A DNA stretch of 55,794 bases from Bacteriovoracaceae bacterium (GTDB taxonomy: Bacteria > Bdellovibrionota > Bacteriovoracia > Bacteriovoracales > Bacteriovoracaceae): contig JAGSHI010000007.1 of the NCBI GenBank assembly GCA_023954635.1, positions 1 to 55,794 of the forward strand, given 5' to 3'. Positions within the stretch are counted from its first letter, which is position 1; each line of letters opens with the position of its first letter. A model generated the notes under the pieces. That model saw only the letters and a list, made by a program, of their open reading frames with translations. It made no database searches and was not told the origin of the DNA. The translations under genes and the position numbers were made by a program. Below are positions 1 to 55,794 of this stretch, in pieces.

Positions 1-581
1 AAATAATCGTCCCAGCTTAGTTTTTCTTCGGGAAGTGGAATGCCTTCTGGATGAGATTGAATCCAACTTCTAATTGAATCTACTTCAAGATGTTCTAGGA
101 TATCCATATCGAGTACTTCAATAAAGATTTCTTGAATAGACTTTTTGACAAGAGGGGATTTTAAATTTTCTTTTATCTTTATATTATTTTTTTCAAGTTC
201 AGCTAAAGAATACTCAAGAAGCTCTTCACAATCTTTCATGATTTCTTCATAGGGAGAGGAGTTTCTATACCACTCAAGCATGACAAATTGAGAACGATGA
301 TTTTCAGATTGAGGCTCATCTCTAAAACAATAACTTAAGGTGAAAATTTTATCGAAACCTTCAGCTAAAAGGTTTTTCATATGAAACTCAGGAGAAGTAT
401 GAAGATAGCTTTTAGTTTTTTCTCCATTGATTGCTCGATAAACACCAAAGGGGTGAATATGAGTTTCCATTCCAGGATTAGAAACCATTGGCGGAGTTAA
501 CACATCGAGAAACTCTTTCTTTGTAAAAAAGTTTCTTATGATTTGCTGCAATATAAACAAGGATCGCATATCTTGGTTCAT
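1..581 (-). CDS. epmA: EpmA-like elongation factor P beta-lysine ligase, C-terminus cut by window edge
   Basis: The reading frame starts at an ATG at 581 and stays open to base 1, giving 193 codons. An in-frame stop lies three codons upstream, so the start cannot be extended. The translation resembles EpmA/PoxA (GenX), a class II lysyl-tRNA-synthetase paralogue that charges elongation factor P with beta-lysine. Visible markers are the segment LHTSPEFHMKNLL, the motif-2-like YCFRDE, and FVMLEWYR, which align by memory with the E. coli protein. The gene is short at its N-terminus like EpmA and lacks an anticodon-binding domain, which separates it from LysS. It diverges from ftsY. There is no Shine-Dalgarno and the likely promoter abuts the ATG. 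The C-terminal third, including motif 3, is outside the window. Confidence 0.85.
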   Translation of the reverse strand, partial: MNQDMRSLFILQQIIRNFFTKKEFLDVLTPPMVSNPGMETHIHPFGVYRAINGEKTKSYLHTSPEFHMKNLLAEGFDKIFTLSYCFRDEPQSENHRSQFVMLEWYRNSSPYEEIMKDCEELLEYSLAELEKNNIKIKENLKSPLVKKSIQEIFIEVLDMDILEHLEVDSIRSWIQSHPEGIPLPEEKLSWDDY

Positions 582-587
582 ATTGAG

Positions 588-616
588 GTTTTAGCCGAGT
601 TATTATTGCCTTGCAA
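588..616 (-). promoter_or_regulatory. Putative sigma-70 promoter for epmA, leaderless spacing
   Basis: On the minus strand TTGCAA (611-616) is followed after 17 bp by TAAAAC (588-593). The -10 ends 6 nt before the epmA ATG, which would place the transcription start at the start codon. Confidence 0.4.
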
Positions 617-629
617 GAAGCAGTCGCAA

Positions 630-657
630 TTGATCTTTCATTGGTCCCGTGTAATAT
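630..657 (+). promoter_or_regulatory. Putative promoter for ftsY operon
   Basis: TTGATC (630-635), a 16-bp spacer and TAATAT (652-657) lie 27 bp before the ftsY ATG; TATGAT at 655-660 is an alternative -10. A weak purine-rich ribosome site (AAAGGG) precedes the start at 685. Confidence 0.4.
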
Positions 658-684
658 GATGAAACAAATTTTCAAAGGGTCACT

Positions 685-1890
685 ATGGAAGCGCTAGTAG
701 GTATTGTTCAAAGTCTTTTTTCCGCCATCGGTATTGAGGGAGCGGCAAACCAGGGTGACGTTTACGGTATCTCTATTACCGCTCTTCTTTTCGTCTTTTC
801 CTTTCTCAATTTGCTTGGAAAAAAAGAAGAACCTAAAAGAATTGAACCCACTACTGATTCAACATCAAAAGCAGAAGTAAAAACTGAAGCAACTCCTGCT
901 CCAGAAAAAATAAAAGAAGAGCCCAAAAAACCAGAAGGACCTACTTGGTCAGAGAGACTTAAGAATGGTTTGGGACAATCTAGAAATCAAGTTTGGGGAA
1001 AACTCGGAAGTATATTTAATGGAAAGGCCTTGGATGAAGATTCTCTTGAAGAGCTTGAAGAGCTTCTTTATGGCGCGGACATTGGACCGAAGGCCACAAC
1101 TGAGCTGATAGAAGCTGTTGAAGAAAAGGCTAAAACTGGAAATTTTGGAGCTGAAGAGTTTAAGAAATTTCTTTTTACATTTTTACACGACAAAATGAGC
1201 CCGGTTCAAAGTGGGGTCAACCCTGATCTCTATAGATTTGATCCTGCTAAAAAAGGACAAACTCAAGTCATTATGGTGGTGGGAGTTAACGGTGCTGGTA
1301 AGACGACAACAATTGGAAAACTGGCCACTAAGTTAACCCGTCAGGGGGCCAAAGTTGTCGTTGGGGCTTGCGATACTTTTAGAGCTGCGGCCGTTGATCA
1401 ATTACAGGTTTGGTGTGACAGATCTGGGGCCCAAATGGTGAGGGCCAATGAAGGAGCCAATCCAAGTGGAGTTGGTTACGAAGCTTATCAAAAGGCCCTT
1501 AATGAAAAGGCCGACTATTGTATTTTAGATACTGCCGGAAGATTGCACACTAAAGGCAACCTGATGGAAGAGTTAAAAAAGTCTAAAAATGTCTTAAAGA
1601 AGCTGGATGAAACCGCTCCTCATCAAACTTTACTTGTGATCGACGCGATCACGGGACAAAATGCTATGCGCCAGGCAGAAGAGTTTCATAAGACCTTAGA
1701 ACTTAACGGACTCATCTTTACGAAATGCGACGGTTCTTCGAAAGCAGGAAGCGCTGTGGCCATTGTTCAACAACTCAACGTTCCTATTAGTTATATTGGT
1801 GTGGGCGAGGGCGTTGAAGATCTCGATGTTTTCAATCTAGATCAGTATTTAAGCGCTCTTTTAGACGTTAATTCACCAGCTCTAAATTGA
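685..1890 (+). CDS. ftsY: Signal recognition particle receptor FtsY
   Basis: This 401-residue SRP-family GTPase is the receptor that docks ribosome-SRP complexes at the inner membrane. Residues 1-45 contain a hydrophobic stretch (about 28-45) followed by an acidic/Lys-Pro-rich linker to residue 90. The N domain covers about 90-190 and the G domain follows. G motifs are visible: GVNGAGKTTT at about 200-209, DTFRAAAVDQL at 230-240, DTAGRL at 282-287 and TKCDG at 346-350, the last with Cys where most homologues have Leu. The predicted N-terminal membrane anchor replaces the usual long acidic A domain. It heads a co-oriented group with zapA, the cyclo-ligase and rny. Confidence 0.95.
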   Translation: MEALVGIVQSLFSAIGIEGAANQGDVYGISITALLFVFSFLNLLGKKEEPKRIEPTTDSTSKAEVKTEATPAPEKIKEEPKKPEGPTWSERLKNGLGQSRNQVWGKLGSIFNGKALDEDSLEELEELLYGADIGPKATTELIEAVEEKAKTGNFGAEEFKKFLFTFLHDKMSPVQSGVNPDLYRFDPAKKGQTQVIMVVGVNGAGKTTTIGKLATKLTRQGAKVVVGACDTFRAAAVDQLQVWCDRSGAQMVRANEGANPSGVGYEAYQKALNEKADYCILDTAGRLHTKGNLMEELKKSKNVLKKLDETAPHQTLLVIDAITGQNAMRQAEEFHKTLELNGLIFTKCDGSSKAGSAVAIVQQLNVPISYIGVGEGVEDLDVFNLDQYLSALLDVNSPALN

Positions 1891-1924
1891 CGAAAATACG
1901 CATTTACGTTAGCCTAGTATAGAA

Positions 1925-2230
1925 ATGGAAAGTAATAGAAATAATTTAGATTTTGACGTGTTGGGTTATAAGATAAAACTATCGCCCGATGCAGATGGTT
2001 CCACCGATACAGCTGAAAGAATTGTTGATTTAGTGAGATCAGAAGCTTTGAACTTACAGGAGAAATCTCCTGCTCTAGATAAAGGTCAAGTTGCCATTTT
2101 GGTAGCTCTTAAACTTGCATCAGAAAAACTCTCTTTAGAACACGACTTTAAAGAGAACCTTGATAAGCTTCAACTATCTGCCAGAGACGCCCTTCAATAT
2201 ATCGAAGAAGTTTCTCCGACGACTATCTAA
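1925..2230 (+). CDS. zapA: Cell division protein ZapA-like
   Basis: This 101-residue protein has the ZapA layout: an N-terminal beta region with a G-Y-x-I-K-L segment resembling the ZapA globular head, then a long alpha-helical dimerisation segment (about 55-98). ZapA promotes Z-ring bundling through FtsZ. It lies 34 nt after ftsY and 29 nt before the 5-formyltetrahydrofolate cyclo-ligase gene; zapA next to that ligase gene is a common bacterial neighbourhood and supports the call. No Shine-Dalgarno is evident before the ATG. Identity rests on size, helix content and context rather than a strong motif. Confidence 0.75.
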   Translation: MESNRNNLDFDVLGYKIKLSPDADGSTDTAERIVDLVRSEALNLQEKSPALDKGQVAILVALKLASEKLSLEHDFKENLDKLQLSARDALQYIEEVSPTTI

Positions 2231-2259
2231 AATATTTTCCCTAAAAGTGCGGAGTAAAA

Positions 2260-2841
2260 ATGTCTGCTACAAAAGGGGAGACAAGAAAACTCATAAAGAC
2301 GGCCATGTCCAAAATTGGAGATGAGCTTAAAAGAGAGATGGATAGAAATATTAGCTCTCGCTTACTTGGTTTTTTGAGCGATCTCCGTCAAAACAATGCT
2401 TTCCATGAAAATTCGGTACTAGGTGTTTTTTCTCCCCTTGGAGATGAGCCCAATTGGACCAGTGAATTTGAAAAGAGTGAGTTTCATTTAGCTTTCCCCG
2501 CATGGGTCGCTAATGGAGAAATGGTTTTTAGACCAGCAACACTTGATTCACTGAAGCCTAAAAACAATTTTGGCGTAAGTTTAAGTGAACCTTCGGAAGA
2601 ACTTGAGCCCATAGGCCCTGATGTTTTTATTGTACCGGGAATATCTTTTACTGAATCTGGTTCAAGACTTGGAAGAGGTAAAGGATATTACGACAGATAT
2701 TTAGAAGGCCGTTGTGGCATAAAGATAGGAATTTGTTTTGAGTTTCAAATCTCAGATCAGTTGATTACAGAAGACCATGATATTGAAATGGACTATGTGA
2801 TTACTGAGAAGAGAATTATTTGTTGCTCAAAATCAGAATAA
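2260..2841 (+). CDS. 5-formyltetrahydrofolate cyclo-ligase
   Basis: The 193-residue product matches the 5-FCL family (YgfA/MTHFS), which converts 5-formyl-THF to 5,10-methenyl-THF using ATP in one-carbon metabolism. The diagnostic C-terminal motif GRGKGYYDRYL is present at about 140-150, preceded by a hydrophobic FIVPGISF strand. The N-terminus has the expected basic helix. A GGAG ribosome site precedes the ATG by 6 nt. It sits between zapA and rny, with only 11 nt to the rny start, suggesting one transcript. Length is normal for the family. Confidence 0.93.
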   Translation: MSATKGETRKLIKTAMSKIGDELKREMDRNISSRLLGFLSDLRQNNAFHENSVLGVFSPLGDEPNWTSEFEKSEFHLAFPAWVANGEMVFRPATLDSLKPKNNFGVSLSEPSEELEPIGPDVFIVPGISFTESGSRLGRGKGYYDRYLEGRCGIKIGICFEFQISDQLITEDHDIEMDYVITEKRIICCSKSE

Positions 2842-2852
2842 TAGGAGTTAAA

Positions 2853-4412
2853 ATGGATACGTCACTAATTTTGGCGTCATTGCTCTTTTTGATACTCGGA
2901 TCAGGAGCTGGTTTTTTCATTCGTCATTTAGGAGTCCAAAAGGATCTTAAAGCGAGAGAAGGGAAAGCTGACGAGATTATCGAAAAAGCAAAGAAAGATG
3001 CTAATGACATAAAGTACAAGGCCAGAAAAGAGGCCAAGGAAATTGTTGCAGAAGAGAAAAAAGAATTTGAAAAGGAAGCGACCAAAAGACTTGGAGATAT
3101 CAAGGGTCAAGAGAAAGGCATCGCGACAAGAGAGGCCAAGCTTGAAACTAAGATTGAAGAGAATGACAAGATTCTAAAAGGTCTCGAAGAAAAAGAAGAA
3201 GAAGTTAAAAGCGCAAAAGTACGTGTTGAAAATGAAATCGATAAGTACAAAAAACGACAAGATGAAATTGCAACAAGGTTAAGCGAAATTTCTTCAATGA
3301 CTAGAGATGAAGCAAAATCTGAACTTCTTTCAAGAATGGAAGAGGAAGCGAAAGTCGATTTCGCGAGAGAGTTTAAGAGACTTGAAGAAGAGCATAAGGC
3401 CACAGCTGAGAAAGAAGCCAAGAAAGTAATTGGTACAGCTATTCAAAGATTTGCTGGTGAGTACGTTGCCGACCACACTATTGGTACTGTTGAACTTCCT
3501 TCTGATGATCTCAAAGGGAGATTGATCGGTAGAGAAGGGCGTAATATTCGTGCCTTTGAACAAATCTGCGGTGTCGATATGATTATTGACGATACTCCAG
3601 AAGTTGTTGTTGTTTCTTCATTCAATGTTGTTAGAAAAGAAATTGCAAAACGAACAATTAATAAATTGATTGCTGATGGAAGAATCCACCCAGCAAAAAT
3701 TGAAGAATTTCACGATAAAACTAAATCTGAGATGGACCAAGAACTTCTTGATCTTGGTGAGAAAGCTCAGATGGAAATTGGAGTTCACGGAATCCACCCA
3801 GAAGTTTTAAAACTTATTGGTGCTCTTAACTTCAGAACTTCTTATACACAAAACCAGTATCAACATGCACTCGAGGCCGCATTTATTTGTGGATCTATGG
3901 CATCTGAACTCGGGCTTAATGTTAAGCAAGCCAGGAGAGCAGGACTTCTTCACGATATTGGAAAAGTTATTGATGCCTCTGCTGAAGGTTCCCATGCTGT
4001 TATCGGTGCTGACTTTGCCAAAAAATATGGAGAGGCCCCAGATATCGTTCATGCCATTAGAGCTCACCACGATGATGAAAAACCTGAATCAATTCTTGCT
4101 CACTTAGTTGCTGCAGGGGATGCTCTCTCTGGAGCTCGTCCGGGTGCTAGAAAGGCCATGATGGAATCATACGTTTCTCGTCTGACTGATATCGAAGAGA
4201 TTGTGAATAGCTTTGATGGTGTATCAAAATCCTTTGCTATTTCAGGTGGACGTGAAGTGAGAGTCTTTGTTGAAAATGACAGAGTAGATGATGAGCAAAC
4301 TGTTATGCTTTCTCGTGATATCGCTAAAAAGATTGAAGAAGAAATGTCTTATCCTGGAACAATTAAAATTACAGTTGTTAGGGAGACTAAATCAGTCGGT
4401 GTTGCAAGGTAA
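2853..4412 (+). CDS. rny: Ribonuclease Y
   Basis: This 519-residue membrane-anchored endoribonuclease initiates mRNA decay in many bacteria lacking RNase E-centred decay. I chose the ATG at 2853 because AGGAG lies 5 nt upstream and the product then starts with a transmembrane helix (residues 4-24), as in the family. Residues about 30-200 are a Lys/Glu-rich coiled coil. A KH domain follows with the GREGRN signature near 225-230, then an HD domain with LLHDIGK near 365-371. Length and domain order are canonical. The gene is followed by a strong intrinsic terminator at 4461-4486, closing the ftsY-zapA-ligase-rny unit. Confidence 0.97.
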   Translation: MDTSLILASLLFLILGSGAGFFIRHLGVQKDLKAREGKADEIIEKAKKDANDIKYKARKEAKEIVAEEKKEFEKEATKRLGDIKGQEKGIATREAKLETKIEENDKILKGLEEKEEEVKSAKVRVENEIDKYKKRQDEIATRLSEISSMTRDEAKSELLSRMEEEAKVDFAREFKRLEEEHKATAEKEAKKVIGTAIQRFAGEYVADHTIGTVELPSDDLKGRLIGREGRNIRAFEQICGVDMIIDDTPEVVVVSSFNVVRKEIAKRTINKLIADGRIHPAKIEEFHDKTKSEMDQELLDLGEKAQMEIGVHGIHPEVLKLIGALNFRTSYTQNQYQHALEAAFICGSMASELGLNVKQARRAGLLHDIGKVIDASAEGSHAVIGADFAKKYGEAPDIVHAIRAHHDDEKPESILAHLVAAGDALSGARPGARKAMMESYVSRLTDIEEIVNSFDGVSKSFAISGGREVRVFVENDRVDDEQTVMLSRDIAKKIEEEMSYPGTIKITVVRETKSVGVAR

Positions 4413-4460
4413 TCTTACAAGAGAACAATTGAACTCAATCATAATTTGAGAGAAAATAAG

Positions 4461-4486
4461 AAGGTCCCTTTTGGGACCTTTTTTTT
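4461..4486 (+). terminator. Intrinsic terminator after rny
   Basis: A perfect 8-bp stem, AAGGTCCC / GGGACCTT, with a TTTT loop is followed directly by a run of T residues. It separates rny from the SDR gene. Confidence 0.9.
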
Positions 4487-4506
4487 GTGATTGAACTGGA
4501 GAGTTC

Positions 4507-5184
4507 TTGGAAAAATATGCTTTAGTAACAGGTTGTTCATCAGGTCTTGGCTTTGAGATGGTCGGTTGGCTACTTGAAGAAGGTTATGTTGTCTTAGGTG
4601 TAAGTCGCTCAGGTCTAGATATCAATAATAGTAACTATTTAGATATTATTTGTGACATTACTAATGAAGATGAAATTCAAGAGCTAGTAGAAATCGTAAG
4701 TCAGAATACATACGGCTTAAATCTTGTTGTTAACAATGCCGGTATTTTTGAAATGAATTCTTTGAAAGAAACCAGCAGTGAACTTTTTTTAAAACATTTT
4801 AAAACCAATACCCTTGGTCCTTTTCATATTTTGAAAGCACTTGAAGACTTTATGATAGAAAATGAAAGTCATATCGTAACCATATCTAGTATTGCTGCGA
4901 AAAAAGGGTTTCCGAATGTGTCAGCTTATTGTGCCAGTAAGTTTGCTCTCACAGGGCTAATAGAATCGATACGAGAAGAGTGGAAGAAATTAGGAATACG
5001 ATTTACAACCTTAGTTCCGGGGGCCATTAACACACCTCTTTGGGATGGGGTTGAAGACTATAGTAGAGAAAATATGATGACGATGGATGATTTCATTCAT
5101 GTTTTTAGAATGGTTGTGACGTCTCCTTCGTCAGTTCAGTTTCCTGAAATAAACTTTCAGCATAAGTCTGGAGTTCTAGAATGA
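4507..5184 (+). CDS. Short-chain dehydrogenase/reductase (SDR) family protein
   Basis: The 225-residue product is a classical SDR. The dinucleotide-binding motif TGCSSGLG lies at residues 8-15, NNAG near 76-79, the catalytic Ser in the TISSIAAKKG segment, and the Y-x-x-x-K pair as YCASK near 141-145. Start is TTG at 4507 with GGAGAG about 5 nt upstream. The substrate cannot be read from the sequence. The stop overlaps the start of the next membrane protein gene (ATGA), so they are probably translationally coupled. Confidence 0.9.
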   Translation: MEKYALVTGCSSGLGFEMVGWLLEEGYVVLGVSRSGLDINNSNYLDIICDITNEDEIQELVEIVSQNTYGLNLVVNNAGIFEMNSLKETSSELFLKHFKTNTLGPFHILKALEDFMIENESHIVTISSIAAKKGFPNVSAYCASKFALTGLIESIREEWKKLGIRFTTLVPGAINTPLWDGVEDYSRENMMTMDDFIHVFRMVVTSPSSVQFPEINFQHKSGVLE

Positions 5185-5705
5185 TGTCTAGGAAAGTCTT
5201 TGCCAGTTATCTTATGCCTCTCATCTTAGGGATGATTTTAATCGACGTCTTTAGATTTGGTTTTTTAAACCAACTCTTCTTTATGTTAGCCTTCTTTTGG
5301 CCTTTTACTATGCTCTACCCAGGACTTCATGAAAAAGTTCAACGAATAAAGTATCGCTTTTCTACTCTGCGATTGTTTTTCTTATATAACTCGATCTTTA
5401 TGAGGTTTGCTAAAGTAGACTCTTCAAAAGGAAAGATTATTTTCTTAAGAGGTTGTGCTCCGATTTCATTACTTTTGATTTCTTACTTAACTGCCCAGTC
5501 TGGAAATATTATTTTTATCTTTGCAGGATTTTGTCTATTTGAAATTTGCCATTACTTTGTCCAAAAGATATTTAAAGGATCTTTTCTCATACCAACACAA
5601 ATTTTTGAAACGGAGACGACTCAGCTGGAGCTTGGAGAAATTCTAAATCCGAAAGAGTGGTTAAAAAAAGAGCCAGAAATTAAATCTGATCAAGAAGAGA
5701 ATTAA
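5181..5705 (+). CDS. Integral membrane protein of unknown function
   Basis: I do not recognise this 174-residue protein. It has about three to four hydrophobic segments (roughly 9-25, 30-46, 96-108, 112-128) separated by basic loops, and a charged C-terminal tail (ELGEILNPKEWLKK onward). It overlaps the upstream SDR stop by 4 nt; an ATG at 5184 is an equally possible start. The 3' end overlaps the convergent dus gene by 26 bp. The pairing with an SDR may point to lipid or quinone metabolism, but nothing in the protein shows this. Confidence 0.75.
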   Translation: MMSRKVFASYLMPLILGMILIDVFRFGFLNQLFFMLAFFWPFTMLYPGLHEKVQRIKYRFSTLRLFFLYNSIFMRFAKVDSSKGKIIFLRGCAPISLLLISYLTAQSGNIIFIFAGFCLFEICHYFVQKIFKGSFLIPTQIFETETTQLELGEILNPKEWLKKEPEIKSDQEEN

Positions 5706-6669
5706 ATTCTTTTAAATCATTTGCACGAAGAAACTTACTTCTTATTGCATCGGCTTCCTCAAAATCTTCAAACATATAGCGAGAAAAAGACTTAAATCTA
5801 CCGAGGATAAAACTTTCTCGTGAGTTGAAGAGTGAGACATAGTTTTTTTCCAGTCGATTAAAATAATCTACAACTTGTTGCTTTCGTACTTCTAATAAAT
5901 AAGCTTCGTTTCCGATCGCGATATCCTTGTGTTCTTTGTAAAGTGTGGCAAACCAAGGTGTTTTTAAGGCGCCTCTACCAAGCATCACTGAGTGACAGCC
6001 TGTTTGATTAAACATCTCCTCCACATCCTCGATGCTCCAAAGATCGCCATTTCCAATTACGGGAATGTCCAAAACCTCAACAGCTCTTTTTATAAAAGAC
6101 CAATTGGCCTTACCCTTATAGAGTTGTTCTTTAGTACGTCCATGAACTGTGACGCTATCTACTCCACAGTCTTGAATAGTTTTTAAAAGTTCATCAAAAT
6201 TATTGGTGTCTTTGTAACCAGTTCGAATCTTTACTGAGAAATGAAAATCAAACGCGTTTCTAATTTCTTTTAATATTTTTTCTAATTCAATAAGATCTCC
6301 AAGCAAGTAAGCACCACCTTTATGGGAGTTCACTTTTTTTGATGGGCATCCTAGATTGAGGTCGAGGTGTTTGATGGGGAGTTTTTTAATCTCTTCTACT
6401 GAATTTCTGGTTTGGGCCCTGGCCGTTGTTAAAATTTGATAACCAGTTTTTGAAAGAAGATCATTGTCCTTTAATACAGAGGATCCAATATGACCTAAGT
6501 ATTTTTCTTTCGAGTAATGCCCTTGGCTGGGAACCCTTAGGAAATCAGTATTAAAGTAGTCCCATTCTGGGTAGAGCTCTTTTATTGTGAGGCGATACGC
6601 CTCATCTGTAACTCCCTCCATTGGGGCAAATATAAGAGAACCTCGCTTAAAAGGTAGCTTTCTGGACAT
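5680..6669 (-). CDS. tRNA-dihydrouridine synthase, DusC-like
   Basis: This FMN enzyme reduces specific uridines in tRNA to dihydrouridine. The 329-residue product starts at an ATG at 6669; a longer TTG-initiated frame from 6711 is less likely because the family core APMEGVTDEAYR would then be preceded by extra sequence. The catalytic cysteine is in LNLGCPSKKVN, followed by VKIRTGY, VTVHGRTKEQ and the phosphate-binding GNGDLWS and GRGAL segments. APMEGV and GCPSKxVN are closer to DusC than to DusA or DusB in my memory, but the subfamily is inferred. It is divergent from the Nudix gene, has no Shine-Dalgarno, and overlaps the upstream membrane protein gene at its 3' end. Confidence 0.9.
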   Translation of the reverse strand: MSRKLPFKRGSLIFAPMEGVTDEAYRLTIKELYPEWDYFNTDFLRVPSQGHYSKEKYLGHIGSSVLKDNDLLSKTGYQILTTARAQTRNSVEEIKKLPIKHLDLNLGCPSKKVNSHKGGAYLLGDLIELEKILKEIRNAFDFHFSVKIRTGYKDTNNFDELLKTIQDCGVDSVTVHGRTKEQLYKGKANWSFIKRAVEVLDIPVIGNGDLWSIEDVEEMFNQTGCHSVMLGRGALKTPWFATLYKEHKDIAIGNEAYLLEVRKQQVVDYFNRLEKNYVSLFNSRESFILGRFKSFSRYMFEDFEEADAIRSKFLRANDLKEFNSLLDQI

Positions 6670-6674
6670 ATGAA

Positions 6675-6703
6675 CTTTTAGACCACTTGTGTCAACTTGT
6701 CCA
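6675..6703 (-). promoter_or_regulatory. Putative promoter for dus, leaderless spacing
   Basis: On the minus strand TGGACA (6698-6703), a 17-bp spacer and TAAAAG (6675-6680) precede the ATG by only 5 nt. The -35 matches consensus at 5 of 6 positions, the -10 at 4 of 6. Confidence 0.4.
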
Positions 6704-6740
6704 CACTTCAAGTTTGTCTTCTTTCGTGGTAGCTAAAGTA

Positions 6741-7187
6741 ATGGAAATCGCGTTGATGATAGTGGTTAGAGAGATCACGGAGAACTCTTGCCAAGTTTAT
6801 ATGCAAGAAAGGCTAGAGGATGGACCTTTGAAGGGCCACTTTGAATTTCCTGGTGGAAAAGTTGAACCAGATGAATCTGGAGCAGAGGCTTCAATTCGAG
6901 AGTTTAACGAAGAAGTAGGTTTTCTCATTAACGAAGTAGATAGGGTTAGACCTTTAACAATGCTTACTCATGAATACCCAGACCGAAGAGTTCACTTAAA
7001 TGCGTTTACTTGGTTTAAGCGTGGACTAGAAATTAAGGGGTCTGGAAAGTGGGTTGATATCGATCTGGATAATTCTAAGCCCTTGCTTGATAAAGAATTT
7101 CCAGAAGCGAATACAGAAATTTTTAAAAGACTATGTGGATATATTAAATCTCAAAAGGAAGTATTGGATCTTTTATGGGCGATGTAA
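6741..7187 (+). CDS. MutT-like Nudix hydrolase
   Basis: The 148-residue product has a complete Nudix box, GGKVEPDESG through REFNEEVGF, matching G-x5-E-x7-R-E-U-x-E-E-x-G-U, preceded by the GHFEFPGG strand typical of 8-oxo-dGTP diphosphatases. It therefore probably sanitises oxidised nucleotides. The ATG at 6741 is preferred over an upstream in-frame start at 6687 because MEIALMIVV begins the first beta strand of the fold. The gene overlaps the following membrane protein start by 13 bp. Exact substrate is inferred from overall MutT resemblance only. Confidence 0.9.
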   Translation: MEIALMIVVREITENSCQVYMQERLEDGPLKGHFEFPGGKVEPDESGAEASIREFNEEVGFLINEVDRVRPLTMLTHEYPDRRVHLNAFTWFKRGLEIKGSGKWVDIDLDNSKPLLDKEFPEANTEIFKRLCGYIKSQKEVLDLLWAM

Positions 7188-7942
7188 AAAATGTTGTTGA
7201 GTACTTTTTACTCTCACTCCCTTTTGGACTGACATTATTTTCAGTCTTAGCGAATTCAAAAATGACAGGACACGGGTTTATAAAACTCGTGAGCTCTATT
7301 TGTTTTGTGGCGCTTGCTCTAGCTATGGGCACACATGCCGCCTTTGCAAGTTGGAAAAGCCCTCAAGGCTTAACCTATTTGGTACTGATGGCCTTAACTG
7401 GAATTACTTATGCTTTCCATAAAGATAATAAGTCCTGGTTTATGTGGTTAATCTATTTGGTACAAATCACCTTGTATGTTTATTTGGTTTTTATGTTCCA
7501 CAACTTTTATATGCCTATCATTGCCTTCTTTATGAGCTCTTCATTACTTTTGGGGGTCATTACGTATTCAATGGTTTTAGGACATTGGTACTTAGTTGTT
7601 CCTAAGTTAAGCGAAAAGCCTCTTGCGATTGGAATGGTGATCACTTGGGTGGTTTTGATTCTTAAGGTCATATACGCCACTTATTTTGTTTATCAGAATA
7701 TGGAATTTTTCACCTCAGGGACCTCAAAAGGCGCTGGTTACATGTTTAATTGGGTTATGTTGACGATGCGTGTTGGCTGGGGGTATTTGGTTATAGGAGT
7801 CATGAGTTTTTTTGGATGGCGTTTGATCAGAATGCGATCCACTCAAAGTGCTACAGGAATATTGTATGCCATGACTTTTTTTGTGTTGGCGGGAGAGTTG
7901 GTTTCTAGCTACCTCTACTTCAAATATGGAATGTATATATGA
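7175..7942 (+). CDS. Polytopic membrane protein of unknown function
   Basis: The 255-residue product is almost entirely membrane-embedded with about seven hydrophobic helices and very short loops. A conserved-looking LGHWYLVVPKLSEKP segment lies near 130-145, where His and Trp in a helix could bind a cofactor or metal, but I do not recognise the family. It starts inside the 3' end of the Nudix gene and its stop overlaps the next start by four bases, so Nudix, this gene and the zinc-ribbon gene form one tight operon. Confidence 0.8.
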   Translation: MGDVKNVVEYFLLSLPFGLTLFSVLANSKMTGHGFIKLVSSICFVALALAMGTHAAFASWKSPQGLTYLVLMALTGITYAFHKDNKSWFMWLIYLVQITLYVYLVFMFHNFYMPIIAFFMSSSLLLGVITYSMVLGHWYLVVPKLSEKPLAIGMVITWVVLILKVIYATYFVYQNMEFFTSGTSKGAGYMFNWVMLTMRVGWGYLVIGVMSFFGWRLIRMRSTQSATGILYAMTFFVLAGELVSSYLYFKYGMYI

Positions 7943-8394
7943 CAATGAATATGACTTTAACTTGTGAGAATTGTGGCTCAGGTGTTCATCTAACTCCGGG
8001 GACTGATATTAAGACTGCAGAATGTAAAATCTGTAATCATACTCAGCCAGTTAAATTCAATGAAACTCATGTCAAAGCAGAGCTTACGGATTGCCCATGT
8101 TGCTCACGTAAGGATTTTTACAAGCAAAAAGACTTTAATAGAAAAATTGGCGTCGCTCTCTTTGTTATTGCGGCAGTCTTATCCATTTGGACTTATGGGA
8201 TTAGTTTTATTGTCCTCTATGCAATGGATCTTCTTCTTTATCGAAAACTTCCTGAGATTGCGATTTGTTATAAGTGCAATTCGATCTTTAGAGGTGTAAG
8301 TAATATTTTAGATATTCATGGGTTTAACCATGAGATGAATGATCGGATAGTTTATGCTGATCATGATTTCAAAGGTCAGCAGTTAGAACACTGA
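7939..8394 (+). CDS. Zinc-ribbon membrane protein of unknown function
   Basis: The 151-residue product has an N-terminal CENCGSG and CKIC pair (a zinc-ribbon-like four-cysteine unit), then CPCCSRKDFY, two adjacent hydrophobic helices forming a hairpin (about 71-98), and a final CYKCNSIF pair. This layout places two cytoplasmic zinc sites around a membrane hairpin. No catalytic motif is visible. Start overlaps the preceding stop as ATGA. Function unknown; it closes the Nudix operon. Confidence 0.8.
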   Translation: MTMNMTLTCENCGSGVHLTPGTDIKTAECKICNHTQPVKFNETHVKAELTDCPCCSRKDFYKQKDFNRKIGVALFVIAAVLSIWTYGISFIVLYAMDLLLYRKLPEIAICYKCNSIFRGVSNILDIHGFNHEMNDRIVYADHDFKGQQLEH

Positions 8395-8594
8395 TCTAAG
8401 ATACTGAATTTTCGTTCTAAACAATGTATATTTTGAGGTGTTCTTGTTGTATAATAAGGGTGCAAATGAGAATTTGCGAAAGATAACCTCACAAGGAAAG
8501 GATTTATAGAACCTCCGTCTGACAATTGCTTTTTGAAAAATTTCAATCAGCATCAACTAAAAACCCCACTCATTTATAACAAGGATTTAGGCTA
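8395..8594 (+). promoter_or_regulatory. Leader region of the CNNM gene
   Basis: This 200-bp gap holds a TATAAT at 8450-8455 without a good -35 and an inverted repeat GCAAAT/ATTTGC (8462-8467 and 8472-8477). If transcription starts near 8462 the mRNA has a leader of about 130 nt. I do not recognise a known riboswitch. Confidence 0.3.
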
Positions 8595-9971
8595 ATGGAC
8601 CCCATGACGGGCACCGAAGCGTTTTCAACACTGGAAGCTGTCTCTTTGGTCGTTTGTTTTATTGCCTCTGGATTCTTTTCAGGCTCTGAAGCCGTTTTGA
8701 TGTCTGTTGGTGTCGATCGCTCGAAACAGTTGATTGAAGAAGGCGGTCCGAAAGGAAACGCTTTTAAGTTTATGGTTGAAAGACCAAGTGAACTTCTTAC
8801 AACAATCCTCGTTGGAAATAATGTTGTTAATATTTGGGCAGCATCTTTAACCACGACAATCGCTGCGAGAATTTTTGCTAATGATGCCGTCGCGATATCT
8901 GTGGGGGTAACGACAATTATTATTCTTATTTTTGGTGAGATCATTCCAAAAACTTTTGCAAGAACTCACGCTGAAAAATTAAGCTATCCCGTTATTAGAA
9001 TACTACAAACACTCTATTATTCTTTGTATCCAATCATTAAATTCACAGTCTTTGTTATCAAGGCCATCCTTGGTGAGAATGCTCAGCTGACTGGTCGACT
9101 CGTAACGAGAGATGATCTTGAATATATGATTAATAAAGCTGAAAAAGAAAAGACCATTGATTCAAAACAACTTGATATGTTGAACTCGATTTTAGAGTTT
9201 CCAAAAATTAAAGTGAAAGACATCATGATTCCGAGGCAGAAAGTTAAATTCATTGAAAAGAATATGCCTCTTAAAGAAATTCTTTCAACAGTTCAATCAG
9301 ATGTTCACAGTCGTTACCCTGTTTCAGATGGGGAAATTGATAATATGCTTGGGTTCCTTCATGTGAAAGACTTGGCCTTTATTCAAGAGAAATCAAACTT
9401 TGATATTGTAAGCCACTTAAAAGAGCCATTCTTTGTTTATGAACATATGAAAATTCAAGCTGTGTTTGATCATATGAACAGAAAGAAAATTCACCTTGCT
9501 ATGGTTAAAGATGAAAATGGATTAATCGTAGGTATTGTGACCCTAGAAGATATCATCGAAGAAATTCTTGGCGAAATTCAGGATGAGCACGATATCGAAG
9601 AAGACGATGTTAAGAAAGAATATGAAGAAATGGATCTTGAAGTTGGAATCATTGTTGAAGGTACAATTTCACTAAGAGATCTATATAACGAATACGATAT
9701 CAAAATTCCTTTAAATGATAATTACTCAACTCTCGCGGGCTTTGTTCTCGATATGCTTGGGAATAACTTTCCTGAAACAGGTCAAATCATTGTTTGGGAA
9801 GGCTTTAGTTTCGACCTTGAAAAAGTAGACGATTACGAGATTAGAGAAGTTCGAATCCGAGACGTTGATGGTGAGAAACACTTGTTTTCAAAAAGTCGAG
9901 CACAGGATGACAATGAAGACGAAGAAGCTGAAAAGCCTCTGTCAGGGTTCTCTAAGACCGAAACATCTTAA
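8595..9971 (+). CDS. CNNM/CorC-type CBS-domain membrane transporter (hemolysin-like)
   Basis: The 458-residue product has the CNNM (DUF21) transmembrane domain (about 10-190) with GFFSGSEAVLMSV and the IFGEIIPKTFA motif, then two CBS domains (about 205-330) and a C-terminal CorC/HlyC domain (about 350-435). Bacterial homologues (CorB/CorC, YfjD, GldE) are linked to magnesium and cobalt efflux or, in gliding bacteria, motility; the exact role here is inferred. AAGGA precedes the ATG. About 200 bp of non-coding leader lies upstream with a TATAAT at 8450-8455 and a short inverted repeat (8462-8477). The acidic C-terminal tail is variable in the family. Confidence 0.9.
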   Translation: MDPMTGTEAFSTLEAVSLVVCFIASGFFSGSEAVLMSVGVDRSKQLIEEGGPKGNAFKFMVERPSELLTTILVGNNVVNIWAASLTTTIAARIFANDAVAISVGVTTIIILIFGEIIPKTFARTHAEKLSYPVIRILQTLYYSLYPIIKFTVFVIKAILGENAQLTGRLVTRDDLEYMINKAEKEKTIDSKQLDMLNSILEFPKIKVKDIMIPRQKVKFIEKNMPLKEILSTVQSDVHSRYPVSDGEIDNMLGFLHVKDLAFIQEKSNFDIVSHLKEPFFVYEHMKIQAVFDHMNRKKIHLAMVKDENGLIVGIVTLEDIIEEILGEIQDEHDIEEDDVKKEYEEMDLEVGIIVEGTISLRDLYNEYDIKIPLNDNYSTLAGFVLDMLGNNFPETGQIIVWEGFSFDLEKVDDYEIREVRIRDVDGEKHLFSKSRAQDDNEDEEAEKPLSGFSKTETS

Positions 9972-10036
9972 AGTGTAATGTCTTTTCCTTAAACTTCACT
10001 TATTATTAGTTTGTATCCCTTTCTTTAGGAGAGCTT

Positions 10037-11041
10037 GTGGAAGATCGCATTTATCCAATAGCTATTATAGGTGGTGGTTCTGCTGGAACGATGGCCGCAT
10101 TAAGAGCAGTTCTTAATAATGACGAAACTCTTTTTTTTCCTGGATCTGGAAAAGATAAAAAGAAGTCTCGCGGTTTTTGGGTTCGAAAAGTCGAAAACGT
10201 CCCAGGACATCTTGGTTATAAAAGAGGAATTGAAGATCCAAATAAAGAAAGTCTCGACTGGTTAGCTAGTGGAGAATTTAAAGAAAAGTTTCATTGGAAA
10301 AAAGGACGCGGGATAACTTCAGTTGTAAAAAGACCAACAGGAGGATTTGAGCTCACTGATACAAAAGGTGAAATGTATATCGCTCGGTTTGTTATCATTG
10401 CTACTGGAGTGATGGACATTCAGCCTCATATTGATGAATCAATTCAACCCATTCTTCCTTATGCAAATGTTCAAGTCGTGGATTATTGCATTCGCTGTGA
10501 TGGACATCATACTCTGGGGAAACATGTCACAGTTATAGGCCATACTTCAGATTCAGTTTGGGTAGGAGCTCTTTTAAAAGAAAGATACGACTGTCCTGTT
10601 CATATCTTAACAAATGGAAGCAATCCTGAGTTTGATGAGACAACTAAAAAACTAATTCAAGCCTGGAACTTTAAAGTAAGTACTGAAAAAATTGTCAATG
10701 TTATAGGCAAAGAGAAAGAAGGAATCTTAGAGGGATACGAACTTGAGGGTGGAGAAAAAATAGAAACAAATTTTTCTTTTATCTCACTTGGAATGATTGT
10801 TTATAATGAGCTCGCCAAATCTCTAGGTGTAGAAGTCGACGATCGTGGATTTTCTATAACAGATGCCAAGGGACAAACTAATGTTGAGGGAGTTTATGCA
10901 GCCGGAGACTTAAGAGCTGGACTGAAAAAGCAAATCTATACGGCATGGGATTCTGCAGTTGATAGTGCTGATCACATCAATGGAATTCTTAGACGTGAAA
11001 AAAGAAAGAAGGCCTTTGAAGATGCTGGGGTTAAGATTTAA
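10037..11041 (+). CDS. Thioredoxin-reductase-like FAD-dependent oxidoreductase
   Basis: The 334-residue flavoprotein has an N-terminal FAD motif IGGGSAGTMAALRA (residues 9-22), a redox CxxC as CIRCDG (about 153-158, the position of CATCDG in TrxR), a second Rossmann strand VTVIGHTSDS, and the C-terminal FAD segment GVYAAGDLRAGLKKQ. It therefore belongs to the TrxR/AhpF-like class II disulfide oxidoreductases. The second nucleotide motif lacks the usual GGGNSA glycines, and an insertion with GSGKDKKKSRG follows the first FAD motif, so NADPH use is uncertain and it may be a ferredoxin-dependent form. Start is GTG at 10037 with AGGAGA upstream. Its 3' end overlaps the convergent ferredoxin gene by 11 bp. 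Confidence 0.85.
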   Translation: MEDRIYPIAIIGGGSAGTMAALRAVLNNDETLFFPGSGKDKKKSRGFWVRKVENVPGHLGYKRGIEDPNKESLDWLASGEFKEKFHWKKGRGITSVVKRPTGGFELTDTKGEMYIARFVIIATGVMDIQPHIDESIQPILPYANVQVVDYCIRCDGHHTLGKHVTVIGHTSDSVWVGALLKERYDCPVHILTNGSNPEFDETTKKLIQAWNFKVSTEKIVNVIGKEKEGILEGYELEGGEKIETNFSFISLGMIVYNELAKSLGVEVDDRGFSITDAKGQTNVEGVYAAGDLRAGLKKQIYTAWDSAVDSADHINGILRREKRKKAFEDAGVKI

Positions 11042-11378
11042 GAGGAGAGATTGAAATATCTCCATTCACTTTACTTCTACATGACAGTCTGATGGTTTTC
11101 CCTTTTGCATGATCTTCACCATATTTTTGATTATATTCAGTGATGAGTGCTTCAATCGTATTTTTTTCAATTGCTGAAGCAGGCGAAATATTCTCAGAAC
11201 CTTCAAGAACCTCTATTCGACATGAACCACAAGAACCGGCCAAGCAGCCATGCGGCAATGTGAGGCCTTGGCGATCGAGACCATCAAAGAGCAATTCACT
11301 CTCATTTAGTTCAAAAGATTGATCATCTTTATTAGTATTTTCAGCGGCTTGAATAGTTTTAACTGACACAGTGGGCAT
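11031..11378 (-). CDS. 2Fe-2S ferredoxin
   Basis: The 115-residue product is a plant/adrenodoxin-fold ferredoxin. The cluster ligands are the C-x4-C-x2-C unit in GCLAGSCGSC and a distant Cys in LSCRSKV. It would serve as a soluble electron carrier. The ATG at 11378 is chosen; a TTG at 11396 would add six residues. GAGGA lies about 11 nt before the ATG, a long spacing. It faces the thioredoxin-reductase-like gene tail to tail, which may indicate a shared redox role but is not proof. Confidence 0.88.
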   Translation of the reverse strand: MPTVSVKTIQAAENTNKDDQSFELNESELLFDGLDRQGLTLPHGCLAGSCGSCRIEVLEGSENISPASAIEKNTIEALITEYNQKYGEDHAKGKTIRLSCRSKVNGDISISPLKS

Positions 11379-11485
11379 AGGACTTTTATTCCTCAAGACT
11401 TAAGATTTCGGCGATTTTACGCATGTTCTAATAAGTTTACCTAATTATTATTTCAGGTACAGAAAAAGTTTACGGGAGTTAGCAA

Positions 11486-12598
11486 ATGCTTAGTTTTGAA
11501 AGATTGTATGCAGATGGACACGAAGAGGTTGTTTTCTTCTCTGACCCTTCTTGTAACCTAAAGGCCATCGTGGCGATTCATAATACTGTACTTGGTCCAG
11601 CTCTTGGTGGAACCAGAATGTGGACATATAAAAATGAAGATGAGGCCATCGAAGATGTTCTTAGACTTTCAAAAGGTATGACTTATAAAGCTGCTGTTTC
11701 AGGACTTAACCTGGGTGGTGGAAAAGCGGTTATCATCGGTGATCCAACTAAAGATAAGTCAGAGGCCCTTTTTAGATCGTACGGGAGATTCCTTGAGTCA
11801 CTTAACGGAAGATATATTACTGCAGAAGATGTGAACATCGGTGTTGAAGACATTGAGCACGTCTTTACTGAAACTCCAAATGTTGTTGGAGTTGCAAAAA
11901 TTCACGGTGGTTCTGGAGACCCTTCTCCTTATACTGCACTTGGTGTTTTTAGAGGAATGGAAGCTAGTTGTCTTAAAGTTTTTGGGAACAGATCTGTTGA
12001 AGGTAAGTCAGTTGCTCTTCAGGGAGCGGGAGCTGTTGGTCGAAACTTAGGAAGACTTTTAAAAGATCACGGAGCGAAAGTTTACTTCACAGATATTAAT
12101 GAAGGAAACATTGCAAAATTTAAAGAGATTGATCCTGATGCGACACTCGTAAGTGTTGATGAAATTTATGATGTTGACTGTGATATTTACGCTCCTTGTG
12201 CTCTTGGTGCTTCAGTCAATGACGACACTATTGATAGACTAAAGTGTAAAATTATTTCTGGTGCTGCAAATAACCAACTTGCTGAAGATAGACATGGAGT
12301 GATTCTTAGAGAAAAAGGAATCCTTTATGCTCCTGATTATCTCATTAATGCCGGTGGATTGATGAACGTTTCAATTGAATTTGAAGGTTGGTCAGACAGT
12401 AAAGCAACTAGAATGGTGGATACTATTTACGATACGACTTTGAAAATTTTCAAAATATCAGATGACCAAGACATTCCAGTTCACAAAGCAACAGATATAC
12501 TTGCTGAAAGCCGGATTGAATCAATCAAGAAAATTAAAGGTAAACACTTAGGTGGAGCTCTTAATTCTCACAGATTCCCAGGTCGTAAAACTCAATAA
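11486..12598 (+). CDS. Leucine/branched-chain amino acid dehydrogenase
   Basis: The 370-residue product belongs to the Glu/Leu/Phe/Val dehydrogenase family and is closest in pattern to leucine dehydrogenases: GPALGGTRMW (about 35-44), the catalytic lysine region KGMTYKAA and NLGGGKAVI (about 64-85), and the NAD-binding GAGAVGRNLGRLL (about 180-192). It reversibly deaminates branched-chain amino acids to 2-oxoacids. GGGAG lies 7 nt before the ATG. It is followed by an intrinsic terminator. A branched-chain 2-oxoacid dehydrogenase gene lies 1.4 kb downstream, fitting consecutive steps of one catabolic path that also supplies branched fatty-acid precursors. Confidence 0.92.
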   Translation: MLSFERLYADGHEEVVFFSDPSCNLKAIVAIHNTVLGPALGGTRMWTYKNEDEAIEDVLRLSKGMTYKAAVSGLNLGGGKAVIIGDPTKDKSEALFRSYGRFLESLNGRYITAEDVNIGVEDIEHVFTETPNVVGVAKIHGGSGDPSPYTALGVFRGMEASCLKVFGNRSVEGKSVALQGAGAVGRNLGRLLKDHGAKVYFTDINEGNIAKFKEIDPDATLVSVDEIYDVDCDIYAPCALGASVNDDTIDRLKCKIISGAANNQLAEDRHGVILREKGILYAPDYLINAGGLMNVSIEFEGWSDSKATRMVDTIYDTTLKIFKISDDQDIPVHKATDILAESRIESIKKIKGKHLGGALNSHRFPGRKTQ

Positions 12599-12626
12599 TC
12601 AAAAAATCAAAGACTTGAATGCAAAG

Positions 12627-12651
12627 GCCTACTTATTAAGTAGGCTTTTTT
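12627..12651 (+). terminator. Intrinsic terminator after leucine dehydrogenase gene
   Basis: Stem GCCTACTT / AAGTAGGC with a three-base loop (12627-12645) is followed by six T residues. Confidence 0.88.
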
Positions 12652-12721
12652 GTTGATTCAGATTGCTCCGGTAAATGCTGCAGGGGTACACCACCAATTA
12701 TTGAGAAGTTACAATAGGAGG

Positions 12722-13834
12722 GTGAAAATTATAATACGAACTCTACTCTATTTTTCACTTCTGATCCCGGCCCAATCATTGGCCGCGATTGACTTCGAAG
12801 ATGCATCAACACCTGAACTTGCAGTTTCTGGCAGAGCGCTCGCTATGGGGAATGCTTTTGTAGCTAAAGTCGATGACCCATCTGCCGTTTTTTATAATCC
12901 AGCGGGGCTTGGGACAATTAGAAAGACAACATTTCATTTAAGTAACTTCCACTTCGAAACTAATAAAGGTTGGATGCAGGCAACTACTGGCGGGAAGGCC
13001 GGTGATGTACCTTCAACTTTTCCAAAAGGTTTTAGTCTCGATGGAACCAGACAAGTTTTACTTGTGAATAGAAAGAGACTTGCTCACAGTCGTTTTCATT
13101 TAATGCCAAATTTAACAACGAGATATTTTTCGATAGGTTATCTCTACGCCAAGCAAACGAGAGCTTATATGGGCGAGGGTGATAATGCTCTTTTTGAGTA
13201 TGCCACTCGTAATGATCAAGGTCCTTACTGGGCGCTAAATCTTTCTATCTTTGGTGGGATTGTAAAATTTGGAATCACGGGACTTTGGCTGACTCGTAAA
13301 GAAAAGTTAGATGATGCTGACAAAGATACGACGATTGCGCTTGTTAAAGAAGATTATAAAATTGGAAAGAGCTGGCAGTTTGTTTCTGGTTTTAAATTTA
13401 CAATGCCAATTGCCTGGCTTCCAACTATTGCTATTAAGATGAACAACTCATTTGCCAATCATTTCTCCACAGTAAAAGGATCTGATGGGCCACCTGAAGA
13501 TATTAAGCAATCTGTCGATATTGGATTTTCTCTTGCTCCCCAGGTTGGTCGAGTGATGAGAGTTCACTTTGAAATTAATTACAAAGATGCAACAGATGAG
13601 TTTACTGAAGTTTCTACAGGCAGAAAAATTACTGCAGGAATGGAAATAGATATTAAACGAACTGTCTTTTTTCGATTTGGATACGGTGATGGTTTTGGAT
13701 CAGCAGGTATTGGTATCGCTACGAAGAAACTTCAATTTGATCTCTCGACTTACTCTGTTGATACGACAACCAGTGCATTTCGAGGTGAAGAAGATAGAAG
13801 GTTCTCCCTCACAGTTTCTTCAGGAATTCTCTAA
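12722..13834 (+). CDS. FadL/PorV-like outer-membrane beta-barrel protein
   Basis: After a signal peptide ending near SLAA, the mature protein begins with the hallmark of the OmpP1/FadL and PorV/UPF0164 group: GRALAMGNAFVAKVDDPSAV then FYNPAGLG. The rest has alternating aromatic beta strands ending in a hydrophobic C-terminus, as expected for an outer-membrane barrel of about 370 residues. FadL proteins import hydrophobic molecules and PorV serves type IX secretion; the role here is not clear. Start choice is difficult: GTG at 12722 directly abuts AGGAGG (12716-12721), while ATT at 12728 would have ideal spacing. No upstream start has a ribosome site. Confidence 0.82.
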   Translation: MKIIIRTLLYFSLLIPAQSLAAIDFEDASTPELAVSGRALAMGNAFVAKVDDPSAVFYNPAGLGTIRKTTFHLSNFHFETNKGWMQATTGGKAGDVPSTFPKGFSLDGTRQVLLVNRKRLAHSRFHLMPNLTTRYFSIGYLYAKQTRAYMGEGDNALFEYATRNDQGPYWALNLSIFGGIVKFGITGLWLTRKEKLDDADKDTTIALVKEDYKIGKSWQFVSGFKFTMPIAWLPTIAIKMNNSFANHFSTVKGSDGPPEDIKQSVDIGFSLAPQVGRVMRVHFEINYKDATDEFTEVSTGRKITAGMEIDIKRTVFFRFGYGDGFGSAGIGIATKKLQFDLSTYSVDTTTSAFRGEEDRRFSLTVSSGIL

Positions 13835-13906
13835 CATAAAATCAGATAGTTAAAGCATTGCGTGGGCCACTTTTTTTACAGAGTGCTAAGTGTTTTGTAT
13901 ATTTTT

Positions 13907-13928
13907 TCAAATCATTTCAACGATTTGA
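13907..13928. promoter_or_regulatory. Inverted repeat upstream of the branched-chain E1 gene, possible operator
   Basis: Perfect 7-bp arms TCAAATC and GATTTGA are separated by 8 bp, 31 bp before the ATG at 13959. The geometry fits a dimeric repressor site; an RNA hairpin is also possible. Confidence 0.35.
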
Positions 13929-13958
13929 TGCAAAACGTTATCATGTGAAGGAACTTTC

Positions 13959-16157
13959 ATGCTTGAAAAAAATGTAGCCGATAAGAAAACCTCTAAAAGA
14001 GCACCCTCTAAAAAAGAAGTTAATGTCGTGTACGAGAACAAATTAAAGTTAGCTAAAAAATGTGGACTGAAAAAAGAAGATCTTGTTTCAATGCTAAGAA
14101 ATGTTTTTGTCTCTCGAAAAATTGATGACGCTGAAATTCAAATGAGAAAACAATCGAAGGCCTTCTTTCAAATTTCTAGTGCAGGTCATGAGGGAATCTT
14201 AACGGCAGCCGCAAAAGTTCTTAAGCCAAAACATGATTGGTTTATTCCATATTACAGAGACAGGGCCCTTTGTTTAGGTCTTGGTGTGACTCCTTATGAA
14301 ATGTTATGTCAGGCTAACGGAAATGAAGGCGATGCTGCTAGCCATGGTCGTCAGATGCCGGCCCATTGGGGACATATAGATTATAATATTGTTTCAAAAT
14401 CTTCTTGTACGGGAACTCAGTTTCTTCAAGGTGTAGGTCTAGCTGAAGGGGGAAGGTATCTTTCTCAGCTTAAAGCAGAAGGTGTTGATCTAGAGGGTCG
14501 AGAAGCCTTTGATGATGAAATAATTTATGTTTCATCAGGAGATGGTACAACTTCTCAAGGGGAATTTTGGGAATCAATCACAACGGCTTGTGTAAACAAT
14601 CTTCCAGTCCTTTATATGATTGAAGACAATGGTTACGCCATTTCAGTTCCAACAAACGTTCAAACTCCTGGAGAGTCAATTTCAAAAGCACTTGCTAATT
14701 TCCCAGGATTAAAAATTTATAAGTGTGATGGAAACTGTCCTGTTGAGTCTTATGCAACTATGCAAGAAGTTGCAAAGTATATGAGAAGTAAAAGAGGACC
14801 AGTTCTTGTTCATGCAACAGTTACGAGACCATACTCTCACTCTCTTTCTGATGATCAGACAATGTATAGAACTGCTAAAGAGTTGGAAGAAGAAAAAGTA
14901 TTGGATGTTTTTAATTCTTATCCAAAATTTCTAGTTGAGAGTGGAGTTTTAAAACAAGATGAAGCTGATTCACTTTTAGATGATGTGAGTAAAGAAGTTA
15001 AAGAGGCCATGCAAAAGGCAATTAATACTCCTTGGCCGGATGTCTCTACAGCAACTGACCATGTCTATAGCATGGATAGTGATATCTCTAGTTCAGAATT
15101 TGAAACAGAGGCTGAACTAACTGGAAAAGATGACATCCCTATGGCGGGATCAATCAATCAAACATTGAAATCGGAAATTAAAAATAATCCATTTATTATG
15201 ATGTTTGGTGAAGATGTTGCGGATTTTTCTGAACTTGAAAAATTAGATGATCCAAACTTAAAAGGAAAGGGTGGAGTTTTTAAAGTTTCATCTGGATGCC
15301 AAAGAGTAGGTAGAGAAAATCAAGTCTTTAATTCTCCATTGGCCGAAGCAAATATTATTGGTCGCTCCATTGGTATGGCCTTAAGAGGAATTAAACCAGT
15401 TGTTGAGATTCAGTTCTTTGATTATATCTGGACTGCTTACATGCAATTAAAAAATGAAATGGCGACAACGAGATATAGGTCAGGTGGTGATTTTAAAAAC
15501 CCAATGGTCGTTCGTGTTCCAATCGGTGGATACCTTAGAGGTGGATCAATTTATCACTCACAATGTGGTGAATCCCTTTTTACTCATATCCCAGGAATTA
15601 GAGTAGCGTTTCCTTCTAATGCTAAAGATGCGGCTGGACTTCTTCGAACGGCGATTCGTTCTGATGATCCTGTGATGTTTCTTGAGCACAAGCATCTTTA
15701 TTATCAAGGTTATAACCGAACTGCTGATACCGGAGAGAATTATATGATTCCTTTTGGTAAGGCCCGTGTCGTTCGAGAAGGAACAGATGCGACTGTTTTT
15801 TGTTGGGGAGCTCTTGTTCAAAAATCTGTTGAAGCTGCTAAAACTCTTGAAAAAGAGGGATACAGTGTAGAAGTTATTGATGCGAGAACTCTTGCTCCAT
15901 TTGATATGGAGGCCATCAAGACGTCACTAGCTAAGACAAATAGACTTCTTATTGCTCACGAAGAAACAAAGACTTCCGGATTTGCTGGTGAGATCGCAGC
16001 TTGTGTAAATGAGCAATGTTTCGAATCTCTAGATGCTCCAATTTTAAGAGTTGCCGCTAAGGATTCTCATGTGGCCTATTGTCCGGCCCTTGAAGATGAT
16101 CTTCTTCCGCAGGTTGAAGACGTGACTCTAGCCCTTCGAAAACTCGTTCAATATTGA
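13959..16157 (+). CDS. Branched-chain 2-oxoacid dehydrogenase E1, fused alpha-beta subunits
   Basis: The 732-residue protein joins E1 alpha (about 50-365) and E1 beta (about 385-730) in one chain. The alpha part has SSAGHEG, the YYRDRA segment and the thiamine-diphosphate motif GDGTTSQGEFWES through IEDNGYAIS. The beta part has GEDVADF, NSPLAEANIIGRSIGMA and FLEHKHLYY near its C-terminal transketolase domain. It decarboxylates 2-oxoisovalerate-type substrates and passes acyl groups to E2. E2 and E3 are not nearby. AAGGA precedes the ATG by 7 nt. The leucine dehydrogenase just upstream makes its substrates. A hairpin at 16173-16193 follows. Confidence 0.92.
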   Translation: MLEKNVADKKTSKRAPSKKEVNVVYENKLKLAKKCGLKKEDLVSMLRNVFVSRKIDDAEIQMRKQSKAFFQISSAGHEGILTAAAKVLKPKHDWFIPYYRDRALCLGLGVTPYEMLCQANGNEGDAASHGRQMPAHWGHIDYNIVSKSSCTGTQFLQGVGLAEGGRYLSQLKAEGVDLEGREAFDDEIIYVSSGDGTTSQGEFWESITTACVNNLPVLYMIEDNGYAISVPTNVQTPGESISKALANFPGLKIYKCDGNCPVESYATMQEVAKYMRSKRGPVLVHATVTRPYSHSLSDDQTMYRTAKELEEEKVLDVFNSYPKFLVESGVLKQDEADSLLDDVSKEVKEAMQKAINTPWPDVSTATDHVYSMDSDISSSEFETEAELTGKDDIPMAGSINQTLKSEIKNNPFIMMFGEDVADFSELEKLDDPNLKGKGGVFKVSSGCQRVGRENQVFNSPLAEANIIGRSIGMALRGIKPVVEIQFFDYIWTAYMQLKNEMATTRYRSGGDFKNPMVVRVPIGGYLRGGSIYHSQCGESLFTHIPGIRVAFPSNAKDAAGLLRTAIRSDDPVMFLEHKHLYYQGYNRTADTGENYMIPFGKARVVREGTDATVFCWGALVQKSVEAAKTLEKEGYSVEVIDARTLAPFDMEAIKTSLAKTNRLLIAHEETKTSGFAGEIAACVNEQCFESLDAPILRVAAKDSHVAYCPALEDDLLPQVEDVTLALRKLVQY

Positions 16158-16172
16158 TTAAAATCATACTGG

Positions 16173-16193
16173 GTGCCCACTATCTGTGGGCAC
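16173..16193 (+). other. Hairpin after branched-chain E1 gene
   Basis: GTGCCCAC / GTGGGCAC, 8-bp arms around TATCT. No T-run follows, so it may be a stabilising 3' hairpin or a weak terminator. Confidence 0.5.
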
Positions 16194-16366
16194 AAAGTCT
16201 TGTTTCAGCTATTTAGCTGGATTTCTCTGAGTTACCCCAAAATCAAGTAAAATCAGTACTTTGACTAGGTATTAATTGCCTTAATTCATCAAAATTTCGT
16301 TCAAATCGTGCACGGGAGTAAAATAGAGGGACGTATATTAAATATTTATTTAACCAAGGCTTAGTC

Positions 16367-18556
16367 ATGAGAAGACAAAAGAACTTCTTAACTTTCATCA
16401 AAAACAGCGGTGGTTTCTCACTCGCTGAAATCATGGTGTCAGCAGGTATACTCGGGATGATTTCTCTGGGTGTGATGCAAATGACCCAGAATATGCAGAA
16501 GAATCAGAAGAAATTTCAATATGATTCTGAAATTAATGAAATGTTAACCAGAGTCCAAATGGGCTTAAGAGATAAGGCTGCCTGTGAAAGGACTTTTGTG
16601 GGGGCTTCTGATACTGCAAACGCTCCTACACCTTTAGCTCCGGTCACAACTTACGCTGATGCCACGGCTGACTATACAAACTCAACAGCTCTTGTGAATA
16701 CACTTTATTCAGGAAATGAAGATGGTGCTGGTAACTCCATGGTGATGTTGCAAGTAGGTCAAACCTACGGAGCCGTTGGTGGAAGGTTTTCTATTTTAGA
16801 AATTAAACTTCACTCGGCTGACCCTGTTGGTGCCATGAACCAACTAACTCGTGCTCGAGTTGGTATAAAGATAAGAAAACAAGGTCCTGTAGATGACAGA
16901 GGTGATGCCGATCCAAGTAACGATGTTTTAAAGGCTTCTTGGGGACCTGCTGAAGTTGTTAAAAACTTCGATATCATGATTACTGTTTGGGATGCTGCTG
17001 ACCCTGCAAGAGCTGGAGCCGGCGGTACTACTGGTGAACTTAGATCTTGTTTTGTTTCTGAAGATTATTATGTGAATGCAGCCTGTAAGGCCCTAGGTGG
17101 TACTGTTGATACTGATGGTGCTTGTAAGAACTTAGCGGTTGGTAAGTTAACTGAAGCTTATCCTGCCGATACGCTTAATAATGAATCTGTTAGTTGGGAA
17201 TTTCTAGTAGAAGGTAATTCAAGACTAAAAAATAATTTAGAAGTTGGTTATGATAACGGGGCTGAGACTGACCCTGCTGCTTTAACTTATTTTTCTCCAA
17301 TTGAGGCAGATCCATTATATGGAACTCAAGGTTTAGCTCATATTCAAAATTATCTCTTTGTAGGTTTTGAAGCCGATGTGGCTACCGGAACAAATGATGT
17401 TCCTTCAGCAGTTGCTGGAGACTTTGCTCAAGGTGGTATTGTCGCTAAAGGGAACCTCTTTGTTGGTTCTGATAACTCAGCGGCATTAAATAATATTAGA
17501 AATGGATCTGTAGGTAATGGTGTCTTCACTAACGGTAGTCTCTACTCAGGTTTTAATCAAGCCACTGATTTAAATACCGTGAGTGTTGCAGCTGGACAAT
17601 CAGGTGATGTTGTCGCTGCCCAAGGTATGACAGTTAGAAACATTGGCAATACTGGTTATGGTTTAGATATTAGGGATGAAGGTGCGCCAATTGCAAGACA
17701 ACTATTAAAGGTTGGTGATGATACTGCCTTTCACGATGTTGATGTCGCTAACACTCTAGCTCTAAGAGGTGATGCAAATAGTGACCGTGCAACACTACAA
17801 CTTGGTACTGGTGCCGCATCAAAAATTACAGGTAGATCAAACCGTATCGGTATCAATGAGCCAAACCCACTTGTACAGTTAGATGTTAATGGAAACACTC
17901 GTATTGATGGAAATATAGATGTTAATGGAAATGGAGATATTTCTGGATACTTAACACTTGGACAACCATCAATTAACCAGGTTCCACCTGATAACTATGC
18001 TGCAACTACAGGCTGGGTTAGACAAAGAATTGCAAATACACTCGCACCTGATTCCACTACACGTGGACAGATCGCAAGTGATATTTTAAATACGACTTTT
18101 AATGAAGCCGGATCAGCCCTAAGAGTGATTCAGCAAAATTATTGTACTCGACTTCAGATAAGAACTGGTTATACGGGTACCTCTTATGCTGCGGCTGTTT
18201 ATGGAACTTGGAGTGGCGGTAGATGTGTTTATTATGTTAAAAACTGTGGGTACAATAATCACTGTAATAATGTCTATGCCAACAATGGTGTGATAGCTGA
18301 TGCTTATGTGTATTCATTGGGATTCATTAGAGCGAATAGTTACATTAGAGCATATGGAACAAGTTCTTATATTAGAACGGATTCTTATATGTATGCCTCG
18401 AGTTATATTAGAACTCAGAGTCGGTTCTGTATTGGCGGAACTGACCCTAGGGCAAATTGTATAACTCGAATTCCAAATGTAGATTGTGGATACTTAAACA
18501 AAGTTAGGGGTATTCATAATGGTTATGTTCAATGTGCAACAGACATTAAACCTTAA
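16367..18556 (+). CDS. Large pilin-like protein with fibre-like body and Cys-rich C-terminus
   Basis: Residues about 17-45 form a type IV prepilin signal: a basic leader, a Gly-Gly/Phe cleavage site (GG before FSLAEIMVSAG, with Glu at mature position 5) and a hydrophobic helix. Pilins are usually 120-250 residues; this is 729. The middle region (about 250-560) is rich in Gly, Asn and Asp with beta-strand segments such as GNTRIDGNIDVNGNGDISG and LTLGQPSINQVPPDNYAAT, which resemble phage tail fibres and S74-type fibres. The last 140 residues carry at least eight Cys and repeated S-Y-I-R units. Likely a surface-exposed pseudopilin-tethered adhesin. No pilus assembly genes are nearby, so assembly partners are unknown. 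Confidence 0.75.
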   Translation: MRRQKNFLTFIKNSGGFSLAEIMVSAGILGMISLGVMQMTQNMQKNQKKFQYDSEINEMLTRVQMGLRDKAACERTFVGASDTANAPTPLAPVTTYADATADYTNSTALVNTLYSGNEDGAGNSMVMLQVGQTYGAVGGRFSILEIKLHSADPVGAMNQLTRARVGIKIRKQGPVDDRGDADPSNDVLKASWGPAEVVKNFDIMITVWDAADPARAGAGGTTGELRSCFVSEDYYVNAACKALGGTVDTDGACKNLAVGKLTEAYPADTLNNESVSWEFLVEGNSRLKNNLEVGYDNGAETDPAALTYFSPIEADPLYGTQGLAHIQNYLFVGFEADVATGTNDVPSAVAGDFAQGGIVAKGNLFVGSDNSAALNNIRNGSVGNGVFTNGSLYSGFNQATDLNTVSVAAGQSGDVVAAQGMTVRNIGNTGYGLDIRDEGAPIARQLLKVGDDTAFHDVDVANTLALRGDANSDRATLQLGTGAASKITGRSNRIGINEPNPLVQLDVNGNTRIDGNIDVNGNGDISGYLTLGQPSINQVPPDNYAATTGWVRQRIANTLAPDSTTRGQIASDILNTTFNEAGSALRVIQQNYCTRLQIRTGYTGTSYAAAVYGTWSGGRCVYYVKNCGYNNHCNNVYANNGVIADAYVYSLGFIRANSYIRAYGTSSYIRTDSYMYASSYIRTQSRFCIGGTDPRANCITRIPNVDCGYLNKVRGIHNGYVQCATDIKP

Positions 18557-18569
18557 TCAATCAAAAATA

Positions 18570-19763
18570 CTATTTCCAATTCGGATTTCTTAGGGCCTCC
18601 TTTATGGAGGTCAAAAGATTTCCGTTGATTACCTCTAAGTATCTTCCATTAAGATAATAGGTCGGCTGAATTTTAATTCCCATCATAGTAACTAATAACC
18701 TTGATAGTGAGTTGTTCGTTTTCTTTTCTCTTTTATTTTGTGTACAAAGCTCCCAACTTTCATGACTCGAACTACTTAGATGTTTTTTAAATAATTCTGA
18801 AATCAATAATTCTGACTCATCATTATTTTTGGACATCTGTGAAAGTAGTTCTTTATCTTGAATAATATCTACATGAAGTTTCCAGTAAGTGTCAGCGTCT
18901 TCCTTTAAGGCACAAGTCATATAATGACCAATATTGTCTTCGAGGAGATCTCGCTGAGTAGAGGCAGGAGGAGGTGGAGGAGAAATAATAAATTGTTTAA
19001 TCAAGAGATCATCTTTTAGCACTTTGAAGAGGTTAGAAACCTGAAGGTTCAGAGGTACACATCGTTTACATCCATAATTTGTAAAGATCTCAAGGGTATA
19101 CTTTGCGTCTATCTTGTTTCCAAGAGTCGCAATATCCTTCTTGTCGACAAATGAAAGCTCAGGATGTTTGGGGGGAAGAATATAAATCTTAAATAACTCA
19201 TCATCCTCTAGTTGCTTTAATCTTTTGAAGAAAGCTTTTGAGTGCCAGTCGATAGTAATATCTTGAGTTAGTTGAATGAGAGCAGCATTTTTGTTTTTAA
19301 TAGGATATGTCTTTTTTACTTTTTCATAATACTTTTCGACATATTCTTCTGTGGGTGGAGTTATAGCTAGGAGTTGCGCGATATTGGGAAGGATTTGTGG
19401 ATAACCCATCTTAGAATCGACATAATTATACATAATAATAAAAGTTTCTTTTAGAGCAATTAGACTTCTCATGTAGGCATCTTGTTTTATTCTATACAGA
19501 TCAAACTTTGCACTGGTTGGGAAATCTTTAAATTTCATAATATTTTTTTTAAATTTACCAACCACATAATCTGAAGGATACAATGAACCTGGATCGATAC
19601 TCGATTCTACTTGTGCTCTCTCAATAGAATCACCTTGATTTACAGATAGAAATGGATTTTTGGAATTTGATTGTTCTGTTTTATTGAAATGGTTCACGGT
19701 AAAAATAACAATTAAAGTTAAAGTCACACCGAGGATTATAATTTGTATCTTGTTTTGTTTCAT
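18570..19763 (-). CDS. Membrane-anchored DsbA-like thioredoxin-fold protein
   Basis: The 397-residue product has an N-terminal membrane anchor (about 6-23), a helical region to about 210 and a C-terminal thioredoxin-like domain. The active-site CxxC is CKRC (Cys232, Cys235) following an EIFTNYG strand, and the cis-proline loop is QPTYYLNG near residue 370, with the YLNGR pattern seen in DsbA/DsbG-type proteins. A proline run (PPPPPA) is inserted after the active-site helix. It probably acts in the periplasm on disulfide bonds; oxidase versus isomerase cannot be told. It diverges from the gene at 19833 across overlapping promoters. Confidence 0.8.
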   Translation of the reverse strand: MKQNKIQIIILGVTLTLIVIFTVNHFNKTEQSNSKNPFLSVNQGDSIERAQVESSIDPGSLYPSDYVVGKFKKNIMKFKDFPTSAKFDLYRIKQDAYMRSLIALKETFIIMYNYVDSKMGYPQILPNIAQLLAITPPTEEYVEKYYEKVKKTYPIKNKNAALIQLTQDITIDWHSKAFFKRLKQLEDDELFKIYILPPKHPELSFVDKKDIATLGNKIDAKYTLEIFTNYGCKRCVPLNLQVSNLFKVLKDDLLIKQFIISPPPPPASTQRDLLEDNIGHYMTCALKEDADTYWKLHVDIIQDKELLSQMSKNNDESELLISELFKKHLSSSSHESWELCTQNKREKKTNNSLSRLLVTMMGIKIQPTYYLNGRYLEVINGNLLTSIKEALRNPNWK

Positions 19764-19780
19764 AGAATTGATCCTAAAAA

Positions 19781-19809
19781 TTACATAAAATGATATCTTC
19801 TATTATAAT
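19781..19809 (+). promoter_or_regulatory. Putative promoter for gene at 19833
   Basis: TTACAT (19781-19786), 17 bp, and a consensus TATAAT (19804-19809). It overlaps the divergent promoter at 19802-19831. Confidence 0.5.
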
Positions 19810-19831
19810 GGTCAGAGGGAGAGTCCTACAA
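19802..19831 (-). promoter_or_regulatory. Putative promoter for the DsbA-like gene
   Basis: On the minus strand TTGTAG (19826-19831), 18 bp, and TATAAT (19802-19807). The two divergent -10 boxes share four bases, so use of one should exclude the other. Confidence 0.45.
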
Positions 19832-19832
19832 G

Positions 19833-20765
19833 ATGACTAAGCAGATAAAAATTACATTCAGTAATCGAGATGACCATTCTGACAAATTAGTTGATACATG
19901 GACCATGAGAGAGACAGTAAGCTCAAAAGCCTTTTGTCGTGAGCTTTTACATAACTTAGATAATGATTTTGAATTCTTTACTAAATTCGTCGGCTACAAA
20001 GATGGATACAGAGATGTTCATTTTTTAAACTCTCTAATGAATAAATGCATCGAAATAATAAATAAAGACAGAAGGTATTATATTCGAGAGTGGGCAGAGG
20101 GACCGCCGACTCAAGACTTCTTAAATATCATGCACCACCACTTCGAAATATTAAGAGGAAGTGTTTGGGAAGATTCAGAATATTATACAAATGCTTCAGC
20201 CCCAGTTAGATCTGCAGTTTGTGGAATCAATCATGTTGTTCATGAGTCAGAGGCCTTGATTAGATCAGATGACGGTGGAGCCGCAGGAATACTTACCGAA
20301 TTCTATGGTTCAAATCGAACAAAACTTCCACCTGAATCAGTGAAAGACTTCTCAATGGAAATTGAGTTTGGTGATCTCTTCCTTCATTACTGCCAAATTG
20401 GAAAAACATGGTTTGAAGTTTTTAATGATGAAGATGAAGAAATATTCGAACCAGCAATTCAACCTCTAGAAATTACGAGTGGAGAATTTGATATATTTTG
20501 GTTCGACTTTATTGATCATGAAAGAGTCAGTAGAGAATTAGACTCTTTTTTAAAAGGTATTGGCCAAGACCCAAAAAATCCAGAGTTGAGACTTGGATAT
20601 AATTGTATCGCCAAATGGGACAATCTAAATGGCCTAGATAAAGTTACTGTAATTAAAGAGATGACAGAAAGAATGTACATTAGTCGAATTGAATTTCTTG
20701 AAGATGGAAAGCAAGTCGCCGGAAGAGATTTTCCTCTAGGTCGCGAACTCTATGATGAAATTTAG
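19833..20765 (+). CDS. Hypothetical protein, 310 residues, unknown family
   Basis: I do not recognise this protein. It is soluble-looking, acidic and without signal peptide or membrane helix. Notable features are an MHHHFEILRG segment near 94-103, a conserved-looking AVCGINHVVHESEAL stretch near 129-143 and strongly acidic stretches (FEVFNDEDEEIFEP). GGAGAG lies about 10 nt before the ATG. Its 3' end overlaps by 4 bp the stop of the convergent SPASM radical SAM gene. The arrangement does not by itself prove a functional link. Confidence 0.8.
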   Translation: MTKQIKITFSNRDDHSDKLVDTWTMRETVSSKAFCRELLHNLDNDFEFFTKFVGYKDGYRDVHFLNSLMNKCIEIINKDRRYYIREWAEGPPTQDFLNIMHHHFEILRGSVWEDSEYYTNASAPVRSAVCGINHVVHESEALIRSDDGGAAGILTEFYGSNRTKLPPESVKDFSMEIEFGDLFLHYCQIGKTWFEVFNDEDEEIFEPAIQPLEITSGEFDIFWFDFIDHERVSRELDSFLKGIGQDPKNPELRLGYNCIAKWDNLNGLDKVTVIKEMTERMYISRIEFLEDGKQVAGRDFPLGRELYDEI

Positions 20766-22612
20766 TTTTTGTTTCTAAGCTGATGGAAAAGTCTATTTGA
20801 ATAGAGATGCGGACATTGATGACAGACAGAATAGAGTTTCTCTGTATGATGACATTTGGACTCATTGATCTTTAACATCTTATCTCGAAACTTCGCCATT
20901 CTTTCACCATTCCAAACACTATCCAGATTTGATCTGTTGATATCACCAATCTCTAAATTTAAATTACAGCATGGAGTAATCTTTCCATCTACTTGAACTC
21001 TCATATAATTGTATCCAATATAGCAAGGCTGAGAGTCATATACTTCGGTTGGAAGATTTGAATTAGTGCTAAACTCTTTTGAATTGTCTGAGTCAATCTT
21101 CTCTTCCCATAGATCCATGTTTTTCCGAATGAGAATATCATCTACTTTGATAGGGGACTCATTATAGGGAGCTGTCTCAAAAATGTTATCGTAAATGACT
21201 CGGTAACTCTTAATCGATTTAACAGAACCTGTTAGGCACTCAAAGGTCTCTGGATGACTTGAGGCCAGCTCTTTTACTTGCTTTTCGATAGGGTTTGATT
21301 TTTCATGCTCGTCTATCAACTCGCTATTATTTTCAACTATTCTCTGAAGAATCTCACGTTCGAAAATCTCTACATTTAAAAGGTCCGCCATATGGAGAGT
21401 AAGTCTGGCCTTAAGTATATAATCAAGAGAACTCTCTTCTGGGATAAGAAGTCTAAATGACTCTTCATCGTGAAGTTCCATTGGCTTTATCCAAAGTCTT
21501 TGACAACCAAGAGATTTAGAAAGAGCAACAAGATGAGGTATTTCGTGATAGTTATCTTTTGTTGTTACACACATCAAGGTCATATAAAAACCCTTACCAT
21601 CTCTTTTGATAAGGTCAGAAGCATAACGAATGAGTGAGGTTATCTTCTCAAAAGATTCTTTTGTTTGGTTGGGTCTAGTCTTAATATATGTCTCAGCAGT
21701 TGCTCCACTTAAATTAATGATGAAGGCCAAGCTTTCTTTGTCATCACTAGAGAGGTGATGAAGTTCTTCTATGTCTTTTTTTGAGATATAAGCGAAATTT
21801 GTAAATGTCTTTACCGATATGCCTTTGTTTCGAACATGAGATATAATTTCATGAATATGTCCGTGGGTATATGGGTCTCCTGCTCCTCCGAAAGTAATCC
21901 TTTCAATTGAAGGAGGGAGATTGTCTATCATTTCTAGAGCTTCTTCCTTTGGAATCTTTGCTTTTTGTATAGCAATAACTTCAGGAGGTAACTGTCCCTT
22001 ATTTTGGGATTTTTGTCTGTGGATAACAGAGTCTGCATATAACCCACAGAATTGACAATTATGAGTACAACCATTTGATAGATCAATATCAACTTGGAGA
22101 GGGCCTCTCGACGGATTTAATACTTTTGCATCCCATTGATAATGTAAACGATGTCCATGTGAGAAATTAACTTTTTGATTTAGCGCTACTAAATGATTAA
22201 TAAGGTTTTTTACTTTCTCTATATCTTGAAATGCTAATTGCCCAGGGTTTAAAAAAAGAAATAAACATTCTTGGAAGTCAGATTCACCCGAGTTTAAAAA
22301 GGAATCGATGTTGTCAGAATTTAAAAAGATCTCTAAATATTGAGATTTTCCCTGAAGGTCTTCTGTTGAATAGATTTTTTTTAAAGTTCCTTTGATGTAA
22401 GGATTTAAATATTGAAATTGATCGTCAGTAGTTTTCTTGAGTATTAGGTTGTCACAATCTTTTGAATAAAGTTGAAATGCTTCTTCTACTTCAGCCTTAG
22501 TCAGTGATGGATTGAAATCAATAAAAACCAATTCATTTTTCATGAACTGAGGCCTAGCTAATCTTTTGTAGGCCGTGACTTCAGAGTATGAATTTAAGTA
22601 AAGGTCTTTCAT
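20762..22612 (-). CDS. Radical SAM protein with C-terminal SPASM-like domain
   Basis: This 616-residue protein has a 170-residue N-terminal extension, then a radical SAM core whose CxxxCxxC is CTHNCQFC (Cys182, 186, 189), with GGAGDPYTHG as the SAM-binding GGE-type segment. The C-terminal part has CYIGYNYMRVQVDGK, ITPCCNLN, GDINRSNLDSVWNGERM and CHQCP, which is the layout of SPASM domains holding auxiliary 4Fe-4S clusters. SPASM enzymes usually modify peptides or proteins. The VWNGERMAKFR element is the usual SPASM spacer. No precursor peptide is evident next to it. There is no ribosome site; a perfect extended -10 abuts the ATG. Confidence 0.88.
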   Translation of the reverse strand: MKDLYLNSYSEVTAYKRLARPQFMKNELVFIDFNPSLTKAEVEEAFQLYSKDCDNLILKKTTDDQFQYLNPYIKGTLKKIYSTEDLQGKSQYLEIFLNSDNIDSFLNSGESDFQECLFLFLNPGQLAFQDIEKVKNLINHLVALNQKVNFSHGHRLHYQWDAKVLNPSRGPLQVDIDLSNGCTHNCQFCGLYADSVIHRQKSQNKGQLPPEVIAIQKAKIPKEEALEMIDNLPPSIERITFGGAGDPYTHGHIHEIISHVRNKGISVKTFTNFAYISKKDIEELHHLSSDDKESLAFIINLSGATAETYIKTRPNQTKESFEKITSLIRYASDLIKRDGKGFYMTLMCVTTKDNYHEIPHLVALSKSLGCQRLWIKPMELHDEESFRLLIPEESSLDYILKARLTLHMADLLNVEIFEREILQRIVENNSELIDEHEKSNPIEKQVKELASSHPETFECLTGSVKSIKSYRVIYDNIFETAPYNESPIKVDDILIRKNMDLWEEKIDSDNSKEFSTNSNLPTEVYDSQPCYIGYNYMRVQVDGKITPCCNLNLEIGDINRSNLDSVWNGERMAKFRDKMLKINESKCHHTEKLYSVCHQCPHLYSNRLFHQLRNKN

Positions 22613-22618
22613 ACCGTC

Positions 22619-22627
22619 ATTATAGCA
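22619..22627 (-). promoter_or_regulatory. Extended -10 promoter of the SPASM radical SAM gene, leaderless spacing
   Basis: The minus strand reads TGCTATAAT, a consensus extended -10, ending 6 nt before the ATG. There is no good -35, as is normal for extended -10 promoters. Confidence 0.55.
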
Positions 22628-22649
22628 AAGCTAGCTCTTGTGAGAAGGA

Positions 22650-23564
22650 CTAATTTAAAATTCCCGGGATAATACTTAGACTATAAAGACATAACTTTTT
22701 ATGTCGTCTATTTGACCAGATAAAAAAGAGAATTAAACAAGATTCAGGAGTCAAAAAGAAAGTAGGAGTATCTTTTAAGACAATTGTTATGAAATTAATG
22801 ATTTTTAAAAATAGTGAACAGAGAAAATGATCTAATCCAAAAAAACTAATAGATCCTAGTATGATGAACGGAAAGATGAATCCAAATAAAGTGGTTAAGG
22901 TTATGCCAATGAAGGAGCCAATAATCGAAAAAGGATCTCCCATTACACTTGAGATTAATGCCTGTCCCATTATAAGAAGTAAAAAAATCGGTACAATTTT
23001 ATTTTTATTTAAAAAGAAAAAACTCATAAATAGAAAGCTGAAAGCAAAACTTAAAGGCGATTCCATATAACCCCCTCTTAATATATCAATACCAAATACT
23101 AGTATGAATAAAATACTTTTTGGAACTCGTGGGAATACTAGATGAATGAAATGAAGCAAACCGACTCTCTTTAGTGAGTTGAAACCTGGTAGTAAAAGTG
23201 GAGACAAAGAAATAAGAGCAATAAGAAATGTTAAAAACCTACTCTTAAATTTTCTTCTCGCTAAATACAGAGGAAATAAAAAACAAGTAAGATGAAGCCC
23301 AGAGATTGTGAGTAGATGATAAATGCCCAAAACTTTAAAAGTTCTTTTTGTTTTATGCTTAAGCCTAGATTTATTTCCAGTTAACAACCCTGAAAGTAAC
23401 CTCGATGATTCATCACCCTCATACTTATCAATATAAAAGGACTGAATTTTCTTAATGAAGTGAGGTTTTTCTACATATTTAAATGAGGATTTTGGCCTTA
23501 TCTCAAAGGCCAAAACAATCAATAAAAAGGACAAAAAATAAGAAATCTTAAGCTTAAGCATCAT
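22650..23564 (-). CDS. ComEC/Rec2-like membrane protein, competence domain only
   Basis: The 304-residue protein has an N-terminal hydrophobic segment, then a short soluble region with GLLTGNKSRLKHKTKRTF, then HLLTISGLHLT followed by many transmembrane helices. The S-G-L-H motif preceded by a leucine-rich helix is the signature of the ComEC/Rec2 competence domain, the inner-membrane channel for transforming DNA. Full ComEC proteins are 650-800 residues with an OB-like N-terminal and a metallo-beta-lactamase C-terminal domain. Both appear absent here, so this is a minimal form or a remnant. It lies just upstream of the SPASM radical SAM gene on the same strand. Confidence 0.75.
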   Translation of the reverse strand: MMLKLKISYFLSFLLIVLAFEIRPKSSFKYVEKPHFIKKIQSFYIDKYEGDESSRLLSGLLTGNKSRLKHKTKRTFKVLGIYHLLTISGLHLTCFLFPLYLARRKFKSRFLTFLIALISLSPLLLPGFNSLKRVGLLHFIHLVFPRVPKSILFILVFGIDILRGGYMESPLSFAFSFLFMSFFFLNKNKIVPIFLLLIMGQALISSVMGDPFSIIGSFIGITLTTLFGFIFPFIILGSISFFGLDHFLCSLFLKIINFITIVLKDTPTFFLTPESCLILFFIWSNRRHKKLCLYSLSIIPGILN

Positions 23565-23657
23565 CTAAACTATTGAAAGTACTAAAAGCCGTTTAAGAGA
23601 CTTAACTTATTGAAAAAAGGAGGTTATGAAGTCCTTTGACACTAAAAACGCAGGTGA

Positions 23658-24512
23658 ATGATGGATATATTGAATTCGGCCTATTCGGACTTTTTTAAAA
23701 CTTTGTATCGAGAAGATGATCTCGATAGAAACCTTGTTTATATGAAAGACCTTCCAACTGATCCAGTTCTTTGTCGTCTCAAGATAAAGTCTGACTTAGT
23801 TCTCTCTGGTGGTGAATTTTTCGCTTTGGCCTTCATGCATCTTGGCGGAAACCATATCGATCATGAGATTTTAAAAAATGATGAAGGTTTATGGATTCAA
23901 GAGACTGATAAAAAAGAATATACATTCTCACTTCCGTTTAACATTGCTCTAACGGGAGAGCGATTGGCCTTGAATTTACTTCAACGTTCTTGTGCAATTT
24001 CAACTTCAACAAAAAGACTCGTTAACAAGGCTGAACCAAAAGGTATCAAGATTCTTGATACAAGAAAAACGACTCCTGGACTTAGGGCCTTAGAGAAAAA
24101 TGCTGTCGTTTGCGGTGGTGGATATAATCACCGTTTAGGTCAAGCAGATATGTGGATGGTTAAAGACAATCACAAAAAGTTTTTTGGTGGAGTGACTAAA
24201 GCAGTAGAATTTTTTAGATCTAAAAGAGGCTTCTATACACCTATCGAAGTCGAAATTCATGATCTCGATGAATTAAAAGAAGCATTCGATCTTGGAATTA
24301 ACCATGTCATGTTAGATAACTTTAGCCCTGATGAGATTGAGAAAGCTGTGGCCATTAAACCTCTAGATTGTACTTACGAAGTTTCAGGAGGAGTAAATCT
24401 TTCTAATATCGAAACTTATTTGATTGAAGGTGTTGATGCGATCAGTGCTGGCTTCATTACGAGTTATCCTGAAAGAGTAGATATTTCTCTTAAGTTGGAG
24501 CCACTCTCGTGA
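23658..24512 (+). CDS. nadC: Nicotinate-nucleotide pyrophosphorylase (carboxylating)
   Basis: NadC converts quinolinate and PRPP to nicotinate mononucleotide in de novo NAD synthesis. The 284-residue product has the family motifs ALNLLQRSCAIST, KILDTRKTTPGLR, GGGYNHRLGQADM and the late VMLDNFSPDE and EVSGGVN segments. Start ATG at 23658 has AGGTGA immediately upstream, an unusually tight spacing; an ATG at 23661 is possible. An 11-codon reading frame with AGGAGG (23626-23661) ends overlapping this start. The nadB start overlaps the nadC stop, so the two are coupled. nadA is not in the window. Confidence 0.95.
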   Translation: MMDILNSAYSDFFKTLYREDDLDRNLVYMKDLPTDPVLCRLKIKSDLVLSGGEFFALAFMHLGGNHIDHEILKNDEGLWIQETDKKEYTFSLPFNIALTGERLALNLLQRSCAISTSTKRLVNKAEPKGIKILDTRKTTPGLRALEKNAVVCGGGYNHRLGQADMWMVKDNHKKFFGGVTKAVEFFRSKRGFYTPIEVEIHDLDELKEAFDLGINHVMLDNFSPDEIEKAVAIKPLDCTYEVSGGVNLSNIETYLIEGVDAISAGFITSYPERVDISLKLEPLS

Positions 24513-26071
24513 ATACAGTCGAGTTTGATGTTCTTATAATTGGCTGTGGAGTCGCGGGATTATCTGCTGCTGTAAAACTCGCAGAAAAAAATGTAAAAAT
24601 AGGAATAATCACTCGTGAGAAAGACCCCAATATCTCAAACACATATTGGGCCCAAGGTGGAATTATCTCCCCAACTGATGAAGATGTAACTCTTATTGAT
24701 GATATTCAAAAAGCCAGTAGCTATACCAGTAACGTTAAGGCCGCCGCCATTATGACTGGTAAATCTGGGCAAATCTTAAATGAGCTTCTCATCGAAAAAG
24801 CAAAAACTGACTTTGAAAAAGATAAAGACGGTAATCTTCTTTTCACTAAAGAAGCAGCCCATAGCACTTCAAGAATTCTTTATAAGGGTGACTTTACAGG
24901 AAAAGAAATCCAGGTTTCTCTTCTCAATTATCTAAAAGATAAAAAACGTTTTCCAAATGTCAGTCTTCTTTGTGGTCATACTGCCATTGATTTATTAACT
25001 CCTCTTCACCATGGAACGACAATTCAAAGTCGATACGAAGAAAATAGAGTTGTTGGTGCTTATGTCTTTAATCAAGACAGAGAACGAGTCGATAAAATAT
25101 TGGCAAAGACTACAATCTTGGCTACTGGTGGAATTGGTTCTCTCTATCTACACCATACGAACTCAGAATCAGCGAGGGGTGATGGACACGCTATGGCCAA
25201 AAGAGCTGGAGCAACATTAACAAATATGGAATTTATTCAGTTTCATCCAACGACACTCTTCGATAGTTCTTCTCATCGTAGATTTTTAATAAGTGAAGCG
25301 ATACGTGGAGAGGGAGGAATTCTTCTCAACTCAAAAGGTTCTCCCTTTATGGAGCAGTATCATCCGGATAAAGAACTGGCGCCAAGGGATGTTGTCGCAA
25401 GAAGTATCGTCGAAGAAAGTATTGCCACTCGACATGAGTGTGTTTACCTAGATATTAGTCATAAAGGGTCTGAGTGGATCAAAGATAGATTCCCAACTAT
25501 TTATGAGCACTGTCTTAAAAAGAATATAGATATTACTAAAGAGCCAATACCTGTCGTACCAGCTGCTCACTATACATGTGGTGGAGTTAAAACTGACTTA
25601 GTTGGTAAAACAAACCTTCCAAATTTATATGCCGTTGGGGAAGTTGCTTGCACTGGTTTGCATGGTGCAAATCGCTTGGCCTCGACTTCATTACTTGAAG
25701 GACTTAGTTGGGGATATATTGCTGCTGAATCAATTTCCCAAAATTTAAACTCTCTTGAACATTATGATTCTTCCAGGATTCATGACTGGGTCGATGGTTC
25801 GGCGGAGAGTGATGGTGCTCTTATTGAACAAGATTGGATGACTTTAAAACAGACCATGTGGAATTATGTTGGAATTACGAGATCAGGTAACAGACTTCAA
25901 AGGGCCAATGCAATGTTTAGAGAATTGTTTGATGAAATTCAACGATTCTATAAAAATGCAAAATTGAAGGACAGTTTAATTGGACTTCGAAATGCAGTTG
26001 AAGTCGGATATATGGTTCTTAATTCTTCTCGTCGAAATACCGAGTCTATTGGTTGCTTTTATAGAGAGTAA
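24509..26071 (+). CDS. nadB: L-aspartate oxidase
   Basis: NadB oxidises L-aspartate to iminoaspartate, the first step of bacterial de novo NAD synthesis. The 520-residue product has the FAD motif IGCGVAGLSAAVKLAEK near its N-terminus, NTYWAQGGI, the catalytic-region segments EFIQFHPTTL and SEAIRGEGG, and the C-terminal GEVACTGLHGANRLASTSLL. These are standard for the succinate dehydrogenase/fumarate reductase flavoprotein family, and the HGANRLAS signature supports NadB. Start is GTG overlapping the nadC stop. Length is typical. Confidence 0.94.
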   Translation: MNTVEFDVLIIGCGVAGLSAAVKLAEKNVKIGIITREKDPNISNTYWAQGGIISPTDEDVTLIDDIQKASSYTSNVKAAAIMTGKSGQILNELLIEKAKTDFEKDKDGNLLFTKEAAHSTSRILYKGDFTGKEIQVSLLNYLKDKKRFPNVSLLCGHTAIDLLTPLHHGTTIQSRYEENRVVGAYVFNQDRERVDKILAKTTILATGGIGSLYLHHTNSESARGDGHAMAKRAGATLTNMEFIQFHPTTLFDSSSHRRFLISEAIRGEGGILLNSKGSPFMEQYHPDKELAPRDVVARSIVEESIATRHECVYLDISHKGSEWIKDRFPTIYEHCLKKNIDITKEPIPVVPAAHYTCGGVKTDLVGKTNLPNLYAVGEVACTGLHGANRLASTSLLEGLSWGYIAAESISQNLNSLEHYDSSRIHDWVDGSAESDGALIEQDWMTLKQTMWNYVGITRSGNRLQRANAMFRELFDEIQRFYKNAKLKDSLIGLRNAVEVGYMVLNSSRRNTESIGCFYRE

Positions 26072-26130
26072 TTTCTTTTCTAGGTGAACTCTTTTTGAAA
26101 ACCTCTATAATGATAGTGAACGGAGGTTTT

Positions 26131-26475
26131 ATGAAGTTTTTCATCGTTTTCTCATTTGTTTCTTCCCTCATTGTAGGAGCTGGTCTTTATGCTTCCGATG
26201 AAGAAAATCTTAAAAAACAAATTGAACTAATGAAGCAGAAAATTGAACAGCTGGAAAAAGAAAAGAAAAAGCCTTCAGGTGGAGGATTGAAAGTTAAGGA
26301 TTACGATAACTCTTCTATGGGTGTGAGTAATACAAGTTCATCTTCAACTAATAATTCAAATAATCAGCAGATAACTCCGGAACAAATGAAGCTTCTTCAG
26401 GACTCTATGAAGAAGGGAAAAAAATATCTAGAAGAGAGAAATGAATACCTCAAGGAATTAGAAAATGAAGATTAG
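26131..26475 (+). CDS. Small exported coiled-coil protein, unknown
   Basis: The 114-residue product starts at an ATG at 26131 with GGAGG 4 nt upstream. A signal peptide (MKFFIVFSFVSSLIVGAGLYA) is followed by a Lys/Glu coiled coil (LKKQIELMKQKIEQLEKEKK), a Ser/Asn-rich low-complexity linker and a second charged helix. Family unknown. It overlaps the next gene start by 11 bp, so both are probably made together and exported. Confidence 0.75.
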   Translation: MKFFIVFSFVSSLIVGAGLYASDEENLKKQIELMKQKIEQLEKEKKKPSGGGLKVKDYDNSSMGVSNTSSSSTNNSNNQQITPEQMKLLQDSMKKGKKYLEERNEYLKELENED

Positions 26476-27142
26476 TTTATTTGTAAGCTTATTACTCTTA
26501 TTTACGAGTTCAGTTGTCGCTGATGATTTTACAGGCCTCTACAAAGTTGGTTCTGGTCAAACATACTATATGAAATCTAAAGATCAGGCCGATGCAACAG
26601 TGTCTATATATACAACAAAAGTAGAGAAGGACTCATTGGATATTGAATACTATATTCAATCCCAAAATAGCTTTATTAAGCAGGAATTATGGCAACAGTT
26701 TAGGCTAGAAAAAGGAAGTAAGGGACCTCTTAAACTCACTAAAGGTTATATTCTCTCAGACAATATGAAGAATCCTGAAACGATGGAAAGTAAACATATA
26801 AAAGGTGCTGATGGAGTTCAAATGACGGATTTTCTATTTGGAAGCTTTGATGAAATTAATAAACATTTAAAAAATACTGAAGAAGTTGAAGTACCGGCAG
26901 GCAAAGTAAAGGCCCATCGATATAGTATTTCTAATAACGGTCAAACTGTTGAGTTTTGGATTAGCGTTGATACGAAACCACTCACTATGCTTAAGCTCGT
27001 TTCGAAAGGAAAAAAGAAACATCATAATTATTCACTTAATCTAGAAACATTGGTTAGAAATGTTAAAGCGAAGATTGATCCTAAAAAATCTGTTGCATTA
27101 AGCAAGTCCACAAGAAAACTTTTAGAAACTTCATTGAAATAA
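26465..27142 (+). CDS. Exported protein of unknown function
   Basis: The 225-residue product has an N-terminal signal peptide (hydrophobic 3-17, cleavage likely after VVA). The mature part is beta-rich with a Lys-rich C-terminus and segments such as VPAGKVKAHRYSI and TVEFWISVDTKPLTMLKLVSKG. The last pattern resembles proteins that bind or report on periplasmic lipids or glycans (DUF3108-like), but I cannot assign the family with confidence. It overlaps the coiled-coil gene upstream. Confidence 0.75.
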   Translation: MKISLFVSLLLLFTSSVVADDFTGLYKVGSGQTYYMKSKDQADATVSIYTTKVEKDSLDIEYYIQSQNSFIKQELWQQFRLEKGSKGPLKLTKGYILSDNMKNPETMESKHIKGADGVQMTDFLFGSFDEINKHLKNTEEVEVPAGKVKAHRYSISNNGQTVEFWISVDTKPLTMLKLVSKGKKKHHNYSLNLETLVRNVKAKIDPKKSVALSKSTRKLLETSLK

Positions 27143-27149
27143 AAGAGTG

Positions 27150-27339
27150 AGGTAGGGTCCCGGGGAATTGCTTCCCCGGGATGTAGATGTGCTCTTGAAT
27201 TGGCCAGTGAATCAATCCTTGATTCGAATCTGGTTAAAGGTAGGTAGCTTCGTAATTCATATAGAATTGTCTCCGGCTTAAATATTCCTTGAAGCTACAC
27301 GAACAGTTATTCGTTGCCGGTTATTTAATTGTTTTTTAT
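27150..27339. ncRNA. Candidate structured RNA between convergent genes
   Basis: This 190-bp region has no credible reading frame but dense inverted repeats. A perfect 10-bp GC-rich stem lies at 27158-27167/27172-27181. A 7-bp stem GAATCAA/TTGATTC (27209-27215, 27219-27225) is enclosed by CCAG/CTGG. Two nested-crossing pairs follow: GTAGCTTC (27244-27251) with GAAGCTAC (27291-27298), and CCGGC (27273-27277) with GCCGG (27316-27320), which interleave as a pseudoknot, with a small ACGAA/TTCGT hairpin (27299-27314). Strand is uncertain; the plus strand ends in a T-rich tract. It is not recognisable as tmRNA, 6S RNA or a known riboswitch. Confidence 0.4.
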
Positions 27340-27900
27340 TTATGCTGCTGTTTTAAATCCCTCCATGGGAGTTGAGATCAAGGCCTCCTCTAATTCCGAT
27401 GGAATTGGAGGTAATTGCGTGGCCGTAACTTCTTGTTTTTCCGTGATCTCTTCCTTTCTTCGTCCAACTTGACTTCGAAATGCCTCTCTGTGCGTCATGC
27501 AAGAGGATAACTTGTTGAAATTACTTGCCTTCTTGGCAAAGTACGACGTCTTGTCATCAAATAAGCAATCTTCAAAGATATTTTTTCTAATAGGACTGAC
27601 GTCCCATTTGCAATTTGAGAAGCTTACTGCTTCAAAATTGCAATGCTCAGCCGTTGTAAATTGGAAGTCGCAATTAATGAACTTGCAATCTACAAACGTG
27701 CAATTCTCCATTCTCGAACCAAAGAAAACACAGGACTCGAAGGTTACATTCTTAAAGGTAGTGAGAGAAAAGAGTGAACCTGAGATGGTCAAACCCTTAA
27801 GATCACTAGCTTTTAGTACTTCGTTTTCAATAACTTCGTACTGTCCATTAGTGTAAGAGTCGTTCCAAAAAGGATTGAAGAATTTTGTCAGTGTGTTCAT
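27340..27900 (-). CDS. Pentapeptide-repeat-like protein
   Basis: The 186-residue product contains about ten consecutive five-residue units with Phe or Leu at the centre, for example TFKNVTFESCVFFGSRMENC and TFVDCKFINCDF, forming a right-handed beta-helix as in pentapeptide-repeat proteins. These repeats are Cys-rich at the -2/+2 position. Some members mimic DNA (MfpA/Qnr) and most have unknown roles. I place the start at the ATG at 27900, which has GGGGGA upstream; a longer form from 27939 is possible. It is divergent from the HTH regulator gene and probably under its control. Confidence 0.78.
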   Translation of the reverse strand: MNTLTKFFNPFWNDSYTNGQYEVIENEVLKASDLKGLTISGSLFSLTTFKNVTFESCVFFGSRMENCTFVDCKFINCDFQFTTAEHCNFEAVSFSNCKWDVSPIRKNIFEDCLFDDKTSYFAKKASNFNKLSSCMTHREAFRSQVGRRKEEITEKQEVTATQLPPIPSELEEALISTPMEGFKTAA

Positions 27901-27925
27901 CGTATCCCCCGAGCCTGTGTTCCCA

Positions 27926-28025
27926 GCAATGTTTGTCATTGCCTAATTGCATAATACAATTTCTGACCCATTGCGTCAAGTAATAAAATTGCATCAAGAA
28001 ATATTTTTGCATTCCGACAAGCAAT
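27926..28025. promoter_or_regulatory. ATTGC-repeat operator region between pentapeptide and HTH genes
   Basis: Six exact ATTGC/GCAAT copies lie at 27926-27930, 27938-27942, 27946-27950, 27970-27974, 27988-27992 and 28021-28025, plus a TTTGC at 28006. Two are part of a longer direct repeat, ATTGCGTCAAG (27970-27980) and ATTGCATCAAG (27988-27998). The first overlaps the -35 of the minus-strand promoter. The best guess is an autoregulatory operator for the adjacent HTH protein. Confidence 0.5.
27951..27979 (-). promoter_or_regulatory. Promoter of the pentapeptide gene
   Basis: On the minus strand TTGACG (27974-27979), exactly 17 bp and TATTAT (27951-27956). The -35 lies inside a copy of the ATTGC repeat. 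Confidence 0.6.
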
Positions 28026-28039
28026 TTAGGGGGTTTAGT

Positions 28040-28693
28040 ATGGCAGAATTTAAGAACAACCAATTGGAGATGTTTCTAGGGGCAGTACGTAAGTATATGC
28101 AAGTACGTGGACCCATGTCTCAAAAGGATCTGGCGGAGCTAACTGAGGTCGGAGTTTCGACCATGTCGCGCTTCCTTAATAAGAAAACAACTGATCTCAA
28201 CCCGCAAATGATAGCGAAGATCGTTGCAAAACTTAATATCCCACTTCATGAAATCATCGATTTTGTCGAAGAGCCTTATGCAGACCGCTTTATAAGACTT
28301 GTGAAGTTCTATAAGTCTGAAGGGGGAGAGGATACCTCCCAGTTTGAAGCAGGACCTCAAAACCGTAGATCAACTGATCAGGCCTCCGACCAAGGTCATG
28401 ATGAATTTAAAGATGAGCTAGAAGGTGCACTTAGTGGAGGTCAAGCTGGCGGAGGAAGTGCACAAAGACCTACGCAAGCAAAAGTAAAAGTTGGTGGAAG
28501 AACTCAAACAATGAGTTTTCAGCCGGAGGGCGAAGGGCCAGACTCTCTTCACGATTTATTTAAATCACTCTCTCCTCGGCAGAAGGCTTACATGATGGAC
28601 TTCCTTAAATTAGATATGGAAGGTAGAGATGTCATCGTTGATATCGGTAACAACCTCTTCCGTTACTTTCGTCAGAAGGGTTTAGAAATTTGA
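28040..28693 (+). CDS. HTH (Cro/Xre-like) transcriptional regulator with C-terminal extension
   Basis: The 217-residue product has an N-terminal helix-turn-helix at about residues 18-68: MSQKDLAELTEVGVSTMSR, then LNPQMIAKIVAKLNIP. This is the Cro/C1-type pattern of helix, recognition helix and follow-up helices. The middle (about 100-160) is low-complexity, Gly/Gln/Asp-rich and probably flexible. The C-terminal 50 residues (SPRQKAYMMDFLKLD onward) form a helical domain. The ATG at 28040 has AGGGGG 6 nt upstream; an in-frame ATG at 27947 is less likely. It overlaps the secreted VWA gene by 4 nt. Expected to act on the ATTGC repeats in front of it. Confidence 0.8.
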   Translation: MAEFKNNQLEMFLGAVRKYMQVRGPMSQKDLAELTEVGVSTMSRFLNKKTTDLNPQMIAKIVAKLNIPLHEIIDFVEEPYADRFIRLVKFYKSEGGEDTSQFEAGPQNRRSTDQASDQGHDEFKDELEGALSGGQAGGGSAQRPTQAKVKVGGRTQTMSFQPEGEGPDSLHDLFKSLSPRQKAYMMDFLKLDMEGRDVIVDIGNNLFRYFRQKGLEI

Positions 28694-29475
28694 AGAGTAT
28701 TTTATTTTGTCTTTTCATTTTTATCTCACCGATGCTTCATGCATCGCCTGACAATATTACATTTATTTTTCTAACAGAAGAGTCTTCAAAGGCCGTTCTC
28801 GATCTAGTAACACCCACTCCTTTTGGGGCCTTAATTGCGGAGGCTTCACAACCTAAAGGTTGTGTTCCTATGGGCGATGGTTGTTTTCATCCTCAACATG
28901 GATTTATTCCCAATGAGGAAGAAGACAATAGTAAGAAACCTAAAAAGAGAGAAGCTGTTTCTGAGCAATCTAAGGTAAAGACTATTAATTCCCTAGAAAC
29001 GAATCTGATTAAGTGTGAGAAGGGTAACTACTTCGATATTTTCTGTGGAAAAAGTAGGAAAGAAGGAAAGCCTGGTGAACTTGAGATCTGGTTTGACGTC
29101 AGTACTTCTATGAGAAAAGTTGATTGGAATCACAAAGATGCATTTTGCAAGAGAAGGGCCTTTGGTGAAAAGCTTCGAAGAGACTGCAAAAAAGGTGTCT
29201 CGTTCTCTGTTTACAATACTTCAATTAAACAAGTCTCAAGCCTCAATTCAGTCTGCACCTATAAAGGTGATAATAATACTAAACGACTTACGAAGTGGAT
29301 CGATGGTTCAAAGGCCAAACATCTCGTTATCATTACTGATATTGATGAGATGTCAGTTCAGCTAAAAGATTACCTTGATATGTTAGGCGCTAAAATTGTT
29401 GGTGTTGGAACAAAGCCATTCTTTTCAGCAGATCTTTCGAAATGGTCTAAGAGAAATCTAAAAAGTTGTTATTGA
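28690..29475 (+). CDS. Exported VWA-like protein
   Basis: The 261-residue product starts at a TTG overlapping the regulator stop (TTGA), and has a signal peptide (about 1-19). The C-terminal part contains LEIWFDVSTSMRKVDW, whose D-V-S-T-S fits the MIDAS metal site D-x-S-x-S of von Willebrand factor A domains, and later the ITDIDEM strand with an aspartate at the position of the second VWA acidic loop. Six or more Cys residues suggest disulfides. Function unknown; VWA domains usually bind partner proteins through a divalent metal. Coupled translation to the regulator suggests a shared operon. Confidence 0.72.
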   Translation: MKSILFCLFIFISPMLHASPDNITFIFLTEESSKAVLDLVTPTPFGALIAEASQPKGCVPMGDGCFHPQHGFIPNEEEDNSKKPKKREAVSEQSKVKTINSLETNLIKCEKGNYFDIFCGKSRKEGKPGELEIWFDVSTSMRKVDWNHKDAFCKRRAFGEKLRRDCKKGVSFSVYNTSIKQVSSLNSVCTYKGDNNTKRLTKWIDGSKAKHLVIITDIDEMSVQLKDYLDMLGAKIVGVGTKPFFSADLSKWSKRNLKSCY

Positions 29476-29482
29476 AAGCTCA

Positions 29483-29511
29483 TTGACTGCCAAAGTCAGC
29501 CAAGCTATTTT
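29483..29511 (+). promoter_or_regulatory. Putative promoter for mutY, leaderless spacing
   Basis: TTGACT (29483-29488), exactly 17 bp and TATTTT (29506-29511), ending 5 nt before the ATG at 29517. No ribosome binding site is present. Confidence 0.45.
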
Positions 29512-29516
29512 CCCCT

Positions 29517-30560
29517 ATGTTTAAAAAGTTAATAAATTGGTCGGGCTCTGAGTTCAGCGAATTGCCCTGGAGAAAGAAACGAACACTTTACCGAACATTG
29601 GTAAGTGAAATTATGTTGCAACAAACAACGGTTTCTACAGTTCTCAAACATTTCGAAAAATTCATAAGTGAATACCCAAATATAAAATCATTAGCAGATG
29701 CTACTGAAGAGCAAGTTACTATGTCATGGAAGGGACTTGGTTATTATCGACGTGCACGCAATTTACGTAAGGCCGCAATCGATATTCAAAACAACTTCAA
29801 GGGAAAAATCCCAACGAACTATGAGTCTCTGTTAGAGATTAATGGAATAGGTCCCTACACAGCTTCTGCCCTGATTGGAATTGGTAAAAATAAAAGAGCT
29901 CTGGCCGTTGATGCGAATTTGGAAAGAGTTTTGGCCAGAATTTATGGAATAAAAATAGAGAAAGGACCAAAACTTCATAAAGAAATCCATAAAAGATTTG
30001 AAGACGGAAAAATTCTTAAAGACCTTGAAGAACTTGGTCCTCGAAATATAAATGAAGCACTCATGGATCTTGGGCGAACTTGGTGTCAGGCCAGAAAGTC
30101 TGAATGCGACCTTTGTCCATTAAGCAGAAATTGCGTTGCTTATAAATCTAGTGAGCCACTCGCGTTTCCTATTATCAGTAAAAAGACCCAGGAATCGTTT
30201 GATTTGGAGCTGGTAAGGATTGTGGTAACGAAGGGAAAAAAGGTCCTAAGTTACCAAAAACATGAAAAAGAATGGCTCTCTGGTCAATGGGAGCTTCCCA
30301 CCTTTGTTTTATCAACCACAGATCAAGGGCTTAGACAGTATCCTGCCCTAAAAGTATCAAAGAAAATAGATGTAAAAAGTTTAAAAGCCTTTAAAACGGC
30401 GATTACCAAGTATAAGATCACGAACCGGATTCTTAGGCTCTCTGAAGCTGAGTTTGTGAACTTAAAACTGAAAGGTAATTTTCAGTTTGTAGCGAGTGAC
30501 CCTAAGAAAACGAATCATGCAACAAGTACTTTAAAGGTTTTTAAAAAAATAGATTTGTAG
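29517..30560 (+). CDS. mutY: A/G-specific adenine glycosylase MutY
   Basis: MutY removes adenine mispaired with 8-oxoguanine. The 347-residue product has the catalytic Glu in SEIMLQQTT (Glu31), the helix-hairpin-helix INGIGPYTASAL (108-119) and catalytic Asp in VDANLERVL (Asp132). The 4Fe-4S ligands are Cys190, 197, 200 and 206 (C-x6-C-x2-C-x5-C). The C-terminal Nudix-like domain that recognises 8-oxoG is present with WLSGQWELP. Length is normal. No ribosome site precedes the ATG and the promoter sits against it, so the transcript may be leaderless. Confidence 0.95.
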   Translation: MFKKLINWSGSEFSELPWRKKRTLYRTLVSEIMLQQTTVSTVLKHFEKFISEYPNIKSLADATEEQVTMSWKGLGYYRRARNLRKAAIDIQNNFKGKIPTNYESLLEINGIGPYTASALIGIGKNKRALAVDANLERVLARIYGIKIEKGPKLHKEIHKRFEDGKILKDLEELGPRNINEALMDLGRTWCQARKSECDLCPLSRNCVAYKSSEPLAFPIISKKTQESFDLELVRIVVTKGKKVLSYQKHEKEWLSGQWELPTFVLSTTDQGLRQYPALKVSKKIDVKSLKAFKTAITKYKITNRILRLSEAEFVNLKLKGNFQFVASDPKKTNHATSTLKVFKKIDL

Positions 30561-30573
30561 TCAGGGGACACCA

Positions 30574-31728
30574 ATGAAAAAGATGATCGTTATCCTAAGT
30601 TTGCTTATGGCAACTCAACTTATGGCCTCACCGTCAGCTAAGTTGAAACTAACGAGTTATAATGCGGGACTGGCACATACATTTGTTATGTACGCAAAAG
30701 AGAGAATTCCTCACGTAATCAATGGTGTTAAAAATCAAGGTGCAGATGTTGTTTGTCTTCAAGAAGTTTGGACAAAAAAAGACAAGAAGAAGATCGTCAA
30801 AAAATTAAAGGATGCTTATCCACATAGCTTTTCAAAAAAAATCAAACAAACGAGATCAAAGCGAAGACCAACTTGTAGAGTCAAAGACCTCTTTGGTGAT
30901 GGAAAATTTGTTCAGTGTATGAAAGACAAGTGTGGTGGATTAGATGGTGATGAGTTCACTCAATGTATTATCAATGATTGCGGTACTGCACTTGAGAACT
31001 TAAAGAACTCAAATAGAGAATGTGCTCAAGGTTTAATGGCCCAAGTTGGAAGAAGTACTATTGCCAGCCTTTGGTCAGTCCTAAATCCTTTTATTCCTGC
31101 CGGACAGTTTGCCTATAAGGGAAGTACAGGCCTTTTAATCCTTTCTAAGAAACCTCTTAAGAATACGAAAGTGATCGACTTCTCTGATATTTCTTTTCTC
31201 AATAGAAGAGCTGCTCTTTATGCTGAAGTTGAACATGGTGGAAAAGATCATGCCGTTGTCTGTACTCACTTAACTGCAAACTTAGATGGGACAGCTCCTT
31301 ATGCTGGAAAATTTGAAAACTGGTCTGAAGAAAACTCTGCACAAGTAGAGCAATTGATAGGAAATACAAAATCAGATAAGCCAACATATCTTATGGGTGA
31401 CTTCAACTGTGGATTTAAAGATGAGTCCAACGGACTTGAAAGTGAATTTGAAGAGTCTTGTCAAAAATTTCTAGATGCTGGTTATTCTGATCCTGTCTCA
31501 AGCATGAGTCCAGAGTGTTCATACTGTAATAAGAACAACCTTGTTAATGAAGGTAATGATCCAAAAGAATTTGATAACCTTCTCATTGACCACATCTTTG
31601 TTAAGAATGCTCAGGCATCTTCAACAGCTGTTGTTTTAAAAGAAAAAGTTCAAGTTAAGATTTCAAGAGATGAGTATGTGACTTCACATATCTCTGATCA
31701 TTACGGTGTTAGTGCTGAAGTAGAATAA
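30574..31728 (+). CDS. Secreted endonuclease/exonuclease/phosphatase-family enzyme
   Basis: The 384-residue product has a signal peptide (MKKMIVILSLLMATQLMAS) and an EEP (DNase I-like) fold. Metal- and phosphate-binding residues appear in TSYNAG, the CLQEVW Glu, GDFNC, DHIFV and the final SDHYGV His. The family includes bacterial sphingomyelinases, DNase I-type nucleases and inositol phosphatases; the sequence does not decide among them. An insertion rich in Cys (about 105-160) may give extra disulfides. AGGGGA lies 6 nt before the ATG. A secreted hydrolase of this class would suit a predatory lifestyle, but that is inference. Confidence 0.86.
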   Translation: MKKMIVILSLLMATQLMASPSAKLKLTSYNAGLAHTFVMYAKERIPHVINGVKNQGADVVCLQEVWTKKDKKKIVKKLKDAYPHSFSKKIKQTRSKRRPTCRVKDLFGDGKFVQCMKDKCGGLDGDEFTQCIINDCGTALENLKNSNRECAQGLMAQVGRSTIASLWSVLNPFIPAGQFAYKGSTGLLILSKKPLKNTKVIDFSDISFLNRRAALYAEVEHGGKDHAVVCTHLTANLDGTAPYAGKFENWSEENSAQVEQLIGNTKSDKPTYLMGDFNCGFKDESNGLESEFEESCQKFLDAGYSDPVSSMSPECSYCNKNNLVNEGNDPKEFDNLLIDHIFVKNAQASSTAVVLKEKVQVKISRDEYVTSHISDHYGVSAEVE

Positions 31729-31729
31729 A

Positions 31730-32076
31730 AACCGAGATAAGGTTTAAGCCGGATTCTGTCTTGAACCGTCATTCGTCTAGGCCCTGAATTGCTCCAGGGC
31801 TCGAGCGTCCTACCCGCCTGCTTGGACTGGCCGTCCTCCAAACCGAAGTTTACACAGGCCTATTTGGACTTGCACCGCGTAGAGTTTACCTGTTTTCACT
31901 ACTGTCAGCTCCCCTGGCGCTCCTGTTTCCGCAACCAGGCTCAATGCCCGTACATTCTCTCTGTTGCACTTGTCCTCATCTCACGATGGACGGACGTTAT
32001 CCGCTACGCTGCCATATGGTGTCCGGACTTTCCTCCCGTGAGCAAGCTCACCGGCGACAATCCCCTTATCTCGGCG
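31730..32076 (-). ncRNA. rnpB: RNase P RNA (class A)
   Basis: The minus strand holds the universally conserved elements of bacterial RNase P RNA: GAGGAAAGTCCGGAC near the 5' part, and GACGAATGACGGTTCAAGA and the GAATCCGGCTTA region at the 3' part. The ends pair to form P1: CCGAGATAAGG with CCTTATCTCGG (32064-32074 and 31732-31742), followed by T residues that would terminate transcription. Its length of about 345 nt fits class A. It fills the gap between the EEP gene and the TolC-like gene and overlaps no protein gene. The protein-coding frames seen on the plus strand here are shadows. Confidence 0.95.
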
Positions 32077-32082
32077 TCTAGT

Positions 32083-32111
32083 TTTATGCCTTTGCTTGTT
32101 CATTGTGTCAA
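32083..32111 (-). promoter_or_regulatory. rnpB promoter
   Basis: On the minus strand consensus TTGACA (32106-32111), 17 bp and CATAAA (32083-32088), about 7 nt before the RNase P RNA 5' end. It gives a reference for the housekeeping promoter in this genome. Confidence 0.7.
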
Positions 32112-32203
32112 CAGTTTGTCTTTGGATTAGGAGAGTGCCTCTCAATTAGTCAAAATTAACCAATTCATGATAAAAATAGGCTTATAAAAGACCGGAGGAA
32201 AGC

Positions 32204-33628
32204 TTGAATAAGTGGTTCATTTTTATTCATTCAATAGTCATAAGTTTAGGTGTTGAAGCATCGACACTACATAAGATTTCTAGTGAATTTCTTGGAGTTA
32301 ATCAGGCGATTGATTTAAAGAAGATAGACACTGAACAGTCAAAAATTGATTTAGAACTTATCGATGCTTATCGCTATTGGAGTTTGTTTTACGAGGGGTC
32401 GATTGATGATAGTGGATTAGAGTCATCGTCAACTTTAACTTCGAATCCAATTAAGTCTAACAATCATACTCTGGGTGTTACTAAGAACTTTGATTGGGGT
32501 GGAAATTTTAGTTTTTCAAATACAATGAGGAGCCTCTCGGGGAGTAACTTTTTTGGTACTCTCAACGGGAAAACATACGGGTTTTCTCAAACTGTCTCTT
32601 ACTCTCAAGACTTAGGAAAAAACTTTTTAGGAAGAAATGATAGATCAGAAATTCATGAGGCTGAACTGTACTATGGACTTAAAAAAGTCCTCCTAAGCAC
32701 AGAGAAGGAAAAAGGCCTCTTGCAGTTAACCTCTTCGTGGGTTGATGTAAAACTTTCTCTTGCGCTATTGAAACTGCAAGAAGAAGCATTAATACGTGCC
32801 AAAAGAAGAGAGTCTCTTGTCACAAGAAGAGTGAAAGATGGTTTAAAAGAAAGAGTTGATCTCTATCAAGCGAAGGGTAGTCGAGAACTTCAGAAAGAAG
32901 AACTTCGTAATGCTGAAATTTCTCTGAAAAAGTCACTCGAGTCTCTTGGGAAAAATCTACACAGAAAAGTGCAGTCTAATGAGTTTAAGGCATTTGGTTT
33001 AAATTCAGTGTCAAAAGAAAACCTTCCTAGTGGCAATATTGAAGGAAACAAAGAGATTAAATCTCTTGAGACGAAGTTACAGATTTTAGAAAGTGAATAT
33101 AGTCGAAAGGATAACTCGCTTACTCCATCAGTCTCGTTAACAGGAAGTTATACTTCTAATGATTTCGATTCTACGCGAAGTAAATCAATAAGCTCAGGTT
33201 CTCTAGGGAGTGATACGAAAGAGACTAGTATCGGAGTTTCTTTAACTTGGCCTTTGTGGTCTCGTCCAGCGAAGCTTGAACGATCAAAGACATTAATAGA
33301 AAAGAAATTAACAACTCAAAGAAAAACAAAGATTAGTACGAATGTTGAAATCACGGAGAGATTTTTTAAAGATCAAATAGAACTCTTAAATAAGAATGTC
33401 ATTTCTGGAAAGATAAGAAGAGATTTGGCTTCTAGGGCCCTTGCAGAATATAACAAGTTATATAACAAAGGGCGAGCTGACTTAGATCAGGTGATTAGAG
33501 CTGAGGAAGAACTTATTAGAACAGAGAAACAGTTTGTTCGATCAGTCTCAAATAGAAAAAAAGTAATTTTTAGTCTCGCTTATCTTTATGGAACATTGGG
33601 TGAGTATTGCTTGAAGGAAGCCAATTAA
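32204..33628 (+). CDS. TolC-family outer-membrane efflux channel
   Basis: The 474-residue product starts at TTG with GGAGGA 6 nt upstream, has a signal peptide and two long helical repeats of the outer membrane factor family, each with coiled-coil heptads (about 150-230 and 380-460) separated by beta strands such as SVSLTGSYTSND. Such channels span the outer membrane and periplasm and open into an RND pump. The gene is followed with no gap by the RND transporter gene. The adaptor that normally links them is missing here. Confidence 0.85.
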   Translation: MNKWFIFIHSIVISLGVEASTLHKISSEFLGVNQAIDLKKIDTEQSKIDLELIDAYRYWSLFYEGSIDDSGLESSSTLTSNPIKSNNHTLGVTKNFDWGGNFSFSNTMRSLSGSNFFGTLNGKTYGFSQTVSYSQDLGKNFLGRNDRSEIHEAELYYGLKKVLLSTEKEKGLLQLTSSWVDVKLSLALLKLQEEALIRAKRRESLVTRRVKDGLKERVDLYQAKGSRELQKEELRNAEISLKKSLESLGKNLHRKVQSNEFKAFGLNSVSKENLPSGNIEGNKEIKSLETKLQILESEYSRKDNSLTPSVSLTGSYTSNDFDSTRSKSISSGSLGSDTKETSIGVSLTWPLWSRPAKLERSKTLIEKKLTTQRKTKISTNVEITERFFKDQIELLNKNVISGKIRRDLASRALAEYNKLYNKGRADLDQVIRAEEELIRTEKQFVRSVSNRKKVIFSLAYLYGTLGEYCLKEAN

Positions 33629-36600
33629 GTGATGGGAAAAATAATTGATTTTTTTCTAGACCGTCCTCTACTTGTAAATCTCATTACAGTTATGATTTTT
33701 ATTGTCGGTGGATTTAGTGCATGGACTCTGCAAAAGGAAATGTTTCCGAAAGTTGAGTTTGATGTCATCTTAATTACGACCTCATATCCAGGCTCAAGTT
33801 CAGAAGATGTCGAAAAGCTTGTTACTCTAAGCCTAGAAAGAGAACTCAAGGCCGTTGACGGAATAAAAGAAATGAATGCTCTTTCCGCTGAGGGGAGTTC
33901 GATTGTTTATTTAACTGTTGAGGCTGATGCAGACTTGGAAGATGTTTTAGATGATGTCAAAAATGCAGTTGATGCTGTTGATGACCTTCCTGATGAGGCT
34001 AAGCTTCCAAGGGTTCGATCATTAGATAATAAAACAAGAGGTATTATAAAGGTTCCGCTTACTGGAGCGACTTACCCAGTACTTAGAAAGCATGCTAAAA
34101 AAATTCAAGACCAATTGGAGAGTTTGTCACCAATCGCTCGAGTAGAGTTAGATGGCTATCGTCTTGATGAAATAGTTATTCAAATTAACCCCGATAAACT
34201 TAATGAATTTGAAGTCACTCCAAGTGAAATAGCAACATCAATAAAAAATAGAAATCTCAATTTATCTGCCGGTAAGCTCGAAACTTCTACCGGTGATATT
34301 ATTGTTCGGACAATCTCAGAGTTTCAAAATACTCAAGAGATTGAGGATGTTGTTGTAAGATCCAATACAAATGGAGTTTCTGTATTGGTTAAAGATGTTG
34401 CTTCTGTTGTAAGAAGACCTTTAAAGGGAACTACTCTATTAAGAAGTCAGGGAAAAGAAGCCGTCTTCTTAGATATAAAAGCAAAGGAAAACTCAGACAT
34501 CTTAAAGTCTGTTGAGTTAGTACAAGATACGATTGATAATTACTTTGAAAAAAATTCTATTACTGGGATTGAATACCGATACACTGATGATTTGAGCTTC
34601 TATGTAAAACGTCGATTAAACGTATTAAAAAATAATGGCTTAGTTGGAATCGCTCTTGTTCTTGGGTGCCTTTTACTCTTTTTAAACTTTTCGACATCTA
34701 TAATTACAAGCTTAGGTGCACCGATCGCATTTTTTACATCCTTTATTATAATGGATGCCACGGGACTCACGATCAATCTTATTTCAATGTTTGGATTAAT
34801 TATTGTTCTTGGAATGCTGGTCGACGATTCAATTATTGTAGCTGAACAATACTATCAATACCTTGAGAATGGTATGAAACCAAAAGAAGCTGCTCGCAAG
34901 GCAGCTTTGGATACAGTTAAGCCAGTTACAGCTACCATCCTCACAACTATCGTTGCTTTTGGGGCCCTCTTTTTTATGGGCGGCATTATGGGGAAGTTTT
35001 TATGGATGGTTCCCGCGATGGTTATTATTTGCCTTCTCGCAAGTTGGATAGAGTGTTTTTTCATTTTACCTAGCCACCTCAATGACTTTGTAAGATTAAA
35101 GCACAAAAAAGCAGATTCAAGATGGTATGCACCAATCGTTAACCATTATGAAAGAACTGTTCGAAAATTTCTTAAGGTTCCGTATATCACTCAATTTATA
35201 TTCCTATCTGTTTTTATTGTTTCCATACTTGTAGGGAAGGGAATGAGGTTTGAATTATTTCCTGGAGATGATGTTCGAGTTATTTACCTACAGTTAAAAG
35301 GTAAAGTTGGAACCCAGTTAAAAGAAACGAATATCGCGATGAAAAGCCTTGAGACAATGGCGATGAATGATCTTAAAAAAGACGAATATGAGCAAATTAA
35401 GTCCACTGTTGGCAAACTGCTAGGTGACCATGGGACAAAATTGGGAACTCACTACGGATCGTTAGTCGTTTACTTAACTGATCCGAGCGATAGAGACCGT
35501 TCAACGGATGAAATACTTAGTGAACTTACAAAACAGGCCAAAGATCTTGTGGGTCGAGATTTCGTCGTAACAACAAAGAAAGTTCAAGGTGGACCACCGA
35601 GAGGCAAACCAATTGATATTGAACTTCGTGGTGAAAGTATCGAAGAACTGAAGGTTGTGAGTAGAAAAGTAGAAGAGAGTCTTAAGAGTCAAGAGGGTGT
35701 TACATCAACAGAAATTGATTTTGAAGAAGGAAAACAGCAAGTCGTAATAACGGTTAATGACCAAGAGGCTCGAAGGTTAGGGGTCAATACAAAAGCTATC
35801 GCCTTTGAATTAAGAACAGCTCTTGCTGGTGATGCTTTATCTGAAATCAGAGAAAATGATGAGGATATTGAGATTAAAATTTTGCTAGATGATACGGCCA
35901 AGGGGCAAGTAGAGTCATTAAGTAAAATTCATATCTTAAATAATCAAGGTAGAAGAATCCCTATTGCAAAAGTCGTCGATTTTAAAGAAATACCTGGAGC
36001 ATTTGTCATTAGGCGATTTGATCGGAAGAGAATCTTTTCAGTTTCAGCAACTTTAGACAATACTCTGACTTCACCTCGTAAGGCATCTAAGGCCATGAAA
36101 CCTCTCTTATTGAAAATTTTAAAAGATCACCCTGATGTAACTTTTGAGTTTGGCGGCGAAAATAAAAATACAAACGAATCAATGGAAAGGCTTATTAAAT
36201 CTTTTGTGATTTCTGTTTTTTGCATCTTTTTGATTTTAGTCGTGATGTTTGGCAGCTTAGGTCAACCTCTAGTCATAATGTCTGCAATTCCTCTGGGAAT
36301 GATTGGAGTTATTTTTACCTTCAAGCTTTTCGGAGCAAGTCTTGGGTTTATGGCCATGTTAGGTGTCGTTGGCCTCGTTGGTGTTGTTGTAAATGACTCA
36401 ATTGTACTTGTTACCTTTATCAATGAGAAAAGAACTCAAATCTCAGATATTAATGAGGCGATTGTTCAAGGTTGCCGCTCAAGATTTAGACCTGTTATTT
36501 TAACCACATTTACCACAGTTGCAGGACTACTACCTGTTGCTCATGCCCCAGGTGGAGATCCTTTTATCAAACCAATGGCCATGAGTTTTGCATGGGGACT

Positions 36601-36733
36601 TCTTTTCTCAACATCTGTAACCTTAATTTTTGTTCCATGTTCTTATTTAGGTTACGTTAAGGGCCTAGATTACTTTAAGAGTCTTTTTTTACGAAAAAAT
36701 GATTCTTCAGATGAGAGTTTGGCCGTAAAATAG
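33629..36733 (+). CDS. RND-family efflux transporter (AcrB/HAE1-like)
   Basis: The 1034-residue product is a full-length RND inner-membrane pump with twelve expected transmembrane helices. Characteristic stretches are FLDRPLLVNLI, TTSYPGSSSEDVEKLVT near the N-terminus, the helix-4 proton-relay region GLIIVLGMLVDDSIIVAEQ with paired Asp (about 394-412), and the matching GVVGLVGVVVNDSIVLVTF of helix 10. It fits the hydrophobe/amphiphile subfamily (HAE1). Start is GTG at 33629 or ATG at 33632. It directly follows the TolC-like gene. Confidence 0.92.
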   Translation: MMGKIIDFFLDRPLLVNLITVMIFIVGGFSAWTLQKEMFPKVEFDVILITTSYPGSSSEDVEKLVTLSLERELKAVDGIKEMNALSAEGSSIVYLTVEADADLEDVLDDVKNAVDAVDDLPDEAKLPRVRSLDNKTRGIIKVPLTGATYPVLRKHAKKIQDQLESLSPIARVELDGYRLDEIVIQINPDKLNEFEVTPSEIATSIKNRNLNLSAGKLETSTGDIIVRTISEFQNTQEIEDVVVRSNTNGVSVLVKDVASVVRRPLKGTTLLRSQGKEAVFLDIKAKENSDILKSVELVQDTIDNYFEKNSITGIEYRYTDDLSFYVKRRLNVLKNNGLVGIALVLGCLLLFLNFSTSIITSLGAPIAFFTSFIIMDATGLTINLISMFGLIIVLGMLVDDSIIVAEQYYQYLENGMKPKEAARKAALDTVKPVTATILTTIVAFGALFFMGGIMGKFLWMVPAMVIICLLASWIECFFILPSHLNDFVRLKHKKADSRWYAPIVNHYERTVRKFLKVPYITQFIFLSVFIVSILVGKGMRFELFPGDDVRVIYLQLKGKVGTQLKETNIAMKSLETMAMNDLKKDEYEQIKSTVGKLLGDHGTKLGTHYGSLVVYLTDPSDRDRSTDEILSELTKQAKDLVGRDFVVTTKKVQGGPPRGKPIDIELRGESIEELKVVSRKVEESLKSQEGVTSTEIDFEEGKQQVVITVNDQEARRLGVNTKAIAFELRTALAGDALSEIRENDEDIEIKILLDDTAKGQVESLSKIHILNNQGRRIPIAKVVDFKEIPGAFVIRRFDRKRIFSVSATLDNTLTSPRKASKAMKPLLLKILKDHPDVTFEFGGENKNTNESMERLIKSFVISVFCIFLILVVMFGSLGQPLVIMSAIPLGMIGVIFTFKLFGASLGFMAMLGVVGLVGVVVNDSIVLVTFINEKRTQISDINEAIVQGCRSRFRPVILTTFTTVAGLLPVAHAPGGDPFIKPMAMSFAWGLLFSTSVTLIFVPCSYLGYVKGLDYFKSLFLRKNDSSDESLAVK

Positions 36734-36778
36734 TATAAGAACTTAATTAATACTTACTTAAACAGTCAGGTATGCTTT

Positions 36779-37387
36779 ATGAATTTAAATAAAGACACAA
36801 TGGTTACTCTTATCATTCTACTTGTCGTGACAGTGTTTTTTCACTTTAGACAATACCAAACCAATAAGCAGGTTGATGATATTGCAGCAAAAGTTATAGC
36901 GATGCAGGAAAATGTTGAAAAGATTGCATATGTAACAAGTACAGAAATTAAAAGTTTAAAAAATGAAACAACAAAACTTAAAGCAATTAAAAAAGATACA
37001 ACTTCTCCACTAACTAAAGACGAACTAGAAGATATTAAAAAACAACTTAAATCTATTTCTCTACAAAAATCAGCGAAGAAAAAAGATTTAATTCTTTGTG
37101 CTGGGGCAAAAGAAGGTGTGATTAAGTTATATAGTAGCGGAAAATTTGTCTATTATGAGTCAACAAGTGTCGCCGTTTCTAAACCTACAGGCAAGGGAAC
37201 ATACGATATAGAGGGACCATTCTTTGTGTATTCTGGAATTTTCCAAGAAGGTGGTAAGAGCAAAAATATGACTGGAAGAGCATTTATCACAAATTTAGTA
37301 AATGAAACGATAAGTACTCTAAGTATCGCTTCTTCTGTATATACATTTGATGCTTGTACAAAAGGTGTGTTAACTAAGTTTCGTTAA
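36779..37387 (+). CDS. Membrane-anchored coiled-coil protein, unknown
   Basis: The 202-residue product has one N-terminal transmembrane helix (7-23), a long coiled coil (about 27-98) and a small C-terminal domain with two Cys (LILCAGAKEG and FDACTKG). I do not recognise it. A protein with the same plan is encoded at 48106-48597. Its 3' end overlaps the convergent zinc-ribbon gene by 14 bp. Not an adaptor protein for the RND pump: it lacks a lipoyl/HlyD domain and the length does not fit. Confidence 0.75.
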   Translation: MNLNKDTMVTLIILLVVTVFFHFRQYQTNKQVDDIAAKVIAMQENVEKIAYVTSTEIKSLKNETTKLKAIKKDTTSPLTKDELEDIKKQLKSISLQKSAKKKDLILCAGAKEGVIKLYSSGKFVYYESTSVAVSKPTGKGTYDIEGPFFVYSGIFQEGGKSKNMTGRAFITNLVNETISTLSIASSVYTFDACTKGVLTKFR

Positions 37388-38087
37388 TAATAAAAATCCT
37401 ATTACATCCAGGACAAATCTCTAAATTTTTGCAATCTTCTACTGCTCTAAGTAGCGTGCTGTCTAAACTGTACCCACATAGCTTACATGAGTTTCCATTT
37501 AGGTGAGTAAAAGGATGACTTTTACTGAATTGCTTTAATGAATTCTTTAATATGGCCTTACTGGAATCAGAAAGGTTTTTTGCATCTGATTTCCAATCTA
37601 CTTGTAATGCTTCAATTTCTTCTGAGAGCTCATTCGTAGTTTTATCAACTTCTTGTTGAATATCCTTCTTTGAAGATAATGCTCCGGTTATAAACTCATC
37701 AAGCTCTTTTGATTTTGTTGTATTTAACTCATCTTGCTCCATAAGGTTTAGCAAGGTTTCTTGTAGATCTTCAGCCTTTTTTCCCAAATTCTCCTTTTCG
37801 TGCTCGAGTGCTTCAACTTCTTTTTGGCTACTTGCTTTCAGCATATGAGAATTTGATTTTTCAATTTCATTTTCGACTTCATGTAATTCTTTTTCAACCT
37901 GAGAAGAGTTTTGATGAATTTCTTTTAATATAGAATTACAACTTTCTAGCTCTTTTTGCTTGGAAATAATTTGGCTCTCTATAAAGCTAATTCTTTCCAT
38001 TTCATCATCAATTTTTTCTTCAATTCCCTTTATTTGGAGAAGGAGAGAATCAACAACTTTTAAAATTCGAAAATCATTTTGAGCCAT
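37374..38087 (-). CDS. Zinc-ribbon coiled-coil protein (COG1579/CdsZ-like)
   Basis: The 237-residue product is an extended coiled coil (about 10-180) followed by a C-terminal zinc ribbon whose ligands are CKLCG (about 204-208) and CPGC (about 228-231). This is the plan of the COG1579 family, found in many bacteria, with chlamydial and Helicobacter members studied. Its role is not settled. It follows the PilZ gene by 6 nt, so they probably share a transcript. Confidence 0.82.
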   Translation of the reverse strand: MAQNDFRILKVVDSLLLQIKGIEEKIDDEMERISFIESQIISKQKELESCNSILKEIHQNSSQVEKELHEVENEIEKSNSHMLKASSQKEVEALEHEKENLGKKAEDLQETLLNLMEQDELNTTKSKELDEFITGALSSKKDIQQEVDKTTNELSEEIEALQVDWKSDAKNLSDSSKAILKNSLKQFSKSHPFTHLNGNSCKLCGYSLDSTLLRAVEDCKNLEICPGCNRIFIINET

Positions 38088-38093
38088 AAAATT

Positions 38094-38780
38094 TCAACTT
38101 TGTAGAATTATTTGGTTTTCTATGAACTTTTTGAATGTAATACCTGATGTATCATCTGAAAAGGCAATTCCTATCTTAAAATTTTGTTCTTTCTGGTAAT
38201 CAGAATTTTCATTGACGTAGATCAATCGGCCTTCAACTTTCTTATTAAAAGAATAACCGTTCACTAGTGTGAAAATAATTTTGTCATTTTCTTTGAAGTT
38301 ATCAATTTCATTGAATTCAGTACTTAATGCGATTCCACTATCTGAGAGGTCAAATATATTTGCTTCTATCTGCTGATTTCTAAGCACATAATCAAAAATG
38401 GTAAAGTTTTTAAAGTGAACAGGGAGACTTATATGTTCTAAGTTCGTTCTATTTGTCTGTCTCATATTTCTAATAATGAGCAAATCTGGAATTTTAATAA
38501 TGGCCAAAAAAGGTCTGACTTTACCTCTGAAACTTGTGCGATAAACAATACTGTTAGATTTATTACTGATAAGAATTTCCCCAGTATCAATAAACTCAGG
38601 GAAAGAACCTCCACTGAAGAAAGGTCTAATGACTAGTTCATTGGTGTTGATGTTTACGGCAACAATCTTGGCCTTCGTTTGGATACCTGGTTGATTAATC
38701 GTAATTGGTGAATTGAATGTTCGAGAATTTTCAAACATATTCTGAATGATCGCCACATCTTTGACTACTTCAGTATTCAT
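38094..38780 (-). CDS. PilZ-domain c-di-GMP receptor (YcgR-like)
   Basis: The 228-residue product has an N-terminal flagellar brake-like domain (about 20-115) and a C-terminal PilZ domain. The c-di-GMP motif R-x-x-x-R is RQTNR and the partner D-x-S-x-x-G is DLSDSG, with the family-like IVYVN-type strand near the end. YcgR proteins slow flagellar motors in response to c-di-GMP; the partner here is unknown. The ATG at 38780 with GGAG 6 nt upstream is chosen; an in-frame GTG at 38888 would extend it by 36 residues and reach into the aroC upstream region. Confidence 0.82.
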   Translation of the reverse strand: MNTEVVKDVAIIQNMFENSRTFNSPITINQPGIQTKAKIVAVNINTNELVIRPFFSGGSFPEFIDTGEILISNKSNSIVYRTSFRGKVRPFLAIIKIPDLLIIRNMRQTNRTNLEHISLPVHFKNFTIFDYVLRNQQIEANIFDLSDSGIALSTEFNEIDNFKENDKIIFTLVNGYSFNKKVEGRLIYVNENSDYQKEQNFKIGIAFSDDTSGITFKKFIENQIILQS

Positions 38781-38916
38781 TGCAGGCTCCGTGAGAGTTG
38801 ACCCAAAAGCTGTACACACGTTCTGATTAGAGAGATAATGTTCGGGCGTTTTAAATCTGCCAGCACATTGTAGCAGAAAATTTCGCACCGTGCTAACGTC
38901 TTGAAATGAGGGTGTT

Positions 38917-39924
38917 TTGAGAGGAAATTCTTTCGGAAAAATGATTAGTATTACATCTTTTGGAGAATCCCACGGAGCTGGGATTGGAGTCGTGGTTGAT
39001 GGTGTTCCCCCTGGAATTGATTTTTCCCTAGACCAACTTCAAACGGAATTAGATCGAAGAGCACCTGGAAAAGTAAAAGGGACAACGAGTAGAAAGGAAC
39101 CAGATAGTGCTGAAATTCTCTCTGGCGTCTTTGAAAATAAAACTTTGGGAACTCCCATTGCAGTCTTTATCAAGAATACAAATCAAAGAAGTAAGGACTA
39201 TGAAAAACTAAAAGAAGAGTATCGTCCAGGTCATGCCGATGAAACTTATATTCAGAAATATGGGATTCGAGATCACCGAGGTGGCGGGAGAAGTAGTGGG
39301 CGTGAAACTATAGCAAGAGTTATAGGTGGATATTTTGCTGGACTAATAATTAGTAAAATAAATGTTAAGGCCTTTGTTTCTAAATTAGGCCCATTTGAGT
39401 TTAAAGAAATACCAGATAAATTAGAGAAAGAGTTTTTACCTTATGGTTATCCAGATGAATCTAAAAATTCTGAAATAGAAAAATACCTTTTGGAATTAAA
39501 AAAGAACGGAGAATCTCGAGGTGGTACAGTTAAAATTGTTATAGATAATTGTCCCTCAGGTCTTGGTGAACCTTCATTTGATAAATTAAAAGCAGATTTT
39601 TCAAAAGCATTAATGTCTATTGGTGCAGTTGTCTCTTTTAGTTACGGTCTAGGGGAAGAGTTTGCAGAAGTGGAAGGCTCTAGTGCCAGTTCAAATCAAG
39701 AAAACTTTGGCGGAATTGAAGGTGGCATCAGCAACGGAAAAAGAATACTCTTAAAAATAACATTTAAGCCAACTTCTACTGTTGGAGATAAAGCTAAAGA
39801 GGGAAGGCATGATCCATGCATAATCCCTAGGGCGATACCTGTCGTTGAAGCTATGGTGAAGCTTGTTCTTGCAGACCACTATCTAAGGCAAAATGCATAC
39901 CTAAATGGAATGTGGAATGAGTAG
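38917..39924 (+). CDS. aroC: Chorismate synthase
   Basis: AroC makes chorismate from EPSP, using reduced FMN. The 335-residue product begins at TTG with GAGGG upstream and aligns from its first residues to the family (RGNSFGK, TSFGESHG). Signature segments are RPGHADETYIQKYGIRDHRGGGRSSGRET and, near the C-terminus, GRHDPC followed by IPRAIPVVEAM. Length is slightly short but within range. It opens a tight run aroC-aroB-aroA-carbamoyltransferase in which each gene overlaps the next. Confidence 0.95.
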   Translation: MRGNSFGKMISITSFGESHGAGIGVVVDGVPPGIDFSLDQLQTELDRRAPGKVKGTTSRKEPDSAEILSGVFENKTLGTPIAVFIKNTNQRSKDYEKLKEEYRPGHADETYIQKYGIRDHRGGGRSSGRETIARVIGGYFAGLIISKINVKAFVSKLGPFEFKEIPDKLEKEFLPYGYPDESKNSEIEKYLLELKKNGESRGGTVKIVIDNCPSGLGEPSFDKLKADFSKALMSIGAVVSFSYGLGEEFAEVEGSSASSNQENFGGIEGGISNGKRILLKITFKPTSTVGDKAKEGRHDPCIIPRAIPVVEAMVKLVLADHYLRQNAYLNGMWNE

Positions 39925-40945
39925 TAAGCATAAGTTTGTTGAATTTAATGATTTAAAATCGACTATTGAATCTATAGAGACAGATACATTAATCATAATC
40001 ATAGATCTTAACCTTCATAATATTTACTCTCGCCAATTAGAAATTTCAAATATCCAGGGCAAACGAATTATTTTATGGAAATCTCCTCCGGGGGAAAACT
40101 GTAAGACATTTGAAGAATATGAAAGATGCTTAGAATTTATTATAGAAAAAGGAGTTCATCGCAATAGTCATGTTCTCGCAATCGGTGGGGGGGCAACCTC
40201 TGACTTTGCAGGGTTTGTTGCTACTACAATTTTGAGAGGAGTAAAATGGTCAGTTGTGCCTACTACTTTTCTTTCTATGATAGATGCCTCTATCGGAGGC
40301 AAGGTTGGTATTAATTCTAAATTTGGTAAAAATCTTATCGGAGGTTTTCATCAACCAGAAAATATTTTTGTATGCAAAAAATTCTTAGAAACATTGCCTG
40401 AGGATGAAATGCAAAGTGGTCTAGGTGAAATGATAAAATACTGTTATCTAGACCCAGCCATTGGTGAGGCCGTAAAATCAGGAATATCCTCACTAGAACT
40501 AATTGAAGATTGCATGAAGTATAAGCAAAATATTGTAAAAGAAGATCTCAAAGAATCTGGAAAAAGAAAACTATTAAACTTTGGGCACACTCTTGGACAT
40601 GCATTAGAAAAAATCTATGACTTAAAACATGGTATAGCAGTACTTTGGGGTATGGCCCTGATTATTAAACTCTATGGAACAAAGGAACTTTCAACTGACT
40701 TGGAAAAGTATTGTTCAAAGTTGGGACTGCTTGTTGAAGAACCACCTTGGTATAACAAAACATTCCGTATTGATGAGATAATGGAATATTTAACGAAAGA
40801 TAAAAAAACAACTAATAAGAGTGCTATCGACTTAATTCTTTGTTCTAAAAATAGTGAAATTGTAATTAAATCAAAAGATTTTTTAGAAATTAGAAATGAT
40901 TTAGAGAGTAATGCCCTTGAGCTCAGAACCTTTAAACTATATTAA
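39917..40945 (+). CDS. aroB: 3-dehydroquinate synthase-like sugar phosphate cyclase
   Basis: The 342-residue product (ATG at 39917, overlapping aroC by 8 nt; ATG at 39905 possible) shows the NAD-binding GGGATSDFAGF, VPTTFLSMIDASIGGKVGIN, KNLIGGFHQP, LNFGHTLGHALE and KDKK, all typical of 3-dehydroquinate synthase. One position differs: HGIAV stands where most homologues have HGEAV. Because 2-deoxy-scyllo-inosose synthases and other sugar phosphate cyclases share this fold, the substrate is best stated with care, although flanking aroC and aroA favour the shikimate step. Confidence 0.88.
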   Translation: MSSKHKFVEFNDLKSTIESIETDTLIIIIDLNLHNIYSRQLEISNIQGKRIILWKSPPGENCKTFEEYERCLEFIIEKGVHRNSHVLAIGGGATSDFAGFVATTILRGVKWSVVPTTFLSMIDASIGGKVGINSKFGKNLIGGFHQPENIFVCKKFLETLPEDEMQSGLGEMIKYCYLDPAIGEAVKSGISSLELIEDCMKYKQNIVKEDLKESGKRKLLNFGHTLGHALEKIYDLKHGIAVLWGMALIIKLYGTKELSTDLEKYCSKLGLLVEEPPWYNKTFRIDEIMEYLTKDKKTTNKSAIDLILCSKNSEIVIKSKDFLEIRNDLESNALELRTFKLY

Positions 40946-42137
40946 GATTAATCCAGGTAATGTAAATACCTCCTTGTTGATTCCGACTTCTAAGTCGCAT
41001 GCGAATCGCTTACTTATTCTTGCCGCAGTCAAAAATGGTCCAGTAGAAATTAAAGGATTACCAGATAGCACAGATGTTTTAACAATGATTTCTAGTCTGA
41101 AAACGGTAGGGCTGGATATCATTGAGGATAATGAAAAATTTGTGATTAAAGACTCATTTCCTGAATGTGAAAAAGGACAAGGAATTATAAAAATAGAGAC
41201 TGGAGACGGTGGTACAACAAATAGATTTCTGATGCCCTTTCTTTCCCGTGGGAAAAATGAATATGAAATGATCATGGGGAAGCCCATGCGAACTCGACCC
41301 ATGGGAGAACTTATCCGTCCCTTGAGGGAACTTGGAGTTAAAGTCGAAAAAACTGATGAGGGGTTTATAGTTCAAGGACCTTTTAAACAATCAGTAAAGG
41401 TAACTGTCGAATCAGAAAAGTCTACACAGTTTATTTCGGGAGTTCTGTTGGCAACCTTTGATCATAATGATGTTCAATCGAAACCTGATAGAATCTCATC
41501 TTCAGAAAAATACTATGAAATGACATTAGATCTCATAAAAGAAATAGAGAGTGGTGTTAATGAATTTATTGTTCCAGCTGATTCAAGTTCTTTAGGATAC
41601 GCTATAGCTGCAGGGGTAACTCTCAACTCTGTGAAAATAAAAAATTGTCATTCAATTGATCATTATCAAGCAGATTCAGAAATATTTAATATACTTAAGC
41701 TAATTGGCGCAAATTATAGCTTCACTGACGGGTTGAATGTCGAGAAATGTGAGAATATAAGGCCATTTGATATTGATTGTAGTGGCTTCCCAGATCTTGT
41801 TCCAACCTTGGCCTATATCAGCTCCTGCTCACCAGGGAAGAGTGTATTGAGGAACTTAGAAGTTCTTACGCATAAGGAATGCGATCGTTTTGAAGAAATT
41901 ATGAAATTATTAAAACTCTTTAACGTAGAGTTTAATAAAAATGGATACGATTTAGAAATTACAGGTCGTGAAAATACTATTAGTACCCAGGTCACATATG
42001 ATCCACCCGATGATCACCGCATGATTATGACAGCATACCTATTTATGAAGAGAAATGGCGGTGGAAGAATCTCAAACTATCATCATGTGAAGAAAAGCTT
42101 TCCAGACTTTTTTAAGGTTATGGATAAATGTATTTAG
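40911..42137 (+). CDS. aroA: 3-phosphoshikimate 1-carboxyvinyltransferase (EPSP synthase)
   Basis: The 408-residue product has SKSHANRLLILAA, GDGGTTNRF, the MRTRPMGELIRPL segment, SKSTQF-like EKSTQF, the catalytic Asp in SGFPDLVP and the C-terminal DDHRM with KKSFPDFF. It is a compact EPSP synthase, fitting between aroB and the carbamoyltransferase. It overlaps aroB by 35 nt, with its ATG preceded by a GAGAG sequence. The phosphoshikimate-binding residues appear intact. Confidence 0.92.
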   Translation: MPLSSEPLNYIKINPGNVNTSLLIPTSKSHANRLLILAAVKNGPVEIKGLPDSTDVLTMISSLKTVGLDIIEDNEKFVIKDSFPECEKGQGIIKIETGDGGTTNRFLMPFLSRGKNEYEMIMGKPMRTRPMGELIRPLRELGVKVEKTDEGFIVQGPFKQSVKVTVESEKSTQFISGVLLATFDHNDVQSKPDRISSSEKYYEMTLDLIKEIESGVNEFIVPADSSSLGYAIAAGVTLNSVKIKNCHSIDHYQADSEIFNILKLIGANYSFTDGLNVEKCENIRPFDIDCSGFPDLVPTLAYISSCSPGKSVLRNLEVLTHKECDRFEEIMKLLKLFNVEFNKNGYDLEITGRENTISTQVTYDPPDDHRMIMTAYLFMKRNGGGRISNYHHVKKSFPDFFKVMDKCI

Positions 42138-43810
42138 GGATAGGGAAAACACTTTATAATTCGTCTGCATCTTTTCTTTCTAAAGATAAATCTTTAATTG
42201 AAATTCAATTAATGGAGAGATTATTAAGGAAAAAGGCTTGTGGACTTTGGCCGGAAAGAGCTCTTGAAAATTTGGTGAGAAACTATGACTTAGAGATATC
42301 TGAAATAGTCGAAAATAGAGATGTTATTCTTCCTTCTCTCAAAGAGAAAATGATGGAAGAAAGGTTCCCGTTTTATGAATACCTTAAAAAAAAGGGGCTC
42401 GATAAATTTTGTACAAATTTAAATGACAAAGTTGAATTCATTTCTCATCACCTTGCTCATGCTTGGTCAGCTGTATTGATGTCTCCTTTCGAAGATTGTT
42501 GTATTGTCGTTTTAGATGGAGCAGGGACTTCTGTGTCAGATTTTCCTTATGGTAGTGAAGAGCTAACTGTTAATCCAGCAGGTACTCATGAAGATTTAGA
42601 GTTATGTACTGTTTATCGATTTAAAAATGGAAATTTAAAGTTCGTTAAAAAATATTGGCAAAAATTCATAGAAAGTGAAAAACACGATAAGCAATCTTTC
42701 TCAACTGGAGTTGGTATATTCTATGAAAAAATCGCAGAATTTATATTTAACTCGAATCAAGCATCTGGAAAAGTTATGGGGCTGGCCTCCTTTGGTACCC
42801 CTTTACCTGTAGAAAATGGGTATTATGATTTTTTGGAGAACTTAGACTGGGAAAAAAAAGCATTCAAAGAAAACTCAAAAGATTCATGGGAAACTTCTCC
42901 AAATATGAATTTTTATCAGGATTTAGCTGCGACAGCTCAATATGAATATGAAAAATTTCTTAAGTCTGTACTGAACGACTTAAAGCCTGACTCTGAGAAT
43001 TTAGTAATGGTAGGAGGTTGTGCCTTAAACTGTACTGCCAATATGAAAATATATGACTGGACTGAGTTTCGGGAAGTCTACATTCCTCCTTTCCCTGGCG
43101 ACGGCGGAATTGGTTTGGGGTGTGCATCCTATAAATATCACCAGCAAAACAAGTGGACTCCTTTTGAAAAAGATAATCAAAATGGATACTTTGGTCCTAA
43201 AACCTCAACTCCAGGCGATAGTAATGTAGAAAAAGTATTCAAAGATTATGAGCTAAAAAAATCAAATAATATTGCAGTGGACTGTGCTAAAGAATTATTT
43301 GAAAATAAAATTGTTGCTTGGTTTCAGGGTCGCAGTGAATCAGGTCCGAGGGCCCTTGGGAATAGAAGTATTTTAGCAAGACCAGATTTTCCTAACTTAA
43401 AAGACTATCTTAATTCAAAGATAAAATTCAGAGAATCTTTTCGACCATATGGTTGTTCTGTTCCTCTAGAAGACTCTAGGAATTATTTTAATCACTCTGA
43501 TTCTTTTGAAACACCCTATATGTCTTTTGCTGTTGAGGTTAATAAAGATAAGAGAGAATTTCTAAAAGAAGTTTTACATGTAGATAACACTTCAAGAATG
43601 CAAACTGTTAGACCTGGTCAAAATGATATCTATTATCGCCTTTTGAAAGAGTATGGAAAGCTATCAGGCAATCCAGTCCTTTTAAATACGAGTTTAAATA
43701 TAATGGGAGAACCTATTGTTGAAACATTAGATGATCTCGAAAAGTTTTTTCAACAATCGAAAGTCGACATATTAGTCGCAGGCAACTTTATAATAAAAAA
43801 GAAATTATGA
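42128..43810 (+). CDS. NodU/CmcH-family carbamoyltransferase
   Basis: The 560-residue enzyme has an N-terminal Kae1/TsaD-like domain with SHHLAHAWSA (the metal-binding H-x-x-x-H) and the VLDGAG phosphate loop, GGCALNCTANMKI, and a C-terminal YrdC-like carbamoyl domain with GRSESGPRALGNRSILA and FRESFRPYGC. Family members transfer carbamoyl phosphate to hydroxyls of sugars or natural products (Nod factors, antibiotics such as novobiocin and tobramycin). Its start lies inside the last codons of aroA (10-nt overlap), a strong sign of co-expression. Acceptor unknown; two glycosyltransferases and an aminotransferase nearby suggest a sugar. Confidence 0.93.
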   Translation: MYLGIGKTLYNSSASFLSKDKSLIEIQLMERLLRKKACGLWPERALENLVRNYDLEISEIVENRDVILPSLKEKMMEERFPFYEYLKKKGLDKFCTNLNDKVEFISHHLAHAWSAVLMSPFEDCCIVVLDGAGTSVSDFPYGSEELTVNPAGTHEDLELCTVYRFKNGNLKFVKKYWQKFIESEKHDKQSFSTGVGIFYEKIAEFIFNSNQASGKVMGLASFGTPLPVENGYYDFLENLDWEKKAFKENSKDSWETSPNMNFYQDLAATAQYEYEKFLKSVLNDLKPDSENLVMVGGCALNCTANMKIYDWTEFREVYIPPFPGDGGIGLGCASYKYHQQNKWTPFEKDNQNGYFGPKTSTPGDSNVEKVFKDYELKKSNNIAVDCAKELFENKIVAWFQGRSESGPRALGNRSILARPDFPNLKDYLNSKIKFRESFRPYGCSVPLEDSRNYFNHSDSFETPYMSFAVEVNKDKREFLKEVLHVDNTSRMQTVRPGQNDIYYRLLKEYGKLSGNPVLLNTSLNIMGEPIVETLDDLEKFFQQSKVDILVAGNFIIKKKL

Positions 43811-45162
43811 TTAATATTGTTTTATATAGTGAAGAAAATTTTGTCTGGACTAGTATGCAGGAAATTATACCTGGCTTACTGAAGTGTTGGAAAGAGGTTG
43901 GTGTTAGAGAAAATATCGAAACAATTGTCATCAATGTTGATGATCAAAAAAGTCTTAAAAATAACATCGCCAAAATCATTAGTTGCGAAAATATAGTACT
44001 CACATCATATAATGCGAAAATTGCTAAAGCAGTAGTGTTGATTAGATCATCACTTGGAGTAGACGCGAGAATGATCGTTCACTTACATGGTCTAGCGAGT
44101 GTTGGTTGTTGGCCTTTACATGAATTCAAAACGGGTGAACTTTTAACAGAGAGAGATGTTTTCTTGTCTTCGTCTCAAAGGGATGCTGATACATTCAAGT
44201 TGTCCTTTGAAAATGCTAGGTGCGAAGTTATAAAGTTTCATCAAACATATGAGAAACCTGCACCGGTGGTTAAGACACCTTCTCTTGCAAAATTTGTTTA
44301 TGTTGGGAGAATTGCTGAACAGAAAAATTTACATCAACTGCTATGGGCCATATCTCTTGTTCGTAGAAAAAAACCAGAATTAAAATTTGAACTTGATATC
44401 TATGGAGAGCCAGATAATTTGGGTAGTCCAAATATGAATATTCCCTCTAAAGATTATAAAGAATTCTTAGAGAAAATAATAAATGATTTGAAAATCAATA
44501 ATGTGAACTTTAAAGGTTTTGTAAAAAGAGAGAATCTTGATACTTGGGTAAGCGAAAATCGACATATCTTTATCTCTCCGAGCTTGCATTCAGATGAAAA
44601 TTTTGGAATGGCGGCACTAAAAAGTTTAGAGGCCGGAAACTGTGCAATCCTAACTGATTGGGGAGGGCATACTGACTTTAATAAAAGTTTTTCTGATGCA
44701 GTCTCTTTAATTAATGTTTACTCGAGTCAATTGGGTCCAGTTATTGATCCTATAGAATTGAGTGAAGCAATCATTATGAATATTGAAACCTTCCCTAGAG
44801 ATGTCGTTAAGTCTGAGGCTTACAAATTTGACAATATAGTAAGAAACTACTGTGAATTTATTAGAAAAGAAAAAAATGATTCAATAAAGCCCCTTGTCCA
44901 GACGAAACTATCGAAGAGAGTTCATAAAGCTAGAAATGAACTTATTGGAGAGAAGGGATGCCAGTGTTTTACAGGTTACGATGACCCAAACTCAATACCA
45001 TTTTTTTCTTCATACGGAATGAGTGAAAGAAAAATAGAAAGGTCTGCCAGCTCAGGAGAAAAAGCTCCTTGGGTCACTGGAAAAGAGTTTTCTGATCCAC
45101 ATAAAGGTTTGATTAAACTAAACTCCGAAGATGAATATATTCAAAATGGATTCATGATCTGA
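43807..45162 (+). CDS. GT4-like glycosyltransferase with unusual C-terminal tail
   Basis: The 451-residue product has the GT-B fold: an N-terminal acceptor domain and a C-terminal donor domain with FVYVGRIAEQKNLHQLL and SPSLHSDENFGMAALKSLEAG. The GT4 EX7E motif reads E-NFGMAAL-K, so the second glutamate is Lys. The last 80 residues hold GCQCFTGYDDP and EKAPWVTGKEF, unlike ordinary GT4 ends but shared in part with the second glycosyltransferase at 48594. Start overlaps the carbamoyltransferase stop (ATGA). The tail could bind a partner or a cofactor; I infer this only from conservation between the two. Confidence 0.82.
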   Translation: MINIVLYSEENFVWTSMQEIIPGLLKCWKEVGVRENIETIVINVDDQKSLKNNIAKIISCENIVLTSYNAKIAKAVVLIRSSLGVDARMIVHLHGLASVGCWPLHEFKTGELLTERDVFLSSSQRDADTFKLSFENARCEVIKFHQTYEKPAPVVKTPSLAKFVYVGRIAEQKNLHQLLWAISLVRRKKPELKFELDIYGEPDNLGSPNMNIPSKDYKEFLEKIINDLKINNVNFKGFVKRENLDTWVSENRHIFISPSLHSDENFGMAALKSLEAGNCAILTDWGGHTDFNKSFSDAVSLINVYSSQLGPVIDPIELSEAIIMNIETFPRDVVKSEAYKFDNIVRNYCEFIRKEKNDSIKPLVQTKLSKRVHKARNELIGEKGCQCFTGYDDPNSIPFFSSYGMSERKIERSASSGEKAPWVTGKEFSDPHKGLIKLNSEDEYIQNGFMI

Positions 45163-45175
45163 ATAAGGAAAAATT

Positions 45176-46348
45176 ATGTATAAAGTAGGTCAAGAAGAAG
45201 TTGATGCGATTGCAAAAGTTGTACTATCAAAAAGATATTTTCGTTATCAAGGAAAGGAGAATAAATCAGTAACTGATCAACTTGAAAAATCGTTTGAAGA
45301 AAAGTTTCAGGTATCTCATAGTTTAATGGTAACAAGTGGCACTAATGCTCTTGTGTGCGCAATGGCTGCTGCCGGAATTGGCCCAGGTGATGAAGTTATT
45401 ATTCCTTCATTTACATTTGTCGCGACTGCTATAGCGGTACTTCAGGTTGGGGCGATACCAAGAATTATCAATATTGATTCAACTTTATCTCTAGATCCAA
45501 TTGAATTCAAAAAAGCTATTAATGAGAACACTAAGGCAGTTATACCTGTCCATATGGACGGACTTGCTTGTGATATGGAAGCGATATGCACCATTGCAAA
45601 AGAAAGTAATGTCCTAGTGATAGAGGATGCGGCACAAGCTGTTGGTGGTAGTTATAAAGCGAAAAGATTGGGGGCAATTGGAGATCTAGGATGTTTGAGT
45701 TTTAATGTAGATAAAATTATCAGTTGTGGTGAAGGTGGTGCTCTTTTAACTAACGATAATAGCTTTTATAAAAAAGCTTTATGTTTTCACGATAGTCCCT
45801 GTCAATTTGGGGAAACAAAGAAAGATGTTTTTGAAGAATCTGATCTTTGTATTGGAACTTCAATGAGGTTTGATGACATAAAAGCTGCCATGTTAAACAT
45901 CCAGCTTTCAAGATTAGATGAAATTCTACTTCAGTTAAGGAAACGTAAAAAATTACTTATTTCTAAATTAGAGGGAAAAAATTATCAAATTATTCAAGGT
46001 AATTGTATTGAAGGTGATTGCAGTACTTCTTTACATATAAAATATGAAGACCCTATACAAATGGTGACAAAAGTAAAAAAATTATTAGGAGAAAAAGTTG
46101 TTTGTCTTCCTATTACCGGACGTCCAGCTCATGTTTGCTGGCAATGGATGGAGCAAATTAATAAAAGAAGATTTTTCCATCCTGATTTAGATCCATTCAA
46201 ATGGGCCGAGTCTGATATGAGTTATCAAAAATCAGATTTTCTTCAAAGTGTTGAAATATTAAGTTCTACTTTGAAAATTTATTTAGATTTAGAAGGAACT
46301 GATGAAGAATTTGAAAAAAAGGCCGACTTGATAGCCGGCCTACTGTAA
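45176..46348 (+). CDS. DegT/DnrJ/EryC1/StrS-type PLP aminotransferase
   Basis: The 390-residue enzyme fits sugar or cyclitol aminotransferases: SLMVTSGTNALVCAM, GPGDEVIIPSFTFVATA, VLVIEDAAQAVGG and the PLP-lysine region LSFNVDKIISCGEGGALLT. It would transfer an amino group from glutamate or glutamine to a ketosugar or scyllo-inosose-type substrate. AAGGA lies 6 nt before the ATG. It ends the aroC-to-aminotransferase run. Its stop codon abuts the stop of the convergent PqqD-like gene, and its 3' coding sequence contains that gene's terminator. Confidence 0.9.
   Translation: MYKVGQEEVDAIAKVVLSKRYFRYQGKENKSVTDQLEKSFEEKFQVSHSLMVTSGTNALVCAMAAAGIGPGDEVIIPSFTFVATAIAVLQVGAIPRIINIDSTLSLDPIEFKKAINENTKAVIPVHMDGLACDMEAICTIAKESNVLVIEDAAQAVGGSYKAKRLGAIGDLGCLSFNVDKIISCGEGGALLTNDNSFYKKALCFHDSPCQFGETKKDVFEESDLCIGTSMRFDDIKAAMLNIQLSRLDEILLQLRKRKKLLISKLEGKNYQIIQGNCIEGDCSTSLHIKYEDPIQMVTKVKKLLGEKVVCLPITGRPAHVCWQWMEQINKRRFFHPDLDPFKWAESDMSYQKSDFLQSVEILSSTLKIYLDLEGTDEEFEKKADLIAGLL
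46313..46341 (-). terminator. Intrinsic terminator of the PqqD-like gene, inside the aminotransferase gene
   Basis: On the minus strand stem AGGCCG / CGGCCT (46336-46341 and 46320-46325) with a 10-nt loop is followed by seven T residues (46314-46320). It lies entirely within coding sequence of the convergent gene. Confidence 0.75.
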
Positions 46349-46642
46349 TTAGCTTTTTACAATAAAACTTTTATCTAAGACTTCTTGAATGAAACCTCGT
46401 GCATCATTTTCCAATTGATCCTTTTCGACTCCGTGTTTCTGAGATAATTGATCAACAATTTGTGAGGCAGACTGTCCTTTACTTAACTCTTGCCAAACTT
46501 CAGCAGCAACACCGTCAATCTTGAAAAATACTGTTGAGTCATCCATTCTCATTAAGACACAAGTTCCATCTTGATTTGTTCTCGAGATGATATCATCCGC
46601 AACTTTGAAGGTATTATTGAGTAGATCAGTATCAGCATTCAT
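46349..46642 (-). CDS. PqqD-like peptide-chaperone (RiPP recognition element) protein
   Basis: The 97-residue product matches PqqD by its pattern: a short beta region with STVFFKIDGVAAEVWQEL, then QSASQIVDQLSQKHGV and a last helix with FIQEVLDKSFI. PqqD-type domains bind leader peptides and hand them to radical SAM enzymes; stand-alone copies also occur in polysaccharide clusters. The ATG at 46642 has GGAG 6 nt upstream; the longer frame from 46669 starts at TTG. It is divergent from the radical SAM gene across 106 bp with back-to-back promoters. No precursor peptide is visible, so the client is unknown. Confidence 0.78.
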   Translation of the reverse strand: MNADTDLLNNTFKVADDIISRTNQDGTCVLMRMDDSTVFFKIDGVAAEVWQELSKGQSASQIVDQLSQKHGVEKDQLENDARGFIQEVLDKSFIVKS

Positions 46643-46677
46643 GTAAACTCCGAATTTTAAAATTGCCAAGTAGCATC

Positions 46678-46706
46678 ATCTTATAAAAGTAATAAAAGAG
46701 AAGCAA
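46678..46706 (-). promoter_or_regulatory. Promoter of the PqqD-like gene
   Basis: On the minus strand TTGCTT (46701-46706), 17 bp and TAAGAT (46678-46683). Confidence 0.5.
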
Positions 46707-46712
46707 GTGAAT

Positions 46713-46741
46713 TTGCCTTAAATACTGGGCAAGGTTAAAAT
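46713..46741 (+). promoter_or_regulatory. Promoter of the twitch radical SAM gene, leaderless spacing
   Basis: TTGCCT (46713-46718), 17 bp and TAAAAT (46736-46741), with 7 nt to the ATG at 46749. No good ribosome site is present. Confidence 0.5.
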
Positions 46742-46748
46742 TTATGCA

Positions 46749-48095
46749 ATGGATAAAACCAAAGTTTCCAAGAAAATTAATGATGTCTCTCCCTCATTTT
46801 GTTTGGCAAAATGGCTGCAAGTTACTATTGATTTAGTGAATGGGACAACTCATAGTTGTCATCATCCAAAGAGGCATCATATTCCAGTTGAAGGGTTAGA
46901 AGATAATCCTTCGCAACTTCACAATACACATTTTAAGAAGCAACAGAGAAAACTTATGTTGGAGGGAGTAAGGCCTCCTGAATGTGTTTATTGTTGGAAT
47001 ATTGAGGACACTCCTGGTGAGCATTATAGTGATCGATTTATAAAGTCTTCTGATGACTGGGCCTGGCCTTATTTAGATGAAGTAAAAAAACGAGATTGGC
47101 AGGATGATATAAAGCCTACTTATGTCGAAGTAATGTTTGATAATACTTGTAATTTAAGTTGCAGTTATTGTTTGGCAGAAGTGAGTTCTAGTATATACGG
47201 TGAAATGGAAAAGCATGGTCCATATTCAGTAAGGGCCTCTGATCACAGAATGATTCAAGGACCACTTAAGCGATATAGCCAAGAAGAGAACCCCTATATA
47301 AAAGCATTTTGGAAGTGGTTGCCTGAATTAAAAAATGATTTAGAGGTTTTGAGAGTTACAGGTGGTGAGCCTCTATTAGCTAAAGAGACTAATGAACTTC
47401 TAGAGGTTCTTCAGAAGATTGATTTTAAAAAGTTATCACTATCGATCAATACAAATCTATGTCTTCCTGACAAAATTCTAGATACATTTATAGAGAAATC
47501 AAAAAATATTCTTAAAACGAAAAAGATTAAATCATTTGACCTCTTTGTTTCTGTCGATACTTATGGAAAGCAAGCTGAATATATAAGGAAGGGACTAGAT
47601 TACGATCTATTTATAAAAAATGTGAAAAGGTTTTGTGAAGAACTTCCTAACGGAAGAGTCATTATTATGTGTACATATAATGTATTGTCTATTGTGGGTT
47701 TTAAGAAACTTTTAGAAGAAGTTCTTGAGTTGAAAAAGAGTTATGGAAACTTAGTACTGGACTTGAGTTACTTGAGAGATCCGGAATACTTAAAGGCAAG
47801 TATGTCTTGTTCTAGTCTAAAGTCTATTGCTGAAGATGATTTACATTGGATGAAGCAGCATCAAACTGATGATGGTGACGGTTACTCTTCTCATGAGGTC
47901 AATAAGTTTGCAAGAATTGTGAACTGGATGAAAGATAGTTCTAATAAAAAAGAAATGAGCAATATTAGAGGAGACTTTTTTTCGTTTATTAATGAATTTG
48001 ATAAAAGGTATAACTCTAGTTTTCTAGAAACTTTTCCTGAAATGAAAGAGTTCTATATTTTAGCTAAAAAAAATAAATTTCTTCAAACGTTTTAA
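46749..48095 (+). CDS. Radical SAM protein with N-terminal twitch-like domain
   Basis: The 448-residue protein begins with a twitch-like domain (about 15-120) holding SFCLAKWLQVTIDL, HSCHHPKRHHIP and ECVYCWNIED, whose cysteines can bind an auxiliary 4Fe-4S cluster. The radical SAM motif is CNLSCSYC near 135-142 and VTGGEPLL is the SAM-binding GGE. This N-terminal arrangement is the reverse of the usual C-terminal SPASM/twitch. Substrate unknown. It starts the second half of the cluster, followed 10 nt later by the membrane-anchored protein and then the second glycosyltransferase. The gene diverges from the PqqD-like gene. Confidence 0.88.
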   Translation: MDKTKVSKKINDVSPSFCLAKWLQVTIDLVNGTTHSCHHPKRHHIPVEGLEDNPSQLHNTHFKKQQRKLMLEGVRPPECVYCWNIEDTPGEHYSDRFIKSSDDWAWPYLDEVKKRDWQDDIKPTYVEVMFDNTCNLSCSYCLAEVSSSIYGEMEKHGPYSVRASDHRMIQGPLKRYSQEENPYIKAFWKWLPELKNDLEVLRVTGGEPLLAKETNELLEVLQKIDFKKLSLSINTNLCLPDKILDTFIEKSKNILKTKKIKSFDLFVSVDTYGKQAEYIRKGLDYDLFIKNVKRFCEELPNGRVIIMCTYNVLSIVGFKKLLEEVLELKKSYGNLVLDLSYLRDPEYLKASMSCSSLKSIAEDDLHWMKQHQTDDGDGYSSHEVNKFARIVNWMKDSSNKKEMSNIRGDFFSFINEFDKRYNSSFLETFPEMKEFYILAKKNKFLQTF

Positions 48096-48105
48096 TAGGA
48101 TAGAA

Positions 48106-48597
48106 ATGAACTCAAAAATGAAATGGGTATATTCTTCTCTTGCCGTTATCTTGATCCTCGTAACGATAATGGAAGTAAAGAATTATAATAAAATAAAAGA
48201 ACTAAAGTTAACTGTAACTGAACTACAAAAACAAATAGATGATAAAATCAATGATCGCAAAGTAACGAGTGAGTTCGATCATTATATTTTTAAAAGTCAG
48301 GTGTTCTGTACGAAAGGTCCCGTTAAACAAGTTCTAATCATTAATAAGAAAAAAGAATTTAAATATTATGTCAACGTTAAGAAGTTTCCTTTCGTCGCAA
48401 AATTCAATACTTTAAAATTATCAGGATATATAAGACTAAAAGATAGGAGAATCAGATTTTTCCTAAAAGACAATGGGAAATATGAACTTAAACATTTTGG
48501 GTACTTGTTTGACTGGGGTCCGGATGGTGAAGTCACGGGATTAGAGACAGTAGAAGAAACATATCATCTCGATTACTGCAATGAGGCTATGCAATGA
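48106..48597 (+). CDS. Membrane-anchored coiled-coil protein, unknown
   Basis: The 163-residue product has a transmembrane helix (about 8-23), a short coiled coil (about 28-52) and a small beta-rich domain with Cys residues (FCTKGPVKQ and DYCNEA). Plan and Cys placement resemble the protein at 36779, so they may be distant relatives. Its stop overlaps the glycosyltransferase start (ATGA), placing it in the same operon. It may be an anchor for the glycosylation machinery; this is inferred from position only. Confidence 0.7.
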   Translation: MNSKMKWVYSSLAVILILVTIMEVKNYNKIKELKLTVTELQKQIDDKINDRKVTSEFDHYIFKSQVFCTKGPVKQVLIINKKKEFKYYVNVKKFPFVAKFNTLKLSGYIRLKDRRIRFFLKDNGKYELKHFGYLFDWGPDGEVTGLETVEETYHLDYCNEAMQ

Positions 48598-49841
48598 AAA
48601 TAGCGCTAATAAGAAAAACTGAAAGTTCGAAATGGGTTAGTTGCAGATCAATAACTGATAATATTGAAACCGCCTACAAAGACGCATATGATAACGTCAG
48701 TACTTTTTTTATAAGTGAAAGTGCGGACAAAGTTCAAATGTTTCTTGAGTTCAAAAAAATTAAAGATGAGAATTTTGATCTTGTTGCTTTTATCGATCAT
48801 AAACCTACCCCTTTAAATGTTTTTAACTCAATGGAAATGGCTTTTTCTTCTTATGACCCTCAAGTAATTATCCATGTTTTTGGTGACTTTACGCTCTATT
48901 CTTCTGAATGGAGTAGTGTCGAAAAAATATTGAAGGAAAGACCTGTTAAATTTGTCGTTGCTTCCGGCGCTCAGAAGAAATTAATTTCTCACTTTGTAGA
49001 GGATGATTCAATCGTGGAAATTCCATTTCCTGTTCATGAGAACTTTAAATTCGATTCACAAAAAAGAGAAAAAACTCGAGCTAAATATAATCTTAAGAAT
49101 GAACAAGTCTTTTTGTATACAGGTCGGATCTCATCCCAGAAGAATGTTATAGAGCTGGTGAAAAGTTTTAGCTCAACAAAAAACCAAATGGGTTTAGATG
49201 CAAAATTACTCATATGTGGGGAGTTTGATGACCTTGGAATACCCTTTCTTGGAAAAGTTATGCCTGAGGGGAGTAGTATCCAGAATTATTATAAAGAGCT
49301 GTCTCGTATAGAGGGAAGTATTGAATTCCTTGGGAACCTTGAGCAGGATGAACTAATTGATCTTTATTCAGCAGTCGATTGTTTTTTAAGTCTAAGCACT
49401 CATAACGATGAAGATTACGGAATGTCTCCGGCGGAAGCACTGTGCTCTGGCTTGCCATGTCTTCTTACTTCGTGGGGAGGCTATAATTCATTTGCAAAGA
49501 TGAATTCTGATAATGTAAAAACGGTATCCGTAAATATTGAAGGTGATCGTCTATTGCCAGATTTAACAAATCTTCGAAAACAATTAATGGGTAGTTCTAA
49601 ACTAGATAACGATGGTCGCAAGAAACTGTCTGATGAAATGAGAGAGATATTACTTCCCTCAAAAATTGGAAAAGTGATAAAAAATAACCTTGAGAATATT
49701 AAAGTATTCTCTGGCTTTAAAGATGAGTTAAAGAAGTTCTCATCTTGTATCGAGTTAAATCCAAAAGCTCCATTCCGAAGTGGTGCTGGAGGTTACTCAG
49801 ATTACTATAAAAAAATATATGCTTGTTATCAGGAGCAATAA
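48594..49841 (+). CDS. GT4-like glycosyltransferase
   Basis: The 415-residue GT-B enzyme has FLYTGRISSQKNVIELV and the complete EX7E motif EDYGMSPAE within HNDEDYGMSPAEALCSGLP. Its end (NPKAPFRSGAGGYSDYYKKIYACYQ) echoes the KAP-x-V-x-G element of the glycosyltransferase at 43807. The product resembles polysaccharide or glycoconjugate glycosyltransferases; donor and acceptor are unknown. It overlaps the upstream membrane protein gene and precedes the unknown gene at 49845 by 3 nt. Confidence 0.85.
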   Translation: MKIALIRKTESSKWVSCRSITDNIETAYKDAYDNVSTFFISESADKVQMFLEFKKIKDENFDLVAFIDHKPTPLNVFNSMEMAFSSYDPQVIIHVFGDFTLYSSEWSSVEKILKERPVKFVVASGAQKKLISHFVEDDSIVEIPFPVHENFKFDSQKREKTRAKYNLKNEQVFLYTGRISSQKNVIELVKSFSSTKNQMGLDAKLLICGEFDDLGIPFLGKVMPEGSSIQNYYKELSRIEGSIEFLGNLEQDELIDLYSAVDCFLSLSTHNDEDYGMSPAEALCSGLPCLLTSWGGYNSFAKMNSDNVKTVSVNIEGDRLLPDLTNLRKQLMGSSKLDNDGRKKLSDEMREILLPSKIGKVIKNNLENIKVFSGFKDELKKFSSCIELNPKAPFRSGAGGYSDYYKKIYACYQEQ

Positions 49842-49844
49842 CAG

Positions 49845-50801
49845 ATGAACTTTTTCAAAGATAGTGATATTGAAGAAGAGTTTCAGTTCAATAGAAGTGA
49901 GATGTGGCTAGATCTAGAAAATGTAGATAGTGAGTTTGAGGAAGAGATGCTTCCTCACTCAAAAGCCTATGTTGATTCCTCTCGGCCAATGTGGCTGTTT
50001 TATGTCAAGTCAATCGAGAAGCTAGGTTACTTTTCTTGGATTCATTCCAGAGATGGATCTCTAGGCTTAATTAGATTCTTTTCAAAATTTCCTGAACCTA
50101 ATGGCATTAAAACAAAAATTTTAATGAATAAGATGCATTATCGACTTGTTCCGAATGAGTGGAAAGAAAATATACTATTATATGAAAATGTAAGAACGGT
50201 TGATAATTATGACAATGAAGTTGTATACCTCGCCATTACTGGACACGAACTCGCAACGAGTCTTCCAGCACTTGAGGCTGTCTGTAAAAAAATAAATAAT
50301 CTTAAAGGTGTTCAGAGAGTTGTAATCGTACCTTTCAATCTTACGATAAAGGGTACAGAGTCTCTATCTCAAGGGGAATCTTTTCTATGTGAAGCTTCTG
50401 GTCTTGTTTATAAAAATATAAACACATCGGTTTCTACTTTGAATATGTATAAACTTCAATTTGAAAACCTAAATGGTAAATTGTTTTTAAATTTAAATAG
50501 TAACCTTACTCTATTCTCTGAGAGTTACTTTGATTTCTATATGAAAAGCAGAGGCGCAGTTTCTTTAAACGATGAATACGTTAAAAATATAGATGGAAAC
50601 GTCATGGAAACTGGGGCTGGTTATGGAATTCGGCTATGTGAGAGTTGGCCCTCAGACTATCAAAAAGTTAGAGATAAAATAGACACAACATTTAATAAAA
50701 ATCTGGACTCACTATTAAAAAATGACTTAGAGAGTCAAGAAAACCCAGTGTTTTTCAATTTAGAACTGAGCACTTTTGATCACTGGGTTAAATCAATTTG
50801 A
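49845..50801 (+). CDS. Hypothetical protein, 318 residues, unknown family
   Basis: I do not recognise this protein. It is soluble-looking with no signal peptide. It starts with a short acidic helical segment and has segments such as VVYLAITGHELATSLPALEAVC and VIVPFNLTIKGTESLSQGESF, which look like a Rossmann-type alpha/beta fold. A Wtx motif is absent. AGGAG lies about 9 nt upstream and its last bases overlap the next start (TTGA). Position between a glycosyltransferase and a nucleotidyltransferase-like gene makes a role in the same pathway likely. Confidence 0.75.
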   Translation: MNFFKDSDIEEEFQFNRSEMWLDLENVDSEFEEEMLPHSKAYVDSSRPMWLFYVKSIEKLGYFSWIHSRDGSLGLIRFFSKFPEPNGIKTKILMNKMHYRLVPNEWKENILLYENVRTVDNYDNEVVYLAITGHELATSLPALEAVCKKINNLKGVQRVVIVPFNLTIKGTESLSQGESFLCEASGLVYKNINTSVSTLNMYKLQFENLNGKLFLNLNSNLTLFSESYFDFYMKSRGAVSLNDEYVKNIDGNVMETGAGYGIRLCESWPSDYQKVRDKIDTTFNKNLDSLLKNDLESQENPVFFNLELSTFDHWVKSI

Positions 50802-51766
50802 ATTTAAAGCAGCTTGGAATATTTATAAGTAAATTTATGGACATTCTTCCTTATCGTATTTCGAGTTTGCCATATGACTATGCTCTACAGATTGTAAGAG
50901 CTTCTTTTAAGGATTTCGATGTTCAAATATGGTCTAGAAATGGCCACGCACTTAAAACCTTAACTCCGGGCGCTTCAGACCTCGATATTACAGTGTATTC
51001 TTATTCAGGTTTAGATGTTGATAAATTTATCGAACGTTATCAAAACCTTAAGTTGTATTTGCCCTTCCTCGGAGAAATAAATTGGATAGATTCACGTTAT
51101 GTTAATAACTTTAAAAGTTATTTGAATCCAATGGAGGCCAATAGAGACGAAGTACTTAAAACAACGATTCACTTTGAGAAAAATATTTCACTTTCAGATA
51201 AAACGACATTCTTTCTTCGCTGTCTTGCTTCAGACACTTACGGAATTAGAGAAGATTTTAATGCAAGAAAAAGAAAATGGAATAGGCATATGTTAGACCT
51301 TGGTATTAATCCTATAGGTGAAAACATAGATTCACCTATGGACATTTTTGAATACTGTAATCATCGTCTCGTTCAAGAGAGCATTGGGGGAAACCCTCAA
51401 AACTTTTTAACAAAACTAATTGAGCAAAAAGATAACGATATCAATGCATGGAATAGGTTTTATTCAAAAGTTGAAAAAAAAGACTTTATATTAATGGCCC
51501 CTAATCATTGGATTGGAGCAAGCCTACATCACAGATCCTTTGAGGAAGATATAAAAGTTCTAAACAGTCTTTCGGCCAGCGAAAATGAGTTACTCATATC
51601 CCAATTGGAATGGGAGATTTGGGGTTTATTTACCCAATATTTATGCATTAGCGAAAAAGAAAACTTAATTTCTCACTTTAAGAACTTTAAGAGGTTCTCC
51701 GCTGAAGTGACTGGTGGAGAGCATCTTGTTAAAGGTTTTCAATACTTAATAGAAATTCAGACCTGA
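50798..51766 (+). CDS. Nucleotidyltransferase-fold protein
   Basis: The 322-residue product begins at a TTG overlapping the previous stop. A TPGASDLDITVYS segment (about 57-69) fits the nucleotidyltransferase motif G-[GSA]-x-D-x-D, where both aspartates bind metal. The rest is helical with LHHR and WIGASLHHRSF. This could add a nucleotide to a sugar or small molecule, or be an inactive relative. Such proteins occur in some natural product and lasso peptide clusters next to PqqD-like genes. The 3' end overlaps the convergent ABC ATPase gene by 10 bp. Family assignment rests on the one motif. Confidence 0.6.
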   Translation: MNLKQLGIFISKFMDILPYRISSLPYDYALQIVRASFKDFDVQIWSRNGHALKTLTPGASDLDITVYSYSGLDVDKFIERYQNLKLYLPFLGEINWIDSRYVNNFKSYLNPMEANRDEVLKTTIHFEKNISLSDKTTFFLRCLASDTYGIREDFNARKRKWNRHMLDLGINPIGENIDSPMDIFEYCNHRLVQESIGGNPQNFLTKLIEQKDNDINAWNRFYSKVEKKDFILMAPNHWIGASLHHRSFEEDIKVLNSLSASENELLISQLEWEIWGLFTQYLCISEKENLISHFKNFKRFSAEVTGGEHLVKGFQYLIEIQT

Positions 51767-52545
51767 GATAGTCCAGTAATTTTATTATAAAGATTAAGGC
51801 CTTTATCCACATCACCATCAAAAACAAGTTTTGATTTATCTATTATAAGGACTCTATTGCAAGATAGTTTAATATGCTCTGGGAAATGGCTTACAAGAAC
51901 CACAGCACCTGAGTCCTCAATCATACTAAGTGTTCTTTTGGATATCTTCTTTTGAAAACTAAGATCAGCACCCTCAAAAACTTCATCTAAAATGAGTAAA
52001 TCGCAAGGTCTCGCAGTAATCACGGATAAACAAAGTCGTGCTTGCATCCCTCTACTGTAGCTCTTGAACGGAACATCTAAGAAATCACCCAATTCAGCAA
52101 AAGCTAAACCTTCGTTGACAAGACTTTGTCGCTCTTCGGGAGTGAGGTCTGGAAATAAGAGAAGTGCCAGCATCTCAGCATTCTCCCTCCCCGTTAACTC
52201 TGGAAGTACAGATATCGTTGTATTAAAAATTGGTCGCACTTCCCCGTGTGTCTCAACACTACCTTCAGAAGGAACGAGCATCCCAGATAGACATCGGCAT
52301 AATGTAGTCTTCCCGCTTCCATTAATTCCTAGTATTCCAATCCTGTCCCCGCGCTTAACCTCAAATGAAATATCGTCTAAGGCCAAAAACTTCTCTTTGG
52401 GCTTTAGGAGAAAATCAATAGGAGCTCTTACACCCTTAATGAAAAAATCTCTGAGATTATTAGCTTCATAAAAGTCCATGTTGTATGCAAGCTTTAGGTT
52501 TGAGACCTTTGCAATTGAACTTTCAGAGATGGATATAGAATTCAT
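51757..52545 (-). CDS. ABC transporter ATP-binding protein, Wzt/KpsT-like
   Basis: The 262-residue product has Walker A GINGSGKTT, the signature SYSRGMQARL and Walker B LLILDEVFEGAD, with the N-terminal DDISFEVKRGDRIGI typical of polysaccharide exporters (Wzt, KpsT, TagH). It powers the membrane partner at 52523, with its start overlapping that gene by 23 nt. The ATG at 52545 is chosen over a longer frame to 52599 because it aligns with the family. No C-terminal carbohydrate-binding domain is present, so it is the short KpsT-like form. Confidence 0.9.
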   Translation of the reverse strand: MNSISISESSIAKVSNLKLAYNMDFYEANNLRDFFIKGVRAPIDFLLKPKEKFLALDDISFEVKRGDRIGILGINGSGKTTLCRCLSGMLVPSEGSVETHGEVRPIFNTTISVLPELTGRENAEMLALLLFPDLTPEERQSLVNEGLAFAELGDFLDVPFKSYSRGMQARLCLSVITARPCDLLILDEVFEGADLSFQKKISKRTLSMIEDSGAVVLVSHFPEHIKLSCNRVLIIDKSKLVFDGDVDKGLNLYNKITGLSQV

Positions 52546-53299
52546 TTCGTTTTTTTCTCCAATAATAGAAAGCAATGAGTAGTGAACTTGCTGTGACAAA
52601 GTTTGCAGCTAATATTTGATTTAAGAATTCACTAGAACCAAAGTTATAAATACAAGTTCTAACAGGAAGTATAAGTATATAAAGTGGATTCAATACAATG
52701 ATGGCCCGAATATTCTCAGGTACAAATTCAGGCGGGTAAAAAATAGGGGTTAAGAAGAGGGCAACATTGGTAATGAAGGGTAAAACAAAACGAGTGTCTC
52801 TGTAGAACACTTGAAGAATGGATAGGATCCAGGTTACACCGGTGACCCCTAATACAAGATTTATTAACGCAAAAATAAGATAGGGTAGACCTTGAATATT
52901 TTCCCCGAAAAATATCCAAGTGGGGATCAGTAAAATAAGAAAGGCAAATAGAAAGTTGAAAAAATTATCGAGGAGTTGGCTTAATAAAATAACGAGTGGA
53001 TTTATCTTAAAGCCGAGTAATACATCTCTGGTCGTTAGAAAGAGAGGAGTGCACATTTCGATACTTGTAGTTACGAAGATCCAAGGTAGAATTCCTCCAA
53101 GCAAGAATAATGAATAATTTGGAATAGCAATCTTTAGAAAATGTTTAAAAACTAACGATTGAACACTATAGATAAGAATTGGACTCATCACGACCCATAG
53201 AAAACCTGCAAAAGTTTTTCTGTAGCGTGATTTCATATTGGCGACAGTTAAATTCTTAACTTGTTCCCAATAGAGTCTTTGGAAGATTCTTTGGTTCAT
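52523..53299 (-). CDS. ABC-2 type permease, Wzm/KpsM-like
   Basis: The 258-residue membrane protein has six predicted transmembrane helices and an N-terminal amphipathic helix with MKSRYRKTFAGFLW-type sequence, as in Wzm, KpsM and TagG. It forms the export channel for a lipid-linked glycan or related product together with the ATPase at 51757. No Shine-Dalgarno is present; TAAAAT at 53307-53312 on the minus strand lies 7 nt before the ATG. It marks the export step of this cluster. Confidence 0.88.
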   Translation of the reverse strand: MNQRIFQRLYWEQVKNLTVANMKSRYRKTFAGFLWVVMSPILIYSVQSLVFKHFLKIAIPNYSLFLLGGILPWIFVTTSIEMCTPLFLTTRDVLLGFKINPLVILLSQLLDNFFNFLFAFLILLIPTWIFFGENIQGLPYLIFALINLVLGVTGVTWILSILQVFYRDTRFVLPFITNVALFLTPIFYPPEFVPENIRAIIVLNPLYILILPVRTCIYNFGSSEFLNQILAANFVTASSLLIAFYYWRKKRNEFYIHL

Positions 53300-53345
53300 A
53301 AATGTAATTTTACTTCAAATTTTGGCGAATATCGAATCAATTAGG

Positions 53346-53762
53346 CTATCGCAAGATATTTGAGAGGATTATCTTAATTTTTGTTCCGAATGGAATTGTT
53401 TTACCTTCAACAGTTCCGAGTATGTGCTCGACAGGAACAGGAATATCATCATTTCGGTAGTCTTTTAAACTTCGGGTTATAACAGTGAGTTTACCATCAG
53501 CATTGAGCTTTTTACTTAAATGCCAAACATAATGGCAGATCAACTTGGCTCCATCCCAATAGAGAATTGGAACAAAGCGAGTTAATGTTTGATAGTTGCT
53601 TAATGATCTTACGGTAATCAACTCATCGACATTTAAAACAGGGGTCATGGAATCAGATATAATTCTGACTCCAAGTGCTCCTTTATTTTCGATCTCACCT
53701 CTAAGCTCTAAAAAACTTTTTTGATCGTGAAATGGAGGAATAAACTCCTGCTTTGATTTCAT
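53346..53762 (-). CDS. S24/S26 peptidase-like protein
   Basis: The 138-residue product contains VRIISDSMTPVLNVDELITVR, which matches the S-x-S-M-x-P-x-L-x-x-x-D motif of S24/S26 serine peptidases, with the nucleophile Ser in SM-x-P, and a later AKLICHYV with a Lys in the position of the general base. It has no N-terminal transmembrane helix. It may be a leader or signal-type protease or an inactive relative. It lies 46 nt upstream of the permease on the same strand, so peptidase, permease and ATPase may form one operon. The substrate could be a peptide of this cluster. Confidence 0.68.
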   Translation of the reverse strand: MKSKQEFIPPFHDQKSFLELRGEIENKGALGVRIISDSMTPVLNVDELITVRSLSNYQTLTRFVPILYWDGAKLICHYVWHLSKKLNADGKLTVITRSLKDYRNDDIPVPVEHILGTVEGKTIPFGTKIKIILSNILR

Positions 53763-53870
53763 TATTTAGCCCCATGTGCTGGTTTTATAATATTAGCACT
53801 TCTTTCGCCTATCCTTTAAATGTCAGCTTTAGTGGAGAGGAAAGATCAGTTTTTAGCGTATTATTGTCTC

Positions 53871-53885
53871 AAAATACCGTATTTT
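53871..53885. promoter_or_regulatory. Perfect inverted repeat upstream of the S74 promoter
   Basis: Arms AAAATAC (53871-53877) and GTATTTT (53879-53885) around one base, 27 bp before the -35. A second, smaller repeat ACACA/TGTGT lies at 53896-53908. Candidate regulator sites. Confidence 0.35.
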
Positions 53886-53911
53886 CAGTGACTTAACACA
53901 GGTTGTGTATA

Positions 53912-53941
53912 TTGAATTTAATTAGTGTCTGATGATATAAT
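53912..53941 (+). promoter_or_regulatory. Promoter of the S74 gene
   Basis: TTGAAT (53912-53917), 18 bp and TATAAT (53936-53941), with an extended TGA just before the -10. One of the best promoters in the window; predicts a leader of about 22 nt. Confidence 0.6.
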
Positions 53942-53969
53942 AGATTAAATATATTCAAAGGGTTAAGTC

Positions 53970-54416
53970 ATGAGTGAAGATAAAAAGAAAAAATCAGAAA
54001 ATAAGGAAGACGGATACTACTTTGGTGGAATCAAGGAGTTCAACCTTGAAGAAATCGAAGCTGAGGTTTTAAACGACAGTGTTTATCTTGATGTATTTGC
54101 TGGTTCAGATATTAGATTTAAACAAAACGTAGAGCCTCTTGCAGGATCTGTTGAAAAAATAATGTCTTTGAATGCGATGAAGTATGATTATAAATCTGAA
54201 GCATTCCCTAATAAAAACTTTTCAAGTAATAAGCAGATCGGTTTCATGGCACAGTCTGTTGAAAAGGTTCTTCCTGAACTTGTTGCTACAGATAATGATG
54301 GATATAAGGCCATTAACTATGCTCATTTAACTCCAGTTCTGGCAGAGGCCATTAAGGAATTAAATAATAAAATCGAAACACTTGAGAAGAAAATCAAAGA
54401 GCTAGAATCAAAATAA
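53970..54416 (+). CDS. Freestanding endosialidase-type chaperone domain (peptidase S74)
   Basis: The 148-residue product ends in a complete S74 intramolecular chaperone domain: GSDIRFKQNV (the autocleavage Ser and Lys five residues later), LNAMKYDY, IGFMAQSVEKVLPELV, INYAHLTPVLAEAIKELNNKI and a C-terminal coiled coil. This domain normally sits at the end of phage tail fibres and trimeric adhesins, helps their folding and then cuts itself off. Here only about 40 residues precede it, with an acidic GYYFGGIKEFNLEEIEAEVL stretch and no fibre. It has its own strong promoter and terminator and lies between the peptidase-like gene and a radical SAM gene. Confidence 0.88.
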   Translation: MSEDKKKKSENKEDGYYFGGIKEFNLEEIEAEVLNDSVYLDVFAGSDIRFKQNVEPLAGSVEKIMSLNAMKYDYKSEAFPNKNFSSNKQIGFMAQSVEKVLPELVATDNDGYKAINYAHLTPVLAEAIKELNNKIETLEKKIKELESK

Positions 54417-54440
54417 AAAGTTTCATTTAGTATAACTTGG

Positions 54441-54480
54441 AACCAGCTTGATTTTTAATAGAACAAGCTGGTTTTTTTTT
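54441..54480 (+). terminator. Intrinsic terminator of the S74 gene
   Basis: Stem AACCAGCTTG (54441-54450) and CAAGCTGGTT (54464-54473) with ten T residues to 54480. The next gene's ATG at 54481 begins immediately after the T-run. Confidence 0.9.
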
Positions 54481-55596
54481 ATGAAAAAAAACCAAATAGC
54501 CTCTAATTTTCAAGATACCCAAAAAGTCATCTCAAAATTTGATAGTAAAAATCTTGAAGTCGATTCATTTTGTCTCGTCCCATTTACGAATATTATCTTA
54601 GAGCCCAATGGAGACATTGGGATTTGTCGCCAGAAGGGGAGTGACTTCACCTTTGGGAATTTGAGAGATAACAGCTTGATGGAAATTTGGAATGGTGAGG
54701 AAATTAGAAAATGGCGTAAAGAGTTCCTTACTGGAGAAGTTGAGGTTTGTGCAAAGGAGTTTAAATATAAGAAATGTAATCTTTGCCCACAAAACAATAA
54801 ACTTTTAGATGAGGTCGTTTTTTCTGAGGTTCAGGATTCCCCTCCTATTAAGTTAACAGCAAACTTCAATGGCTTTTGTAACCTTAGATGCCAAATGTGT
54901 GATGTCTGGGAATTGCCAAACGGATTTTATACAGAAGATAACTTTTGGAAATATGCGAGGAAAGAACTTTTTCCAAATCTAAAAGAAATTGACATGCTTA
55001 GTGGTGAGCCTTTTTTACAAGATGATACTTTTAAACTGATCGAAGAAGTGAGCAGTATAAATCCTGATTGTGAATGGACTATTACTACAAATGCTCACTA
55101 TCAATTATCTGGTAAAATTAAAGAATACTTAAACTCCATAACTTTTAAAAACTTAATTATTAGCATTGATAGCATTAACTCTGAGACATATTCACTAATT
55201 AGAAAGCGAGGAAAATTAGAAACAGTCTTGCAGACACTTGATGATTATGTTGAATATGAGAAAGAGCGTATTGCTAACTCTAAATCTCCACTTAATATAA
55301 AACTTAATTTTCTTATTCAAAAAGACAACTGGAAAGAATTGAAATCTATTCTTGAATTTTGTAATTCGAACTCGGTTTCTCCTTTCATAACTTTTTGCTA
55401 TTTTCCAGATGGTTATTCGTTGTTAGATCTTGATGTAAGCGAGCGTTTGGATATTTTGAGATTTTGGTTAAGGGATATGGATTATGTTGAGATTTCAACA
55501 GCTGCCAGGGTAATTCGTCCGCTTGTTGATAGCTTGAATGGAATTGATAAAGCTGAAATCGTTTCTACGATTCAAAATTTAAAGTCTCTCACATGA
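54481..55596 (+). CDS. Radical SAM protein with N-terminal SPASM-like cysteines
   Basis: The 371-residue product starts at an ATG directly after the terminator T-run. The first 110 residues contain VPFTNIILEPNGDIGICRQ, FGNLRDNSLMEIWNGEEI and CNLCPQN, which resemble a SPASM module placed before, not after, the core. The radical SAM motif is CNLRCQMC near 140-147 and LSGEPFL is the SAM-binding segment. The arrangement is like the twitch radical SAM protein at 46749. It may modify a peptide or a glycan-linked group. Its 3' end overlaps a convergent gene by 18 bp. Confidence 0.87.
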   Translation: MKKNQIASNFQDTQKVISKFDSKNLEVDSFCLVPFTNIILEPNGDIGICRQKGSDFTFGNLRDNSLMEIWNGEEIRKWRKEFLTGEVEVCAKEFKYKKCNLCPQNNKLLDEVVFSEVQDSPPIKLTANFNGFCNLRCQMCDVWELPNGFYTEDNFWKYARKELFPNLKEIDMLSGEPFLQDDTFKLIEEVSSINPDCEWTITTNAHYQLSGKIKEYLNSITFKNLIISIDSINSETYSLIRKRGKLETVLQTLDDYVEYEKERIANSKSPLNIKLNFLIQKDNWKELKSILEFCNSNSVSPFITFCYFPDGYSLLDLDVSERLDILRFWLRDMDYVEISTAARVIRPLVDSLNGIDKAEIVSTIQNLKSLT

Positions 55597-55794
55597 TATT
55601 GTAGAGTATGTGTTTCCAAAATATCTCAAGAAGTAATTATTTGATGAGCTTTTCCAGAACCTTCCGATGTCTGGAAAGGGGATGTTTTCTTCGTCAAAAT
55701 TATATTTTCGATGCCACAAGAAACTAATTGTTCCATCATGGAATTCAAAGGCTGCCCTTTGAGATAACTTCCATTTGTTAGTATCTTTTTTTTC
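55579..55794 (-). CDS. C-terminal part of an unknown gene cut by the window edge
   Basis: A reading frame on the minus strand runs from the window edge to a TAA at 55579-55581 with 71 codons and no stop. The product is aromatic-rich (SFLWHRKYNFDEEN, GRFWKSSSNNYFLRYFG). It does not match a family I recognise. Overlap with the convergent radical SAM gene by 18 bp fits the pattern of other tail-to-tail genes here. Confidence 0.55.
   Translation of the reverse strand, partial: EKKDTNKWKLSQRAAFEFHDGTISFLWHRKYNFDEENIPFPDIGRFWKSSSNNYFLRYFGNTYSTISCERL

Follow-up and report, generated by a model that had tools for sequence, protein, structure and literature searches.

The window analysed here, a stretch of 55,794 nucleotides from a Bacteriovoracaceae genome, carries a short gene for a freestanding S74 protein, with a radical SAM gene directly downstream. 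The window also has genes for a PqqD-like protein, a second radical SAM enzyme, a glycosyltransferase, an exporter permease, a peptidase candidate and a large prepilin. The features are given below with their coordinates, strand and basis.

53970-54416, plus strand: freestanding S74 protein, 148 aa, ATG start (Pfam PF13884, 4.7e-15; 26 orthologues in the family and 5 outside)
54015-54104, plus strand: conserved peptide YYFGGIKEFNLEEIEAEVLNDSVYLDVFAG, codons 16-45, putative RRE-bound substrate (alignments, entropy, silent to replacing changes 14:1)
54105-54122, plus strand: SDIRFK, codons 46-51, with putative nucleophile Ser46, Lys51 and predicted cut Gly45|Ser46 (SDxxxK motif)
54105-54410, plus strand: S74 domain and C-terminal helix, residues 46-147 (AlphaFold2 model, Foldseek 7dc3)
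53912-53941, plus strand: sigma-70-like promoter with extended -10, TTGAAT-18-TATAAT (consensus scan only)
54439-54480, plus strand: terminator- or attenuator-like hairpin with T-run between the S74 and radical SAM genes (RNA fold)
54481-55596, plus strand: SPASM radical SAM enzyme directly downstream, 371 aa (Pfam SPASM 1e-12, Radical_SAM 1.6e-13)
46349-46669, minus strand: PqqD-like RRE protein, 106 aa, co-occurring partner (Pfam PqqD 1.6e-12; curated NCBIfam PqqD/RRE models match under their cut-offs)
46749-48095, plus strand: twitch-domain radical SAM enzyme, divergent from PqqD (NCBIfam NF033640, 1.7e-95)
48594-49841, plus strand: GT4-type glycosyltransferase of the island (Pfam 1.4e-19)
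52523-53299, minus strand: ABC-2 type exporter permease of the island (Pfam 1.8e-11)
53346-53762, minus strand: soluble S24/S26-like peptidase candidate (weak TIGR02228 match, 5e-8, under cut-off)
16367-18556, plus strand: fibre-like prepilin without S74, 729 aa (N_methyl 0.0016, under cut-off)

An earlier note on this DNA had described an S74 domain with the Ser and Lys of SDIRFK, about 40 residues in front of it and a coiled coil at the C-terminus, and the analysis bore this description out. The Pfam Peptidase_S74 match (E = 4.7e-15) covers residues 46-105 and scores 56.1 bits against a curated cut-off of 22, Ser46 and Lys51 are both in place, and 45 hydrophilic residues precede the predicted cut. 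An AlphaFold2 model built on a 26-sequence alignment contains a long C-terminal helix (residues 117-147); residues 51-148 were modelled at pLDDT of about 90 or more and residues 1-45 were mostly disordered. The nearest solved fold found by Foldseek was the MyRF autocleaving domain (7dc3, E 4.6e-6), with 3gud at E 0.012. SDxxxK is the cleavage motif of S74 domains and has been shown to cleave in Bdellovibrio Bd3182 (PMC10769870); other S74 domains fold, trimerise, cut themselves before the Ser and release trimeric fragments (PMC10769870, PMC3742440). A search of the whole 3.7-Mb assembly returned this S74 domain as the only one. Neither an export signal nor a hydrophobic stretch was found in the protein by hydropathy scan, the maximum over 15 residues within the first 45 being at most 0.96 in 28 orthologues, compared with 2.15 in the pilin of the window. 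The signal peptide and long beta-rich fibre that stand ahead of S74 in MAT fibres were absent from this protein as well. As the S74 protein has no export signal, the cytosol would be common to it, PqqD and the radical SAM enzymes.

The gene had also been called strongly promoted, with a terminator of its own. Among the sigma-70-like sites of the region, the promoter at 53912-53941 scores highest, but such sites are no more numerous in the consensus scan than expected by chance (12 vs 9.7 +/- 2.9), which leaves strong promotion plausible but unproven. As for the terminator, the hairpin and T-run at 54439-54480, directly before the radical SAM ATG at 54481, have a folding z of -3.9, and none of 200 shuffles was as stable. 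This hairpin was absent from the list of the consensus scan. The same arrangement of S74, hairpin and radical SAM was observed in the congener G002. Such a hairpin between the two genes would let the carrier exceed the enzyme in amount.

Orthologues were searched with a profile of residues 15-50 over 129 genomes of the family and the wider phylum. Exactly one full-length copy was found in each of 26 family genomes, in open frames of 147-178 codons, and the same profile search recovered an orthologue in five genomes of two other families. At the nucleophile position the aligned family orthologues have Ser in 25 cases and Cys in one, with Lys51 in 26/26, and both the Ser and the Lys of SDxxxK are kept in the five distant ones. 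A Ser-to-Cys change at the nucleophile still allows cleavage in MYRF (PMC3742440). Mixed trimers with other S74 proteins of the same cell are unlikely, because the S74 domain of this gene was the sole one found in 10 of the 26 genomes.

Judged from alignments and codon changes, conservation in the S74 protein is highest over the 30 residues that precede the cut. The motif YxDVFAG (Y-[LI]-D-V-F-A-G) stands immediately ahead of the cut in 31/31 orthologues, without variation. Entropy just before the cut is near 0 in the orthologues vs about 3 bits in 20 S74 domains on other proteins, where the aligned pre-cut positions are nearly random. For the closest pair of genomes (G000-G002), the final 30 codons ahead of the cut have silent and replacing changes at 14:1, vs 33:20 in the next 70. 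None of the 28 unfused orthologues has a Cys among the 30 residues ahead of the cut, which puts the thioether classes (sactipeptide/ranthipeptide) out of consideration. For the N-terminal peptide without S74, no convincing case was found in the 129 family genomes, and the phylum search gave S74 proteins only. In G024 (L038:9752-9949), the opening of the conserved peptide, Y-x-F-G-G-I-E, occurs twice, like a repeated recognition motif.

Other sources of the gene were considered. Relatives in Bacteroidota bins (L034, L035) have S74 at the end of long proteins and the peptide is absent from them. A search of viral contigs brought up no relative. A phage origin was rejected; among the matches listed, most were long-tail-fibre proteins and none covered 80% of the query. 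A plasmid origin was rejected too, the best plasmid matches being 'tail fiber domain' proteins of Bacteroidota.

PqqD is a RiPP leader-recognition fold. Stand-alone PqqD-like RREs are known to bind leader peptides and to bring in the enzymes that modify them (PMC7470986). One PqqD clade was present in 25/26 S74 genomes and in 3 others (Fisher p 3e-22, genus level p 4e-8; the co-occurrence p-values here and below ignore part of the shared ancestry), the tightest co-occurrence with S74 of all genes tested. Inside genus g15, S74 and the PqqD clade show the same patchy presence, so that shared ancestry alone is not enough to explain their co-occurrence. The one S74 genome without the PqqD clade was G075, and PqqD without detected S74 was seen in G085 (short contig), G097 (PqqD at the contig end) and G111, a real exception. 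The two genes are also physically linked, at less than 18 kb in 23/23 genomes with both on one contig and within 200 bp, in tandem or convergent, in 11 genomes. In G352 the gene order is PqqD, S74 and radical SAM, the ATG of the last following immediately on the stop codon of S74.

In three genomes of two other families (G201, G337 and G341), the link takes the form of a single gene of about 250 residues, ordered PqqD, linker, conserved peptide and S74. For the G201 fusion, AlphaFold2 modelled LKSFN, part of the conserved peptide, as a strand followed by a helix, compared with coil in the S74-only model. The PqqD part of the fusion has its best structure match in the lasso-peptide RREs 5v1v (Z 10.0), 5v1u and 6jx3, whose structures include bound leader peptides. 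The predicted strand, together with this match, agrees with RRE-leader binding. Going by genome comparison, the main partner of the S74 protein is PqqD and not the pilin.

SPASM radical SAM enzymes modify peptides, as known from PqqE, mycofactocin and the sactipeptide maturases. The window holds two candidate radical SAM enzymes, at 54481-55596 and 46749-48095. The clade of the former was found in 24/26 S74 genomes (p = 5e-19). Twitch-domain enzymes of the latter type (NF033640) reach up to 13 copies per genome in the family, including copies on other G000 contigs. Common to the 26 family neighbourhoods is an island of glycosyltransferases (22/26), radical SAM, PqqD, an S24/S26-like peptidase (13/26), a nucleotidyltransferase-like gene and an ABC exporter (permease in 14/26); these counts are lower bounds, since neighbourhood ORFs were called by a simple longest-ORF rule, under which the PqqD of G022 stayed hidden until a profile search placed it. 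Two conserved neighbouring genes in the window, 49845-50801 and 50798-51766, had no Pfam or NCBIfam match. The latter contains a nucleotidyltransferase-like motif, GASDLD, and occurs widely across the family, including genomes without S74.

The gene resembles RRE-dependent RiPP precursors in having both a PqqD/RRE partner and a modifying enzyme (radical SAM/SPASM) nearby. We propose, at roughly even chances and from sequence comparison, that the S74 protein acts in the cytosol as a self-releasing carrier of a short conserved peptide, which would be modified via PqqD and radical SAM. The S74 domain would trimerise and cut itself at the predicted Gly45|Ser46 and so release an N-terminal peptide with the ending ...NDSVYLDVFAG. 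The upstream peptide part, YxFGGIxEFNLxxIE, may be the recognition sequence for the partner PqqD (RRE), which would present the downstream part (...VLNDSVYLDVFAG) to a SPASM/twitch radical SAM enzyme of the island. Cleavage by S74 would then set a defined C-terminus of the product, and the product might be used by the glycosyltransferase/ABC-exporter island. Given the lack of variation in the putative core, a conserved, cofactor- or primer-like product (cf. PQQ, mycofactocin) would be expected rather than a variable antibiotic. More tentatively, at somewhat under even probability, the gene would encode a self-releasing ribosomal peptide precursor, in which a trimer of the S74 autoprotease bears a peptide recognised by the RRE and modified by radical SAM, and then cuts it free; a former fibre chaperone would here serve as release device for a conserved cofactor or glycan primer derived from the peptide. 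The modification might be a C-C or C-O crosslink involving Tyr, Asp or Phe, or be of some other kind. Given the invariant YxD, a Tyr-x-Asp crosslink of the triceptide type was also weighed; it would be a guess, for which the literature searched gave no direct support.

That the protein might, after cleavage, be a substrate of the neighbouring radical SAM enzyme had been a side remark of the earlier note, and it is now better supported than the note's title claim of a chaperone acting in trans. The co-occurrence and fusion with PqqD, the tandem order of PqqD, S74 and radical SAM, and the hyper-conserved peptide all argue for the remark, with the modification itself still putative.

Several known systems share parts of this arrangement. 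The phage K1F endosialidase, the T5 L-shaped fibre and the Bdellovibrio MAT fibres (Bd3182) have the S74 fold, SDxxxK and C-terminal helix in common with the 53970 protein; unlike them, it has no fibre and no signal peptide, and it has a conserved 30-residue peptide and a genetic tie to PqqD and radical SAM. MYRF, a eukaryotic transcription factor, likewise uses an S74-type domain (7dc3, tolerant of Ser-to-Cys; PMC3742440) to release its N-terminal part intracellularly. However, MYRF is membrane-anchored and releases a DNA-binding domain, whereas the 53970 protein would release a short peptide and has neither a DNA-binding domain nor a membrane segment. The PQQ (PqqA/PqqD/PqqE), mycofactocin and lasso RRE systems offer the combination of a discrete PqqD-like protein, a SPASM radical SAM enzyme and a small peptide gene, and RRE-dependent radical SAM RiPP pathways also have a peptidase, glycosyltransferases and an exporter nearby. 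In contrast to such pathways, a folded domain, predicted to trimerise and cleave itself, follows the peptide here, and the RRE is sometimes fused to the peptide-bearing protein. In the literature searched, we found no RiPP precursor with a self-cleaving S74 domain and nothing on S74 together with PqqD or radical SAM. In this literature the known roles of S74 autoproteases are the folding of fibres and the release of a transcription factor, and a role in peptide maturation would be new. If true, the proposal would add an autoproteolytic precursor to the RRE-dependent peptide pathways and would point to a conserved peptide-derived product in the bacterial family of the S74 protein, a family that probably has Bdellovibrio-like predators among its relatives. 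With one gene copy per genome and with PqqD-S74 fusions occurring in nature, the proposal lends itself to a direct test.

The conserved peptide might, on the other hand, be only a docking tail. The protein would then be a trimeric scaffold whose N-terminal tails bind PqqD, and through PqqD the island enzymes, non-covalently, and cleavage would only switch off the assembly or detach the tail. This is a possible but unlikely alternative. Linkage and fusion are accounted for just as well by this alternative, whose one difference is that no modification takes place; the co-occurrence with PqqD, the disorder of the conserved tail and a fusion that keeps PqqD on the peptide until the cut suit it too. 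A scaffold alone, however, gives no reason for the seven most invariant residues to lie right before the cut, nor for the co-occurrence of the radical SAM clade.

The title claim of the earlier note, that the free S74 protein is a trans-acting chaperone which helps the fibre part of the S74-less prepilin to trimerise, we consider improbable. The fibre-like pilin at 16367 does exist, with a prepilin N-terminus, 729 aa and no S74 match, and genomic linkage speaks for the idea: large S74-less prepilins lie at most 9.5 kb from S74 in 8/26 genomes, once (G059) 47 bp upstream on the same strand, and the pilin C-terminal domain co-occurs with S74 in 15/26 genomes (p = 5e-9). Relatives also appear to have prepilins with S74 in cis. 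However, the pilin domain went undetected in 11/26 S74 genomes, the fibre part of the pilin lies beyond the inner membrane whereas the S74 protein has no signal sequence, and the NS74 fibres of Bdellovibrio use a different C-terminal domain for folding (PMC10769870). A chaperone role also leaves the conserved peptide unexplained, and PqqD, which is fused to S74 in some genomes, shows a far tighter co-occurrence. The missing export signal, the position of the strongest invariants before the cut and the tightest partner being PqqD thus all weaken the reading.

Less probable still is that the peptide serves as a glycan primer, with its conserved Tyr/Ser glycosylated by island enzymes and the glycan exported by ABC-2 after S74 release. 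The glycosyltransferases (22/26) and ABC permeases (14/26) of the neighbourhoods and the invariant Tyr39 are in line with this, but it needs neither PqqD nor the radical SAM enzymes, the 22/26 count takes the glycosyltransferase families together, and we know of no precedent for S74 in glycan priming. A degraded fibre gene, with the S74 end left over from a long fibre that was lost, can practically be dismissed: S74 does normally end long proteins, which are plentiful in relatives, but the truncated remnant with a decayed N-terminus that the earlier note had envisaged was looked for, and instead there are 31 intact short orthologues with the catalytic residues kept and with strong purifying selection (14:1 silent to replacing) on an N-terminal part that is the best conserved of all.

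The prepilin at 16367-18556 has a Cys-rich C-terminal domain and is followed by a convergent gene (18570-19763) with a weak thioredoxin-type match; pairs of this kind recur in G029 and G022. Some relatives appear, judged by equal frame length, to have a prepilin N-terminus in one open frame with S74 at the C-terminus, which would be pilins with S74 in cis (G012:C4:246313-247665, G014:C3:121890-123377, G035:C66:9637-10830, G031:C15:301-1623, G026:C19:29267-31261, G019:C15:45769-46896 and G011:C18:153634-155430). G043, a genome that belongs to another family, yielded 14 S74 matches on contig C87 and others; most lie in open frames about 190-410 codons long, and four stand in a row on one contig.
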